64,000 nucleotides of DNA. It comes from Alphaproteobacteria bacterium AO1-B (lineage in GTDB: Bacteria; Pseudomonadota; Alphaproteobacteria; Rhizobiales; Stappiaceae). Of this stretch, positions 1-64,000 are shown one piece after another. The notes beneath the pieces are model-generated. The model did not search any database and was not told where the DNA came from. It saw only the letters and a list, made by a program, of their open reading frames with translations. Numbering within the stretch: position 1 is the first letter of the stretch; the number at the start of each line of letters is the position of its first letter. The stretch is from assembly GCA_001890945.1 (NCBI GenBank), contig MLAX01000001.1, positions 1,054,001-1,118,000 of the forward strand, given 5' to 3'. The translations under genes and the position numbers were made by a program.

Positions 1-180
1 TTCGGTTGGGCTCAGGGCACGGGTCGTGCGCTGAAACAGCCGGACATTCAGGTGTTCTTCCAGTTGAGAAATCCGGGACGATGCGACCGCAGACGAAATT
101 CTAAGGTCCCTTGCGGCCGCGGACATGTTACCGAGCTCATAGACACGCAAAAAGGTGCGGATATTCTCCAGGTAAGCCAT
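1..180 (-). CDS. LysR-family transcriptional regulator, N-terminal fragment
   Basis: Only the first 60 codons lie in the window; the rest is beyond the left edge. The reverse strand reads MAYLENIRTFLRVYELGNMS and continues with AARDLRISSAVASSRISQLE, then EEHLNVRLFQRTTRALSPTE. This is the winged helix-turn-helix of LysR regulators, including the usual IxxLExxLxVxLFxRTxR segment. The ATG is at 178-180. It is divergent from puuD, 103 bp away, the classic arrangement for a LysR regulator controlling its neighbour, so it may control urate oxidation; that is inference. The effector domain is not visible, so the ligand cannot be guessed. Confidence 0.85.
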   Translation of the reverse strand, partial: MAYLENIRTFLRVYELGNMSAAARDLRISSAVASSRISQLEEHLNVRLFQRTTRALSPTE

Positions 181-283
181 TTGGCGATTGTTCCGGATTT
201 TTTGAAACTGCTTGGATTATGTCGGGATATCAGAAAATTGGATGATCGACTAGGTTGATGGCAAAGTTTTTGGAGGGATTGGA

Positions 284-1543
284 ATGCTGGATATCGCCAT
301 CATTTGGGACTGGCTGATGTTTGCCGTCAGGTGGCTTCACGTCATCACCGCGATCGCCTGGATCGGATCGTCGTTTTACTTCATCGCGCTTGATCTTGGC
401 CTAAGAAAAGTGCCGCATTTGCCCGTCGGCGCGCATGGTGAAGAGTGGCAGGTCCACGGCGGTGGCTTCTACCATATCCAGAAATACCTGGTCGCGCCCG
501 CCAACATGCCGGAACATTTGATCTGGTTCAAATGGGAGAGTTATGCGACCTGGTTGTCCGGCGCAGCTCTGTTGATGATGGTCTACTGGGTCGGCGGCGA
601 ACTCTATCTGATCGATCCGGCAAAAGCGGACCTTGCGCTTTGGCAAGGCATCTTGATCTCCGCAGCATCCCTGTCGATCGGCTGGCTTGTCTATGACTTC
701 CTTTGCAAGTCAAAACTTGGCGACAACCCGACCCTGTTGATGGTTCTCCTGTTCGCGCTGCTGGTCGTCATGGGATATGGCTACAATCTGGTCTTCACCG
801 GCCGGGCCACCATGCTGCATTTGGGCGCCTTTACGGCGACCATCATGTCGGCGAACGTGTTCTTCATCATCATTCCGAACCAGAAAATTGTCGTCGCGGA
901 CTTGAAAGCGGGACGGACTCCCGATCCGAAATACGGCAAGATTGCCAAGCTGCGGTCCACGCACAACAACTACCTGACCTTGCCCGTCATCTTCCTGATG
1001 CTGTCCAATCACTACCCGTTGGCATTTGCCTCGGAGTACAACTGGGTGATCGCAGCGCTTGTCTTCCTGATGGGCGTCACCATCCGGCACTACTTCAACT
1101 CCAACCATGCCGGAACCGGCAATCCGACCTGGACATGGCTGGTAACCGCGCTTCTGTTCCTCGGTGTTATCTGGCTGTCGATGGCTCCGCTTCAGCACGA
1201 CACCTACGAAGCGTCCGAAGCGCGGCAGCTGACAAAGACTGAGCAGGTCTTTGCCAATGCCGAAGGGTTTGAAGAGGTGATGGCGATCGTGCCCGGGCGC
1301 TGTGCCATGTGTCATGCACGGGAGCCCTTCTACGAGGGGATACACTGGGCACCGAAAGATGTGCTTCTTGAGACGGAAGCAGATGTTGTGCGCTCGGCCA
1401 AGCAGGTTTACCTGCAGGCTGGCGTGACCAACGCCATGCCGCCGGCCAATGTGTCTCATATGGAAGAGAGCGAACGGCGCGCGATAGTGGCTTGGTACCG
1501 GAACGCCACCAAGGATCAGCCGTTCTGGATTGGTGCGCGCTGA
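284..1543 (+). CDS. puuD: Membrane-bound urate oxidase (urate hydroxylase) PuuD with C-terminal cytochrome c domain
   Basis: The 419-residue protein starts with a hydrophobic multi-pass domain (residues about 5-310, with HVITAIAWIGSSFYFIALD near the start). It ends in a cytochrome c domain with a CAMCH haem motif at 340-344 and a likely Met ligand in NAMPPAN near 386. This is the architecture of PuuD, which oxidises urate to 5-hydroxyisourate and passes electrons to the respiratory chain instead of O2. The start is supported by TGGAGGGATTGGA just upstream of the ATG. No other purine-catabolism gene is in view; the divergent LysR gene is a plausible regulator. The family call is firm, the substrate is by homology. 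Confidence 0.88.
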   Translation: MLDIAIIWDWLMFAVRWLHVITAIAWIGSSFYFIALDLGLRKVPHLPVGAHGEEWQVHGGGFYHIQKYLVAPANMPEHLIWFKWESYATWLSGAALLMMVYWVGGELYLIDPAKADLALWQGILISAASLSIGWLVYDFLCKSKLGDNPTLLMVLLFALLVVMGYGYNLVFTGRATMLHLGAFTATIMSANVFFIIIPNQKIVVADLKAGRTPDPKYGKIAKLRSTHNNYLTLPVIFLMLSNHYPLAFASEYNWVIAALVFLMGVTIRHYFNSNHAGTGNPTWTWLVTALLFLGVIWLSMAPLQHDTYEASEARQLTKTEQVFANAEGFEEVMAIVPGRCAMCHAREPFYEGIHWAPKDVLLETEADVVRSAKQVYLQAGVTNAMPPANVSHMEESERRAIVAWYRNATKDQPFWIGAR

Positions 1544-1600
1544 CGGACCGGTCGGTCAATTTCTTTCACGCTTGAAATAACGCGCTTGTTAAACGGCACC

Positions 1601-1642
1601 TGCCCGTCTCCCAATGCTTCAATTCGGGAGGCGGCATTGTTT
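1601..1642 (+). terminator. Candidate terminator hairpin after puuD
   Basis: TGCCCGTCTCCC (1601-1612) pairs with GGGAGGCGGCA (1626-1636) with one bulge and one G-U pair across a 13-nt loop, followed by the T-rich stretch TTGTTTG. It lies 57 bp after the puuD stop. The T-run is weak, so this is tentative. Confidence 0.4.
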
Positions 1643-1762
1643 GCTGTTCGGCTTTGTCAATTAAAGACTTGTGTCATTCGTCAATTCTCCCAATAAAAAA
1701 CTTTGCCTATGCCCTTGCGTCACGGGGTTTTACTAAGGCCGTCCCGCATCTATGGTTGAGGC

Positions 1763-1799
1763 ACAATCTTCAGTGCTTGAGGAGGCAACTGAAGGTTGT
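1763..1799 (+). promoter_or_regulatory. Hairpin in the fadD leader with an SD-like loop
   Basis: ACAATCTTCAGT (1763-1774) and ACTGAAGGTTGT (1788-1799) form a 12-bp stem with a single G-U pair. The 13-nt loop contains GGAGG. It ends 33 bp before the fadD ATG. It could be an operator dyad (for example for a fatty-acid-responsive repressor) or an RNA hairpin. The symmetry is seen directly; the function is not known. Confidence 0.4.
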
Positions 1800-1832
1800 T
1801 TGAGGAACAGGCGTTGATGCCGGGGGGAAGCA

Positions 1833-3548
1833 ATGACATCAAGCGATCGTCCGTGGACCGCGTTTTATGGACCCGATGTGCGGTCCGATATAGAGGCCGC
1901 ATCCTACCGCACGATCAGTGACTTGATCCGGTCTGCAGCAGACACTTTCAAGTCTGCCCCGGCCTTCACGACCTGCATGCACAATGGCATGAACGGCACT
2001 TTGACCTTCGAGCAGGTCGATGAAATGTCAGACGCCTTTGCGGTCTATCTTCGGGAGGTGGCAGGACTTGCACAGGGCGACCGCGTAGCGTTGCAAATGC
2101 CAAATGGCCTGTCGTTTCCAATCGCTGCCTTTGGGGTCTTCAAGGCCGGCTGTGTTCTGGTAAACGTCAACCCGCTCTACACGGCAGAAGAGATGGCGCG
2201 CCAGTTCCAGGATGCGGAACCGCATGCGCTGGTGATTGTCGACATGTTTGCCGACAAGATCCCGGCTGCAACAAAGGGGCATCCGATCCCCAACATCATC
2301 GTGACGCGGGTCGCTGAGTTTTTGCCTTCATTGCCGCGCGGCATCATCGGGTTGGTGCAAAAATACTGGGACCGGTCGGTCAAACCGGTCGAAGTCCCGC
2401 ATATCCGCTTTCCGGAAGCGCTTGCCGCGGGGCGGGAACACAAAACCCGCGACCATGTCGAAGTTGATGCCTATCACCAGTCCGTCGAGCCCGACGATGT
2501 GGCCTGCTTGCAATACACCGGCGGGACAACGGGTGTTGCGAAGGGCGCGATGCTCACCCATAAGAACCTGCTTATGAACATGGAGCAATCGCTGGAGATG
2601 TGTCCGGCGGTACAACGAGGTGAGGAGGTCGCTCTGACAGCCCTTCCGCTTTACCATATCTTCGCGTTCACGCTGAATTTGCTTGCCTTTTATTGGATCG
2701 GATCGCGGAACATTCTGATCCCGAATCCCCGGCCGCTGACAAATCTCAAACGCGCGTTTGAGAATTACAAGATCACCTGGATGAGCGGGGTGAACACCTT
2801 GTTCAACGGTCTGTGCAACGAGACGTGGTTTCTCGACAGCCCGCCAAAATATCTGAAGTTTTCCTCAGCCGGCGGCATGGCCTTGCAGGCCGATGTTGCT
2901 CGGAGATGGGAGGAGGTGACAGGCCGGCCGGTGCTGCAGGGCTACGGGCTGACCGAAACCTCACCTGTTCTCAGTTTCAACCCAATCGGCAAGACGCGGG
3001 ACGGTTCAATCGGGATACCGCTGCCGTCCACCTTGTTGCGCTGTGTGGACGATGACGGCAACCCGGTGCCGCAGGGCGAGCGCGGGGAAATCGCCGCCAA
3101 AGGCCCACAGGTCATGGCTGGATATTGGAACAAGCCGGAAGAGACCGCGATCGTCATGCGGGATGGCTGGTTTCTGACAGGTGATATCGGCGTGATGGAG
3201 CCGGATGGGTACTTCTACATCGTTGACCGGAAGAAGGACATGATTGTCGTGTCGGGCTTCAATGTGTACCCGAACGAGGTCGAAGACTGCCTTGCCTTGC
3301 ATCCCGGTATCTTCGAAGCTGCCGTAATTGGCGTTCCGGATGACACCACTGGAGAAGCGGTGAAGGCCTATGTTGTTCTGAACGACAAGAGCCTGACCAA
3401 AGAGGCGATCCGGGCTCATTGCAAGGAGCACCTGACAGCGTACAAGGTGCCCAAACGGGTTGAGATCCGGGACGACCTGCCCAAATCAAACGTTGGCAAG
3501 ATCCTCAGAAAAGACCTGCGCGCAGAAGAGCTGCAGGCGGCGGAGTAA
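1833..3548 (+). CDS. fadD: Long-chain fatty-acid--CoA ligase (AMP-forming)
   Basis: The 571-residue protein belongs to the ANL adenylate-forming superfamily. It carries the P-loop-like YTGGTTGVAKGAMLTH near residue 228, the adenine-binding GYGLTETSP near 370, the hinge DGWFLTGDIG near 446, and the C-terminal catalytic Lys region SNVGKILRKDL. It activates fatty acids to acyl-CoA with ATP for beta-oxidation or lipid synthesis. The length and motifs fit FadD. The ATG follows a GGGGGGAAGCA Shine-Dalgarno. The next gene starts 6 bp later and is probably co-transcribed. Exact chain-length preference cannot be read from sequence; a medium-chain or aromatic acid ligase is possible. Confidence 0.88.
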   Translation: MTSSDRPWTAFYGPDVRSDIEAASYRTISDLIRSAADTFKSAPAFTTCMHNGMNGTLTFEQVDEMSDAFAVYLREVAGLAQGDRVALQMPNGLSFPIAAFGVFKAGCVLVNVNPLYTAEEMARQFQDAEPHALVIVDMFADKIPAATKGHPIPNIIVTRVAEFLPSLPRGIIGLVQKYWDRSVKPVEVPHIRFPEALAAGREHKTRDHVEVDAYHQSVEPDDVACLQYTGGTTGVAKGAMLTHKNLLMNMEQSLEMCPAVQRGEEVALTALPLYHIFAFTLNLLAFYWIGSRNILIPNPRPLTNLKRAFENYKITWMSGVNTLFNGLCNETWFLDSPPKYLKFSSAGGMALQADVARRWEEVTGRPVLQGYGLTETSPVLSFNPIGKTRDGSIGIPLPSTLLRCVDDDGNPVPQGERGEIAAKGPQVMAGYWNKPEETAIVMRDGWFLTGDIGVMEPDGYFYIVDRKKDMIVVSGFNVYPNEVEDCLALHPGIFEAAVIGVPDDTTGEAVKAYVVLNDKSLTKEAIRAHCKEHLTAYKVPKRVEIRDDLPKSNVGKILRKDLRAEELQAAE

Positions 3549-3554
3549 CACTAC

Positions 3555-4436
3555 ATGGTCGGAGCATTTGAACAGGCGCTTCTGGCGGCCATGATCTTTG
3601 TCATCATGCTGGGAATGGGCGCGTCCCTGACCCCGCGCGACTTCTATCTGGCACTGCGCCGGCCCTATGGTCTCGCCGTTGGCGTTGTCTCACAATATGG
3701 CTTTATGCCGTTCATCGGCTTCCTGATGACACTGGCTTTGGCATTGCCCGAGCCGATTGCAATCGGGCTGTTGATCATGTCCTGTATGCCGGGCGGCACG
3801 ACATCGAATATTTTTGCCTATTTCTCCAAAGGTAATCTGGCACTCTCCGTACTCATGACGGTGACCTCGACCGTGTTCGGCGTCATCCTCATTCCGATTG
3901 TCCTTGTGATCTACGCCACGGCGCTGGATCTCGAAATCCCGCGGGAAAACATCATCGCAACCCTGGTGATCCTGTTGGTCCCTGTCGCGATCGGCATGGG
4001 TTTGCGCAAAATCAGTGCAAATATCGGAGCGGTGACGGAGTTCTTCGGATCGGCCTTGGCCTTGTTCTTTATCGCCTTCATCGCGATCTCCTGGATCCCG
4101 CGGAACTGGCAATTCCTTCTGACAACCACACCGGCGACCTATTTCGCAGCGATCATGCTCGGTGTCTTCGGGATATTGGTCGGCTATCTCTTCGCCCGGT
4201 CCTTGAAGCTCCATCCACGCAATGTTCGGACAATCGCCTTGGAGACCGGCATTCAGAATGGACCGCTGGCTGTCGCCATCATCGCCCTGACCTTCCCGAG
4301 CGACGAGCAACAAGGGATCATGGCCGTGGCGGCGCTCTATTCCCTGTTCATAGTGATCACGTCAACGTTGGTGACACTCATCTTCCGGCGGGCGAACACG
4401 GCCGCGGAACAGAAGATCCCCGACAGCCTGCTTTAG
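3555..4436 (+). CDS. Bile acid:sodium symporter (BASS) family transporter
   Basis: The 293-residue protein is hydrophobic throughout, with about nine to ten predicted membrane helices. It contains the family-typical CMPGGTTSNIFAYFSKGNLALSV segment (residues about 76-98) and a second crossover segment ALETGIQNGPLAVAI near 226. BASS proteins co-transport organic anions with Na+; bacterial substrates include bile acids, pantoate and keto acids. It starts 6 bp after fadD and probably forms an operon with it, suggesting a carboxylate substrate that FadD might activate. That link is inference. Confidence 0.8.
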   Translation: MVGAFEQALLAAMIFVIMLGMGASLTPRDFYLALRRPYGLAVGVVSQYGFMPFIGFLMTLALALPEPIAIGLLIMSCMPGGTTSNIFAYFSKGNLALSVLMTVTSTVFGVILIPIVLVIYATALDLEIPRENIIATLVILLVPVAIGMGLRKISANIGAVTEFFGSALALFFIAFIAISWIPRNWQFLLTTTPATYFAAIMLGVFGILVGYLFARSLKLHPRNVRTIALETGIQNGPLAVAIIALTFPSDEQQGIMAVAALYSLFIVITSTLVTLIFRRANTAAEQKIPDSLL

Positions 4437-4535
4437 AGCGTGTCGCGGTTAATCGAATTCAGAATTTTTCAGGTTTCGCGTTCGAGGCGCTACCGAGAGG
4501 CAGCGAAACCTGAGTCCGCTTAAACGCGATTTGCT
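4437..4535. repeat. Nested palindromic element between convergent genes; possible bidirectional terminator
   Basis: An inner perfect inverted repeat, TCAGGTTTCGC (4469-4479) and GCGAAACCTGA (4503-4513), is enclosed by an imperfect outer pair, AGCGTGTCGCGGTTAA (4437-4452) and TTAAACGCGATTTGCT (4520-4535, 12 of 16 matching). It begins right after the BASS stop codon and lies in the gap to the convergent peroxidase gene. It looks like a REP-type mobile palindrome or a terminator serving both genes. Confidence 0.55.
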
Positions 4536-4598
4536 TTAACGGCTGTCGGGTCTCTGCGCCGATCAGATCGCAGCAAGTTGTTCCTCAGTCCTTTGTAA

Positions 4599-6668
4599 TC
4601 AGATGATTTGAATATCCGATGCGTCCAACTGCGAAACGGAAACGCCAAGCAGGGTGATCGACAGGCTGTCTGAGAAACGGAAAACGACCCCGGCATCGGT
4701 GTCCGCGGCGACGGCCAGGATTTCGGTAGATGACGAGAAACCTGCGACCCCGATTTGAAGGACGTCACCGTTGCGGTTACTGGTGCTGAAATCAGTTACT
4801 GTGTCCGATCCGAAGGCTCCGTCAAAGACATAGGCGTCGCTGCCGCGCCCGCCATTGAGGGTGTCGTTGCCCGTGCCGCCGACCAGCACGTCATTGCCAT
4901 CGCCGCCATAAAGTAGGTCGTTTCCGGCCTGGCCGAACAGGACATCGTTTCCGTCCTGTCCCTCCAACTGATCGTCTCCGCCGGCGCCGTCCAGAACGTC
5001 ATTGCCGCGATTGCCCAAGATCAGGTCTCGCTCTTCCGAACCGACCAAAGCATCATCCCTATTGGTCCCGCCGAGGCGGTCGTAAGCCAGAATCACGTTG
5101 TCCTGAATGGACCGGATGTCCGTGTTGCGCTCGATCACGTCGGCCAGCGTGGTGGACCACAGAGCGTCAATCTGAGCCTGAGGTAGATCCAGGCCCTGGC
5201 TCCAGAAGGGATCCCCGTCGCGCAACCGCAAAAACTGATCAAGGAGGATCGTCGCGAACAATTCTCCGACGATGCCGCTGCCCGAGGGGTCTTCGGCAAG
5301 TCCGCCGATCCAGGCATCGACCTGATCGACGGATCCGTAAACGCCGGCCAGTTGTGCGGCCAATGTGGCATCCGACGTTATATCCGAGAAGTCAGCTGCG
5401 CGTTGCAAGCCGAGGGACTCGCGAAGGTCGTTGTAGCTGGCGACCCCAAGATCCCGGCCGCGCTCGATGTTCAAGGCGGCGAGATCAAGCCCGCCAGAGC
5501 CTGGAGCGCCAAACAGGAAGGAGCGCACATCCTCTACGATGTGTGTGTCCAACTCTTGCGCCATGCCGTCTGCAAGTCCGCGCAGAAGGGGGTCGATGCC
5601 CCCATTCTCTGCAATCTCTGACGGGTTGAAAAACGCTTCACTCAAAGAGAGATTTCCGGCAGCGATGGTGTCGCCATCCCGGTCCAACCTTTGAATGCTG
5701 GATGACAAGAGACTGTGGCCAAAGCGGAAAGCGGCAGTTGCAAATTCGACCGAAATGCGAGGATTTACGTCTGGATTGTACCCGGCGTAATCCGTGATGG
5801 CATCCTCTCCCAAGAGGAGTGGCAGAAACTCATTATAGGTGATTGCCTGGATTTCAGCTTCAATGATGATCCGGGCTGCGTCATAGAGTTCATCCGAGCT
5901 CATGCTTGTGTCCTGGCGGGCCAGCCGGTCCACCCAGAGGTTATGCTCGCGGGCAAACAGGGTGTGCATGGATGTCAGAGCGACATTTTCCGCAGCGCGC
6001 ACTTCGCCGGCCAACACGCCACCTGTTTCCGTTTCGATGAGGAGATTGTTGTCCGTCAGGAGCAGCTTCCCTCCGTCGCCGCGCAGCGAGGCGGCAGTTT
6101 CGGCATCTGATCCGTAAACCATGGAGGCATCGATAAAGGCGGTGATTTCATTGCTGTATTGCCGGGCAGACGTGGCTCCGGTTCCATCAACAAATCCCGC
6201 GCGTGTAAACGGTATGACCGCTTCACCCGTTCCGGTTGGGTCAAAGTCGCTGTCGCCAGCAGGGACAACAATCGGCGCGAATTCAAATCCCTCGCTGCCG
6301 GTCAGTGTGATGTCATGATCGATGAATTGGCCCCAGACCCAGAACATGTCGCTCAGGCCGAAGGAACTGGGCTCATCTTCCGTTTGCTCCGCAACCGCAT
6401 TGCTTATCGCCCGCGCGTTCGGAAGGTCAGTTGCGACGGAGCCGATGCCGTCTATGTAGTTCGCATCTGTTAGCCGCAGCATTTGCTGGCCGACAGATCC
6501 CCAGTCGATGTTGGTCTCATGACTGGAGGATCCGTCAATGGACCGGGTTTCAAGAGCCGCGACAAGGTTTGCCTGAATCTGAGCCAAAGTGTTTGGCGCG
6601 CTTTGCTGGTTTTGTGGCTGATCCGGGTTTTGCTGATCGCGACGTTGATCTTGATTGGACCGAGGCAT
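4599..6668 (-). CDS. Secreted animal-type haem peroxidase with RTX calcium-binding repeats
   Basis: The 689-residue protein has two parts. The first, residues about 40-530, is an animal haem peroxidase (peroxinectin-like) domain with the distal histidine motif WGQFIDHD (His118), AREHNLW near 239-244, FRFGHSL (proximal His318), and the NIERGRDLGVASYNDLR signature. The second, about 555-640, is a run of GGxGxDxLxGGxGNDxL nonapeptides that bind calcium, followed by a C-terminal tail typical of type I secretion substrates. There is no classical signal peptide, which fits ABC-type export. It probably makes hypohalous acid or oxidises phenolics outside the cell. No hlyB/hlyD exporter lies nearby. 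The ATG follows AGGAG by a good spacing. Confidence 0.87.
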   Translation of the reverse strand: MPRSNQDQRRDQQNPDQPQNQQSAPNTLAQIQANLVAALETRSIDGSSSHETNIDWGSVGQQMLRLTDANYIDGIGSVATDLPNARAISNAVAEQTEDEPSSFGLSDMFWVWGQFIDHDITLTGSEGFEFAPIVVPAGDSDFDPTGTGEAVIPFTRAGFVDGTGATSARQYSNEITAFIDASMVYGSDAETAASLRGDGGKLLLTDNNLLIETETGGVLAGEVRAAENVALTSMHTLFAREHNLWVDRLARQDTSMSSDELYDAARIIIEAEIQAITYNEFLPLLLGEDAITDYAGYNPDVNPRISVEFATAAFRFGHSLLSSSIQRLDRDGDTIAAGNLSLSEAFFNPSEIAENGGIDPLLRGLADGMAQELDTHIVEDVRSFLFGAPGSGGLDLAALNIERGRDLGVASYNDLRESLGLQRAADFSDITSDATLAAQLAGVYGSVDQVDAWIGGLAEDPSGSGIVGELFATILLDQFLRLRDGDPFWSQGLDLPQAQIDALWSTTLADVIERNTDIRSIQDNVILAYDRLGGTNRDDALVGSEERDLILGNRGNDVLDGAGGDDQLEGQDGNDVLFGQAGNDLLYGGDGNDVLVGGTGNDTLNGGRGSDAYVFDGAFGSDTVTDFSTSNRNGDVLQIGVAGFSSSTEILAVAADTDAGVVFRFSDSLSITLLGVSVSQLDASDIQII

Positions 6669-7293
6669 CTCAGGCTCCTGATTTTGTTGTTGGATGGGAC
6701 GGAACGTGCGGTATCGTCAAAACGCCAGTGCACGCGGCGTTTGGACGAATGCGATGAACTGCTGTTGCCTTGGAATGGTGAGGTGAGCGGACGTGGATCG
6801 CACGAATAAACGGCAATCGCAGCGCCGGGCTGCGAGCTGGCTGTTGTCGTTGGTTTGTGTTGCGGCTTTGCAAGAAAAATCGCAAGGCAATGGCCTCCGG
6901 TACGGAGCAACATACCGCTCGTCCCCCAGTCTGGAGTCCACCACACCCAGATTTATGCACGCCCTACTGGAACAACCCTTCGGAACAGGATTCATTCCGT
7001 TGGCCATGAAAAAATGCTAAGTTAGATAGGCTTTGAGGACTGCGGGAATTGGGCGCCGCATCCCAGAGCATCACGCGACAGGCGGTCGTGATAGGCGCAT
7101 GAATTCGAGTGCCCATTAAGACTTGCTCAGTGGTGTGCGGTTAAGAAGCAATCGAACAGCAATTAATTCAGCGAACAATATTGCATACCATTGTATACTG
7201 AATTATGTAGTGCGCAGCGAGCTTACCCGGCGAGCCAGCAAATGTGCGACCCGGCGACTAAGCGATATCCAACTTCAAGACGCCGGGGTCCTT
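6669..7293. other. 625-bp intergenic region between the peroxidase gene and acnB
   Basis: This gap separates two divergent genes. Short open frames on both strands show no recognisable domain and no good ribosome-binding site, so I call no gene. The right half is AT-richer and holds the direct repeat described at 7181-7200. The acnB reading frame stays open upstream to 7123 but that stretch lacks family similarity and is treated as leader. Confidence 0.6.
7181..7200 (+). promoter_or_regulatory. Direct repeat in the acnB leader, candidate operator
   Basis: TTGCATACCA and TTGTATACTG lie side by side, two related 10-mers containing the ATAC core seen in many GntR-type operators. They sit about 94 bp before the acnB start. 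The repeat is seen directly; a regulator is not identified. Confidence 0.3.
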
Positions 7294-10086
7294 ATGAGTC
7301 TCTACACTGAATATCTCGCCGAGATCGAAACGCGCAAAGAGCAGGGCTTGCATCCCAAGCCAATCGAAGACGGAGCTCTGGTTGCCGAGCTGATCACGCA
7401 GATCAAGGACGCTGGCAACGAACACCGCGACGACTCGCTCAAATTCTTCATCTACAACACCTTGCCAGGAACGACGAGCGCTGCTGGCGTCAAGGCGAAG
7501 TTCCTTAAGGAAATCATTCTGGGCGCGGTCAACGTTCCGGAAATCACACCTGCCTTTGCCTTCGAGCTGTTGTCCCACATGAAAGGCGGCCCGTCCGTGG
7601 AGGTCCTTTTGGATCTCGCCCTTGGCAACGATGAGGCAATCGCGAAGGACGCTGCCGAAGTCCTGAAGACCCAAGTGTTCCTGTATGATGCAGATACCGA
7701 TCGCCTGAAAGAAGCCTATGAGGCCGGCAACGAAATCGCCAAGGACATCCTGGAAAGCTACGCGCGGGCCGATTTCTTTACGAAGCTTCCTGACCTGGAC
7801 GAAGAGATCAAGGTTGTGACCTACATCGCCGCCGAAGGTGATATTTCAACCGACTTGCTTTCGCCGGGTAATCAGGCGCACTCGCGTGCCGACCGTGAAC
7901 TGCACGGCAAGTGCATGATTTCAGAGAAAGCGCAGAAAGAAATCGAAGCGCTGAAGCTGCAGCATCCGGGCAAGCGCGTGATGCTGATTGCCGAAAAGGG
8001 CACCATGGGTGTCGGCTCGTCCCGCATGTCCGGTGTCAACAACGTGGCCCTTTGGACCGGCAAACAGGCAAGCCCATATGTGCCGTTTGTCAACTTTGCT
8101 CCGATTGTTGCCGGCACCAACGGTATTTCTCCGATCTTCCTGACAACAGTCGGCGTGACCGGCGGCATCGGTGTCGATCTGAAAAACTGGGTCAAGAAAC
8201 TCGGCCCGGACGGCAATCCGATACTGAACAACGATGGCAACCCGGTGCTGGAGCAGAAGTATTCTGTCGAAACCGGCACGGTTCTGACCATCAACACGAA
8301 GAAGCAAAAACTTTTCAATGAGGCTGGCGATGAAGAGCTGGTCGACATGTCTTCTTCTTTCACTCCCCAAAAGATGGAGTTCATGAAGGCCGGTGGGTCT
8401 TACGCCATCGTCTTTGGCAAGAAGCTGCAGACATTGGCCGCGGAAACGCTCGGCATCGAAACTCCGCCGGTCTTTGCACCGTCCAAGGAGGTGTCTCACG
8501 AAGGCCAGGGCCTGACTGCCGTTGAAAAGATCTTCAACAAGAACGCAGTCGGCTCCACACCTGGCAAGATTCTTCATGCCGGCTCAGACGTCCGCGTTCG
8601 GGTCAACATTGTCGGCTCGCAGGACACCACCGGTCTGATGACTTCCCAGGAACTGGAAGCCATGGCCGCAACGGTGATTTCTCCGCTCGTCGACGGTGCG
8701 TATCAGTCCGGCTGTCACACAGCATCTGTTTGGGATCTGAAGGCTCAGGCCAACACGCCGCGCCTGATGTCATTCATGCACAAGTTTGGTCTGATCACCG
8801 GCCGTGATCCGAAGAACGTCTACCACCCGATGACGGACGTCATTCACAAGGTGCTGAATGACATCACGGTTGATGACTGGGACATCATCATCGGCGGTGA
8901 CAGCCACACCCGCATGTCCAAGGGCGTTGCCTTTGGCGCGGACTCCGGAACTGTGGCGCTGGCGCTCGCGACCGGTGAGGCGTCCATGCCGATCCCGGAA
9001 AGCGTGAAGGTCACGTTCAAGGGTTCCATGAAGGATCACATGGACTTCCGCGATGTCGTGCACGCAACCCAGGCCCAGATGCTGAAGCAGCATGGCGACA
9101 ACGTCTTCCAGGGCCGCATCATCGAGGTGCATATCGGTACGTTGCTGGCAGACCAGGCGTTCACTTTCACCGACTGGACTGCGGAAATGAAGGCCAAGGC
9201 CTCCATCTGTATCTCCAACGATGAAACCCTGATCGGATCTCTTGAGCTTGCCAAGGGCCGCATCCAGACCATGATCGACAAGGGCATGGACAACGATGCC
9301 AAGGTTCTGCAGGGCCTGATCGACAAGGCAGACAAGCGCATTGGCGAAATCAAGTCTGGCGAAAAACCGGCGCTGACCCCGGATGCCGATGCGAAGTATT
9401 TCGCTGAAGTCGTTGTCGATCTGGATGAGATCGATGAGCCGATGATCGCGGACCCGGACGTCAACAACGCCGATGTTTCCAAGCGGTACACGCACGACAC
9501 GATCCGTCCTGTGTCCTTCTACCACGGCGAAAAGAAAGTCGACCTCGGCTTCGTCGGGTCCTGCATGGTGCACAAGGGCGACATCAAGATCGTTGCTCAG
9601 ATGCTCAAGAACCTGGAAAAGTCGCAAGGCAAGGTCGACTTCAAGGCACCGCTTGTTGTGGCTGCTCCGACCTACAACATCATCGATGAGTTGAAGGAAG
9701 AGGGTGACTGGGACGTTCTGCAGAAGTACTCCGGCTTTGAGTTCAATGACAATGCACCGAAGACTGCAGCCCGGACCGAGTACGAGAACATCCTGTACCT
9801 TGAGCGTCCCGGCTGTAACCTCTGCATGGGCAACCAGGAAAAGGCTGCCAAGGGCGATACCGTTCTTGCCACATCGACCCGCCTGTTCCAGGGCCGTGTG
9901 GTTGCGGACTCCGAGACCAAGAAGGGCGAATCCCTGCTCGCCTCGACACCGGTCGTGGTGCTGTCTGCGATCCTAGGCCGGACACCGACCATGGACGAGT
10001 ACAAGGAAGCGGTTGAAGGCATCAACCTGACCAAGTTCGCTCCGCCGCTGCAGAAGCCGCTGGATTCAAAGTCTGTCCACTTTTAA
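7294..10086 (+). CDS. acnB: Bifunctional aconitate hydratase 2 / 2-methylisocitrate dehydratase
   Basis: AcnB interconverts citrate and isocitrate in the TCA cycle and can act on 2-methylisocitrate. I chose the start at 7294 (MSLYTEYLAEIETRKEQGL) because this is the conserved AcnB N-terminus; the frame is open further upstream but without homology. The 930-residue length matches the family. The N-terminal HEAT-like domain is followed by the swivel domain (KGTMGVGSSRMSGVNN near residues 234-249) and the aconitase core. The [4Fe-4S] ligands are in GFVGSCMVHKGD (about 756) and RPGCNLCMGNQ (about 840). The Shine-Dalgarno is weak. A strong terminator follows the gene. Confidence 0.96.
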   Translation: MSLYTEYLAEIETRKEQGLHPKPIEDGALVAELITQIKDAGNEHRDDSLKFFIYNTLPGTTSAAGVKAKFLKEIILGAVNVPEITPAFAFELLSHMKGGPSVEVLLDLALGNDEAIAKDAAEVLKTQVFLYDADTDRLKEAYEAGNEIAKDILESYARADFFTKLPDLDEEIKVVTYIAAEGDISTDLLSPGNQAHSRADRELHGKCMISEKAQKEIEALKLQHPGKRVMLIAEKGTMGVGSSRMSGVNNVALWTGKQASPYVPFVNFAPIVAGTNGISPIFLTTVGVTGGIGVDLKNWVKKLGPDGNPILNNDGNPVLEQKYSVETGTVLTINTKKQKLFNEAGDEELVDMSSSFTPQKMEFMKAGGSYAIVFGKKLQTLAAETLGIETPPVFAPSKEVSHEGQGLTAVEKIFNKNAVGSTPGKILHAGSDVRVRVNIVGSQDTTGLMTSQELEAMAATVISPLVDGAYQSGCHTASVWDLKAQANTPRLMSFMHKFGLITGRDPKNVYHPMTDVIHKVLNDITVDDWDIIIGGDSHTRMSKGVAFGADSGTVALALATGEASMPIPESVKVTFKGSMKDHMDFRDVVHATQAQMLKQHGDNVFQGRIIEVHIGTLLADQAFTFTDWTAEMKAKASICISNDETLIGSLELAKGRIQTMIDKGMDNDAKVLQGLIDKADKRIGEIKSGEKPALTPDADAKYFAEVVVDLDEIDEPMIADPDVNNADVSKRYTHDTIRPVSFYHGEKKVDLGFVGSCMVHKGDIKIVAQMLKNLEKSQGKVDFKAPLVVAAPTYNIIDELKEEGDWDVLQKYSGFEFNDNAPKTAARTEYENILYLERPGCNLCMGNQEKAAKGDTVLATSTRLFQGRVVADSETKKGESLLASTPVVVLSAILGRTPTMDEYKEAVEGINLTKFAPPLQKPLDSKSVHF

Positions 10087-10133
10087 GCGAGAGAGACAAG
10101 CCGGTTTATCGGCTGACAGATCAAATACGAAAA

Positions 10134-10164
10134 GGGCGGCAGAGATCTCTGCCGCCCCTTTTTT
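10134..10164 (+). terminator. Rho-independent terminator of acnB
   Basis: A perfect palindrome runs from 10134 to 10157, reading GGGCGGCAGAGA on its left arm and the exact complement on its right, followed by C and six Ts (10159-10164). The left flank is A-rich (GAAAA), so it may also stop transcription arriving from the minus strand. Confidence 0.9.
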
Positions 10165-10549
10165 ATGCCTTCCAGTCACCGATGCCATGCCACCACTGAT
10201 TAATCAGGCCCAGACTCAAAGCCGGGTAGGGGGTGCCGGGATCGGGGTCCTCGGGGTGCGGGAGTGCGCCATGTGACTGAAGAACTCTTAGGCTCGTTAG
10301 GAAATCGCGCATGCGGTTTGTAATTTGGCGGATCTCGTCCGGGGTTTTCGTAACAGACCCACTGGTAGGCCGATAAAACTGCTCCCACTGCCGGTAAAGC
10401 GCATGGCCGAGTTCAATAACTTCCTGCTCGCCATGCGGTTCGAGGCCGAGGCACATTTTGATGATTTTGGTTGCTGGGCCTTTGCCGTCTGTGAAACCGG
10501 GTGTCACCGATGGGTCTCTTTTCTGTTCTTTTTCTTGGGTGTCCGACAT
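10163..10549 (-). CDS. Hypothetical protein
   Basis: The 128-residue protein is soluble and acidic to neutral. The first 25 residues are polar and low in complexity (DTQEKEQKRDPS), the middle is helical (EQEVIELGHALYRQWEQFYR), and the tail is rich in Pro and Trp (PYPALSLGLINQWWHGIGDW). I do not recognise a family. Its stop codon overlaps the T-run of the acnB terminator. It lies downstream of the dxs and PpaA-like genes on the same strand, but a 199-bp gap precedes it, so operon membership is unclear. It could be a lineage-restricted gene. Confidence 0.55.
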   Translation of the reverse strand: MSDTQEKEQKRDPSVTPGFTDGKGPATKIIKMCLGLEPHGEQEVIELGHALYRQWEQFYRPTSGSVTKTPDEIRQITNRMRDFLTSLRVLQSHGALPHPEDPDPGTPYPALSLGLINQWWHGIGDWKA

Positions 10550-10748
10550 CTGTCATGCCTGCAGCGTGTAAAACCTGTTGGACGGCAGAGCCTCTCCCTT
10601 TTGAGAACAAAAGGGACATTTTAGAGGCGCTGAGAGTTTTGGTTTGGGACGTTTTGGTTACCTGACAACGTTTGAGTCGCCAAGCAGGCCTTTAGGTGGC
10701 AAAGCTGCCGTTGGGTGAAGCAATGGCTTTTTTCAATTCAGGACGAGA

Positions 10749-11678
10749 TCATCCAACGGCTTGTTCGGCCAACGTGATGGCTTCCAAAGCCGAGAGAGCG
10801 ACGAAATCGGCTCCCATGTTCTGGAAGCTGTCCGGATGCGTGAGGACAGCAGCACCACCAATGACGATCTTGGTCGTGTCGGTCGCTGCTTCCGACCGGC
10901 ACCGTTGAATGGCTTCCATGCAGTCATTGGCCTCTTCAAGACGCCCGACCGACAGACCAAGCATGTCATACGGCCTCGCAGACAAGCGCATATACATTGT
11001 GTCACCGATTTCCATATCGGCGCCGCCATCGACGATCCATCCAAGGTCCCGGAAACACATTCTCACCAGGTTCACACCAAGCGTATGTTTGGTCCCGTGC
11101 GACCGCGCAAGCAAGATCCGTTTGGCCGACGTTGGTACGGATGGCTGAGGCCCGGCATGGGTCAGATGATTGACGATGTTGCTCAACCGTGTTGAAGCCA
11201 CGGCAACCTGCATGAAATCGGCATCATCGGTGCACCAGTAGTTGCCAAGCTCGGTTGCGATCGGGCAAAGCAAGTGTATGGCCAGTGTCTGAAGCGGGAT
11301 ATTGGTCTGGACAAGTTCCTCGATCAGATCCCGGTGGTGGCGTGGGTCCGGGTCGATCAGTGATTTCAGGAACGGCACGCGGTAGGAAATAGCAACATCC
11401 ATGGACGGCATTTGCCGCGCCCGCTCATCCAGTTCGGGATGCAAACGAAGATCTAGACCCGAAACCGGGTTCCCGTTCACAATAAGTTTTTCAGCCTTTG
11501 GATGAAGCGCTCCGACCAAACCGGACACTTGCCCACGCACAGTCGTCTCCAGAACGGTGAGGTCCTGCAGAGACAAATTGGCAGTTTCGTCTGCCTTCAA
11601 CGTCTGGCCATTGCCAGCAAGGTCCGACGGTGTCTGGTTTTTTTCCGTCTGTCGCTCGCTGTCGTTGTTATTGGCCAA
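10749..11678 (-). CDS. Cobalamin (B12)-binding regulator, PpaA/AerR-like paralogue
   Basis: The 309-residue protein has a variable N-terminus, a helical linker (about 85-175) and a C-terminal Rossmann-like B12-binding domain (about 185-309). That domain contains GTKHTLG, whose His198 is in the position of the lower axial cobalt ligand, then GWIVDGGADMEIG and KIVIGGAAVLTHP. This resembles AerR/PpaA, B12-dependent light-responsive partners of CrtJ/PpsR. The start is a TTG preceded by the strong Shine-Dalgarno GGGAGGGGG; the next in-frame ATG would delete the first 89 residues. It lies 124 bp downstream of dxs on the same strand, which has a PpsR-type site upstream. The canonical PpaA is encoded separately next to ppsR. 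Confidence 0.75.
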   Translation of the reverse strand: MANNNDSERQTEKNQTPSDLAGNGQTLKADETANLSLQDLTVLETTVRGQVSGLVGALHPKAEKLIVNGNPVSGLDLRLHPELDERARQMPSMDVAISYRVPFLKSLIDPDPRHHRDLIEELVQTNIPLQTLAIHLLCPIATELGNYWCTDDADFMQVAVASTRLSNIVNHLTHAGPQPSVPTSAKRILLARSHGTKHTLGVNLVRMCFRDLGWIVDGGADMEIGDTMYMRLSARPYDMLGLSVGRLEEANDCMEAIQRCRSEAATDTTKIVIGGAAVLTHPDSFQNMGADFVALSALEAITLAEQAVG

Positions 11679-11802
11679 TTCCCCCTCCCGATGTCTCGGC
11701 CTAGGCGATCCGGCTCCTCCACAGGTAGGATCGTACTATACCAGCAGTCATCCGCCAATTGAGATCATCTATTCGTTGATGAGATATTTGCCCTTGTCGT
11801 TC

Positions 11803-13692
11803 TTACCGGTCCTCCGCATGGTGCGTCCACAAGGGGCGATCTTGTATTCGGGTGGTCCCGCCACCGAGTGTTGCCCGTGTCCCGTGACCCATGCGTGACA
11901 GGGTCACGCGCACGAGATCGGCGATCTGGCGGGCATTCAGCCCAGCTTCATTGTACATTTCCCACGGCGATGCTTGCGAAATGAACGTATCGGGCAGTGT
12001 CATCGTGCGCACGCCGCAGCGTCCATCCAATAGGCCTTGGTCTGCAAGGTGATGCAAAACCAGGGCCCCAAAGCCACCGGTCGCGCCTTCTTCGACTGTC
12101 ACCAGCAACTCATGGGTCTCAACAAGGTCCTCAATCAGCTCCGTGTCGAGTGGTTTGGCAAAGCGGGCATCGGCGACCGTGACGGAGATGCCGAGTGCGG
12201 ACAAAAGCGCTCGGGCTTCTAGGCATTGCTCCAACCGTCCACCGAAAGACAACAGCGCGGCTGTGTGCCCGATGTCGACGATCCGGCCCTTTCCGATCGG
12301 CAGGGCAACCGGTTGAACGGGAAGTTGTGCGCCCGTTCCTTCACCGCGCGGGTACCGGAAAGCGATGGGGCCAAGGTCGTGTTCGGTCGCTGTCTTGACC
12401 ATGTTGACCAGTTCCGCTTCGTCAGCGGCGGCCATGACCGTGAAATTCGGCAAATTTGCCAGGAAACCGATATCAAAGGCTCCGGCGTGGGTCGCGCCGT
12501 CGGCGCCGACAAGACCTGCACGATCAATGGCAAAGCGAACGGGAAGGTTTTGCAAGGCGATGTCATGGACGACCTGATCATAGCCGCGCTGCAGGAAGGT
12601 GGAATAAATCGCGCAGAACGGCCGCCTACCGCTGGCGGCAAGCCCTCCGGCAAACGTCACAGCATGTTGCTCGGCGATCCCGACATCGAAACTGCGATCC
12701 GGAAATTGTTTTCCAAACAGGTCAACACCAGTTCCCTCCGCCATAGCGGCGGTGATGGCGATAACCCGGTCATCCTGCCGGGCTTCCTCAATCAAAGCGT
12801 TGGCAAAGACCTTGGTGTAGCTGGGCGCCTTTGGAACGGACTTTGACTGTTTTCCAGACGGAACGTCGAACTTCGAAACACCGTGATATTTGTCGCTTGC
12901 CGCTTCTGCGTGCACATAGCCGGCCCCCTTGCGTGTGATGGCATGCAAGACAACAGGGCCGGTGCCGTCTTCTTTCAACTGGCGCAATGTCTCCAAGAGA
13001 GTCGGAACATCATGCCCGTCGACGGGGCCATGATAGGCAAATCCCATGTTCTCAAAGAAGCTGCGTTCCCGCTGGACTGTATCGGATTGGGCGAGGGTGT
13101 TGAGATGATCCGATAATGCGCCTGTCGGCGGGGAAATCGACATGTTGTTGTCGTTCAGGATGACGATCATGCGGCTGTTGAGGTGGCCGGCGTTGTTGAA
13201 CCCCTCATAGGCCATCCCGGCTGTCATTGCGCCGTCGCCAATGACACAGACGACATGACCGTCCTTGCCTTCAAGATCCCGAGCAACGGCAAATCCAAGC
13301 CCGGCAGAGATCGATGTGGAGGAGTGGGCAGCCCCGAATGGATCGTACGGACTTTCGCTGCGTTTCGTGAAGCCGGAGAGGCCGTCCTTTTTGCGCAAGG
13401 TCCGCATTCTATCACGCCGGCCGGTCAGGACTTTGTGCGGGTAGCACTGGTGGCTTACGTCCCAAATCAGGGTGTCGTCCGGCGTGTCGAACACTGCGTG
13501 GATGGCGACTGTGAGTTCGACAACGCCAAGACCAGATCCCAGATGGCCGCCGGTTTCTGACACGATATCAATAACATCTGTCCGAAGTTCATCAGCAAGT
13601 TGGGCGAGTTCACCGTCACTGAGGCTTTTCAGGTCTCCTGGCGTGTGGATGGTATCCAGCAATGGGGTTGCGGATGTCCTGTTGGAGCTCAT
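11803..13692 (-). CDS. dxs: 1-deoxy-D-xylulose-5-phosphate synthase
   Basis: Dxs condenses pyruvate and glyceraldehyde-3-phosphate, the first step of the MEP pathway that feeds carotenoids, phytol and quinones. The 629-residue protein shows the thiamine diphosphate motif [18 protein letters not shown]...NDN (about 152-183), the histidine-containing [15 protein letters not shown] near 78 and the transketolase-type segment [18 protein letters not shown] near 345. Length and motifs are standard. Its inclusion beside the PGC, with a PpsR-type site 119 bp upstream, suggests it is coordinated with pigment synthesis. Confidence 0.95.
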
Positions 13693-13810
13693 TGCGTTTC
13701 CTCCACCGCATGGTTCCGTCTTTCTGGTGTTGCCAAGCTGTGACCAGCTTCACGTACGACCAGTAGACACTGATGTCGTTAGGGTATTCTCGGGGATCTT
13801 GGTTGATGTG

Positions 13811-13828
13811 TAAACTTTTTTTTACACG
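13811..13828. promoter_or_regulatory. PpsR/CrtJ-type operator between dxs and tspO
   Basis: TGTAAACTTTTTTTTACA fits TGT-N12-ACA with a palindromic TGTAAA/TTTACA frame. A second, imperfect element, GTCAAAGTTGAC, lies at 13850-13861. The rest of the 345-bp divergent gap (13693-14037) shows no gene. The operator could repress dxs (start 119 bp away), tspO (210 bp away) or both. Confidence 0.6.
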
Positions 13829-14037
13829 TGAGGTTCGAAAATATGTCGTCAAAGTTGACAGTTAATGCGGGGCGCGGCACGTTTTTGGGCTCTCATGAGC
13901 AAAGCGGTGGTGGGCTTGTTTTCCTGCCAGGTGCCCTTTAATCCAGTGTGACTGTTCGCAAATGCTCCGCAGTTCGTCATTGCGGAACCCGCGTTTCTAT
14001 CTATTGCAGGGTCTAATCCCCCGGAACGGAGCCTTTG

Positions 14038-14484
14038 ATGGCCATCGCAGTTTTTATTGGTGTCGTTTTTCTGGCTGCGGCCAGTGGTGCCGTGTTCAAA
14101 CCAGGGCCGTGGTACGAGGAGCTGCGAAAGCCGAGCTGGACACCGCCAAACTGGGCTTTCCCGGTGGTCTGGACACTTCTTTACATCATGATCGCCTATG
14201 CTGGCTGGAGTGTCTGGTCCAAGGTTGGTTGGTCGTTGCCGATCGCATTCTGGGCCTTGCAGATCGTGCTCAATGCGGCTTGGTCCTGGTTGTTCTTCGG
14301 ACTGCGGCGCATGGATCTGGCGCTTGTTGATGTCGGTCTTCTCTGGTTGGCAATTGCAGGGTTTATTGTCACTGCGTGGCCTGTTTCACCGATCGCAGCG
14401 CTGCTTTTCGTGCCTTATCTTGCCTGGGTGACAACTGCCGGATTGCTCAATCGAGCCGTCCAGCAACTGAACCCGGAAGTCTAA
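14038..14484 (+). CDS. tspO: TspO/MBR family tryptophan-rich sensory protein
   Basis: The 148-residue, five-helix membrane protein has the TspO hallmarks FKPGPWYEELRKPSWTPPNWAFPVVW (about 23-48) and NAAWSWLFFGLRR (about 81-93). TspO binds porphyrins and in Rhodobacter sphaeroides modulates photosynthesis gene expression in response to oxygen. The ATG at 14038 is chosen over the TTG directly before it because GGAG lies 8 bases upstream. It converges with the minus-strand gene at 14481 and overlaps it by 4 bp. The PpsR-type site in the upstream gap may control it. Confidence 0.92.
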   Translation: MAIAVFIGVVFLAAASGAVFKPGPWYEELRKPSWTPPNWAFPVVWTLLYIMIAYAGWSVWSKVGWSLPIAFWALQIVLNAAWSWLFFGLRRMDLALVDVGLLWLAIAGFIVTAWPVSPIAALLFVPYLAWVTTAGLLNRAVQQLNPEV

Positions 14485-14750
14485 ACACGCAATCGCGTGA
14501 TCAGGTCCCATATGTGGGCGATCAGTGCGAGGCTTAGAAACGACAGCACAAGAAACAGGGCATCGCCGCGCAGGGCAAATCCGAGCGCGGCCATCAGGCA
14601 GCTTCCGGCAAGGACATTGCCGAGCAACAACTTGAATCGCTCGCCAGGTGCGTTCGAAAACCTGCAAAGAACCGCGAACTCTATCCAAAGAAACAGAACC
14701 GCGCCGAACGGCAACCATCCGGACTGTAGCCAGGTCAAAAGCAGGTTCAT
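14481..14750 (-). CDS. Small membrane protein downstream of bchP
   Basis: The 89-residue protein has about three hydrophobic helices (LPFGAVLFLWIEFAVL, LLLGNVLAGSCLMAALGFAL, LFLVLSFLSLALIAHIW). I know no function for it. Its ATG overlaps the bchP stop codon (ATGA), so it is translationally coupled as the last gene of bchG-pucC-like-bchP. The position suggests a role linked to late bacteriochlorophyll synthesis or membrane assembly, but this is only context. Confidence 0.7.
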   Translation of the reverse strand: MNLLLTWLQSGWLPFGAVLFLWIEFAVLCRFSNAPGERFKLLLGNVLAGSCLMAALGFALRGDALFLVLSFLSLALIAHIWDLITRLRV

Positions 14751-15952
14751 TTCTGGCTGGCCGGCAGACCTGCAAGTTGTGCCAGATCCTTGAAGAAGAC
14801 CCGGATATGGCCGAGCGGATCGCGGCGGACCAGACGCTTGTTCAGATAAGATTCCCAGGTCAGGCGCTGGACGTCCGGGTCGGCGCACATCGTCACAAAC
14901 CGCTCCCGCAAACCGTCACTGCGGTACCAGACCGCCTGCATGATGCCAAGAATGAAAAAGATACGGCCATGTTCCGCCATGAACCGGCGCCGGGCTTGGC
15001 GCAAAGCGGATGCTTGGCCGGTCGCAAGGCACTCAGCAACGGCATCGGCACTCAGGTTGCCGCACAGCATTGCGTAGTAGATGCCTTCGCCGGATGATGG
15101 GGCAACGGTGCCAGCGGCATCGCCGGCAAGAAGGACATTCTGTCCGTTGTCCCACCGCCGCATTGGTTTGAGGGGCAGCGGAGCCCCTTCGCGCCGGATC
15201 GTCCGTTGTCCGGTCAACCCTGCACGGTCGCGCAAGTCCGACGTGGCATCCCTGAGATTATGCCCCTTGACCGCGGAGCCGCAGCCGACGGACGTTTGTC
15301 CCCCATGCGGGAAGACCCAGCCATAGAAGTCCGGAGAAATCCGGCCATCATAGACAACATCGCAGCGGTCGCGCTTAAAGGCGTCTGGGTCCGGAGCTTC
15401 CGGGCTTTCCACGATCTCGTGATAGGCAAAAACGTACGGCGGCTTCTTTTTCGCTGGGAACATCAACCGCCTGACAGCGGAATTGGCGCCATCTGCACCA
15501 ATTACCATGCGCGCATTGAGGTGTTCCGCTGTTCCAGGATGCTCTGGATCGGTCCCGTCTACTTTCAGGTCCAGGCTTCCGTTCGACGCTGTGTCCATGC
15601 CAGCCAGCTTGCCTCTGACAAATCGGGCACCCGCCTGTTCAGCCCGGCCGCGCAGATATGGATCAAAGGTTTCCCGGTCGACCATGCCCACAAATCCAAT
15701 ATCGCCAATGCGCATTTCCACCGCATTCCCCGACGGGGCAATGACACGTGCCGCATTGGCCCGGGCCACCAGCAGGTCTTCAGAGATCTCAAAGTCTTTC
15801 AGGGCGCGGGACGGGATTGCCCCCCCACAGGGTTTGATCTTGTTGTCCGGGTCGACCAGAACAACAGAATGACCGGATCGCGCCAAGCGCTCCGCAGCGA
15901 TCGCACCACAAGGACCGCCTCCAATGACAGCAACATCAAAATTCGATTTCAT
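14747..15952 (-). CDS. bchP: Geranylgeranyl diphosphate/geranylgeranyl-bacteriochlorophyll reductase
   Basis: BchP reduces the geranylgeranyl tail of bacteriochlorophyll a to phytyl in three NADPH-dependent steps. The 401-residue protein begins MKSNFDVAVIGGGPCGAIAA, an FAD-binding GxGxxG motif, followed by DPDNKIKPCGGAIPSRAL, typical of the geranylgeranyl reductase family, and a second flavin motif NVLLAGDAAGTVAPSSGEGI near 275. The start at 15952 is chosen because homology begins there; the frame is open further upstream but overlaps the preceding gene. It lies 29 bp after the PucC-like gene and overlaps the next gene by 4 bp. Confidence 0.95.
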   Translation of the reverse strand: MKSNFDVAVIGGGPCGAIAAERLARSGHSVVLVDPDNKIKPCGGAIPSRALKDFEISEDLLVARANAARVIAPSGNAVEMRIGDIGFVGMVDRETFDPYLRGRAEQAGARFVRGKLAGMDTASNGSLDLKVDGTDPEHPGTAEHLNARMVIGADGANSAVRRLMFPAKKKPPYVFAYHEIVESPEAPDPDAFKRDRCDVVYDGRISPDFYGWVFPHGGQTSVGCGSAVKGHNLRDATSDLRDRAGLTGQRTIRREGAPLPLKPMRRWDNGQNVLLAGDAAGTVAPSSGEGIYYAMLCGNLSADAVAECLATGQASALRQARRRFMAEHGRIFFILGIMQAVWYRSDGLRERFVTMCADPDVQRLTWESYLNKRLVRRDPLGHIRVFFKDLAQLAGLPASQK

Positions 15953-15981
15953 TGCAGGCTCCCTGGTGTGAGGTTTTGCGC

Positions 15982-17352
15982 CTATTCGGCGGGCACCGCT
16001 GATGGTTCCCGGTGTACGGGCAAACGAGGTTTGGCAACTTGACCGCCGCCGATCCGCAACGCGATGGCCGCAGACATGAGGAACAAGACGGCTTCCATTG
16101 AAAAGACGATTGCAAAAGCGGTGCTGTCCTGGGCCGTCGCCCATCGCCCGAGGGTCAAGGCGATCGTGCCGGCCAGTCCTCCAAGGCCGAAGGAGATGGC
16201 CTGAGCTGCGCCCCAAACGCCCATCCGCATGCCTTCGTTGGCTTTTTTTCCGGCGCCCGCGAGAATCATCATGGTGCCAATGGCCGCAACGGCGAACGCG
16301 CCATTCATGAAACCGAGTACGAAGATGTTGACCTCAAGCGGCCAGGCCGGTGCAAAGGATGCCGAGACCGCAAGACAGGCGAGCGCCACGCCCGAACCGA
16401 CACAGCCGGTGACAATGAACATCTTCATCAGGCCGGGCTTGCGTTTTGAAAACAGCCATCCGGCGATCCCGACAAGTGCCATGCCCGCAAAGATACCGCC
16501 GTGTTGTGTTCCGGACAGCTTTGTTGTCTCGCCCGGAGACATGCCGAACAACAAGCCGGCAAACGGCTCCAGAATCAGGTCTTGTGTGGAATAGGCCAGC
16601 ATCGACAGGAATATGAACACGGTCAAAAGGCGCGCTTCCGGATCGCTCCAGACTTCACGGACACTTTCGCGGAAACTGCCCGGCTTCTCGCGGCCAGTCT
16701 CGCCCACCATGGTCGGTTTGCGCTCAATTCCGGCAACTGCGATTGCCGACAGAACCAGAACCACAACACCGGTGAGGGCGGTGACCGTAACAAGTCGGAG
16801 ATGCGAATAGGGCTCAAGGTTGATGCCGGTGACAATTGAAGTCACCACGATGCCGGCAATCATCAGCATCCAGGTGATCGTGGCTGCCGATGCCCGGCGT
16901 TCCGGTGCCGTTTTGGTCGCAATCAACGTGAGTAGGGATGTGCCGCTTGCCCCGATGCCGACCCCGATAAGCGCGTAGGCGAGAAGCGCCGCTGCCAAGC
17001 CGGTTGCAAAGCTGATCTCGAAAAGAAATGTGGTTGCCGCGGCTGCTGTCCCACTTACGGCGAGAAGCGCCAAACCGCCCAGGATCCAATGGGTTCGCGA
17101 GTTTCCAATATCCGACCGGTGCCCCCACAAGGGTCTGGAGATCTGCACGCCGTAGTGGAGCCCGACAAGCAAGCCAGGAATAACGGCTGCCAGGGCCAAC
17201 TCGACGATCATGACCCTGTTCAGCGTAGAGTTGGTGAGAACCACAATGGCGCCCAGTGACGCCTGTACAAGCCCAAGACGCAAAATCGAGATCCAGCTCA
17301 GCCCTTTGACCGCTGTGGAGTTTTGCTGATTGGCGTCTCCCCGACCGAACAT
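15982..17352 (-). CDS. PucC-family major facilitator (BCD-type, Orf428-like) between bchG and bchP
   Basis: The 456-residue protein has about 12 membrane helices and belongs to the bacteriochlorophyll delivery family of MFS proteins (PucC, LhaA, Orf428). Its sequence LTNSTLNRVMIVELALAAVIPGLLVGLHYGVQ matches that family near the N-terminus. In Rhodobacter an orf428 gene occupies the same place between bchG and bchP. It probably hands bacteriochlorophyll to antenna polypeptides or shuttles intermediates. The ATG at 17352 (MFGRGDANQQ) follows GGGAG. It starts 22 bp after bchG. A second family member, lhaA, is at 29839. Confidence 0.88.
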   Translation of the reverse strand: MFGRGDANQQNSTAVKGLSWISILRLGLVQASLGAIVVLTNSTLNRVMIVELALAAVIPGLLVGLHYGVQISRPLWGHRSDIGNSRTHWILGGLALLAVSGTAAAATTFLFEISFATGLAAALLAYALIGVGIGASGTSLLTLIATKTAPERRASAATITWMLMIAGIVVTSIVTGINLEPYSHLRLVTVTALTGVVVLVLSAIAVAGIERKPTMVGETGREKPGSFRESVREVWSDPEARLLTVFIFLSMLAYSTQDLILEPFAGLLFGMSPGETTKLSGTQHGGIFAGMALVGIAGWLFSKRKPGLMKMFIVTGCVGSGVALACLAVSASFAPAWPLEVNIFVLGFMNGAFAVAAIGTMMILAGAGKKANEGMRMGVWGAAQAISFGLGGLAGTIALTLGRWATAQDSTAFAIVFSMEAVLFLMSAAIALRIGGGQVAKPRLPVHREPSAVPAE

Positions 17353-17374
17353 GGGGATCTCCCTTTTAATAAGC

Positions 17375-18295
17375 CTAAGAGATGGCTGGCACCAAAGTGC
17401 GCAGTCCAAATGCTGTGATCATCATTCCTGTGACGTAGAGCCCGACACCGATGGCCGAGTACCAAACTGCAAATCGCACGGGATTGCGGGCAAAGCGAAC
17501 CATGCACACCATCTGCAGCAGCAGAACAATAAGGATTGCCAAGGCATAGACCGGCAGTCCGAGCATCCAGAGTGTCAGGACAACGCCCGCCTGAGCCACG
17601 GTCATGACGGCGCAGGCGATGAGGGCTGCGGATCGTTCCCCATGCAGAACGGGAAGGGTCCGGATGCCCATTTCCTTGTCGCCTGCAATCGCCTTGAAAT
17701 CGTTCAGCGTTAGAATGCCATGGGCACCAAGGCCATAGAGCAAGGCCACGATCCAGATTGGTGTTTCCGGCACAAGGCCGGTCATGGCGGTCGCTGCTGT
17801 CAGCCAAGGCAGGGTTTCGTAACTGAAGCCGACAACGCCATTGCCCAGCCAGCCGTTTTGCTTGAAGCGGAAGGGCGGCGCGCTGTAGGCCCAGGCAAAG
17901 GCAAGACCGAGAAGCGCTGCTGCAAAGATGAAGGAACCCATCAGTCCGGCGACAACCAGCGAGAGCGCCGACATGATGATAGAGATATAAAGACCCCAGT
18001 GTCCTGGCATCCGGCCGGACGGGATCACCCGGTCCGGTTCGTTGATCGCATCAACATGTCTGTCGAACCAGTCGTTCACCGCCTGGCTGGTGCCGCACAA
18101 AAGCGGGCCGGCCAAGAGGACGCCGAGCACGATGAACCCCAAACGCCCATCCATCCCGTGACCTGTGGAGATCGCACCGCACGCATAGGCCCACATCGGC
18201 GGAAACCAGGTGATCGGCTTGAGCAAAGCGACGATCGCGCCGGGCATGGGCCAGTTGGCCTGTGGTGTTTGGCGGGTGAGTTCCATACCAAACAT
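17375..18295 (-). CDS. bchG: Bacteriochlorophyll synthase (geranylgeranyl transferase)
   Basis: BchG is a membrane UbiA-type prenyltransferase that esterifies bacteriochlorophyllide a with geranylgeranyl diphosphate. The protein carries the conserved NDWFDRHVDAINEPDRVIPSG aspartate motif (about 70-90), the second motif NDFKAIAGDKEMGIRTLPV (about 200), and about eight hydrophobic helices. I place the start at the ATG at 18293-18295 (306 residues); a TTG further upstream falls inside a PpsR operator and is not credible. ATG 18284-18286 is a second option. It heads the bchG-pucC-like-bchP unit. Confidence 0.94.
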   Translation of the reverse strand: MFGMELTRQTPQANWPMPGAIVALLKPITWFPPMWAYACGAISTGHGMDGRLGFIVLGVLLAGPLLCGTSQAVNDWFDRHVDAINEPDRVIPSGRMPGHWGLYISIIMSALSLVVAGLMGSFIFAAALLGLAFAWAYSAPPFRFKQNGWLGNGVVGFSYETLPWLTAATAMTGLVPETPIWIVALLYGLGAHGILTLNDFKAIAGDKEMGIRTLPVLHGERSAALIACAVMTVAQAGVVLTLWMLGLPVYALAILIVLLLQMVCMVRFARNPVRFAVWYSAIGVGLYVTGMMITAFGLRTLVPAIS

Positions 18296-18316
18296 GCTAG
18301 GCGTCGCCCTAAAAAG

Positions 18317-18334
18317 TGTCAATTAAAATTGACA
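18317..18334. promoter_or_regulatory. PpsR/CrtJ operator upstream of bchG
   Basis: TGTCAATTAAAATTGACA is a near-perfect palindrome fitting TGT-N12-ACA. It lies 21 bp before the bchG start, in the 95-bp gap between ppsR and bchG, where it would block the bchG promoter under oxic conditions. Confidence 0.85.
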
Positions 18335-18390
18335 CATTACGCGGCTATAAAGTGTTACTGTAAATGAGAGTTGACGGTCGCTCGAAAGCT

Positions 18391-19827
18391 TCAACTGCCG
18401 GGACGGTAGTTTTCGAGCCCGTGCCGGCGCAGTTTAATGTAGAGGCTTTGACGAGAGAGGCCCAGGATCTCGGCCGCGCTGGCGCGGTTGTTGTTGGTCT
18501 GGTCAAGGGCGGCTTCAATGCAGATCCGCTCAACAACGTCCAGTGACTCGCGGATCAGCTCCTTCAAGGGCACTTTGCCAACGAGGCTCGCAAATCCCTC
18601 GGCCTGATCTGGTGTCGCGGGTGGCGGCAAGGTCATTTTACCAGCGCTGGCCGCTTGAGGAATAACCAGCAGCTGTGTGGTGTCGGTCTCTTTGTTGTAA
18701 TGGGCGGAGAGACTGACATCCTGACCCTCGCCGAGCGTATCGGTCAGAACAGAAGAGAACCCGCTGAGGGTCTTTTCGTCCCGGACGCGGGTGAAGAGAA
18801 CACTCAATTCGACGGTGGATTTGCCGAGCCAGTTTGACACATTTCGTCCGACCACTTGATTGAGGGTCGGTGCATGAACGCGGTCCAGAAACAAGGTATT
18901 TGCTGATAAAACCGTGCCTTCGCCATCAATTGTCAACGCGGCTTCGGGCAGCAGTTCCAGATCAACGCGAACGCCATTGAGATGATCGCTGGAGCGTTTT
19001 GCATCACTCCTGTCCGGTTCTTGGGAATTCTCCAGGGTAATGACCAGGTTTGTGGTGCCGTGTTCCCGGTAGGCGCGCAGTTTTGCGTCGAACGTACTTC
19101 CCGCGCTGCTGTGAAGGTTGGCAAGCTGGACCGGTTCACCGCTATGGCGGGCTTCGCCAATCGCATCTGCAAGACGTTCCCGGTCCTCTTTCTTAAAGAG
19201 ATCCCGCATCGCCTTTCCGGTCAGGTTTCCTGAGGCGCCGGTCAAGAGAGATACAGCTGCCGTATTCGCTTCCAGAATTGTTCTTTTTTCACCGTCCAGT
19301 ACGACATGGGCTGTTTCGGACATCTTGAAGACAGTCCGATACCGCGCTTCGGCCTGCCGGAGTTCGCGGTAGTCGGCCTCCATTGCGATCTGCGCTTCCA
19401 CCAATCGCTGCTGATCCAGCATCTGCTGCCGCATTTCGTGTCCGACAACAATGGTGAAGGGAAAGTCGTCAGTCCTGCTGGCCGTGTAGGCGACCGGAAG
19501 GTCGGGAAGGCCGCTGGCGCTGTGGTTGACCTGATAGCCACGGGCTGGCCGCTTTTTCGCCGGGGCAAGAAGGGCGTCAATTTTCGGAATAGATTCCACC
19601 GTTACGCAGTCGCGCAGGGGCTTGCCGACAATGGCTGCCAAACCATACGCATCCAGATCGGCGTTGCGGTAATGGAGGCGATTTACGACACCTTTGTCGT
19701 CCACCAATGCAACGATATCGGCACCCAATCCGATCAAGGCTGTTAAGGCGTCTGCGCCCAGCAAATCAAGCAAATCAGTCCCAACCCCGATATCTTGCAG
19801 CGCGCCATGTGTCGAGGGAGAGGTCAT
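18391..19827 (-). CDS. ppsR: Photosynthesis gene repressor PpsR (CrtJ)
   Basis: PpsR/CrtJ represses bch, crt and puc genes under aerobic conditions. The 478-residue protein has an N-terminal PAS-like domain (about 20-125), a Gln-rich helical linker (about 125-160), two further PAS domains (about 160-275 and 290-400) and a C-terminal Fis-type helix-turn-helix ending ASAAEILGLSRQSLYIKLRR. A cysteine sits in the HTH (Cys436), as in characterised PpsR/CrtJ. The only other cysteine is Cys74; I see none in the region around 249-251 that is redox-active in Rhodobacter. Its ATG overlaps the ppaA stop (ATGA). Confidence 0.95.
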   Translation of the reverse strand: MTSPSTHGALQDIGVGTDLLDLLGADALTALIGLGADIVALVDDKGVVNRLHYRNADLDAYGLAAIVGKPLRDCVTVESIPKIDALLAPAKKRPARGYQVNHSASGLPDLPVAYTASRTDDFPFTIVVGHEMRQQMLDQQRLVEAQIAMEADYRELRQAEARYRTVFKMSETAHVVLDGEKRTILEANTAAVSLLTGASGNLTGKAMRDLFKKEDRERLADAIGEARHSGEPVQLANLHSSAGSTFDAKLRAYREHGTTNLVITLENSQEPDRSDAKRSSDHLNGVRVDLELLPEAALTIDGEGTVLSANTLFLDRVHAPTLNQVVGRNVSNWLGKSTVELSVLFTRVRDEKTLSGFSSVLTDTLGEGQDVSLSAHYNKETDTTQLLVIPQAASAGKMTLPPPATPDQAEGFASLVGKVPLKELIRESLDVVERICIEAALDQTNNNRASAAEILGLSRQSLYIKLRRHGLENYRPGS

Positions 19828-20849
19828 TGGGAATGCCGATCGATGCTGCTTTTTCTTCTTTTTGCATCGCGGTCTTCCTGCGCGGCAAAGTGATTGATTT
19901 TTTCCAAATTGTAGAAACTCTCAGCGATTTTTACCGCTGAAAGCGCGCTATCGCAAATACAATCGACGCCCATTTCCACAAGGGGGTCGATAAAGTCAAG
20001 GGTAGCAGCACCGCCTGCAATTATGGGTAGTGTTTTGTGGCTGGAATACAATTTGATGTCGTTAATCAGTTGGATTGCGTTGCTTTTCAGGTATGTGGTG
20101 CTCCACGCAATGCAGACAACATCAGCTTGAGTTACCACTTTGGCGAACTCAAATTCACTCAGTGATTCGTGCGGAACAACCTGTTGCTGCCATCCAAGTG
20201 CCTGAAAAAGGGCGCCAGTGAGGTAGGACATCAGGCTGTGTTGTTCATCAACGGGCAGAAAGATGACGGCGAACGGGGCCTTCGATCCAGAGCGCTCCCG
20301 CGCAGCTTCCGTGGTGAGGGCTTGAGCAATGGCTTGCAGCCGGGCTGAAGCGATCGTGACATCGATGAAGCTGGCTGCGTCGCAGCTCCAGTTCTTGCCC
20401 AGTTCGCGCGCAACCGCTTCTAAAAGCATGACTTTCATTGCGGTGGGCGGAAGTGCTGCCGGGTTGCCATTTGATCTGAACCTGGAGCGGACTTCCTCGT
20501 CCAGAAAGGCAAGATGATCCTGTATGCGGGCATCAGGTGCCAGGATACGTTCGTACATTTCTGCGATAACAGATTTGTAGCGGATGTCGGTTTCAAGACC
20601 TGCATCCAGCAGGCCAGATAATTGCTCTGCGGCCATTGCTGCTACTGGTCCTTGGATGAGGTTGCGGAGAGTCGCTTGTTCGCCGCTGCTAAGCCGGGAT
20701 TTCTTTACCATATTTGCCTGATCAGAAACAAAAATATTGCCGTCGGCAGGCTCTGTCCGGCGGGCGTCCGCGGTTTCAACGGGCAATTCTGTTGTGCCGT
20801 TCATCCTCACTTCGCGGTCGGCCTCCCTGGCCTTACGGAAAGGGGTCAT
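19824..20849 (-). CDS. ppaA: Cobalamin-binding antirepressor PpaA (AerR)
   Basis: PpaA/AerR binds B12 and interacts with PpsR/CrtJ to relieve repression in the light. In the 341-residue form chosen here, the N-terminal 60 residues are variable, a helical segment follows (about 60-185), and the B12 domain (about 190-320) contains DEQHSLMSYL with the candidate cobalt ligand His204 and LPIIAGGAATLDFIDPL near 285. I chose the ATG at 20849 (MTPFRKAREAD) because GGAG lies 5 bases before it; a longer frame would start inside the promoter. It is translationally coupled to ppsR and divergent from bchF. Confidence 0.9.
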   Translation of the reverse strand: MTPFRKAREADREVRMNGTTELPVETADARRTEPADGNIFVSDQANMVKKSRLSSGEQATLRNLIQGPVAAMAAEQLSGLLDAGLETDIRYKSVIAEMYERILAPDARIQDHLAFLDEEVRSRFRSNGNPAALPPTAMKVMLLEAVARELGKNWSCDAASFIDVTIASARLQAIAQALTTEAARERSGSKAPFAVIFLPVDEQHSLMSYLTGALFQALGWQQQVVPHESLSEFEFAKVVTQADVVCIAWSTTYLKSNAIQLINDIKLYSSHKTLPIIAGGAATLDFIDPLVEMGVDCICDSALSAVKIAESFYNLEKINHFAAQEDRDAKRRKSSIDRHSQ

Positions 20850-20920
20850 GCTCCGGCGTGCGCAATTGTTGCTTTTATTTGCACCTTGAGCCTGCTTAGC
20901 ATGACTCTCACGTGACGTGA

Positions 20921-20954
20921 TGTAAACAAAAATATACGTCAATCAAAGTTGACA
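20921..20954. promoter_or_regulatory. Two adjacent imperfect PpsR-type sites between ppaA and bchF
   Basis: TGTAAACAAAAATATACG (20921-20938) and CGTCAATCAAAGTTGACA (20937-20954) each match TGT-N12-ACA except for one outer base, and they overlap by 2 bp. The second contains a TTGACA that could be a -35 box for bchF, so binding would block the promoter. They would control both the regulator operon and bchFNBHLM. Confidence 0.55.
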
Positions 20955-21022
20955 CTTTTGCAGTTGCGGCGTTACCCTCACTCATCTGCTGAACCCAATG
21001 TCGGGTTCGGGGGGAGGGTTGA

Positions 21023-29105
<8,083 letters not shown>

Positions 29106-29122
29106 GAAGGTTTGAACCGGAT

Positions 29123-29842
29123 ATGACACGGGCCAGCTACACACAGCGGATCGGCGAAATCGAACATTACTTCGATCGTACGGCGCTTGATGCCTGGAAA
29201 AAGCTGACCGGCGATCAGCCGGTAAGCGGGATCCGGGCAACTGTGCGTCAAGGCCGTGAAGACATGCGGTCAACCTTGGCAAGCTGGCTTCCGCAGGATC
29301 TTACCGGCTGGCGCATTCTCGACGCCGGCTGCGGTTCCGGCGTGTTGTCCATGGAACTGGTCGCGCGTGGGGCTGACGTGGTTGGCATCGATTTGTCGGC
29401 GCAGATGGTTTCCTTTGCCCGCCAGCGCGCGGCTGAGCAAATAAGCCGCCTCAACGGTCACCCGCATGGAACTGTAACGTTCAAGAGCGGGGATATGCTG
29501 GATCCGCATTTGGGACAATTCGATGCGGTCGTTGCGATGGACGTTCTCATTCATTACGCCCCCGAGGACGCCAAGAAGGTTCTGGAACAGTTCGCTGAGC
29601 GCACCAGCAAAAGCCTTTTGTTCACGCTTGCTCCGAGCTCGCACCTGCTGAAAGCCATGCTGATGATCGGCAAGGCATTCCCACGGGCCGACAGGGCCCC
29701 GGCCATCTATCCGGCCAACCCGGAGCGATTGGTTGACCAGCTCGTGCATCAACCGCATATGGCCGGTTGGACGAGCGGTCGAACGCACCGGATTTCAGTC
29801 GGCTTTTATACCTCCCAGGCCATGGAGGTGATCCGGCCATGA
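29123..29842 (+). CDS. bchM: Magnesium-protoporphyrin IX O-methyltransferase
   Basis: BchM methylates the C13 propionate of Mg-protoporphyrin IX with S-adenosylmethionine. The 239-residue protein has the SAM motif LDAGCGSGVLSMELVARGADVVGID (about 70-94), and the family-specific N-terminus YTQRIGEIEHYFDRTALDAWKKLTGD. It starts 17 bp after bchL and its stop overlaps the lhaA ATG. Confidence 0.96.
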   Translation: MTRASYTQRIGEIEHYFDRTALDAWKKLTGDQPVSGIRATVRQGREDMRSTLASWLPQDLTGWRILDAGCGSGVLSMELVARGADVVGIDLSAQMVSFARQRAAEQISRLNGHPHGTVTFKSGDMLDPHLGQFDAVVAMDVLIHYAPEDAKKVLEQFAERTSKSLLFTLAPSSHLLKAMLMIGKAFPRADRAPAIYPANPERLVDQLVHQPHMAGWTSGRTHRISVGFYTSQAMEVIRP

Positions 29843-31278
29843 TGTTCAAGTCCGCATCAGACAGGATGATCGGGTTCTGGCAGACCGCCGGGGTCCACTT
29901 CATGCCGTTTGCGGACGCGGCAACAAAAGACGTACCGCTGTCACGTCTTCTTCGCCTAGCGCTGTTCCAGGTGTCTGCGGGCTGTGTGCTTGTTCTCTTA
30001 ACCGGAACGCTCAACCGGGTTCTAATCGTCGAGCTCGGAGTATCCGTTGCATTGGTGTCTGCTGTGGTGGCAATCCCGGTTCTGGCAGCGCCGTTGAGGC
30101 TTTTCTTCGGTTATCGTTCAGATACCTACAAGTCGGTGCTCGGCTGGCGGCGTGTTCCCTATCTCTGGTTTGGAACGATTTTGCAATTCGGCGGGCTGGC
30201 CTTCATGCCCTTCGCGCTTTTGCTGCTTGAATCGCAGAGCGTTGGACCGGCGTGGGCCGGAACTGTGCTCGCAGGTCTTGCCTTTCTCTTTACCGGCTTC
30301 GGCCTGCACATGTCGCAAACCGCAGGTCTTGCACTCGCAACTGATCTGGTTCCCCAAGACAAGCGGCCCCGTGTTGTCGCGCTGCTCTATGTAATGCTGC
30401 TGGCGGGAATGATCGCTGCATCAGTTTTTTACAGCATCTTCCTGGCCGATTTTACGCCGAAGCGGCTCATCCAGGTGATCCAGAGCACAGCACTTTTGAC
30501 CTTGGCGCTCAACGTGATTTCCGCCTGGAAGCAGGAAGCCCGCAACCCGGCCCGAACGTCCCATGACAGGAAAGTTGCCGGGTTCTTTGAGGCTTTGGCC
30601 GACTATCGGCGAGAGCCGGGCACCGTTCGCCTGTTGATTGCTGTCGCGATCGGGTCTGCCGCGTTTTCCATGCAGGACATCCTGCTGGAGCCTTATGGTG
30701 GTGAAATCCTTGGCATGACGGTCGGGCAAACCACGCTGCTGACGGCACTTTGGGCCGCAGGCACGATGGCAGGTTTTGCCTGGGCAGCACACAGCCTAAA
30801 TCGCGGCGCCCACATGTACAGGGTCGCCGCCCGCGGCCTCTTGATTGGTATTGCAGCTTTCTCCGCGGTCGTTTTTGCATCGCCGCTTGAGACCGACATG
30901 CTGTTCTACGCCGGCGCGGCCGGTGTCGGGCTCGGCGGTGGTCTCTTCGCAGTCTGCACAATGCTGGCAGCCATGAGCATTTCGAAACGCGCTGACAGCG
31001 GCATTCTGGTTGGCGCCTGGGGAGCGGTCCAGGCGACCGCTATCGGCGTCAGCCTGTTGCTCGGCGGTCTGATCAAGAACGGCGTCAACATCCTTGCGTT
31101 GGATGGGCTGCTCGGAACTGCAATGAACAACGAGGCCGCCGGGTATCTGGCTGTCTATCACATTGAAATCGCGCTTCTTTTCATCTGTCTCGCCGTTCTT
31201 GGTCCCTTGGCAGGGCACCAATACCGGCAAGAGCGCGGAGACGACATGCGCTTTGGCCTTGCCGAAATACCCGGGTGA
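29839..31278 (+). CDS. lhaA: Light-harvesting 1 assembly factor LhaA (PucC family)
   Basis: LhaA is a membrane protein needed for LH1 assembly, thought to deliver bacteriochlorophyll to PufB/PufA. The 479-residue protein has about 12 helices and the family segments LTGTLNRVLIVELGVSVALVSAVVA and FFGYRSDTYKSVLGWRRVPYLW. I place the start at 29839, where ATGATG overlaps the bchM stop; the frame continues upstream but inside bchM. It sits immediately before puhA, as in Rhodobacter. Confidence 0.92.
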   Translation: MMFKSASDRMIGFWQTAGVHFMPFADAATKDVPLSRLLRLALFQVSAGCVLVLLTGTLNRVLIVELGVSVALVSAVVAIPVLAAPLRLFFGYRSDTYKSVLGWRRVPYLWFGTILQFGGLAFMPFALLLLESQSVGPAWAGTVLAGLAFLFTGFGLHMSQTAGLALATDLVPQDKRPRVVALLYVMLLAGMIAASVFYSIFLADFTPKRLIQVIQSTALLTLALNVISAWKQEARNPARTSHDRKVAGFFEALADYRREPGTVRLLIAVAIGSAAFSMQDILLEPYGGEILGMTVGQTTLLTALWAAGTMAGFAWAAHSLNRGAHMYRVAARGLLIGIAAFSAVVFASPLETDMLFYAGAAGVGLGGGLFAVCTMLAAMSISKRADSGILVGAWGAVQATAIGVSLLLGGLIKNGVNILALDGLLGTAMNNEAAGYLAVYHIEIALLFICLAVLGPLAGHQYRQERGDDMRFGLAEIPG

Positions 31279-31312
31279 TCCCGGATCGGCACCAGTTTTA
31301 GGAGGAATGACC

Positions 31313-32092
31313 ATGACCGGTTCTATCGTCGGCAGCATAGATGTCGCCCAGGTGGTGCTCTATGTCTTTTGGGTCTTTTTCGCCGGGTTGATCTGGTACA
31401 TCCGTCAGGAAGACCGGCGCGAAGGCTATCCGCTTGAAGATGATGTCACAGGCAGGTTCAACAAGGACCCTTGGCTGTTTGTGCCAGACAAGAAGACATT
31501 CGTCCTGCCACACGGACATGGGACCGTTCAGGTTCCCGATCTAAAGCGCGACGATCGCCCCTTGAATGCCAAACGGGTGTCGCCTGCACCTGGATATCCG
31601 ATGGAGCCGGAAGGCAATCCTCTGCTCGCGGGCGTTGGCCCCGGCTCATGGGCCGAGCGCGCTGATACGCCGGATCTGACCGCTCATGGCGACGCCCGGA
31701 TTGTCCCGATGCGTGAGGCGGCAGGATTTGCGATCGCCGACGGTGAGCTTGATCCTATTGGTCTTTCGGTTGTGGGCTGTGACAGCAGTTCTGCAGGAAC
31801 CGTCAAGGACGTCTGGGTTGATCGGGCAGAATTTCTGATCCGCTACTACGAAGTTGAGATTGAGGGCGCTGAGAAACCGGTGCTTCTGCCGAACAACTTT
31901 GTCGTTATCAAGCGGGGACGCGGAAACAAGCCTTATCTTTATGTCCACGCGATCACATCCGAGCAATTTGCTGATGTCCCGGCACATGCGAAACCGGGCA
32001 CGGTCACCTTGCTGGAAGAGGACAAGATTGCGGCCTACTTCGGCGCCGGTCTCCTCTATGCCTCGAAAGATCGTCGGGAGGCCTTGCTGTGA
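31313..32092 (+). CDS. puhA: Photosynthetic reaction centre H subunit
   Basis: PuhA caps the cytoplasmic side of the reaction centre and supports proton delivery to QB. The 259-residue protein has a single N-terminal helix (AQVVLYVFWVFFAGLIWYIRQEDRREGYPLE, about 11-41) and a soluble PRC-barrel-like domain. Two ATGs lie 6 bp apart; I choose 31313 because GGAGG at 31301-31305 gives good spacing only there. Its stop overlaps the puhB GTG. Confidence 0.97.
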   Translation: MTGSIVGSIDVAQVVLYVFWVFFAGLIWYIRQEDRREGYPLEDDVTGRFNKDPWLFVPDKKTFVLPHGHGTVQVPDLKRDDRPLNAKRVSPAPGYPMEPEGNPLLAGVGPGSWAERADTPDLTAHGDARIVPMREAAGFAIADGELDPIGLSVVGCDSSSAGTVKDVWVDRAEFLIRYYEVEIEGAEKPVLLPNNFVVIKRGRGNKPYLYVHAITSEQFADVPAHAKPGTVTLLEEDKIAAYFGAGLLYASKDRREALL

Positions 32093-32766
32093 AACAGTTT
32101 GTCGCTCGGGAACATGAGATGGAACCGGTTCCCGGATTGCCTGAATATTTACCGGACGGCGAAAAAATGCTGTGGCAGGGGCGGCCTTCAACCCGCCTTC
32201 TTGCCCGCCATCTCCTCAAGAACCGCTGGATTACCGGCTACTTTTTGATCTTGGCGGCATGGGCTGTGATTGGCGGTCTTTATGATGGCCGCCCATTGGC
32301 TGGCATCGTCTTCTCAGTCGCCGTATTGACCGCCTTGGCCGCGATCTTGATCGGCATGCTGGAGTTGTTTGCCTGGGCTGTCCACAAGACGACGCTTTAC
32401 ACCATCACAACGCAGCGCGTTGTCATCCGCTTTGGTGTCGCGTTTTCCATGACGCTCAATCTGCCTTTCAAACAGCTGGCCGCAATCTCTATGGCCGAAC
32501 TTCCAGGTGGTGCCGGACATGTTGCTATCCAGGTTTTGCCGGGACACCAGATTTCCTGGTTGGTGCAATGGCCGCATGTTCGGGGGTGGCGGTTTGCAAA
32601 TGTCGAGCCGAGCCTGATCTGCCTGACCGACGCCAAGAAAGTGGCTGACATCCTTGCCCTTGCGATCAGTCAGAATGCAGCTGTGACTTCTGGTCACTCG
32701 CGTCTGACTCACAATGACACCTCACCGCAGGATGCAGTTCCTGCATCTGTAGAAGCTGCGGAGTAG
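32089..32766 (+). CDS. puhB: Photosynthetic complex assembly protein PuhB
   Basis: PuhB is a membrane factor for reaction centre assembly. The 225-residue protein starts with a GTG overlapping the puhA stop and contains EPVPGLPEYLPDGEKMLWQGRPS (about 12-34), the family signature, followed by three hydrophobic segments (for example WITGYFLILAAWAVIGG) and a PH-like region (TLYTITTQRVVIRFGVAFSM). puhC starts 9 bp after it. Confidence 0.94.
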   Translation: MKQFVAREHEMEPVPGLPEYLPDGEKMLWQGRPSTRLLARHLLKNRWITGYFLILAAWAVIGGLYDGRPLAGIVFSVAVLTALAAILIGMLELFAWAVHKTTLYTITTQRVVIRFGVAFSMTLNLPFKQLAAISMAELPGGAGHVAIQVLPGHQISWLVQWPHVRGWRFANVEPSLICLTDAKKVADILALAISQNAAVTSGHSRLTHNDTSPQDAVPASVEAAE

Positions 32767-32775
32767 GAGCCAGCG

Positions 32776-33270
32776 ATGCCTTCGGTTTCCCATCTCGGAT
32801 ATTTCTCGGACCGCAAGGGCCGGCGCGGCAAACAGTTTCCGCGCAGGATCCTGATCGGGACGGCATTGCTTCTGACTTTTGCCGTCGCGGCGGTCGTTTT
32901 TGGCCAGACAACCGGCATTGGCGTCATCAAGCATCAAACCGGTGCACCGGTCGCGATCCGGGACATTCTCATCACACGGGATGCGGCGGATATCGTCACT
33001 GTCACGGACGCGCGAAGCGGCGTTGTGATTTCAGCCTTTGAGAAGGATACCGGAGGCTTCGTACGCGGCTCGCTGCGCGCTTTCGAACGCATGCGGATGG
33101 TGGCGAAAGTTCCGGCCGCAGCACCTTACAGGCTCATTCAATGGGAGACCGGCGCAGTCAGTCTGTCTGACACTGCACTCGGCGAACGCATCTATTTGGA
33201 AGCCTTTGGAAAAGATAATGCAGCGGCCTTTGCAGCCCTGCTTGAAACCCGGGAAGGAGCGCGCCAATGA
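32776..33270 (+). CDS. puhC: Photosynthetic complex assembly protein PuhC
   Basis: The 164-residue protein has one N-terminal membrane anchor (ILIGTALLLTFAVAAVVFGQ, about 25-44) and a soluble periplasmic domain with LITRDAADIVTVTDARSG. PuhC promotes LH1-reaction centre organisation. The position after puhB and the topology support the call. The next gene overlaps by 4 bp (ATGA). Confidence 0.9.
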   Translation: MPSVSHLGYFSDRKGRRGKQFPRRILIGTALLLTFAVAAVVFGQTTGIGVIKHQTGAPVAIRDILITRDAADIVTVTDARSGVVISAFEKDTGGFVRGSLRAFERMRMVAKVPAAAPYRLIQWETGAVSLSDTALGERIYLEAFGKDNAAAFAALLETREGARQ

Positions 33271-33572
33271 ACGCGATTTTCAATCTCATGAGCCGGAAGG
33301 AAACCGTCAGCTGCACGGTGGAGATCAACAACACTTTTGATCAACTCGGTGCCCATCTGCGCTTTGACAATGGCGTGGTGGTGCATCCGGGCGATGAAGT
33401 CTTCGTCCATGGCGCTCCCGTGTCGATCCCTTACGGGGAAAGTCAGAGGTTTCGGCGCGAGGCGACCATCCGGCGGGCCGGGCCGCTGGAACGCGCCTGG
33501 ACCCGCGCCACTGGCGATTTCGAAATGATGGAACTGTGTGAATTCAGCTTCACGGAAAGGGCGTTGTCATGA
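33267..33572 (+). CDS. Conserved small protein of the puh-acsF region
   Basis: The 101-residue protein has no membrane segment. It contains [35 protein letters not shown] and a basic middle part. It overlaps puhC by 4 bp at its start and acsF by 4 bp at its end, so it is certainly translated within the operon. A small gene occupies this place in other purple-bacterial clusters. The function is unknown; a role with AcsF or PuhC is possible from position only. Confidence 0.8.
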
Positions 33573-34678
33573 ACAAGACAGTATCGCCAGCCGATTTGGC
33601 CTCCAATGAACCGACCCTTGAAAAGCGCCGGGCCGCCGTCAACGATACGACCAAGAGTGCCTTGGTCTCCACGATGTTGACACCGCGGTTCTACACCACC
33701 GACTTCGACGAAATGGACAAGATCAACGTCGAGCCCGTCCGGGAAGAATGGGACGCATTGATTTCGCAAATGCGCTCCGATCCCAACCGGGGTCACTTCA
33801 AGCGCAGCGAAGCGTGGGAGGATATTGATCTCGATGCGCTGCCAGATGATCTGCGCGAAGAGCTGATCGACTTCCTCGTGTCGTCCCTGACCTCCGAGTT
33901 CTCCGGCTGCGTGCTCTACAAGGAGATGAAACGCCGCGGCAAGAACCAGGAAATCTGCGAGCTCTTCGGCTTCATGAGCCGGGATGAATCACGGCATGCC
34001 GGTTTCATCAATGATGCGCTTAAGGACTTCGGCATCGGTGTGAACATGGGGTTCCTCGCCAAGGCGAAGAAATACACCTACTTCAAGCCCAAATTCATCT
34101 ACTACGCGACCTACCTGTCAGAGAAGATCGGCTACGCCCGGTACATCACAATCTATCGCCATCTGGAGAAGCATCCAGAATACCGGTTCCATCCGATCTT
34201 CAAGTGGTTCAAGGAATGGTGCAACGACGAGTTTTCACATGGCGAAGCGTTCTCCCTGATCATCCGGTCGGACAAGCGCTTGCTTGAAGGGCGCAACAAG
34301 CTCTGGATCAAGTTTTTCTTGCTGGCCGTCTTTGCCACGATGTATGTGCGCGATCACATGCGTCCTGCGTTTCACAAGGCACTTGGGATCAACATAGAAG
34401 ACTACGACATGCGGGTGTTCCGCTTAACGTCTGAAATCTCCCGTCAGTGTTTCCCGCTCGAACTAGATCTCGATAATCCCAAGCTTCTCGAAGGTTTCCG
34501 GCGCATGGAGCGGATTAGCCGCAAGATGCAGGCTGCAACCGAAAAAGGCGGCCTCTTTGGCCAGCTTGGAAGAGCGTGGTGGGGGGCAGCTGCAGGGCTG
34601 AACTTCGTGCGGATGTACATGATCCCGACAAAGAAAAATACTTTGCCGGAGACCTCGCGCCTGCAGCCGGTCTGGTAG
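33569..34678 (+). CDS. acsF: Aerobic Mg-protoporphyrin IX monomethyl ester (oxidative) cyclase
   Basis: AcsF is the O2-dependent di-iron enzyme that forms the isocyclic E ring. The 369-residue protein shows ligand segments [53 protein letters not shown] and [16 protein letters not shown], the paired E/ExxH arrangement of the ferritin-like fold. No anaerobic cyclase bchE is in the window, which fits an aerobic phototroph. It overlaps the preceding small gene by 4 bp and puhE starts 10 bp after it. Confidence 0.97.
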
Positions 34679-34688
34679 GCCAACGCTC

Positions 34689-35540
34689 ATGTGGCTCGCA
34701 AACCCGGTCATAGCTGTTCTGATTGCCACTGGCGTTTGGTGGCTGTCGACCGGGCTTGTCTTGTTGATGGTCCATTGGTCAATCCGGAAGAAGCTCGGTC
34801 CCTGGCAGCTCTTGCCGCTGGTGACATTGGTCGGCGTTGCCGGTTTTCTGTTGCTCTTGAAGGGCAGCGAGATGCAGACACCGCTTGGATCCTACGCCGG
34901 ATTCTTTGGCGCACTGCTGGTCTGGGCCTGGCATGAAACGACGTTTTTGACCGGGATGGTGACCGGCCGGAGCAAACAGGAGTGCCCGCCCGATGCGAAA
35001 GGCGCTGCCCGGTTTGTCGCTGCCTGGAAAGCTGTCTGTGATCACGAGATCGCGCTCCTTGTCACGGCTGTGTTTCTCTGGTTTGTCCTGGCGGATGCCC
35101 CCAACACGTTCGGCCTTGCCACTTTTGGGCTCTTATGGGGGATGCGGATCTCCGCGAAGCTGCTGATTTTCCTGGGCGCGCGCCATGCAATCAGCGGCCT
35201 GATGCCCCCGGGGATCGTGCACCTGAAGACCTACTTCAACACTGGACGGACAACCCCCTTTTTCCCGCTTCTTTTAGCGATCGCGGTCGGGTTGTTCGCG
35301 GTCCTGGTGACCGGAGCGATGAATGCGCACAGCGCGTACTCCGTCGTTGGTCACATTTTGCTCGCCGCGTTTATGGCACTGGCAATCATCGAACACCTAA
35401 TTCTCGTTCTGCCGGTCTCGGATATGGCGCTTTGGCGCTGGGCGGTTCCCAAGGGGACGCGCGACCCCCGCTCAAACCCACCAGGACATGAGTTTGCACC
35501 TGCCGGCGTAGGCACGAAACGCAGCTTGGAAACGCGATAA
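34689..35540 (+). CDS. puhE: Photosynthetic complex assembly protein PuhE (DUF3623)
   Basis: The 283-residue protein has about seven membrane helices and the family's internal motif WAWHETTFLTGMVTGRSKQECP (about 76-97), followed by HEIALLVTAVFLWFVLADAPN. PuhE modulates reaction centre and pigment levels in Rhodobacter. It lies between acsF and hemA, as expected. Confidence 0.92.
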   Translation: MWLANPVIAVLIATGVWWLSTGLVLLMVHWSIRKKLGPWQLLPLVTLVGVAGFLLLLKGSEMQTPLGSYAGFFGALLVWAWHETTFLTGMVTGRSKQECPPDAKGAARFVAAWKAVCDHEIALLVTAVFLWFVLADAPNTFGLATFGLLWGMRISAKLLIFLGARHAISGLMPPGIVHLKTYFNTGRTTPFFPLLLAIAVGLFAVLVTGAMNAHSAYSVVGHILLAAFMALAIIEHLILVLPVSDMALWRWAVPKGTRDPRSNPPGHEFAPAGVGTKRSLETR

Positions 35541-35569
35541 TTGGAATACCTTGAGGAGAGGACGAAGCG

Positions 35570-36787
35570 ATGGACATCTTGAAAACTATGGAGACCGCTC
35601 TCTCCGACTTGCACGAGGCTGGCAATTATCGGGTCTTTGCCGAGCTGGAGCGCCATTGCAACGCCTTCCCGAAGGCAACGTTTTATGACGATGCCGGTGA
35701 GACAAGTGAAGTAACGGTCTGGTGCTCCAACGACTATCTGGGCATGGGGCAAAACCCTGTTGTGACTAACCGGATGACTGAGATCATTCAAAAGTGCGGG
35801 GCAGGTGCGGGTGGTACCCGCAACATTTCCGGCACCAACCATTATCATGTGCTACTGGAGCGTGAGCTCGCTGATCTGCATGACAAGGAAGCGGCACTAA
35901 TTTTTACATCTGGTTATGTGTCCAACTGGGCAGCGCTCGGCACGCTCTTGTCGAAGATCCCTGGAATAATCGTCTACTCCGATGCCCTCAATCACGCGTC
36001 CATGATCGAGGGGATTCGCCATTCCAGATGCACAAAACGGCTCTTCCGGCACAACGATCCGGAGCACCTGGCCGAACTGATGGCGGCCGATGACCCGAAC
36101 GCGCCGAAGCTGGTTGCTTTTGAGAGCGTCTACTCCATGGATGGCGATATTGCGCCGATCGAGGCGATCTGTGATGTCGCTGACCGGTTTGGAGCAATCA
36201 CCTATCTCGATGAAGTTCATGCCGTTGGAATGTATGGACCGCGTGGCGGCGGTGTGGCCGAACGGGAAGGTCTTATGGACCGGCTGACTGTAATTGAAGG
36301 AACCCTTGGCAAGGCGTTTGGCGTCATGGGGGGCTACATCACCGGTCCGGAAGTGCTTGTGGACTTCGTCCGTTCATTTGCATCGGGTTTCATCTTCACG
36401 ACAGCCTTGCCGCCGGCGCTGGCCGCTGGCGCAACAGCTTCGATCCAGTACTTGAAAGAGAGCTCGGCCGAGCGGGATGCACACAAGGCCAATGTTGCGA
36501 AAGTGCGGGCAGCACTCAATGCCAGAGGCATTCCGCATATGGAGAACCCAAGCCACATCGTGCCCGTCATGGTTGGAAATGCGTCGAAGTGCAAATGGAT
36601 TTCCGATGTTCTCCTGACCGATTTCGGCATATATGTGCAACCGATCAATTATCCGACCGTGCCGGTTGGAACGGAGCGGCTGCGGATCACACCGACGCCA
36701 CTCCATACCGAAGCTGATATCCGGCATCTGTCAGAGGCTCTGTGCTCCTTGTGGTCACAGTGTGCTTTGGCAAGAGCGGTGGCCTGA
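35570..36787 (+). CDS. hemA: 5-aminolevulinate synthase
   Basis: ALA synthase condenses glycine and succinyl-CoA in the first tetrapyrrole step (C4 pathway, typical of Alphaproteobacteria). The 405-residue protein contains [19 protein letters not shown], the cofactor-stacking [12 protein letters not shown] and the PLP lysine in [14 protein letters not shown] (about Lys248). The Shine-Dalgarno GAGGAGAGG is strong. Placement in the PGC suggests a photosynthesis-dedicated copy; whether another copy exists outside cannot be seen. Confidence 0.97.
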
Positions 36788-36848
36788 TCAAGGCGAAAGC
36801 AAGAAGACCCTGACTGGATCTAAGAAGGGGCAGAGAGCCCGTACACCA

Positions 36849-37382
36849 ATGAACAAGCCCTTGATAATTCCTGCTGTCGCACCGGACGGATCGTTTTATC
36901 CGGTCGAGAAACTGCAAGCCCATATTGATGGCGTGTTGCATCTGGCCGTGTCCGTCTTTGTTTTCGACGGCGATCATCTGCTCATCCAGAAGCGCGCTGC
37001 CGGGAAGTATCATTGTGGCGGCCAATGGGCGAACACATGTTGCAGTCATCCCCATTGGGATGAGAGCGTTGAAACCTGCGCAGAGCGCCGGCTGATGGAC
37101 GAGCTCGGCTTCACGCTGCCACTGACGCGGCATCAAACGGTTGAATATGAAGCTAGCGTCGGTGAGGGCCTGAAAGAGCACGAGCGCGTCACGCTCTTTA
37201 GTGCGCGAGTGGATCGGAATAAGCTCATAGTGGCGCCCAATCCGGACGAGGTGGAAGACGTGCGGTGGGTTACCGCGGCGGACCTTCATCGCGAAGTCCT
37301 GGAAAATCCGAATACCTTCACACCCTGGTTCCGAATTTATCTGGGGCGCTTTCCGGGGCTGAAGTTCCAAGCAGCAGCTTGA
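36849..37382 (+). CDS. idi: Isopentenyl-diphosphate delta-isomerase, type 1
   Basis: Idi isomerises IPP to DMAPP. The 177-residue protein has the catalytic cysteine segment GGQWANTCCSHPHWDES (about 59-75) and the Nudix-type glutamates in CAERRLMDELGF. I choose the ATG at 36849 (MNKPLIIPAVAPDG); the open frame upstream overlaps hemA and has no homology. It is the last gene of the plus-strand operon, 61 bp after hemA, and complements dxs in isoprenoid supply. Confidence 0.93.
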   Translation: MNKPLIIPAVAPDGSFYPVEKLQAHIDGVLHLAVSVFVFDGDHLLIQKRAAGKYHCGGQWANTCCSHPHWDESVETCAERRLMDELGFTLPLTRHQTVEYEASVGEGLKEHERVTLFSARVDRNKLIVAPNPDEVEDVRWVTAADLHREVLENPNTFTPWFRIYLGRFPGLKFQAAA

Positions 37383-37452
37383 ACTTCCCGCAAATCAAAC
37401 TCCTACAGAGCCAACACGAAGTTCAATGGCTGCGTGAACCGCGCTAGTTTGG

Positions 37453-37481
37453 CGTGCGACTCCGGCCTTGCCGGTCGCGCA
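37453..37481 (+). terminator. Weak hairpin downstream of idi
   Basis: GTGCG (37453-37457) and CGCAC (37477-37481) enclose paired CCGG sequences with a short loop. Only TTTGG follows, so it may be a Rho-independent terminator of low strength or just a structured spacer. The remainder of the 383-bp gap 37383-37765 holds no gene I can support. Confidence 0.3.
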
Positions 37482-37707
37482 CTTTGGCCTCTGACCGGTT
37501 TCTACATTTACAAGTGAACCAAAAGGCGTGAGGGCCTCTGTGACTGTGTTGCGGGTTTCGAAGTCCGCTGTCTGGTGCATGTCGCGTTTTATCGAACACG
37601 ATGGTCCCCGGATCTTGCGTTGAAAATTTCGATATCAGGCAGCGAAAACCGGGTCCTGCTCCAATCACCTAACTCCAAAATCGTCACTGAGAGCTCTTTT
37701 TCCGAGC

Positions 37708-37741
37708 AAAAAACAAAAAAATGGGAGCCCGAGAGCTCCCA
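37708..37741 (-). terminator. Rho-independent terminator of the bchCXYZ-puf operon
   Basis: On the minus strand TGGGAGC (37741-37735), a 6-nt loop and GCTCCCA (37728-37722) form a perfect 7-bp stem followed by a run of Ts interrupted once (complement of 37708-37721). It lies 24 bp past the pufC stop codon. Confidence 0.9.
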
Positions 37742-37765
37742 AAGTGTCCTCGGCGGATGCCGCGC

Positions 37766-38908
37766 TCATTGCTGAGTGGCGGCAACCGTCGTTTTCGCCG
37801 GGAGGGCGGAGGAGTTGGTCGGTCCGTCCGGCGCCATGGTCTGGGTCTCGCCGGGGACGTATTTCGAATAGTCAGGTACCGCTGTCGGCCCTTTCTTATC
37901 CAGGGCGTCTACGTAGTTTTGAAGCATGGAAACGCCGTAGAGCGGTTTTTGAACGCCTTGGTGGCAGGTCGAACAACCGATCTTGAAGACATCGCCTTCC
38001 GGTCCCTTACGGTTGTCCGGGAAGACCGGAGTCAATCCGACAATGTAGTCGTTGTTGAGGGCCCGTGTCATTTGAATGCCGTGCCATGCGGTAACCCGTT
38101 GCGGCGGGCTCTGATCCCAGTCGTTAAAGGCCCGGGAATTGTGGCAAGTCACGCAGTTGACGCCAAGACCCTCTGACATGTGCATCATCAAGGCCCAGGT
38201 GCTTTCCGTTTCCTTCGTTCCCGCAGGGTTTGGATTTGCAGGGTCAGGCAATCCGGTCAGGGAATGTACGCGGATTTCTTTGTCGCCCAGCAGATACTCT
38301 GCCAGCGCATTTTGCGGCATGGATGTGTTGCCAACAAACTGACCGACAACGTTCTGTCCGCCCCGGCCGGACGCACTGGCCGGTTTTGGCTCCTGATCGT
38401 CATACCAGTAGTAGGCGGGAACAGCCTGGCCACGGTGGCAGGTGTAACAGGTGACCCCCACATCACCGACATGCGGTTCCCAGTCCACGTTGATGGTCTG
38501 GTTCATCTGGATCATGCGCCGGGAAACGACCTTGGTGTAGACCTCGTCAGAGGCAAGGTTCTCCAAATTGTGGCAATAGCCGCAGCCTTCTTCCGGTGCG
38601 ATCCATTCCGTGATGGCCGCCATGAAGAGGTTGAACTGGTCATCGGACAAATCACCCAAGACCTGAACGTTTTCATAGATCTCACCAGCGCGGTCACCTT
38701 CCGGGTCCGCTTCCCAGAGCGGTTCTGGAACCGCATTCAGGGCTTTCAGGGCCTCCACCTTGTCAGCGTCCTTAATGACATTCATGCCTGTGCCGCGATA
38801 TCCCATCTGGGTTGTCTCGACAGGTGGAGCATCCCAATCGGCACCAACGAAGCTCGCAATACCGAGAAGTGTTCCGGCGGCAGCTGCAAAAGGTATCCAA
38901 AGTTGCAT
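37766..38908 (-). CDS. pufC: Reaction centre tetraheme cytochrome c subunit
   Basis: PufC re-reduces the special pair from the periplasmic side. The 380-residue protein has four CxxCH motifs: CGYCH (109-113), CYTCH (154-158), CVTCH (252-256) and CSTCH (312-316), with Met ligands expected upstream of the first three. The N-terminus is one hydrophobic helix (WIPFAAAAGTLLGIASFVGA) with no lipobox cysteine, so it is probably anchored by the helix instead of lipid. It follows pufM by 11 bp and is the last gene before a terminator. Confidence 0.97.
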   Translation of the reverse strand: MQLWIPFAAAAGTLLGIASFVGADWDAPPVETTQMGYRGTGMNVIKDADKVEALKALNAVPEPLWEADPEGDRAGEIYENVQVLGDLSDDQFNLFMAAITEWIAPEEGCGYCHNLENLASDEVYTKVVSRRMIQMNQTINVDWEPHVGDVGVTCYTCHRGQAVPAYYWYDDQEPKPASASGRGGQNVVGQFVGNTSMPQNALAEYLLGDKEIRVHSLTGLPDPANPNPAGTKETESTWALMMHMSEGLGVNCVTCHNSRAFNDWDQSPPQRVTAWHGIQMTRALNNDYIVGLTPVFPDNRKGPEGDVFKIGCSTCHQGVQKPLYGVSMLQNYVDALDKKGPTAVPDYSKYVPGETQTMAPDGPTNSSALPAKTTVAATQQ

Positions 38909-38919
38909 TTTCCTTCTCC

Positions 38920-39882
38920 TTATTGGGCCGCCGGATCAACAACACCCGGCCAGACGTCCGGTGTCGGAGACACGATCCCGTGCTCGATGCCCCACAGGTA
39001 CCAATTGTCGACGACAGTGCCTGTGAGAAGGATGCCGATCCCTCCGGTCAGAGGGGTCAGAATGGCGAACCACCATGCCCAGCGGTGAACCGATTCCATG
39101 GTGGCGTTGAAGCCCATGGTCCAGCGCCAGAAGAGCGCTGCACGTTCGGACGCGGTCCCGCGGTCGGTGATTTGCTCAAGCTCCCGCTCGCCGCCATACT
39201 TGCCGACTGCAAGGATTGTCGCGCCATGCATGGCAAACAGCAGAACCGAGCCATAAAGGAAGACGATCGAGAGACAGTGGAACGGGTTGTAGTAAAGGTT
39301 GCCGTAGCGGATGGAGAAGGCTGCGGTCCAGTCAAGGTGCGGGAAGATCCCGAAAGGGACGGCTTCGGAAAAATCGCCCATCAGGATCGGACGGATGAAG
39401 CCAAGCACCAGGAACAGCCAGATTGCTGAGGCAAATGCCCAGGCAATATGGGTGCCGAGCTCCAACTGGCGTGCCCGCCGATAGACGCGCACCCACCACA
39501 ACAAGATGGAAGCGGTCAGAAAGAAGCCAGCAATTTGCCACCAGCCACCTTCGTTCAGAGGTGCCATTGTCAGGCCGTATTCCGCTGGCGGCGGTTCCAG
39601 GCCGAGCCAGAACAGTTGCCGGACGAACTGGATCGGATCCCAGCCCACTGAGGCCAGCATGTTCAAACCGATGATCTCGAATGCGATCAGGCCGAACACA
39701 AGGGACAAAGACCCGAGAAAGCCCAGGTAAATTGGCCCGATTTGCGCGTTCCCCAACCAACCGGCGAGACGTGACATGATTGGCGTGCCAATGCGGTCAC
39801 TGTCGCCTTTGGGAAGCGGCATGCCCTCTTCGGCCGGACCGCTGACCTGAATGATGGTGAGGATGTTTTGATATTGGGTCAT
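38920..39882 (-). CDS. pufM: Photosynthetic reaction centre M subunit
   Basis: PufM binds the active-branch cofactors and QA. The 320-residue protein has five membrane helices. The histidine-bearing segments [25 protein letters not shown] and [24 protein letters not shown] provide bacteriochlorophyll and iron ligands. It starts 10 bp after pufL and precedes pufC by 11 bp. Confidence 0.98.
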
Positions 39883-39892
39883 TGTCGTGTCC

Positions 39893-40738
39893 TCAGCTCC
39901 AGATCGGCAGGTTCAGCCACCAGTTCCACCATTGCGGCCAGCCCTGATTCCAGAATGGGCCACTGATGACGATGCAGACGGCGCTCCAAAAACCGGCGTT
40001 CAGCGCAAGGATCAGTCCCAGGCGGTGAATGCCGAGGGTCCCGATGGAGTAGCCGATGATGTCGCGGAAAAAGGTGTCTTCATATTCCGGCGTTTTCACT
40101 TCCGCCTGCTTGCCGCCGCCTTCCATCGACTCGCCCGGATTGGCTGCAGACAAAATCAGGCCACCGTGCAAGGACAGAGCGAGTGTCGTCGTGAAGAAGA
40201 ACGTCACGGCGATCATGTGTGCGGGGTTGTAATGGAAGTGAAGATACTGGTAGCCGACGTTGGAGACCCAGTCGAGGTGACTGAAAATCCCGTATGGAAA
40301 TCCATGTCCCCAAGCGCCCAGCAGCAGTGGCCGGAAGACGACCAGAGTGGCGTAGGCGAAAATCGCAAAGGAGAAAGCGAAGGGCACGTGATAGCCCATG
40401 CCAAGCTTGCGGCAAATCTCGACTTCGCGCAAAGCCCAGGACCCGAAAGACCCCAATGCGCAAATGGTTATGATCTGCCAGAGGCCGCCTTCTTTTAGCG
40501 GCGCCAAGGCAAGCCCGTAGGAGATATCAGGCGGGGCGATCGAGATCTGCCAGATGTTCCAGGTTGGGCCGATAGCAGCGCCGTAAACGACAAGTGCCGT
40601 TCCAACGAACATGAAAAACGCGCCGGTAATTCCAAAGAAACCGACATAAAATGGGCCCACCCAGAAATCGAACAAGTCACCGCCGATCAGTGTGCCCCCG
40701 CGTACGCGGTACTTCCTTTCGAAGCTGAGCAAAGCCAT
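39893..40738 (-). CDS. pufL: Photosynthetic reaction centre L subunit
   Basis: PufL pairs with PufM and binds QB. The 281-residue protein starts [23 protein letters not shown] and has five helices with [25 protein letters not shown] and [21 protein letters not shown]. The AAGGAGGACTCT Shine-Dalgarno is near-perfect. A 147-bp gap with hairpins separates it from pufA. Confidence 0.98.
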
Positions 40739-40802
40739 AGAGTCCTCCTTAGCCGCGTTTTGCCAATGCGCGTGCTGCGGCTAATCATTGAAAGCAAGGC
40801 TT

Positions 40803-40860
40803 GGTGGCGGAGAGTGCTGACCGTCGTCCAGGCGCCGGCCAATACGCAGCCTCCGCCACC
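40803..40860 (-). promoter_or_regulatory. Intercistronic stem-loop between pufA and pufL
   Basis: GGTGGCGGAG (40803-40812) and CTCCGCCACC (40851-40860) are exact complements, and GCTG (40816-40819) can extend the stem with CAGC (40847-40850). In Rhodobacter a hairpin at this place protects the pufBA segment of the mRNA from 3' decay and raises the antenna to reaction-centre ratio. The same role here is inference. Confidence 0.75.
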
Positions 40861-40880
40861 GATGATGTTGAACCGTATGC

Positions 40881-40905
40881 GTTCGTCAGACCAAAGCTGA
40901 CGAAC
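40881..40905 (-). promoter_or_regulatory. Second intercistronic hairpin, overlapping the pufA stop codon
   Basis: GTTCGTCAG (40881-40889) and CTGACGAAC (40897-40905) form a perfect 9-bp stem with a 7-nt loop. The pufA stop codon (40886-40888) lies in the stem, so terminating ribosomes would keep it open until they leave. Confidence 0.7.
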
Positions 40906-41086
40906 CCTCCGGTAGGAGCATTTCGATATGCGCGTTGCCGTCGCTTAACGATGCTTGCTGTTCCAGCCAGTTGTACCTTTCGGTGCTGAGCAGAATGAAA
41001 TGAATCAAAACTGCAAGGCTGAACAGGAAGACCGTCAGAAGAACGAGCACCCGGCGCGGATCGAACAAAAGCCACATTTTCCACAT
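40886..41086 (-). CDS. pufA: Light-harvesting 1 alpha polypeptide
   Basis: The 66-residue antenna peptide starts [20 protein letters not shown], with the alpha-family FDPRR motif, one membrane helix and the bacteriochlorophyll-ligating histidine in [12 protein letters not shown]. The periplasmic tail ([20 protein letters not shown]...) has the usual aromatic residues after the helix and is somewhat long. AGGA lies 9 bases before the ATG. It is 30 bp after pufB. Confidence 0.95.
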
Positions 41087-41116
41087 GTCTTCAGATCCTT
41101 GTCTGGTGTGAGCTCG

Positions 41117-41263
41117 TCAGAGCCACGGTTTGTAGAGCCACATCGAAATGTGGGCGAGGAAGGGTGCAAGCGACATTGCGATCGCAAACTTCACAAAGAG
41201 CCGGTGAAACTCCTGTGCTTCCTCACGGCTAAGACCTGTAAGGGTCTCCTTGTCCGAAGCCAT
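41117..41263 (-). CDS. pufB: Light-harvesting 1 beta polypeptide
   Basis: The 48-residue peptide (MASDKETLTGLSREEAQEFH then RLFVKFAIAMSLAPFLAHIS and MWLYKPWL) is a typical LH1 beta chain: acidic N-terminus, EFHxxF motif, one helix, and the ligand histidine in AHxxxW before the aromatic KPW end. The ATG at 41261-41263 is 8 bases from GGAGG; another ATG 6 bp upstream is too close to it. Confidence 0.95.
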   Translation of the reverse strand: MASDKETLTGLSREEAQEFHRLFVKFAIAMSLAPFLAHISMWLYKPWL

Positions 41264-41394
41264 TCGCATGACCTCCACTACTTGCCTTTCGGCGGTTACC
41301 GCGCAGAACCCTCGCGGCGGGGTCCCAGTCAAGCCGGTTGGAAGGGCTCACTGAGCAATTGCCGATGCCAAAGCAGCAGCAAAAGGCGTTGGGA

Positions 41395-41628
41395 TCACGC
41401 GTGAAACGCGTATCCCAATGCGGCGTATGCCGATGCCTTGGCTTCGGCGTATGCAGATTGTGTCGTACCTTCATGGGCGCCAAAGACGCGGCCGAGGCGG
41501 CCGAGGACGGTGGACATGAGGCAAAATGGGAACACCACGAGAAACAGACGCTTCATCAAGAGGCGTTGGGATTCGCGTTCCTGATGGCGGCGGCTGCAGA
41601 CCGCTTCGCTATGGGTGGTGGAAATCAT
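41395..41628 (-). CDS. pufQ: PufQ-like protein of the puf operon
   Basis: The 77-residue protein starts MISTTHSEAVCSRRHQERES after a strong GGGAGGAAG Shine-Dalgarno and has one hydrophobic helix (LMKRLFLVVFPFCLMSTVLGRL). The size, single helix and position between bchZ and pufB match PufQ, which influences bacteriochlorophyll synthesis and complex assembly. Sequence conservation of PufQ is low, so identity rests partly on position. A longer open frame upstream lies inside bchZ and is not credible. The 131-bp gap to pufB shows no gene. Confidence 0.72.
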   Translation of the reverse strand: MISTTHSEAVCSRRHQERESQRLLMKRLFLVVFPFCLMSTVLGRLGRVFGAHEGTTQSAYAEAKASAYAALGYAFHA

Positions 41629-41674
41629 CTGTCTTCCTCCCGGGTGGCCAGTGGGCTGTTGAAAAAGAAAAGGG

Positions 41675-43120
41675 TCATGCAGGCACGCCCTCCTTGCCGG
41701 AGACCTGCTCCAGGTCATCAAGGGTGACTTCCGAAGCTCCAGTCTGCCGGGCGCGCTGTTCGGCGGCCTCACGCAAACGTTTGGCTGCGGAAATGCGAAC
41801 GAGAACGGGCTCTTGATTGACGCGGCGTTCAAGCGCGGCTTGAGCATCTGGATGCCAAGGCATCTGAGAATGAGCCTTGGCCGCCGTCGCTTCGATGGCA
41901 TCAAGCTCACTGGCCTTGGGGAGGATCTCGAACAGCATGTCGAAAAGCGCGTTGCAGACCTCCTGGATCAACCAGCAAGCTCCGGAGTATCCCATGACGG
42001 GTGTGCCGGTATGACGGCGAACAATGGCGCCCGGATAGGAAAGCTGGATGAATTTTCCACGCGCTCCGGCTTCCGCCATGTACATGCGTTCGTTGAAAGA
42101 TCCGAACATCACCATGGGCGGTGTGCTGGCTGTCAGTTCCGCGACTTCGGCATTGTCTGTCTTCGACCCGGCTTTTCGCGCAACGGCGAAGGCACAGGGC
42201 AGGCCCATTTCCTCTTCGAGGAAGTTCTGGATCCCGCGGACATAGGTTTCATTGGCAACCACAGCGAAATTGGCAGTGGCGAAGAAGTCCTGCGTGACGG
42301 AGCGCCACAGATCCCAAAGTGGTTTCAGCGTCGTATGTTTTTCGCGCTCAATGAACGGCTCCGGATCGAGGTCCAAGATATCGCCCAGTTTGCGCAGGAA
42401 AGCGGTGGTGGAGTGTATGCCGATCGGGGCTTGGAGATAGGGCCGCTCGAGGGTTTCACACAACAACCGGCCGAACTCGCGATAAAGGCAAATATTCGCG
42501 TCCGCATCGGCGAGCTTGCGGATGTCTTCCACATGACTGCTGAGCGGGAAGGTCATGTTGATCTCCGCTCCGAGACCTTCCACAAGGCGGCGGATTTCAT
42601 GCAGGTCCGACGGCATGTTGTAGGTGCCGTAAATCGGACCGATGATGTTCACCCGGGGCTTGGCGCCATCTTTGCGCTTCCGGGGCTTTGGAACCCGTTT
42701 CGGGCCAAATTCCGTCCAGAGCCATTTCAAGGCGCGATCTGCACTCTGCCATTGATCCTCATCGATCGTGCGCGGCAAAAAACGTTTGATGTTGGAGCCT
42801 TCCGGCGTGACACCGCCGCCGATCATTTCCGCAATGGAGCCCGTCACAACAACAGCTGGAAGGTCCGGATCGAGTGCATCACGGGCACGTTTCATGGCAC
42901 CTTCCGTGCCATGTTGGCCGAGTTCTTCTTCGGCAAGGCCGCTGACCACGATGGGCAGTTCGTGCGGGGGCAGGGCATCCGTATAGTGAAGAACGGAGGT
43001 CACCGGCAGGTTCTCGCAGCCGACAGGTCCGTCGATGATCACCTGCAAACCCTTGATGGCCGTGAAGGCATAGACGCTGCCCCAGTAGCCGCCGGCTCTA
43101 TCGTGATCGAGGATCAGCAT
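41675..43120 (-). CDS. bchZ: Chlorophyllide a reductase, subunit Z
   Basis: BchZ with BchY forms the catalytic component of chlorophyllide reductase, which reduces ring B to give the bacteriochlorin. The 481-residue protein is NifK/BchB-like and starts [20 protein letters not shown] with [13 protein letters not shown] near 29. It overlaps bchY by 7 bp and is followed by pufQ after 46 bp. Confidence 0.97.
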
Positions 43121-44691
43121 CCAACGCTCTCCCCGTTGTCGACCGCATTGCGAGATTTCGCCACAGACTTGGCATATTTCGCGCGGTACCCGCTGTGGTC
43201 CTTCGGAGTGTCCTGCCAGATCCCGGCGGTATCCCCCTTACCGACGCCGTCAAAGAAGTCCTGCATCTTCAGGAAGCGATCCTTGTTGGCGATGGCCGTT
43301 GATATCACGCTTGGGAGCGAAGCTGTTCCAGCGGGGCCCATCAACGGGCGGGCGGAAATCAGATTGGTGAAGTAAAGCGCGGGCGTTGCCCGCTCTTTGG
43401 CTTTCTGAACGACGGGGGTCGTACCGATCGCCAGATCAGGATCAAATTCTTCAAACGCGGCGAGGTCCTGCTCTAAAGAAGCCCTGAACTGGACTGTGAC
43501 ACCTTTGGACTCAAGCCATTCGGCATCCGCTGCACTGTAGGGCGTTTTTGGACAGGCCGTCCCGACATACCGAAGGTCAGCTCCCAGTTCGACCAGCAAC
43601 CGGCCGACCAGAAGTTCAGAGCCCTCATATCCGGACAGGGTAATCCGGCCGTCGATCCGGTTCTCGCTCAACATGGCCGTAATGGCACCGCGCATCGCGT
43701 TCCGGCTGGTATCTGTCTTGGCAGCAGCCACACCGCAGCTCTCGCCGATGGCTGTGAGCCAGGCATCGGTGCCTTCAAGTCCAACAGGTGCAGAGCCGAC
43801 AATAGCGCGGCCCGCCGCCTGAAACTCCCGGAACGCGGAGGTATAGAAGGGGTGAATGGCTGCAACGGCGGCGCAATCAAGCGCTGCATAGAGCTCGCGC
43901 CACTCGCGCACAGGCACGGTCGGCCCGGCTGCCAAGCCCATTGGTTCCAAAATGTTGCCGATGACTACCGGATCGGCCGGGAACATTTCCCCGACGAGGG
44001 TCACAGTCGGCTTGTCCTTGACGCCGTCGCGGGGTGCCAGAACCGGCCCCTCCAGCGCTTCCTGGCGGGCATAGGCGAGCATTGCACCTGAGAGAACGTC
44101 TTTGGCTTCTGCATGGGTCGGAACGCCGAACCCTGGAACATCGATGCCGACAATCCGGACACCGTTGATTTCCTTCGGCAGCATTTGCAGCGGCACACCG
44201 GAGGCGGTCGGGACACAGAGGTTTGTGACCACGATGGCATCGTATTTCGCCGGGTCCGCCATAGCATGAACCGCTTCAACGATGTCTTCAAAGAGTTTGC
44301 CGGTGACCAAAGTCTCGGAATTGAATGGCACATAGCCGACTGAGCGTTTTGCGCCATAAAAATGCGAAGTGAATGTCAGCCCGTAAACACAGCACGCGGA
44401 CCCGGATAAAATGGTTGCTGTCCGGCGCATGCGCAGGCCGACGCGCAGTGAACCAAAGGCTGGACACATGGACTGCGGCTGGTCGTGAGGCCCTTTCGGA
44501 TAGTCGGCTTCCAGCCGGTCCATCAAGGCGTCGTTTCCAGCGTTTCTGGCCGCAGCTTTTGAAAGCTCTTGTCCGCCATGGCAGCCGCCGCCGGCGGCGG
44601 GTTGGTCATCCGCCAAATCCATCACCGGCCGGTCGGAAACTGTGGCGCTTCCAACTGGGTCGTGATCATGAGATTTGGAGTAGGTGTCCAT
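43114..44691 (-). CDS. bchY: Chlorophyllide a reductase, subunit Y
   Basis: BchY is the NifD/BchN-like partner of BchZ. The 525-residue protein has the cluster cysteines in [13 protein letters not shown] and [25 protein letters not shown] and [13 protein letters not shown]. The first 55 residues or so are polar and Gly/Ala-rich and make it a little longer than usual; the start could be internal, but GAGGA precedes this ATG. The gap to bchX is 15 bp. Confidence 0.96.
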
Positions 44692-44706
44692 GTCGCGGAT
44701 CGGTCC

Positions 44707-45714
44707 TCAAACGGTGTCGTAAATCACTTCCAGAGATGGTTTGTTGAGCGCACCTGCGGCGCACATGTCTTCCGGGGTCGCCGGTGTCAAAACAAAGCCC
44801 GCACCGGTCTCGCTGGCGTCGAACAGGCCGAGCAGCCCATCCTGGTCGAGAGGTTTGGGAAGGACCGGTGGCGCTTCGGCGAGATTGATCGACAGGGCTT
44901 CAAAGAGCGGCGCCCAAACACCGCCCGGCTTGCCGATGATCTGATAGTTCGCGCTTTTCCGCCGGATGTCTTCGTCTTGCGGTATTGAGGCCAGAACCGG
45001 AATGCCGACGGATTCTGCAAATGCCTGTGCTTCGCCGGTTCCGTCATCCTTGTTCACGACAAGTCCAGCAACGCCAACATTGCCGCCGAGTTTGCGGAAG
45101 TACTGGACGGCGGAACAAACGTTGTTTGCGACATAAAGCGACTGCAGGTCGTTGGATCCGACCACCACCACCTTCTGGCACATGTCACGCGCGATCGGTA
45201 GGCCGAAACCGCCGCACACCACATCTCCAAGGAAATCAAGAAGAACGTAGTCAAAATCCCAGTCGTGAAACCCGAGTTTTTCTAGTGTTTCAAAGCCGTG
45301 GATGATGCCCCGACCGCCGCAGCCCCGGCCAACTTCGGGTCCGCCAAGTTCCATGGCAAAAACACCATCACGTTTGAAACAGACATCGGAGACGGTCACT
45401 TCGCTGCCGGCTTCCTTGGCCGCAGAGGCAGTCTGAATGATCGTTGGACAGGCGCGTCCGCCGAACAATAAAGAGGTGGTGTCGCTTTTGGGATCGCAGC
45501 CGATCAGAAGCACTTTTTTGCCAAGCTGTGCCAGCATGTAGGAGAGGTTGGCGAGCGTGAAGCTTTTGCCAATACCACCCTTGCCATAGATGGCAATGAT
45601 CTGTGTTTCCTTGGTGACTGGCCCGGTTGCCGGCGCATCAGGTTCAATGGCTGCCTCGTCCCTGAGGAAGTCCTGCATTTGGTAATGCCGGCCTGTTGGG
45701 TTTTCCAGGATCAT
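44707..45714 (-). CDS. bchX: Chlorophyllide a reductase, iron-sulfur ATPase subunit X
   Basis: BchX is the NifH-like electron donor to BchYZ. The 335-residue protein has the P-loop GKGGIGKS (44-51), GCDPKSDTTSLLFGG, and cluster cysteines in GRGCGGRGII and [10 protein letters not shown]. Its ATG overlaps the bchC stop by 4 bp. Confidence 0.97.
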   Translation of the reverse strand: MILENPTGRHYQMQDFLRDEAAIEPDAPATGPVTKETQIIAIYGKGGIGKSFTLANLSYMLAQLGKKVLLIGCDPKSDTTSLLFGGRACPTIIQTASAAKEAGSEVTVSDVCFKRDGVFAMELGGPEVGRGCGGRGIIHGFETLEKLGFHDWDFDYVLLDFLGDVVCGGFGLPIARDMCQKVVVVGSNDLQSLYVANNVCSAVQYFRKLGGNVGVAGLVVNKDDGTGEAQAFAESVGIPVLASIPQDEDIRRKSANYQIIGKPGGVWAPLFEALSINLAEAPPVLPKPLDQDGLLGLFDASETGAGFVLTPATPEDMCAAGALNKPSLEVIYDTV

Positions 45715-46652
45715 GCAGCTTTCCTCCAGTCGATAACCATTTTCAGGCAGGCCGGATCATCGAAGGCGGTCCGATAGGCCTTTGCCGCGTCGGACGGGGC
45801 CGCGTGATGTGTCACGAGCCCGCCAAGAGACAACCGGCCGGAATCCACAAGATCAACAACCGCCTGAAGGTCATCTGGTTTGAATTCGGCGGACAGCAGG
45901 ACCGAGATTTCCCGCATAAAGGCGGCGGGGAATGCAAAACTCACCCGGTCACCGTAAAAGCCAGCAAGTACCAGCGTGCCGCTCTTTGTTAGCCGGCTGA
46001 TGGCCGGATCAAGCGCGTCCTGATTGCCGCTGGCGTCGATGATTGTGTCAAACGGTTTCGACGCCCGTGCATCGTTGGGGTCAAGAACGTCATAGTCATC
46101 GGCACCGTGCATTCGGTCCGGACACGTTTCCGTGACAATCGGCGGCTCTTGGTCAAGTGCACAGGCGAGCCGTGCCATGAGCCGGCCAAGAACGCCATGG
46201 CCGATGATCAGGTCCACGGGACTTTCCGCCCGAATCAAAGCGTGATGGGCGGTGGCGGCGAGGGCGAGCAATACGGCGTCTTCTGAAAAGTCTTCCGAGA
46301 TCTGCATGGTGCGGACACCTGGAAGGACCAGCCGGTTGGCGGTCGCGCCGAACAACCCGGCAGCACCTTCAAAGCAGGATGCGCCTGGTATGAAGACCGT
46401 TTCGCCGACTTTGCGGCCAGACAAGGGGCCTGCGCCGACAACTCTGGCAACGGACTCGTAGCCTGGGACTAAGGGATATCTCATTCCCGGGAATGCCGGC
46501 ATGGTGCCGTCGAACAGCATTTTTTCCGTGCCGGTGGAAACGCCACTCACCATGGTTTCGACAACCACATCAAAGTCACTTGGTTCCGTGAGCCCAAGTC
46601 GTTTGACCTGGAGCTTGCCGGGATCCTCAAAGACGATTGCCGTGGTTTCCAT
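45711..46652 (-). CDS. bchC: 3-hydroxyethyl bacteriochlorophyllide a dehydrogenase
   Basis: BchC oxidises the C3 hydroxyethyl group to acetyl. The 313-residue protein is a medium-chain dehydrogenase lacking most zinc ligands, with GEPxxP-like spacing replaced by the family's EPSDFDVVVETMVSGVSTGTEK and IGHGVLGRLMARLAC in the NAD domain. I choose the ATG at 46652 (METTAIVFEDPG) because AGGGAGG lies just upstream; the longer frame runs into the PpsR operator. It heads the bchCXYZ-pufQBALMC superoperon. Confidence 0.94.
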   Translation of the reverse strand: METTAIVFEDPGKLQVKRLGLTEPSDFDVVVETMVSGVSTGTEKMLFDGTMPAFPGMRYPLVPGYESVARVVGAGPLSGRKVGETVFIPGASCFEGAAGLFGATANRLVLPGVRTMQISEDFSEDAVLLALAATAHHALIRAESPVDLIIGHGVLGRLMARLACALDQEPPIVTETCPDRMHGADDYDVLDPNDARASKPFDTIIDASGNQDALDPAISRLTKSGTLVLAGFYGDRVSFAFPAAFMREISVLLSAEFKPDDLQAVVDLVDSGRLSLGGLVTHHAAPSDAAKAYRTAFDDPACLKMVIDWRKAA

Positions 46653-46688
46653 GAGTGCCTCCCTCTCGTGGGTTTGGCGGCGTGTGAG

Positions 46689-46732
46689 TGTCATTGTAAA
46701 TTGACGCATTTGAGTGTCAATTAAAATTTACA
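46689..46732. promoter_or_regulatory. Tandem PpsR/CrtJ operators upstream of bchC
   Basis: TGTCATTGTAAATTGACG (46689-46706, one outer base off) and TGTCAATTAAAATTTACA (46715-46732, full TGT-N12-ACA) lie 8 bp apart. Closely spaced pairs in the bchC promoter are where CrtJ/PpsR binds cooperatively in Rhodobacter. They control the bchC-puf superoperon. Confidence 0.85.
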
Positions 46733-46785
46733 CATTTGCTGACTAGGAGAGTGTTCAAGACGGCCTGATAAGCAGGCCTGCTCCG

Positions 46786-47976
46786 TTATCGTTCTGCAAA
46801 AACGAGCGTTGCCAGCAAAGGATTGGGCGTTGGTTTGGTGCGTGGATTTTTGAAACCTGCGCCCATAAGAAGTTCTTTTATGGCGGCATCGCTTCGGCAG
46901 CGGCCGGATCCCATAGCAAGGAAATAAAGACTGAAGTAGACAGCCGCGAGCTCAGCGCCTTCGCTGTTTCCCGCCATAGCCTCGGCGATCATGACCTTTG
47001 TGCCGGGCTTCAAGGAACGATGCAGATTCGCCAAAATCTGTTTCACACGCCCATCATCGTGGTCACAAAGGATCCTGACCAGGCTGACGCACTCGGCATT
47101 GTCCGGGATTGGATCCCTTGCAAAGTCACCGCCGTGAACCTCGGCTCGGTCGGCAAGGTTTTCTCTTGCAAGATGCATTTTTGCAAGGTCCGTGACCGAC
47201 GGCAGATCAAAGAGGTGTAGGCGTGTAACCGGACAGGCCTTGCCAATTGCTGCCAGGAATGCGCCTTCGCCGCCGCCAACATCCAGAACCGCCGGGTACT
47301 GAGAAAAATCATGGGCTGCGAGAATGCAGTCGGCGAGCATCTCCTGGCTGCTGCGCATCAGTTCAGAATAGGGCTGGGTTATGTCCGTCCCGATATCCGC
47401 AGGGTCCTGCGCGTGCGCATAGGCCCAGTATTTCTTGAGTTCGGTATCTTGAGAAGATGCCTTTAGAAGAGCGGTTGGATCTGCAAGGTCCCGGTAGAAT
47501 AGGGCGTGATGCCGGATCATGGCCTGCAGTCCTGGGTCGGCTGCAACCACGGCGCCGGCATCGTCCAGAACCCAAGAATTCCCTTCAACATTTTTGATAA
47601 GCTGCAGACGTTCTGCCTGCTCCAGCAGCAATTGCATCCGGCCTGGCTCAAGTCCGCAGTCTTTTGCAAGGACTTTTGTGCTTGTAACCGTGTCTGTGAG
47701 CCGTGCAAGCACGCCAAGCGACACGCAGGAACTCAAAACCTGACTGAAGACAAAACCGTTGATCAGTTTGAAAAGATCATTCGATTTCTTCTGCGCGATC
47801 CATCGCGTCCCTGGAAACCGCGCGATTTTGCTGCGGAACGTTGCCGATCCGATCAACCGGTTGCGCCATAGGCGATAGCGCACACGAAGTGCATTCAAAC
47901 TGGCCATCGACCGACTGGATGGTCTTCCCTGTTGTGGCGCGTTGGCCCCGGGCGCCGTCTCCGTCCAGTCCGACAT
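46786..47976 (-). CDS. crtF: Demethylspheroidene/hydroxyneurosporene O-methyltransferase
   Basis: CrtF methylates the C1 hydroxyl of acyclic carotenoids. The 396-residue protein has an N-terminal winged-helix dimerisation domain (LINGFVFSQVLSSCVSLGVLARL) and a SAM domain with VLDVGGGEGAFLAAIGKACP (about 234) and the later SLVRILCDHDDGRVKQIL. It follows crtE by 2 bp on the same strand. Confidence 0.94.
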   Translation of the reverse strand: MSDWTETAPGANAPQQGRPSSRSMASLNALRVRYRLWRNRLIGSATFRSKIARFPGTRWIAQKKSNDLFKLINGFVFSQVLSSCVSLGVLARLTDTVTSTKVLAKDCGLEPGRMQLLLEQAERLQLIKNVEGNSWVLDDAGAVVAADPGLQAMIRHHALFYRDLADPTALLKASSQDTELKKYWAYAHAQDPADIGTDITQPYSELMRSSQEMLADCILAAHDFSQYPAVLDVGGGEGAFLAAIGKACPVTRLHLFDLPSVTDLAKMHLARENLADRAEVHGGDFARDPIPDNAECVSLVRILCDHDDGRVKQILANLHRSLKPGTKVMIAEAMAGNSEGAELAAVYFSLYFLAMGSGRCRSDAAIKELLMGAGFKNPRTKPTPNPLLATLVFAER

Positions 47977-47978
47977 TG

Positions 47979-48848
47979 TCAGGCGGCGCTGGCGGCCAAT
48001 TTGGCCGGCATGAGACGTTTGGCTTCCTTGTGGATCATGGCGCTGAGCAGATCAGCGCCCTCGCAGTCCGGAATGCTACCGGCCGCTGTTTCAACCAGTT
48101 CCTGCAGTTTTTTCAAAGCGCCTTGAACGCCGAGCTCGGCCACCAGGTTGGGGCGCCCGTTTTCGGCGTCCTGGCCCGCGGGTTTGCCCATGCTGTCCGT
48201 GTCGTCCATCGCGTCATAAAGATCGTCAGCCACCTGATAGGCCGCACCAAGGGCATCTGCCAGCGCATACCAGTCGAGCGGATTGCCACTTGAGGACAGG
48301 GCACCGGCTGACACGGCGCCGGTAAACAGCGAGGCTGTTTTCGCGCGATGATAGGCAGTGATGTTGATTTTCTCCTCGCTCTCCCAAGCCTGACCGGCAA
48401 CGATCCCGTAAGGAGAGCCGACTGCATTGGCAATCGTGGCGACAAGGCGTGCCGTCAGTTCGGGCGCATGAAGGGTCTCGCGGGCCAGAGTTTCAAAGGC
48501 CGTTACGATAAGACCGTCGCCGACCAGAAGGGCAATTTCCTCGCCATATTCCTTGTGGACGGAGGGCTTGCCACGCCGGGTTGCCGCGTTGTCGAAACAG
48601 GGAAGATCGTCGTGAACCAGAGACGCGCAGTGCAAGAGTTCAATTGCTGTTGCGCAGGCATTGGCAACGCGTGGGTCCTTGTCGCCGCACGCCAGGGAGA
48701 CGGCGAGGCAGAGCCGGGGTCTAATGCGGGCACCGCCCGGAAAGACAGCATATTTGAGGGCGTTTCCAAGCTTTTGCGGGCACCCATTCGCAGTGGCATA
48801 GCGGATGGCAGTTTGCATCCCTGTTTCGATGCGGTCCGACAGGTCCAT
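47979..48848 (-). CDS. crtE: Geranylgeranyl diphosphate synthase
   Basis: CrtE extends allylic diphosphates to GGPP for carotenoids and the phytyl tail. The 289-residue protein has the first aspartate-rich motif DDLPCFDNAATRRGKPSVH (about 84-102) and the second DDLYDAMDD (about 212-220), plus GGARIRPRL. The first motif reads DDLPCFDN where DDLPCMDDD-like is common, but DDxxxxD is preserved. It is divergent from crtD across PpsR sites. Confidence 0.93.
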   Translation of the reverse strand: MDLSDRIETGMQTAIRYATANGCPQKLGNALKYAVFPGGARIRPRLCLAVSLACGDKDPRVANACATAIELLHCASLVHDDLPCFDNAATRRGKPSVHKEYGEEIALLVGDGLIVTAFETLARETLHAPELTARLVATIANAVGSPYGIVAGQAWESEEKINITAYHRAKTASLFTGAVSAGALSSSGNPLDWYALADALGAAYQVADDLYDAMDDTDSMGKPAGQDAENGRPNLVAELGVQGALKKLQELVETAAGSIPDCEGADLLSAMIHKEAKRLMPAKLAASAA

Positions 48849-48874
48849 GGAGCCATTCCTCTATTTAACGTGGA

Positions 48875-48947
48875 TGTCCACAAAAATTGACGGTATAGTG
48901 TCAACTAAGAGTGACACATTGAGGGCGAATGTCAACTTGAAGGAACA
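48875..48947. promoter_or_regulatory. PpsR/CrtJ operators between crtE and crtD
   Basis: TGTCAACTAAGAGTGACA (48899-48916) fits TGT-N12-ACA. TGTCCACAAAAATTGACG (48875-48892) is one base off and lies 6 bp away. A third match, TGTCAACTTGAAGGAACA (48930-48947), is not palindromic and includes the crtD ribosome-binding site, so it may be fortuitous. They would control crtEF and crtDC together. Confidence 0.78.
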
Positions 48948-48950
48948 CGA

Positions 48951-50546
48951 ATGGCCTCAGCCATAACCGAGCAAAGAGTGGTCGTTGTTGGCGCCGGCAT
49001 GGGCGGTTTGGCTGCTGCGCTGCGCTTATCCGCTGCAGGCCGTCAGGTCACTGTTCTGGAAGCGGCCACCGCGCCGGGCGGTAAAATGCGCCACGTTGCT
49101 GCAGGTGGCCGGACCTTCGATGCCGGTCCGACTGTTCTGACGATGAAATGGGCTTTTGACAGGTTGCTTGAGGCTTGCGGGACAACGCTGGACCGTGAAA
49201 TCCCAATGGAAACGGCGGGTGTGATTGCCCGGCATTACTGGGACGGCGGCGCTTGCCTCGACCTTCATGCCGATGTTGCATACAGCGTCCGAGCCATCAG
49301 GGATTTTGCGGGACAGCGCGACGCCGACGGATATCAGGCCTTCGCGCGGGACAGCCGCCGGGTCTTTGAACTTCTGAAAGACACGTTTATCGATGCGACT
49401 CGTCCCAATCCAATCACCTTGTCCCGGCGGGTAGGCCTTTCAAAACCCGGTGCGCTTTTTGCGTTGAAACCCTTTTCATCCCTTTGGTCTGTCCTCGGGG
49501 ACTATTTTTCCGACGAACGGCTGCGGCAGCTGTTCGGACGTTACGCAACCTACTGCGGATCTTCGCCCTATCTGGCGCCGGCAACGTTGATGCTTGTTGC
49601 GCATGTGGAACAAGAAGGCGTCTGGATCCCGGAAGGCGGCATGCACGCTGTTGCTCGCAAATTTGCGGATCTTGCAGTGGGCCTCGGCGCCGAGTTCCGG
49701 TATGGCGCGAAAGTCGCCGAAATTGTCTCCAGTCCAGATGGCCGGTCCGTCTCAGGCGTTAAGCTGGAGAGCGGCGAGTTTGTCCCGGCCGGTCAGGTTG
49801 TCTTCAACGGAGACGCCGCAGCGTTGCCCGGACTTTTGGGCCGCAGCAACGCGAAAAAGCGGGCAGGTGCGAAGACCGCGCGATCCCAATCTGCACTTGT
49901 CGTCTGCGGCCTTGCGGAGCCCGACGGCGTGCCATTGGCCCATCACACCGTCTTCTTTTCCGAAAACTACAGTGCCGAATTTGAGGCCGTGTTTGACCGC
50001 GGCGAAGCGCCCAGGGACCCGACAGTTTACGTGTGTGCCCAAGACAGGACTGCCGACGGGCACCGCAAAGGGAGCGCAACCTCGGATCCGATTGAACGGA
50101 TTTATTGTCTGACGAACCTGCCGCCAGATGGCGACCGGCATGACTACACTGAACAAGAGTTGAACCAATGTCTGACAGCGATGGACCGCCGTATGGCGGC
50201 GAATGGATTGGTGCTTCGGCGGGACCGGACGGCTCAAGTGGTCACGGCGCCGGACACGTTCGAGCAGCTGTTTCCAGCAACGGGGGGCGGGCTTTACGGT
50301 CAACCATCCCACGGTTGGATGGCATCGTTTCAACGGCAGGGCGCGCGGAGCCCTCTGAAGGGACTTTATCTAGCAGGGGGCAGTGTGCATCCGGGCCCGG
50401 GCGTGCCGATGGCGCTTCTGTCGGGCAAGATCGCGGCGGAAACTCTTCTTACAGACCATCCTTCAACCGGCCGGTCCCACCCGGTGGCTATTGCTGGTGG
50501 TATATCGACGCGACCAGCGACTGCGGGCGCTACGCCCTCACGGTAA
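48951..50546 (+). CDS. crtD: Hydroxyneurosporene/1-hydroxycarotenoid 3,4-desaturase
   Basis: CrtD introduces the 3,4 double bond into 1-hydroxylated acyclic carotenoids. The 531-residue protein starts with an FAD motif VVVVGAGMGGLAAALRLSAAGR (about 10-31), has the FDAGPTVLTM segment and the C-terminal GLYLAGGSVHPGPGVPMALLSG typical of CrtI-type desaturases. AAGGAA precedes the ATG. Its last about 30 codons overlap the crtC frame. CrtI is at 52597, so this copy is assigned CrtD by pairing with crtC. Confidence 0.92.
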   Translation: MASAITEQRVVVVGAGMGGLAAALRLSAAGRQVTVLEAATAPGGKMRHVAAGGRTFDAGPTVLTMKWAFDRLLEACGTTLDREIPMETAGVIARHYWDGGACLDLHADVAYSVRAIRDFAGQRDADGYQAFARDSRRVFELLKDTFIDATRPNPITLSRRVGLSKPGALFALKPFSSLWSVLGDYFSDERLRQLFGRYATYCGSSPYLAPATLMLVAHVEQEGVWIPEGGMHAVARKFADLAVGLGAEFRYGAKVAEIVSSPDGRSVSGVKLESGEFVPAGQVVFNGDAAALPGLLGRSNAKKRAGAKTARSQSALVVCGLAEPDGVPLAHHTVFFSENYSAEFEAVFDRGEAPRDPTVYVCAQDRTADGHRKGSATSDPIERIYCLTNLPPDGDRHDYTEQELNQCLTAMDRRMAANGLVLRRDRTAQVVTAPDTFEQLFPATGGGLYGQPSHGWMASFQRQGARSPLKGLYLAGGSVHPGPGVPMALLSGKIAAETLLTDHPSTGRSHPVAIAGGISTRPATAGATPSR

Positions 50547-51400
50547 TTGCGTTTATCGGGTCTGTCTTTTCTCCTTATTACCATTGGTCCGGGCGGGGAA
50601 AGCCACAAAATCACGTGGCCCTGAATGTTGCGCTCTACGGCAAGGACCGGAACAGCTGGTCCATGACGGAGCGGGGTGAGAACGACCTCGTCTGGACACA
50701 AAACAGCATGCAAATCGGCGGCAGTTCGATTGTTTACGTCGACGGTGGGCTTGAGATCGTGTTCGACGAAACTGCCCTGCCGTGGCCAGGGCATCGGCTC
50801 ATGCCATCGCGTATGTCCGGCCGGATCCGCCTTGAGCCGCAAATCCAGAACAACCGCGTTTTCGATCTGGATCCGGAGGGCCATCACATCTGGTGGCCGG
50901 TGTTCCCGCGGGCGCGTGTGACTGTTGAAAGCAACCATCTGCCCGATGGCGGCTGGCAGGGAGAGGCCTATCACGATTTCAATTTTGGCGACCGTGTTCT
51001 GGAAGAGGATTTCGAGCACTGGGACTGGGCTCGCGGGCCGTCAGGCGATCAGGCGACGACAATCTTGTATGATGCGGTTTTGAGAAGCGGAACCCGCCGA
51101 ACCCTTGGTCTTGTGTTTTCCAAAGAGGCGGAAGAACGTCATTTTGCGCCACCAGACCGCCAAATGCTGCCGGTTGGTTCGTGGGGCGTGAAGGGTGGCA
51201 TTGCGTGCGATCCCGGTGGCACACCTCGACTGTCCATGAAGCTGGAGGACGCTCCCTTTTACCGCCGTTCCCTTGTCGAGACGATGGTCAACGGCGACCA
51301 GCTTGCAATGGTGCATGAGACTCTTGATTGCAATCGATTGGCAAATCCGGTTGTCAGGCTGATGCTGCCGTTCCGGATGCCCCGCAGAACCAGTCGATAG
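50168..51400 (+). CDS. crtC: Acyclic carotenoid 1,2-hydratase (start uncertain)
   Basis: CrtC adds water to the 1,2 bond of neurosporene-type carotenoids. Recognisable homology starts near 50471 (FNRPVPPGGYCWWYIDA) and continues IAFIGSVFSPYYHWSGRG, QNHVALNVALYG, WPVFPRARVTVE and YHDFNFGDRVLEEDFEHWDW. In this frame no ATG, GTG or TTG occurs between 50318 and that point. The nearest upstream choices are TTG at 50315 and ATG at 50168 without good Shine-Dalgarno sites, and the first about 100 codons are merely crtD read out of frame. An ATT overlaps the crtD stop at 50546-50548. I give the longest frame; the true start is probably between 50315 and 50471. Confidence 0.85.
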   Translation: MSDSDGPPYGGEWIGASAGPDGSSGHGAGHVRAAVSSNGGRALRSTIPRLDGIVSTAGRAEPSEGTLSSRGQCASGPGRADGASVGQDRGGNSSYRPSFNRPVPPGGYCWWYIDATSDCGRYALTVIAFIGSVFSPYYHWSGRGKPQNHVALNVALYGKDRNSWSMTERGENDLVWTQNSMQIGGSSIVYVDGGLEIVFDETALPWPGHRLMPSRMSGRIRLEPQIQNNRVFDLDPEGHHIWWPVFPRARVTVESNHLPDGGWQGEAYHDFNFGDRVLEEDFEHWDWARGPSGDQATTILYDAVLRSGTRRTLGLVFSKEAEERHFAPPDRQMLPVGSWGVKGGIACDPGGTPRLSMKLEDAPFYRRSLVETMVNGDQLAMVHETLDCNRLANPVVRLMLPFRMPRRTSR

Positions 51401-51415
51401 AGCCGCAGTGCCCCG

Positions 51416-52600
51416 CTAGAAACGGTTCTGAGGCCGTCTTTGCATGGCAAGCTTCTGGGATCTGTGGTGTGCACGGCTTTCTGCTTGCAGCTTGATCATC
51501 ACACCGAGGACCCACTCCATGTTGCTGTCATCAGAATCACTTGCGTGTGCAGCCTTTTGCAGTCTGGCATGTGTTTCGAACGAGTTTGCACAAGCAGAAA
51601 CCAGGTGCGCGGCAGACGGATCAGCCGGACGTTGCATATCGAAATGTGCCGTATTGGACTGTTCCAATTGGGTCAGCCGGGCCTTTAGCAGAAGACTGAG
51701 CTTTTTGATCTTCCGGGTGTGAGCGCGGCGTGTGACGCTGTCATAGTTGTTGAGTGCGATTTCAGTCCCGATTTCCTGATAAACCAGAGCTGCCGTCCGG
51801 ATCGCATGGCGGCAGTTTTCCGGCAGTGCGTTAATCCCGGCATGGCCCAGTTCATAGTGATGGGCAGCTTCTGCCAACAGCCGCACAACGACTTCGCGGA
51901 GCTCCGGCGAAAACTTCGGAGAGGCGAGAAAAGCCTCCGGATCAAGGCCTGCGTCGCGCATCCAGTCTTCCGGAAGATACAAGCGTCCGTTCCGGGCGTC
52001 TTCTCCGACATCTCGGGCAATGTTCGTCAATTGCATTGCAATCCCGAGATCGGCGGCCCTTGCAAGGGCGTCCTTGTCGCCCGTCCGCATGACAAGCGAC
52101 ATCATCAGGCCGACCGTTGCAGCAACACAGGTGGCGTAATCCTTGACGTCCCCAATGGTTTTGTAGTGCCGGTCACCAAGGTCCATCGCAAACCCGTCCA
52201 GCAAGGCATCCGGAACGCATTTCGGTATTCCATACGTCTGAACAGTTCTGGCAAACGCACGGTCACAGGCGTAGGGCGCGGGCGTTCCGCGATAGACAAG
52301 ATCAAGGCGGTCTTTCAGCTGATCAAGGGCTGTTCGATCAGCACGTGGATCATCGATCAGATCATCGGAATGCCGGCAAAAGGCATAGAGCGACAAGGCT
52401 GCCTTTCGGGTTTCCGCAGGTAATATCAGGGAGGCGAGGTGAAACGATTTTGATCCTTTTCGGATCGCCGCGGCGCATTCCCTCAGATCCGCCTGATGAC
52501 TTGCAGAAACGGATGCCTGTGCTGCTCTGGCCCTTTGTCTGCTGGTGCTGGTCGCGAACGGCACGAAACTCTCCAGATTGTCGGGTGTAATGTCGCTCAT
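51416..52600 (-). CDS. crtB: Phytoene synthase
   Basis: CrtB joins two GGPP to phytoene. The 394-residue protein has the squalene/phytoene synthase aspartate motifs CRHSDDLIDDPRAD (about 75-88) and NIARDVGEDARNGRLYLPEDW (about 196-216). It is longer than typical, with a polar N-terminal extension of about 35 residues and a Ser/Asp/His-rich tail (QKAAHASDSDDSNMEW). It overlaps crtI by 4 bp on the same strand and converges with crtC. Confidence 0.95.
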   Translation of the reverse strand: MSDITPDNLESFVPFATSTSRQRARAAQASVSASHQADLRECAAAIRKGSKSFHLASLILPAETRKAALSLYAFCRHSDDLIDDPRADRTALDQLKDRLDLVYRGTPAPYACDRAFARTVQTYGIPKCVPDALLDGFAMDLGDRHYKTIGDVKDYATCVAATVGLMMSLVMRTGDKDALARAADLGIAMQLTNIARDVGEDARNGRLYLPEDWMRDAGLDPEAFLASPKFSPELREVVVRLLAEAAHHYELGHAGINALPENCRHAIRTAALVYQEIGTEIALNNYDSVTRRAHTRKIKKLSLLLKARLTQLEQSNTAHFDMQRPADPSAAHLVSACANSFETHARLQKAAHASDSDDSNMEWVLGVMIKLQAESRAHHRSQKLAMQRRPQNRF

Positions 52601-54162
52601 ACAGATGCCTCCGTCCCGGCATGCGCGGCCGTGAGGTTTGACGGATCCGGGGCAAGCTCAGCAACGATCTTGGCAGAACAAACAACACCTGGAAGACCGG
52701 CGCCAGGATGTGTTCCGGCACCGCACAGGAAGAGGTTGTCCAGCTCCTCGCTTTTGTTATGCGGCCGGAACCAGGCACTTTGGAAAAGGTTCGGTTGAAG
52801 CGAGAAGGCGGCGCCCTGCCAGGACAGAAGCCGGTCCCGGAAATCAAGCGGCGTCGAGATACGGGAGCTCACAATGTGCTTGGAAAGATCCGGAAGCAGC
52901 GTTGCCTCAAGTTCTGCGGCAATCTTGGCCCGGTACTGCTCAGCGACAGTTTCCCAATCCGCATCGCCTTTCAGATTTGGAACAGGGCTCAACACATAAT
53001 AGGCGTCGCATCCGTCCGGCGCGACGGATGGATCGTTTGCAGAAGGGCGGTGCAGGTAAAGGCTGAAATCCTCTGCGAGCACCCTGTTCTTGAAAATGTC
53101 CTTGAGCAACCCTTTGTAGCGGGGCCCGAACAGCATGGTGTGGTGCCCCACATCGTCATACCGGCGATCGGTCCCGAAGTACCAGACGAACAAGCCCATT
53201 GAGTAGTCCTGCCGGCCCAGCTTCCCGTCGGACCAACGCCTGCGCGGCAGATCCTTAAGAAGTTTTGAGTACGTCGTTGCCGGGTCGGAATTGGAGACAA
53301 CAATGTCTGCCGGAACGGTCTCTCCGGAGGACAGGCGCACCCCTGTCGCGTGCCGTCCGGATGTCAGGATCGTATCGACCGTCTCCCCATACCGGATCTG
53401 TCCTCCGTTCCTGGTGACGAGATTTGCGATCCCGCGTGCCAGAGCATTTGTGCCGCCCATGGCGTAATGCACCCCATGTTTGCTCTCCAGGTGAGCAATG
53501 AGACAATAGAAGGAAGTGGTGGTGAACGGGTTCCCACCGATAAGCAGCGGATGGAAGGAAAACACAGACCGCAGACGATCATTCTTGAAGTGCTTGGACA
53601 CCACATTGTAGACGGACCGATAGCCGCCAAGCCGGATCAACTTTGCAAATGTGCTAAGTGTAAAGGGCAGGCTGTGAAACGGCTTGTCGGCGAGTTCTAG
53701 GAAAGCGTATTCGTAAATCTCTTTGCTTTCCGCCATGAAGGAGCGGTAGCCCTTGACGTCATCCGGCTCAATCTTGGCGATTTCCGATTCCATCGCGTCT
53801 TTGTCGGCCGAGTATGTGAAGAATGTGCCGTCCGTGAACCGGATCTTGTAGAAGGGAATGTTCGGGCGGATGTCAACATCGTCTGACAGTTTCCCGCCGC
53901 AGGCTTCCCAGAGTTGCTCGAACAGCCATGGAGCGGTGATGATGGTTGGGCCGGCATCAAGAGTAAAACCGTCCTGCTCAAAGGCATAAGCCCGGCCACC
54001 CGGTTTATCGAGCGGATCGAAGATTGTAACCCTGTACCCCTTCGCGCCAAGCAGAGCACCAGCCGCCAAGCCGCCTATCCCTGCGCCAATAACGGCCGCA
54101 TGCGGTCGTGTAGACCCGATTGGTTGCGGCTTTGGAAATCCAAATCCCTGGACAACGTTCAC
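52597..54162 (-). CDS. crtI: Phytoene desaturase
   Basis: CrtI desaturates phytoene to neurosporene or lycopene. The 521-residue protein has the FAD motif AAVIGAGIGGLAAGALLGAKGY (about 23-44), GRAYAFEQDGFTLDAGPTII, and LFLCGAGTHPGAGLPGVVCSAK near the C-terminus. The start is a GTG with GGGAG 8 bases upstream. A PpsR site is 122 bp upstream. Number of desaturation steps cannot be read from sequence. Confidence 0.95.
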   Translation of the reverse strand: MNVVQGFGFPKPQPIGSTRPHAAVIGAGIGGLAAGALLGAKGYRVTIFDPLDKPGGRAYAFEQDGFTLDAGPTIITAPWLFEQLWEACGGKLSDDVDIRPNIPFYKIRFTDGTFFTYSADKDAMESEIAKIEPDDVKGYRSFMAESKEIYEYAFLELADKPFHSLPFTLSTFAKLIRLGGYRSVYNVVSKHFKNDRLRSVFSFHPLLIGGNPFTTTSFYCLIAHLESKHGVHYAMGGTNALARGIANLVTRNGGQIRYGETVDTILTSGRHATGVRLSSGETVPADIVVSNSDPATTYSKLLKDLPRRRWSDGKLGRQDYSMGLFVWYFGTDRRYDDVGHHTMLFGPRYKGLLKDIFKNRVLAEDFSLYLHRPSANDPSVAPDGCDAYYVLSPVPNLKGDADWETVAEQYRAKIAAELEATLLPDLSKHIVSSRISTPLDFRDRLLSWQGAAFSLQPNLFQSAWFRPHNKSEELDNLFLCGAGTHPGAGLPGVVCSAKIVAELAPDPSNLTAAHAGTEASV

Positions 54163-54283
54163 GCCAGAACTCCCGTTCCTGCAAACCTCTCACCTGAAGG
54201 TCCGCTTTGGCTCTCCCTCCGGCTTTCCGGGTGGTGAGCGTGTGTCTTGGCCACAGCTGATATGAAGGCTAGACCTTCACATG

Positions 54284-54301
54284 TGTCAAATTTAGTTTAC
54301 A
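54284..54301. promoter_or_regulatory. PpsR/CrtJ operator upstream of crtI
   Basis: TGTCAAATTTAGTTTACA fits TGT-N12-ACA with good dyad symmetry. It lies in the 172-bp gap (54163-54334) between crtI and the membrane-protein gene, which are both on the minus strand, so it most likely controls crtIB. Confidence 0.75.
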
Positions 54302-54334
54302 CTTTTCTCCGCAAGAGAGAAGGGCCCTGGCGGA

Positions 54335-55114
54335 TTATTCCGCTGCATCGAGGTCCATGGACCGTCTTTGACGCGGTCTGGCTGTTCGTTGAGTGAAGCG
54401 CTGGGTAACTTTGTGCCGATGGTAGAAGATGAGAGCGAGACCCGTTACGAGTGGAATGGCCCAGAGCCCGGGTGCCAGGGCCAGTTCCGGCATCAGCCGG
54501 ACGGCGCCGAAAGCGAAAAACGCGGTGTAGACCGAGATGCCGGTGCCGACGATTGCCTTGATATGTTCCAGCAGCCACTCGATCGGAGACGGGTCGGACT
54601 TCACAAGAAACCAGACATTCGTCGCGACGGTCGCAAATCCGACCATGGAAATCCCGATCATCATCGGCTGGGAAATCAAGACCCCTTGAATGGCGCAATT
54701 GGCGGATGCAGCAAGCAGGGCGGCCTGAAGACCCCAGTTGAGCGCGGTCTGGTTCTTCCGCTGATCCCGCTTGTTAATCGCGCAGCGCCAGCCGTACCAG
54801 GTGAGGTTTACGGTCAAGAGCCCGAGATAAAACATCATCCAGCCAAATATACCCTGCACCAGAACGGGATCGGAGAACTCCGGGTGATCAACGAGATGCG
54901 GATGCGTCGGCATGGGGTAAAGGAGGGTCAAGGTTGCCATCATCATGGCCACCGTGCCTGTGATCAGCATCAGGACCGAGAAGATCTTGCCCCACCACTT
55001 GTGACGCTCGCCGCCCTTTTGGGCCAAGACCGGGATCCAGAAACCGATCAGTCCCGGCGCGCCGGTTGTGATGTGTATGGCGATCAATACGACAAAAAGA
55101 TCATGTTCGGTCAT
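54335..55114 (-). CDS. Multi-pass membrane protein, possibly DUF2306-like
   Basis: The 259-residue protein has about seven to eight hydrophobic helices. The N-terminal part (LIAIHITTGAPGLIGFWIPV followed by AQKGGERHKWWGKIF) carries histidines at helix ends in the pattern HxxxG...KG...HxxxG, resembling DUF2306-type membrane proteins, a tentative match. The ATG at 55112-55114 is chosen because homology-like sequence starts there; a longer frame would overlap the divergent P450 gene. It is 46 bp from the P450 and could share regulation with it. No function is known. Confidence 0.65.
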   Translation of the reverse strand: MTEHDLFVVLIAIHITTGAPGLIGFWIPVLAQKGGERHKWWGKIFSVLMLITGTVAMMMATLTLLYPMPTHPHLVDHPEFSDPVLVQGIFGWMMFYLGLLTVNLTWYGWRCAINKRDQRKNQTALNWGLQAALLAASANCAIQGVLISQPMMIGISMVGFATVATNVWFLVKSDPSPIEWLLEHIKAIVGTGISVYTAFFAFGAVRLMPELALAPGLWAIPLVTGLALIFYHRHKVTQRFTQRTARPRQRRSMDLDAAE

Positions 55115-55160
55115 GGGCTTGGCTCTTTGATCGAGGCACACGAAATGCGGAAGAAGGGAC

Positions 55161-56549
55161 ATGTTGATGGCAGCTGTTGAGACATACATTCCGCCGCGCC
55201 CGTCGCGGCTGCCACCGGTTCTGGCGCTGCTGCGGACCGTCTGGCACGGCGATGGAGATCTTCTCAGCCTGTTGCCGGGGGCAGCGTTTTCCATGGCCGC
55301 CGGAGAGCTGGGCTACTCGCGCCGGTCCATCAAACTCTTCAACGATCCGGAACTGGTCCGGCAGATCCTGCTCGATCCGGAAGGAATCTTTCCGAAAAGC
55401 GATCTGATGGTCGGTGCACTGGAGCCGCTTATAGGAGATTCCATCTTCGTCTCCGATGGAGCGAAATGGCGCCGCCAACGGGCCATGATCGATCCGGCGT
55501 TTTCTAAAATGCGTCTGACCCATGCCTTTGGCGCAATGGTCGGTGCGGTCGATGACTATGTCGCCCGTTTGAAGGAGAGCGCAGCCCGCGATGAGGTTCT
55601 GTCGCTTGACCGGATCATGAGCGAGCTCACAGCCGATATCATTTGCCGAACGGTATTTTCGACCTCGCTCGACACCGGAATTTCGCGGGACGTCTTTGAC
55701 GATTTCGCCGTATTTGAACGCGGTGTGGCGCAAGTGAAAATCTGGCGATTGATCACCGATCCGGCTTGGGCCGATGTTCCGCAAAGCGATGAGGTTCTGG
55801 CGGCCTGTAAGCGGATCCGGCACCACCTTGGGAGTTTGATTGACACGCACATGGGTCCGGAGGCCGGGAATTATGATGATATCGCCAGCGCAGTCATTGC
55901 TGCGCGCGATAGCGAAACGGGCGAGCCGTTCACGCGCGATGAACTCATCGATCAGCTGGGGGTCTTTTTTCTTGCAGGTCATGAAACGACAGCGAGCGCC
56001 CTGACCTGGGCGTTTTATCTCTTGGCGATGTGTCCGGATGTCTTGCGCCGGCTGCGGGCGGAAGTCGACGAGACCACGGACGGCAATGCTCTCACCTTTG
56101 AGGCCACCCGTGCGCTGGGCTATACGCGTGCCGTCTTTCGCGAAACCTTGCGGCTTTACCCGCCGATCACGTTTTTGCCGCGGGTCGCGATGCAGGGCAC
56201 CAGAATCGGCAAGTACAAAGTGCGCAAGGGCGCGCTTTTGATGATCTCGCCCTGGACCTTGCAGCGTCATGGAGAGTACTGGCCTGATCCGGACCGTTTC
56301 GATCCGGATCGCTTCCTGCCGCCAAAGGAGCAAGAGGTCGTGCAAGGGGCCTACATTCCCTTTGGAGCCGGGCCGCACACCTGTGTCGGGGCCGGTTTTG
56401 CAGCCGTCGAAAGCGCGCTCATTCTTGCCCGCCTGACACGTGAGTTCGACTTTCTGCCTGAAAACGCGGATGCCGTGCGACCGGTTGCGCGCCTCACGAC
56501 GCGCCCTGCGGAACAAATCTATGTGCGGCTCAAGTCTCATGGGCGTTGA
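55161..56549 (+). CDS. Cytochrome P450 in the carotenoid region
   Basis: The 462-residue protein is a complete P450: I-helix AGHETT (272-277), ExxR in FRETLRLYPP (about 326-335), PxRF-like DPDRFDPDRFLPP, and the haem loop FGAGPHTCVG with Cys408. The layout and WRRQRAMIDPAFS segment resemble class-I bacterial P450s of the CYP102/CYP4-like fatty acid and terpenoid group more than short actinobacterial types. No ferredoxin partner is adjacent. It lies between crtIB and bchIDO, where many clusters carry crtA, so a carotenoid substrate is possible but unproven. It converges with the ATP-grasp gene and overlaps it by 20 bp. Confidence 0.9.
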   Translation: MLMAAVETYIPPRPSRLPPVLALLRTVWHGDGDLLSLLPGAAFSMAAGELGYSRRSIKLFNDPELVRQILLDPEGIFPKSDLMVGALEPLIGDSIFVSDGAKWRRQRAMIDPAFSKMRLTHAFGAMVGAVDDYVARLKESAARDEVLSLDRIMSELTADIICRTVFSTSLDTGISRDVFDDFAVFERGVAQVKIWRLITDPAWADVPQSDEVLAACKRIRHHLGSLIDTHMGPEAGNYDDIASAVIAARDSETGEPFTRDELIDQLGVFFLAGHETTASALTWAFYLLAMCPDVLRRLRAEVDETTDGNALTFEATRALGYTRAVFRETLRLYPPITFLPRVAMQGTRIGKYKVRKGALLMISPWTLQRHGEYWPDPDRFDPDRFLPPKEQEVVQGAYIPFGAGPHTCVGAGFAAVESALILARLTREFDFLPENADAVRPVARLTTRPAEQIYVRLKSHGR

Positions 56550-57780
56550 CCGGATCGGCGGTGCTGAACGTCTGTTGCGTGCTGACCGGCTGGGGAGCGC
56601 GGGCTTCTCCCACCGCGTTGGCCTGGGTCATCCCGGCAGGCCAGGCAATGTCGAGCGTTGCAGCTTCACCAAAGGTTTTCCGGCCAAACAGAACCTGTTT
56701 CAGCACGGGCCAGGACGAGAACGTCATCATCGGAAACGGTAAGGGATCGGAGCCCGACCACAGCACATCCCGCGATGTGACCATGGCACCGGCACGGCCT
56801 ACCATCTGTTTTGGCTTCAGAACACTGCCGTAGACTTGCAACAGCGTTGTGTGGCCTTCCTGAAAACGCTTCTTCGGCTTCAAACGGACTGGCGGTGCGT
56901 TGTCCGGATCACACACCGCAGCGGCCAGATCCTCATGCTCCATGAAATGAATGCCGCTCGTCAGCCGCGGATTGCATTCCAGTGGCCAGGGCGTTCCGGT
57001 CTGGTCCACAATGAAGTCGAACGCCAAAAAGTAGGAGTAGCGGTTTGCAGCGACGAAATCGGCGACCCATTGCGCCACTTGCGGGGCATCTTCAACACGT
57101 TGAAAACAAACGGCGACGGTGCCCGAGAAGACAAGGCCTTCATAGGTCACATGCGCGAGGATCTTGCCGTCCTGGCACAGGGTCAAGGTGCTTAGTTCGC
57201 GGCCAAAAATACGCTTTTGAACGATGGCATCAGGATCGCTCAAAAGTCCCTCCGGAACAGTGTCCGGTGTCAGCATTTGCATCTTCTGCCCGGAGCATCC
57301 GATGCGAGGTTTGAACACACACGGTGTGGTCCGCACCAATCTGGCAGCCTCAGGATCGGTCGCAAGATGGGTCTCGGGGGCAGGCAAGCCTGCGGATTGC
57401 GCCAAGCGATTGAAGAGGTATTTGTCGTTGAGGTCCCACAGCACGCCATGCGGATTGGTGAAGAGCCGGGTTCTTTCCGGGAGCCGCGGAGCCAGCAAGC
57501 TGACATGAAGAGCTTCTTCGGAAACGGGAACGACCAGATCGATGTTTTCTGCTTCAATGATGGTAAGCAGGGCATCGAGATACTCGGATTGCTGCGTCGC
57601 TGGCGGTGGTGTCTGATAACAATTGTCGACCGCATTCGACGGCCGGCTCAAATGCCACGCAAATGGATCGGCCACCAGAACCCGGCAGCCCGCACCTTTC
57701 AGGGCCCGGGCGAGTTCCAGCGACTTTGGAAGCCGTCCAAGTGTGAGCAACACGGTTTTTTGTGTCGTCTCCGTTGCCAC
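56530..57780 (-). CDS. ATP-grasp domain protein downstream of bchO
   Basis: The 416-residue protein has an N-terminal Rossmann-like pre-ATP-grasp domain (VLLTLGRLPKSLELARALKGAGCRVLVAD), a central ATP-grasp region with CVFKPRIGCSGQ (about 163) and the metal-binding end FDFIVDQTGTPWPLECNPRLTSG (about 272-294). The acidic and Asn metal ligands in ECNPR are intact, so it is probably an active carboxylate ligase forming an acyl-phosphate. The substrate is unknown. It starts with GTG after GGAG, 33 bp behind bchO on the same strand, which implies co-transcription with bchIDO. Confidence 0.82.
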   Translation of the reverse strand: MATETTQKTVLLTLGRLPKSLELARALKGAGCRVLVADPFAWHLSRPSNAVDNCYQTPPPATQQSEYLDALLTIIEAENIDLVVPVSEEALHVSLLAPRLPERTRLFTNPHGVLWDLNDKYLFNRLAQSAGLPAPETHLATDPEAARLVRTTPCVFKPRIGCSGQKMQMLTPDTVPEGLLSDPDAIVQKRIFGRELSTLTLCQDGKILAHVTYEGLVFSGTVAVCFQRVEDAPQVAQWVADFVAANRYSYFLAFDFIVDQTGTPWPLECNPRLTSGIHFMEHEDLAAAVCDPDNAPPVRLKPKKRFQEGHTTLLQVYGSVLKPKQMVGRAGAMVTSRDVLWSGSDPLPFPMMTFSSWPVLKQVLFGRKTFGEAATLDIAWPAGMTQANAVGEARAPQPVSTQQTFSTADPVNAHET

Positions 57781-57813
57781 CTCTCCATTCCTTGGTTGTC
57801 TATTGATCCTTGC

Positions 57814-58734
57814 TCATGCAGCATTTGCGCCGTTGGTTTTGGCGGCCTGCAGGGCCTCAGTCATCCAGTTTGCGACGCCTTCCGGATGGCTCTCGTGCAC
57901 AAGATGGCCACCGATCGGCGCGAGCTGCAGATGTCCGTTCGGTGCAAGCGCTGCGGCCTTTCTTGAGCTGGACGGCGGCACCATCGGGTCGTCTTCAGCC
58001 GCATAAAGATGAAGCGGTGCGCTCAATCGCTGAAGCATGGCGTTCAGGTGCGACAGATCCCAGGAAGCCATCATCCCAAGAGCCCCGCGAACATGGCCGG
58101 AAGATCCAAGGAGGCGTTGGTAAATCGCATCACCTAGCGGATCGATCCGGGACCCGGTTGCGCTCAAGAGGTTGTTGCCAAGCGGCGTCGACTTTGCGAG
58201 CAAAGAAAACATAGACGCCGATAAGGGATTGGCAAACAGCGCCTTGGCCATCGGCGACAGGATCCGGTTGCCGCGGATCGGCTTCAAGGCTCCGTTGACG
58301 CTGAAAATTTGCGGCGTTGGGTCCTGCGTGTGTTTCGCATGACGCGTTGCGTTGACCAGCGATATCTCGATAACAGAGCCGGCCGAATGCCCTAAGAAAA
58401 ACTGCGGTTTCAAGTCTAGATGGTGCAACAATCCACGAATGGCAGTCGTCATGCCTTCAAGAGAGAGGTCCGGGCTTTCCGTCGGCCGGGTGAAGCCATG
58501 GCACGGCAAATCCACGACGATCAGCCGATAGTCGTTTTCTAGAAAGGGAATGAGATTGCGCCAGGAGAAAGAGGCTGCCCCGGTCCCATGGATCAAAAGA
58601 AACGCCGGTGCCGTATCTTGACCTAACAACTGGACATGCCACCGGTAACCGCTTGCCTCTACAAACTGGCTGGCCTCTCTGTAAGGCCAGTCTTGCCCGT
58701 CCCGGTCCCAGTTGAGCCAATCACGATCCGCCAT
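57814..58734 (-). CDS. bchO: Mg-chelatase-associated alpha/beta hydrolase BchO
   Basis: The 306-residue alpha/beta hydrolase has the nucleophile elbow FFLGHSAGSV (Ser117), the oxyanion LIHGTGAASFSW and a late acidic/His pair (AEDDPMVPP, GGHLVHESHPEG). BchO is routinely found with bchI and bchD; its substrate remains undefined in the literature I know. Its ATG shares one base with the bchD stop. Confidence 0.92.
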   Translation of the reverse strand: MADRDWLNWDRDGQDWPYREASQFVEASGYRWHVQLLGQDTAPAFLLIHGTGAASFSWRNLIPFLENDYRLIVVDLPCHGFTRPTESPDLSLEGMTTAIRGLLHHLDLKPQFFLGHSAGSVIEISLVNATRHAKHTQDPTPQIFSVNGALKPIRGNRILSPMAKALFANPLSASMFSLLAKSTPLGNNLLSATGSRIDPLGDAIYQRLLGSSGHVRGALGMMASWDLSHLNAMLQRLSAPLHLYAAEDDPMVPPSSSRKAAALAPNGHLQLAPIGGHLVHESHPEGVANWMTEALQAAKTNGANAA

Positions 58735-60608
58735 CAGCTGTGCGCCTCCTCAAGCGATGCGTTGACGAGATCGGACATGGTACGGGAATCGGCATGCCGC
58801 AAAATATGCAGATCTGCGCCCATGGTGCTGGCCAGAGTGGAAACGGATTCCCGCGGACGGCGGGCGATGTCGATACAAATTGCCCGGATCTCATGCGCAC
58901 GGCATTGTTCAGCAAGGCCATGCACTTGTTCGGCTGCCCGGGTTCGGTTTGGCGTGCCATCTAGGGAAATGTTGCCCCGTCCGTCCGTCATGAGGACCAG
59001 CACCGGTGTACTTCCTTGACGCCGGACATTGAGCGCGAGCTCAAGTCCTCGTTCCAGACCGGCCGCCAGTGGTGTCGGACCTCCGCCAGGAAGTCCGGCA
59101 AGTTTTCGCTTTGCCATGACCAGCGAACGGGTCGGTGACAAAAGGGTTTCTGCTTGGGTGCCGCGAAAGGCAATCATTGCCACTTCATCGCGGCGCACAT
59201 AACACCTGGAAAGCAACTGCTCGATGGCGCCTTTGGTTTCGCCAAGACGCTCCAAAGCTGTTGAGCCGGAGGCATCAACGACGAATATCGCAGTCGAGGG
59301 CGTCTCGTGACGCAGGCGCTGATAGCGGTAATCGTCGCGCGTGATCAACGTGCGCGGTTTGCGGCGCGGTGGAGCGGCGATCGAGCGTTCTAGTTTTGCT
59401 GCCAGAAAGTCCCGGTTGCGGTTTCGGATGAGCTGCCAGGGAGCGGCCGCACGCAAGGTCGCAAGAATGTTGGGACGGGCATCCGGACGGGGTGGCATGC
59501 GGGAGGTTGAAACCGGCCGGCCGCGGCGGGCGTCTTTGCGAACCGCACCGGACTTTCCGGACCGGGCCCGAGGCGACGATCGCGTTGTGTCGGCCAGAAA
59601 CTCGGGAAGACCGTCGATTGTGCCAGCTTCGACAGCGGCCAAAAGTTCTGAAAGTGCGGAAAGGTCCTGCTCAGCAGTTGCAGGGGTGTCCTTATCCTGG
59701 TTTTCCCCGTCCAGTTTGGGCCCTGCATCCTGTTGGTCAGATTGGCCATTGTCCTCAGGCTGTGTCTGGTTTTCTTCGACCGGATCGTTTGGTTGCGCGG
59801 CGAGGGACAGCCCAAGGCACAAGCGGACCGCGGTGAGGGCATCTGCCTCTGAAACAGTGCTTCGCTCCTCCAGCGCTGCAAGCGTTTGGCAGAGCCTTGA
59901 GAGGTGTTTCAAAGTGCGCAGCGAAGAAACGCCCGCGGCAAACGCCAGACGGGACAGAAGGCCAATCAGTTCGTCACTGATCATCACGTCGGCAGCAGTG
60001 ACGGTGGAGGTACGCTCCGCGCCGGGTGAATGTGATGCGACCTCGCTCCAAGGGATTGCATTCAGGTCAATCATGAGCCCGAGCCGGTCTCCCAGCGCTT
60101 TGGGGAGATGTTCTTCGGGGTTTGCCCCTTCATCTACCGCGACTACCAGAAAGTCTGCGGTGTCTTCGGCAGCACTGTCGGCTGGGCGGCCGGCCCTTGG
60201 GCAGGCGCGGCGATCCATTGTCTCGCCGATCAGGGCCGCAACAGGGGCTTCCACACGTTCCGCCATCGGGATGAGAAGGACGCCCTGATCGGCCTTTGCG
60301 AGAAGCCCGGGCTGGGTGATGACACGCCCGGCGAGGGCGGTTGCCGGAATGTCGACACTGCCGGTCAGGCCTTGCAGGGAAACGGATGAGGGAACGCGGA
60401 CCCACGGTTTGTCCTGGCCCAGCAGCGCAGCAAGGTGATCGAGATATGCATCACGAACACCGCCTGCGCGAGCCTTCAGCCAAAGTCCGCCCAGTCTGGC
60501 ACCACCTGCTTTCAGGGCTTGTGCTGCAAGAAGGGCATCCTGCCACGTATTCGGGGCAAGTTCTGGTCTTGCGGCGTCAAAAGCCTGCATGGACCGGACA
60601 TCATCCAT
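58734..60608 (-). CDS. bchD: Magnesium chelatase subunit D
   Basis: BchD forms the hexameric AAA+ partner of BchI. The 624-residue protein has a degenerate AAA+ N-terminal half, an acidic Gln/Asp-rich linker (ENQTQPEDNGQSDQQDAG, about 270-290), and a C-terminal von Willebrand A domain with the MIDAS motif FVVDASGSTALERLGETKGA (about 430). It overlaps bchI by 8 bp. Confidence 0.96.
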   Translation of the reverse strand: MDDVRSMQAFDAARPELAPNTWQDALLAAQALKAGGARLGGLWLKARAGGVRDAYLDHLAALLGQDKPWVRVPSSVSLQGLTGSVDIPATALAGRVITQPGLLAKADQGVLLIPMAERVEAPVAALIGETMDRRACPRAGRPADSAAEDTADFLVVAVDEGANPEEHLPKALGDRLGLMIDLNAIPWSEVASHSPGAERTSTVTAADVMISDELIGLLSRLAFAAGVSSLRTLKHLSRLCQTLAALEERSTVSEADALTAVRLCLGLSLAAQPNDPVEENQTQPEDNGQSDQQDAGPKLDGENQDKDTPATAEQDLSALSELLAAVEAGTIDGLPEFLADTTRSSPRARSGKSGAVRKDARRGRPVSTSRMPPRPDARPNILATLRAAAPWQLIRNRNRDFLAAKLERSIAAPPRRKPRTLITRDDYRYQRLRHETPSTAIFVVDASGSTALERLGETKGAIEQLLSRCYVRRDEVAMIAFRGTQAETLLSPTRSLVMAKRKLAGLPGGGPTPLAAGLERGLELALNVRRQGSTPVLVLMTDGRGNISLDGTPNRTRAAEQVHGLAEQCRAHEIRAICIDIARRPRESVSTLASTMGADLHILRHADSRTMSDLVNASLEEAHS

Positions 60609-61656
60609 GCGCGGCCTCTGTTGGGGAAACCGCCTCAGCGCTCACGGCAGCGACGGCGCGTTCAATTCGCGGAGCGCTTCCGGCATCATCAAGCGGATCC
60701 CGCCGCAACCGATGGCACAGAACCATTGGCGAAATGTCAGAAACATCCGCCCAGGTTACCGCCAGACGTCCGGCGAGGGCTGCGCTTGCCCGGCAGGCCC
60801 GCATGAGGGTCAGCTCGCCGCGCATCCCGTCAATGCCAAGACTCATGCAGAGTTGAGACATCCGCGACAAGACATCGTCCGGAATATCGACCTGCCGCAG
60901 GATCTTGCGGGCCTTGACCACTTTATTCCGGATGGCGGCATCCTTGCGGGACCACTTCGCCACAAAGGCAGCCGGGTCAGCTTCAAATGCGTCACGGCGG
61001 CGGATCACCTCGATACGTTGCTGGAGATCGTTGATTGTGCGGATCTCGACACTGAGGCCGAACCGGTCGAGCAGCTGCGGACGTAGATCGCCTTCTTCCG
61101 GATTGCCGCTTCCGACCAGCGCGAAGCGGGCGGCGTGCCGAATGCTGAGGCCTTCCCGTTCGACCACATTGACGCCGGAGGCCGCAGCATCGAGAAGAAG
61201 ATCGACCAGATGATCTTCGAGAAGATTGACTTCATCGATGTAGAGAAAGCCCTGGTTGGCCGCTGCCAATAGCCCTGGCTCAAAGTCCTTTTCGCCGGCA
61301 ACCAACGCCTTTTCCAGATCCAGAGCACCGCAAATCCGGTCTTCGGTTGCGCCAAGCGGCAAATCGATCATGGGGGTGCGGATCTGCACTTTCTTGGGCG
61401 GCTTCTTGCCATCTGCGGGGGTGCAAACCGGGCAGGCTGTCTGCGGGTGGTCCGGTGAGCAATTGAACCGGCAGCCTACGCGGGTGTCAATTTTGGGCAA
61501 CAGTTCAGCGAGTGCGCGGACGGCTGTAGATTTGCCGGTGCCACGATCACCAAAAATCAGGACACCACCCAAGAGTGGCTCCACGGCTGCCATCAGCAGG
61601 GCCTTTTTCATGTCCTCTTGGGCGACAATGGCTGAGAAGGGAAAGGGTGCTGACAT
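60601..61656 (-). CDS. bchI: Magnesium chelatase ATPase subunit I
   Basis: BchI is the AAA+ ATPase driving Mg2+ insertion. The 351-residue protein has Walker A GDRGTGKS (36-43), Walker B FLYIDEVNLLED and the sensor GSGNPEEGDLRPQLLDRFG. I choose the ATG at 61656 (MSAPFPFSAIVAQ), the conserved family start; the frame extends 13 codons further but into the promoter. It heads bchIDO and the ATP-grasp gene. Confidence 0.97.
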   Translation of the reverse strand: MSAPFPFSAIVAQEDMKKALLMAAVEPLLGGVLIFGDRGTGKSTAVRALAELLPKIDTRVGCRFNCSPDHPQTACPVCTPADGKKPPKKVQIRTPMIDLPLGATEDRICGALDLEKALVAGEKDFEPGLLAAANQGFLYIDEVNLLEDHLVDLLLDAAASGVNVVEREGLSIRHAARFALVGSGNPEEGDLRPQLLDRFGLSVEIRTINDLQQRIEVIRRRDAFEADPAAFVAKWSRKDAAIRNKVVKARKILRQVDIPDDVLSRMSQLCMSLGIDGMRGELTLMRACRASAALAGRLAVTWADVSDISPMVLCHRLRRDPLDDAGSAPRIERAVAAVSAEAVSPTEAAHG

Positions 61657-61676
61657 TGGAATCCACCATATATGAG

Positions 61677-61694
61677 TGTCAATATAAGTTGACA
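61677..61694. promoter_or_regulatory. PpsR/CrtJ operator upstream of bchI
   Basis: TGTCAATATAAGTTGACA is a nearly perfect palindrome fitting TGT-N12-ACA, 20 bp before the bchI start. The other part of the 301-bp divergent gap (61657-61957) has no further gene. Confidence 0.85.
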
Positions 61695-61909
61695 CATTTT
61701 ATTGGTGGAGAGAAGAGGCGGCGCGGTTTTTTTGGCGCTGTACGTAGAATGCCGGTGTCTTTGTGTCCAAGAAACAAGCGCCGCCGTGTCTAACCAAGAA
61801 AACCGGACACCAAAAGGGAGGCAATGGCACCACGTCTCTGTGCTGGCGGCAACTTCTGGCGATAAGGGAGCTATTGTTGGTCCCAATTCAATTCGATTAA
61901 GATCTTTTA

Positions 61910-61925
61910 GGTCAAACAATTGACC
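61910..61925. promoter_or_regulatory. Dyad upstream of the universal stress gene
   Basis: GGTCAAACAATTGACC is a perfect 6-4-6 inverted repeat ending 32 bp before the stress-protein start. It resembles CRP/FNR-class half-site spacing but not the TTGAT-N4-ATCAA FNR consensus. The regulator is unknown. Confidence 0.45.
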
Positions 61926-61957
61926 GTTATCCGCTGTCCTTGATGGAAAGGGATGTT

Positions 61958-62371
61958 ATGCCCAGCGACACTTCATTGATCCTCTGCCCGGTCAATCTGC
62001 GCCATGTGCAGTTGAACGTCACCGCGTATGAAGAAGCTATGGCCATGGCACGGCGCAGGCAGGCAAAGCTTTTGGTGGCAACCATTGCGCCTGAAATGGA
62101 ACGGAACCTTAACATTCGGGATTCCGCTTCCTACTGGGAAAAGCAGCTGAAGAGTTTCGTTGAGCAGCATCCTGCAGAGGGGATCGAACTGGAGACAGTT
62201 GTCCGTCTCGGCGCGGTGCACCGGCAGATCGTGAAGCTCGCAGATGAGCGGAAGGTGGATCTTATCGTGATGGAATCAGCCAACCCACGTGTTCAGGATT
62301 ACTTGCTTGGCACCACCGCAAGCCACGTCGTCGCACATGCAAAATGCTCGGTCTATGTTGTCCGGGGTTAA
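61958..62371 (+). CDS. Universal stress protein (UspA family)
   Basis: The 137-residue protein starts MPSDTSLILCPVNLRHVQLN and ends TTASHVVAHAKCSVYVVRG, the classic Usp pattern with an ATP-binding-type Gx2Gx9G(S/T) near residues 115-130 (LLGTTASHVVAHAKCS). Usp proteins are ATP-binding or dimeric stress factors. The ATG at 61958 follows AGGGA with 4-5 base spacing and is preferred over earlier TTG/ATG at 61940/61943. It is divergent from bchI and converges with the BCCT gene. Confidence 0.85.
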   Translation: MPSDTSLILCPVNLRHVQLNVTAYEEAMAMARRRQAKLLVATIAPEMERNLNIRDSASYWEKQLKSFVEQHPAEGIELETVVRLGAVHRQIVKLADERKVDLIVMESANPRVQDYLLGTTASHVVAHAKCSVYVVRG

Positions 62372-62413
62372 CGCGCGAAGCGGAGGTCCAAGGACGGCCT
62401 TAGATAGGGTGGT

Positions 62414-62442
62414 GAACGCCCCCGCACGGAACGGGAGCGTTC
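62414..62442. terminator. Bidirectional hairpin between the stress gene and the BCCT gene
   Basis: GAACGCCCCCG (62414-62424) and CGGGAGCGTTC (62432-62442) pair in an 11-bp stem with one mismatch and a 7-nt loop. It sits between two convergent stop codons. There is no T-run on either side. Confidence 0.5.
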
Positions 62443-62452
62443 AAACCGGGGT

Positions 62453-64000
62453 CTAAAGCTTGCGCTGCTCGGACCGCAGCGCCAGCCATAGGCAATAGCA
62501 CATGATCAGGACGACCATCGTGAACGGGATGCCCATGGAGACGGCCGCCCCCTGAAGTGCGTTCAGTCCACCGCCTAGAAGCAGGGCTATGGCCACCAGA
62601 CCTTCGAGTGTGCACCACCAAACGCGCTGAACAACGGGTGCATCCAGCTTGCCGCCGGCTGTGATCGTGTCGATCACCAGGGAACCGGAGTCCGACGAAG
62701 TGACAAAGAAGATCACAATGAGAACGAGCGAGATCGGTGCCACGATGCTGTAAAGCGGCAGCTCCTTCAAGAAACCGAAGAGCGCGCCTTCCGGTGCGTA
62801 GCTATCGATGACCGTGGCCCGCACACCTTCTGCACCGCCCGCATTCAGCATGTCGATCGCAGCGCCGCCGAATGTGGACATCCACAGTGCACAGACTGCA
62901 GTCGGGGCAATCAGGGCGCACAGGACGAATTCCCTTACCGTCCGGCCGCGCGAAATACGGGCAATGAACATGCCGACGAAGGGCGACCAGGCAATCCACC
63001 AGGCCCAGTAAAAGGTTGTCCAGCCATGGAAGTAACTGGTGTCTTCCCTGCCAAACGGATTGGAGAGCGCGGGAAGTAGGGTCACGTAGTCGACCATCAC
63101 GCTGAAGTACCGCGAGAAAGCTGCACCGATCCCGGTCACGATGACGACAAAAAGAAATAGGCCGACGGCCATGATCATGTTGATTTCAGACAGCCGTTTC
63201 ACGCCTGCATCCATGCCGAGCAGCACGGACCCGAGCGCGATCAGTGTGATGCCGACGATGATAAGAACGGTAAGCGTTGGCGACGGCGCGATGCCGAAGA
63301 CCTCGTTCAAACCGGCCGCAACTTGTTGTGCGCCCAGACCGAGTGACGTGGTCAGGCCAAACAGCGTCGCGAATACCGCGAGTGTGTCGATGACATGACC
63401 CCAGAACCCCCACACCTTCTCCCCGAGCAGCGGGAAAAACGCTGACCGCAAGGTCAATGGCAGGTTGAGGTTATAGGCGAAGATTGCCAGCGACAGTCCG
63501 ACGGCCGCGTAGACGGCCCAACCTTCAAGCCCCCAATGGTGAATTGTGCCGACGATGCCGATGTATTCGTTGCCGGGCTGGGTGATGTCGATGCCGAGCG
63601 GCCGCGCGCCGCCGTTTTCGGAGAAGTTATAATAGACAGGCTCGAGTACCCCGAAGAAAAGCAGACCAATACCGATGCCTGCTGCAAACATCATGGCGAT
63701 CCAGCCCGCATAGGAATAGTCGGGTTTGGCATCCTTTCCGCCAATCCTGACCTTGCCAACCGGCAGTACGATCAGCGCCAGGCAGAAAAGGGTGATCGCG
63801 TTGACCGACAGGACCAGGAACCAGTCGAATGTGCTCGTCAGCCAAGGGCGCAGCCAACCAAAGAATTCAGCGGCAGCCTCCTGATTGGCAAGCGCTGCAA
63901 TAACGAAGCCAAGGATCAGGATCCCTGAGACGATGAAAACCGGATTGTGGATGTCCAGTCCAAGCGGACGGATATTGTCTTGTCCCAGCTCATATTCCGT
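62453..64000 (-). CDS. BCCT family betaine/choline/carnitine transporter, 5' end beyond window
   Basis: The frame is open to the right edge: 516 codons including stop are visible and the start is outside. It has many helices (LGLDIHNPVFIVSGILILGF at the edge) and the BCCT signature region TTFYWAWWIAWSPFVGMFIARISRGRTVREF, with a preceding GIGIGLLFFGVLEP glycine-rich helix and SDSGSLVIDT. BCCT proteins import glycine betaine, choline or related osmolytes, fitting a marine host. The family is firm; the substrate is not determinable. Confidence 0.93.
   Translation of the reverse strand, partial: TEYELGQDNIRPLGLDIHNPVFIVSGILILGFVIAALANQEAAAEFFGWLRPWLTSTFDWFLVLSVNAITLFCLALIVLPVGKVRIGGKDAKPDYSYAGWIAMMFAAGIGIGLLFFGVLEPVYYNFSENGGARPLGIDITQPGNEYIGIVGTIHHWGLEGWAVYAAVGLSLAIFAYNLNLPLTLRSAFFPLLGEKVWGFWGHVIDTLAVFATLFGLTTSLGLGAQQVAAGLNEVFGIAPSPTLTVLIIVGITLIALGSVLLGMDAGVKRLSEINMIMAVGLFLFVVIVTGIGAAFSRYFSVMVDYVTLLPALSNPFGREDTSYFHGWTTFYWAWWIAWSPFVGMFIARISRGRTVREFVLCALIAPTAVCALWMSTFGGAAIDMLNAGGAEGVRATVIDSYAPEGALFGFLKELPLYSIVAPISLVLIVIFFVTSSDSGSLVIDTITAGGKLDAPVVQRVWWCTLEGLVAIALLLGGGLNALQGAAVSMGIPFTMVVLIMCYCLWLALRSEQRKL

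Follow-up and report, generated by a model that had tools for sequence, protein, structure and literature searches.

A conserved P450, membrane-protein and ATP-grasp gene trio of phototrophic proteobacteria as a candidate carotenoid-tailoring module

What do a cytochrome P450, an integral membrane protein and an ATP-grasp enzyme do together in a photosynthesis gene cluster? The question is raised by three adjoining genes in the cluster of a Roseibium/Labrenzia relative (genome G000), which we analysed within a window of 64,000 nucleotides (the whole stretch of DNA considered here). An initial annotation placed this trio where crtA, the spheroidene monooxygenase gene, usually sits, and speculated that it modifies carotenoids or a tetrapyrrole carboxyl group. 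Our view, reached by comparing sequences, is that the trio probably makes an undescribed carotenoid modification. We judge the chances about even that in aerobic anoxygenic phototrophs it serves as a carotenoid-tailoring module, whose P450 would have acted first with CrtA and later with a ligase of the ATP-grasp type and a membrane protein.

In the available passages of one study, carotenoid genes vary more than any other part of photosynthesis gene clusters (PMC12654162), and those of a 2023 review on carotenoid genes in purple bacteria name the enzymes without a P450 pathway enzyme or an ATP-grasp step (PMC10604819). Among the matches listed from the open-licence literature we found no carotenoid pathway with an ATP-grasp step and no paper on these genes, which does not imply their absence from print.

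Three intact genes between crtI and bchO

All three open reading frames lie where they had been annotated. On one side the trio adjoins crtI (52597-54162), followed by crtB (51416-52600), both identified by ORF and profile searches; on the other it adjoins bchO (57814-58734, above the TIGR03056 cut-off), followed by bchD (58734-60608, matching annotated magnesium chelatase subunit D) and bchI (60601-61695, named from its position and its similarity to relatives' loci), all five being on the minus strand. Profile searches also find crtC and crtD of the acyclic carotenoid pathway in the window's cluster.

The P450 gene (55161..56549, plus strand, 462 aa) was identified from the ORF list, a profile search and an alignment. 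P450s are recognised by a haem cysteine, an I-helix AGxxT and an ExxR motif, and the product, which scores 250 bits against PF00067 (cut-off 22.8), carries Cys408, AGHETT (272-277) and ETLR (328-331), confirming the earlier reading of an intact enzyme of the cytochrome P450 superfamily; C408, E328 and R331 are invariant across the nine aligned rows. The ATP-grasp ligase gene (56530..57780, minus strand, 416 aa) was identified by the same means and by its predicted fold. The hallmark of this superfamily is a set of Mg-binding D/E/N residues; the window protein scores 30.7 bits against PF02655 (cut-off 23.2), has the fold, and belongs to it by D255, E268 and N270, which are invariant in seven aligned rows together with R272, K120 and K157. 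It scores 247.5 bits against the PRK06849 equivalog model, below the cut-off of 406.

The membrane protein (54335..55114, minus strand, 259 aa, from the ORF list) is modelled with seven long helices (AF2 pLDDT 77) and has many invariant residues over six aligned rows. Its start is most likely at 55114 (MTEHDL), and thus the spacer separating it from the divergent P450 gene (55115..55160, covered by the motif scan) has the 46 bp previously reported; a longer mechanical start gives a 319-aa ORF that extends into the P450. TGT-N12-ACA, in the available passages a PpsR/CrtJ-type motif (PMC4452267), is absent from this 46-bp spacer. The motif scan found such sites at 54284..54301 (plus strand), between the membrane-protein gene and crtI, and at 61677..61694 (plus strand), at the start of the bchI ORF, in front of bchIDO and the ATP-grasp gene. 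Among 15 membrane-protein/P450 spacers scanned, four, of 116-125 bp, contain the motif.

The tail-to-tail overlap of the P450 and ATP-grasp genes is exactly 20 bp, as annotated. It measures 19-44 bp in nine further loci (Roseibium relatives, Parvularcula and RI_41) and only -3 to 9 bp in six (genus g7 and gammaproteobacteria); L021, whose ATP-grasp is frame-broken, was left out of this measurement. The ATP-grasp gene does lie on the bchIDO strand, 33 bp downstream of bchO, and is perhaps part of the bchIDO operon, a link that was not seen outside the Roseibium genus group among the loci read.

Conservation with phototrophy and beside pigment genes

In a family sample of 87 genomes, 12 of the 18 with reaction-centre genes (pufLM) have a close P450 (61-62% identity or more), against none of the other 69 (Fisher P=1e-10). 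The wider class sample gives the same picture, with a P450 in 4/25 pufM genomes and 0/360 others (P=1.4e-5). All three genes are present in each of the 12 family genomes with a close P450 (one ATP-grasp copy being frame-broken). The arrangement is also found in Parvularcula, in a further alphaproteobacterium and in three gammaproteobacteria. Order and orientation are thus kept across 17 alpha- and gammaproteobacterial genomes, which bears out the proposal of a long-established arrangement; the co-occurrence in related clusters that had been suggested as a check is likewise found, the module being conserved and strongly tied to phototrophy. In comparison with R. denhamense, identity is 92% for the P450 and 90% for the membrane protein, against 58-65% for crtB, crtC and crtD, a sign of constraint. 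Among P450s of 45% identity or less, no trio partner lies within ~1.5 kb in any of 18 loci read, and for three of them the crt and bch queries match nothing within ~8-10 kb. The membrane protein and ATP-grasp can occur apart from the P450 (G214, L008), so the pathway need not consist of three strict steps.

Adjacency to carotenoid genes is frequent: besides the window, the trio is next to crtI in L007 and L009 and between crtB and crtI in L085, while the P450 adjoins crtD in L008 and immediately follows crtA in L049 and L050. Other neighbourhoods differ. Near the trio in G082, G083 and L007 are bchP and bchG; crt queries have no match in the 19 kb read of G082 and G083 or the 12 kb of G079; and in G732 the trio is without any crt or bch query match for ~8-9 kb around it. 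The crtA-P450 pair of G182 adjoins histidine-use genes, crtA being the only match to the pigment-gene queries in 19 kb read. The neighbourhoods of G732, G082, G083, G079 and G182, and the presence of the P450 in only 4 of 25 class-sample phototrophs, are points against a carotenoid-tailoring role.

There are two further readings on which these neighbourhoods bear. The first is that the trio alters bacteriochlorophyll, a precursor or haem, for instance by side-chain oxidation and carboxyl amidation. The closeness of the window's ATP-grasp gene to bchO, and of bchP and bchG to the trio in three genomes, would suit such a role, but recognised close neighbours outside g7 are usually crt genes, the G182 pair has only crtA for pigment company, and the literature passages available mention no new bacteriochlorophyll in these bacteria. 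Beyond neighbourhood we found nothing positive for the annotated tetrapyrrole-carboxyl idea, and we regard this reading as quite improbable. The second is that the trio makes or degrades a non-pigment metabolite and is only a passenger in or beside the photosynthesis gene cluster. Five of the eight plasmid neighbourhoods read for distant ATP-grasp relatives are operons with a KAS III, a reductase and an MBL-fold hydrolase, the Granulosicoccus ATP-grasp bears a GNAT-like domain, and the G732 trio is distant from recognised pigment genes; against this, the module is strongly restricted to phototrophs and its adjacency to crt genes is repeated in two classes. We think such a separate pathway rather unlikely.

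The relation of the trio to crtA

The window genome was said to lack crtA, and we agree: a genome-wide search with R. litoralis CrtA (E<=0.001) returned nothing, while the same search matches crtA in three other genomes of the family. The CrtA profile NF045923 also had no match in G000, a result that is uninformative because no positive control matched in that search, and it was replaced by the R. litoralis query; by neither route does G000 yield a member of the CrtA family. The R. litoralis query was also empty in G471-G474, in a search with no positive of its own; positives for this query come from searches of other genomes. The claim that the trio occupies crtA's usual place stands in part. 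In two Rhodobacterales clusters read, crtA does lie in the bchI-crtI interval that the trio fills in the window, but in three crtA-bearing relatives from the family it is flanked by hemA and the gene for isopentenyl-diphosphate isomerase.

Might the P450 simply do the work of CrtA, the ketolation of spheroidene or spirilloxanthin at C-2, itself yielding a C-2 keto (or hydroxy) carotenoid, with the other two genes as accessories? Consistent with this, crtA is absent from all 17 tested (of 19) genomes whose P450 adjoins the membrane protein and/or ATP-grasp, and none of the 18 family phototrophs holds both P450 and crtA (P=0.025). The anti-correlation with crtA that had been suggested as a check is seen in the family sample but vanishes over 42 pooled phototrophs (P=1.0). 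Moreover, with crtA present in just 4 of 25 class-sample phototrophs, little can be read from its absence; the family's own crtA is located elsewhere; and in two genomes (G182, G191) crtA stands directly upstream of the P450, in tandem. These tandems and the pooled result rule out simple replacement as the sole explanation, and we consider a functional replacement of CrtA unlikely.

In the P450 tree, the earliest branches are the P450s linked to crtA, an order that has moderate basal support, and the next clade comprises 17 rows (support 100/99), each with the membrane protein and/or ATP-grasp. An evolutionary series can thus be read, from crtA-P450 to P450 with one or both of its later partners.

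A candidate pathway and its known counterparts

Returning to the carotenoid-tailoring module, we infer that its P450 would use O2 to oxidise an acyclic carotenoid supplied by CrtI, CrtC, CrtD and CrtF. The ancestral P450 would have worked together with CrtA, and the window lineage would later have lost crtA and gained the ATP-grasp ligase and membrane protein. For the ligase, the most likely step would be ATP-driven activation of a carboxylate and its coupling to a hydroxyl or amine group, the product being a carotenoid conjugate of higher polarity. The membrane protein would most likely work within the membrane, either by holding or presenting the lipophilic substrate there or by assisting the P450. 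More tentatively, the product may be a new carotenoid class: the P450 could create a carboxylate end group (or other attachment point), to which the ATP-grasp would join an amino acid or some other small molecule through an amide or ester bond. Aerobic phototrophs of two proteobacterial classes would share this conjugated, polar photosynthetic carotenoid by horizontal transfer. From a P450 module that is conserved and restricted to phototrophs one would predict a pigment of marine bacteria that has yet to be described; the named species R. denhamense is one carrier.

Of known systems, CrtA shares with the trio its place in the bchI-crtI interval in the two Rhodobacterales clusters read and, putatively, O2-dependent oxidation in the acyclic carotenoid pathway; in G182 and G191 its gene stands in tandem with that of the P450. 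The proteins themselves are unlike, CrtA being, in the review passages available, a five-coordinate haem enzyme and not a P450 (PMC10604819).

The ATP-grasp is only 12-18% identical to GAR synthetase, a Bacillus licheniformis L-amino acid ligase and PylC. Three of four membrane-protein relatives scanned match DUF2306 (PF10067) weakly over their N-terminal helices, all below the gathering score (best 24.3 bits against 31.6), and the window protein itself has no match at E<=0.001.

The P450 family profile finds its best solved-structure match in the plant carotenoid hydroxylase LUT5 (CYP97A3, 238 bits). CYP3A4 reaches 187 bits, and carotene epsilon-monooxygenase, the other plant carotenoid P450 among the matches listed, only 175 bits. 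Given these scores and an identity of 33% (126/386 aligned residues), the resemblance to LUT5 is no proof of a carotenoid substrate. Membership of a CYP family takes at least 40% identity to a member, and by its identity to CYP97A3, the one member counted, the P450 falls outside CYP97. The CYP97 ring hydroxylases act on cyclic carotenoids of plants, whereas the crtC and crtD genes in the window's cluster belong to the acyclic pathway.

A recurrent trio of genes among the pigment genes

Between crtIB and bchIDO, the window carries a membrane-protein gene (54335-55114, reverse strand), a cytochrome P450 gene (55161-56549, forward strand) and an ATP-grasp gene (56530-57780, reverse strand). Reading frames in the window agree with the initial annotation on these coordinates, on the 46-bp gap between the membrane-protein and P450 genes and on the 20-bp overlap of the P450 and ATP-grasp tails, and we likewise find no crtA in this genome. 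The P450 and ATP-grasp proteins have clear domain matches, while a Pfam scan of the window's membrane protein gave no match at E<=0.001; three of four scanned relatives matched DUF2306 weakly, with scores under its cut-off. The P450 shares 98% identity with one of Labrenzia sp. R4_2 and 92% with that of Roseibium denhamense, which places the window's genome in the Roseibium/Labrenzia group. Antisense to the P450 gene lies a 479-residue open reading frame (55101-56540, reverse strand), whose R. denhamense counterpart also has 479 residues; this is probably a shadow of codon bias.

Over all searches, members of this P450 family, taken as those with at least about 50% identity, were found in 21 genomes: 12 from the Stappiaceae, the window's family (including loci L003-L005), three further from a sample of 385 alphaproteobacterial genomes, four from a scan of genome contigs (L006-L009, of which L008 is the Granulosicoccus genome G473), and two further among 369 sampled genomes of the class of G473, the Gammaproteobacteria. 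The trio does recur, as had been proposed for checking: 17 of the 21 genomes have all three genes in the same layout, with the membrane-protein gene divergent and the ATP-grasp gene convergent. In one of these (G076, locus L021) the match to ATP-grasp is interrupted by a change of reading frame, giving two pieces, which could be an assembly sequencing error or a pseudogene. L008 has the P450 and a divergent ATP-grasp gene, whose protein carries a GNAT-like domain, and no membrane-protein relative was found in its genome. G214 has the P450 with the membrane protein, no ATP-grasp relative being found there. In G182 and G191, crtA lies immediately upstream of the P450 gene, and searches of these two genomes turned up neither the membrane protein nor the ATP-grasp enzyme. 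Among more distant P450s (45% identity or less), none of the 18 loci checked, from 25 such rows in the family search, has a trio partner within about 1.5 kb.

The trio adjoins crtI at L007 and L009, lies between crtB and crtI at L085, and is about 2.6 kb from the start of the bchIDO genes at L006; the P450 gene adjoins crtD at L008 and bchI at L048, and bchP and bchG are near in G082, G083 and L007. The 20 kb read of G732 contained none of the pigment genes in the query set, and in G182 the only one found is crtA, next to histidine-use genes. There (L049, contig C23) the crtA-P450 pair adjoins hutI, hutH, hutG and urocanase genes, and pufM is on a different contig.

Small hydrophobic proteins of similar size are encoded in the window (14481-14888, reverse strand), beside a gene in the bchP position, and at L052 (12477-12770), beside bchP in genomes of genus g7; these two share 38% identity (E 4e-5). 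Similar-looking proteins lie beside the trio at L006 (12867-13187) and L007 (12587-12871), and BLAST did not show homology of these to the former two.

Link to phototrophy, constraint and probable function

Reaction-centre genes occur in 18 of 87 Stappiaceae genomes, and a close P450 (61-62% identity or more) is present in 12 of those 18 against none of the other 69 (Fisher 1e-10). In the class sample, the P450 is present in 4/25 pufM genomes against 0/360 others (Fisher 1.4e-5); both Fisher values are guides only, because related genomes are not independent. These counts leave out L006-L009, G593 and G732.

Between the window and R. denhamense, identity is 92% for the P450, 90% for the membrane protein and 77% for the ATP-grasp protein; the corresponding values are 90% for crtI, 65% for crtD, 64% for crtB and 58% for crtC, and 85%, 78% and 59% for bchI, bchO and bchD. 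For the same pair, dN/dS is 0.031 (P450), 0.044 (membrane protein) and 0.090 (ATP-grasp), values that serve for ranking only because silent sites are near saturation. The available text of PMC4452267 gives the PpsR consensus as TGT-N12-ACA. This motif occurs 19 times in the window (1-64000) against 10.0 expected, an about twofold excess that none of 100 shuffles of the sequence reached. The window's own membrane-protein/P450 spacer has no such site, while 4 of 15 scanned spacers do (L020, L022, L023 and L007; G066 and G076 were left out of the scan), and across three related loci TGT and ACA are kept while the inner sequence of the site varies.

The trio is a conserved, phototroph-linked gene set whose most probable targets are carotenoids. 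As a class of chemistry, oxidation is very likely for the P450, and a carotenoid is its likely substrate; that the ATP-grasp enzyme carries out a conjugation is a reasoned guess. We found no publication on the trio among the matches listed in the open-licence literature, nor, among those matches and passages, a report on carotenoids of Roseibium or Labrenzia strains. The available text of PMC10604819 uses 'P450' twice, once where it speaks of monooxygenases in general and once where it says that CrtA does not belong to the P450s, and the main text of PMC12654162 contains neither 'P450' nor 'ATP-grasp'.

The Granulosicoccus ATP-grasp reading frame (L008:6417-8744, reverse strand) is fused to a C-terminal GNAT-like domain, reminiscent of the GNAT genes that lie next to some ATP-grasp relatives on plasmids. 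Plasmids of Pontibacillus, Paraburkholderia, Paenibacillus, Roseateles and Shinella carry a conserved operon (L072-L075 and L077) of KAS III, an adjacent or close-by ATP-grasp enzyme, an NAD(P)-dependent epimerase-like enzyme and an MBL-fold hydrolase; four of the five also have an annotated F390/CoF-synthetase-like protein, and three have GNAT.

The P450 and crtA

The initial annotation saw the trio as sitting in the place of crtA and proposed testing the two for anti-correlation. Within the Stappiaceae, three of the 18 phototrophs have crtA and all three lack a close P450 (P=0.025), and another three have neither gene. In the class sample crtA occurs in 4 of 25 phototrophs, two of which also have the P450. 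Pooling the samples (18 + 25 - 1 shared = 42 phototrophs) gives 15 with the P450, seven with crtA and two with both (P=1.0), that is, no anti-correlation, and therefore the P450 is no simple alternative to crtA. The P450 is accompanied by the membrane protein, the ATP-grasp enzyme or both in 19 genomes, and crtA was found in none of the 17 tested (12 Stappiaceae, four from the contig scan, and G214); in G593 and G732 the check covered about 20 kb only. Thus the idea of crtA replacement survives only in a weaker form: partner-bearing genomes are crtA-free where tested, set against the two genomes with crtA and the P450 together and the pooled result.

A maximum-likelihood P450 tree of 26 rows (including seven outgroups; G066 and G076 left out) places G191, then G182, below a 17-row clade (support 100/99), every member of which has the membrane protein and/or the ATP-grasp enzyme. 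The forks just under this clade have support of 89-94, so the exact order at the base is likely, not certain. On the simplest reading of this tree, a crtA-linked P450 would have come first, its partners being recruited later and crtA lost. Gammaproteobacterial and alphaproteobacterial rows are intermingled, a pattern that would fit transfer either together with photosynthesis gene clusters or inside them.

The gene order in G191 is bchI, crtA, P450, with crtI about 3.3 kb further, and at L087 and L088 the interval between bchI and crtI holds crtA, as in two Rhodobacterales clusters. The three crtA-bearing Stappiaceae genomes (L055, L056 and L057) differ from those two clusters in the position of the gene, which lies between hemA and an isopentenyl-diphosphate isomerase gene and not beside bchI.
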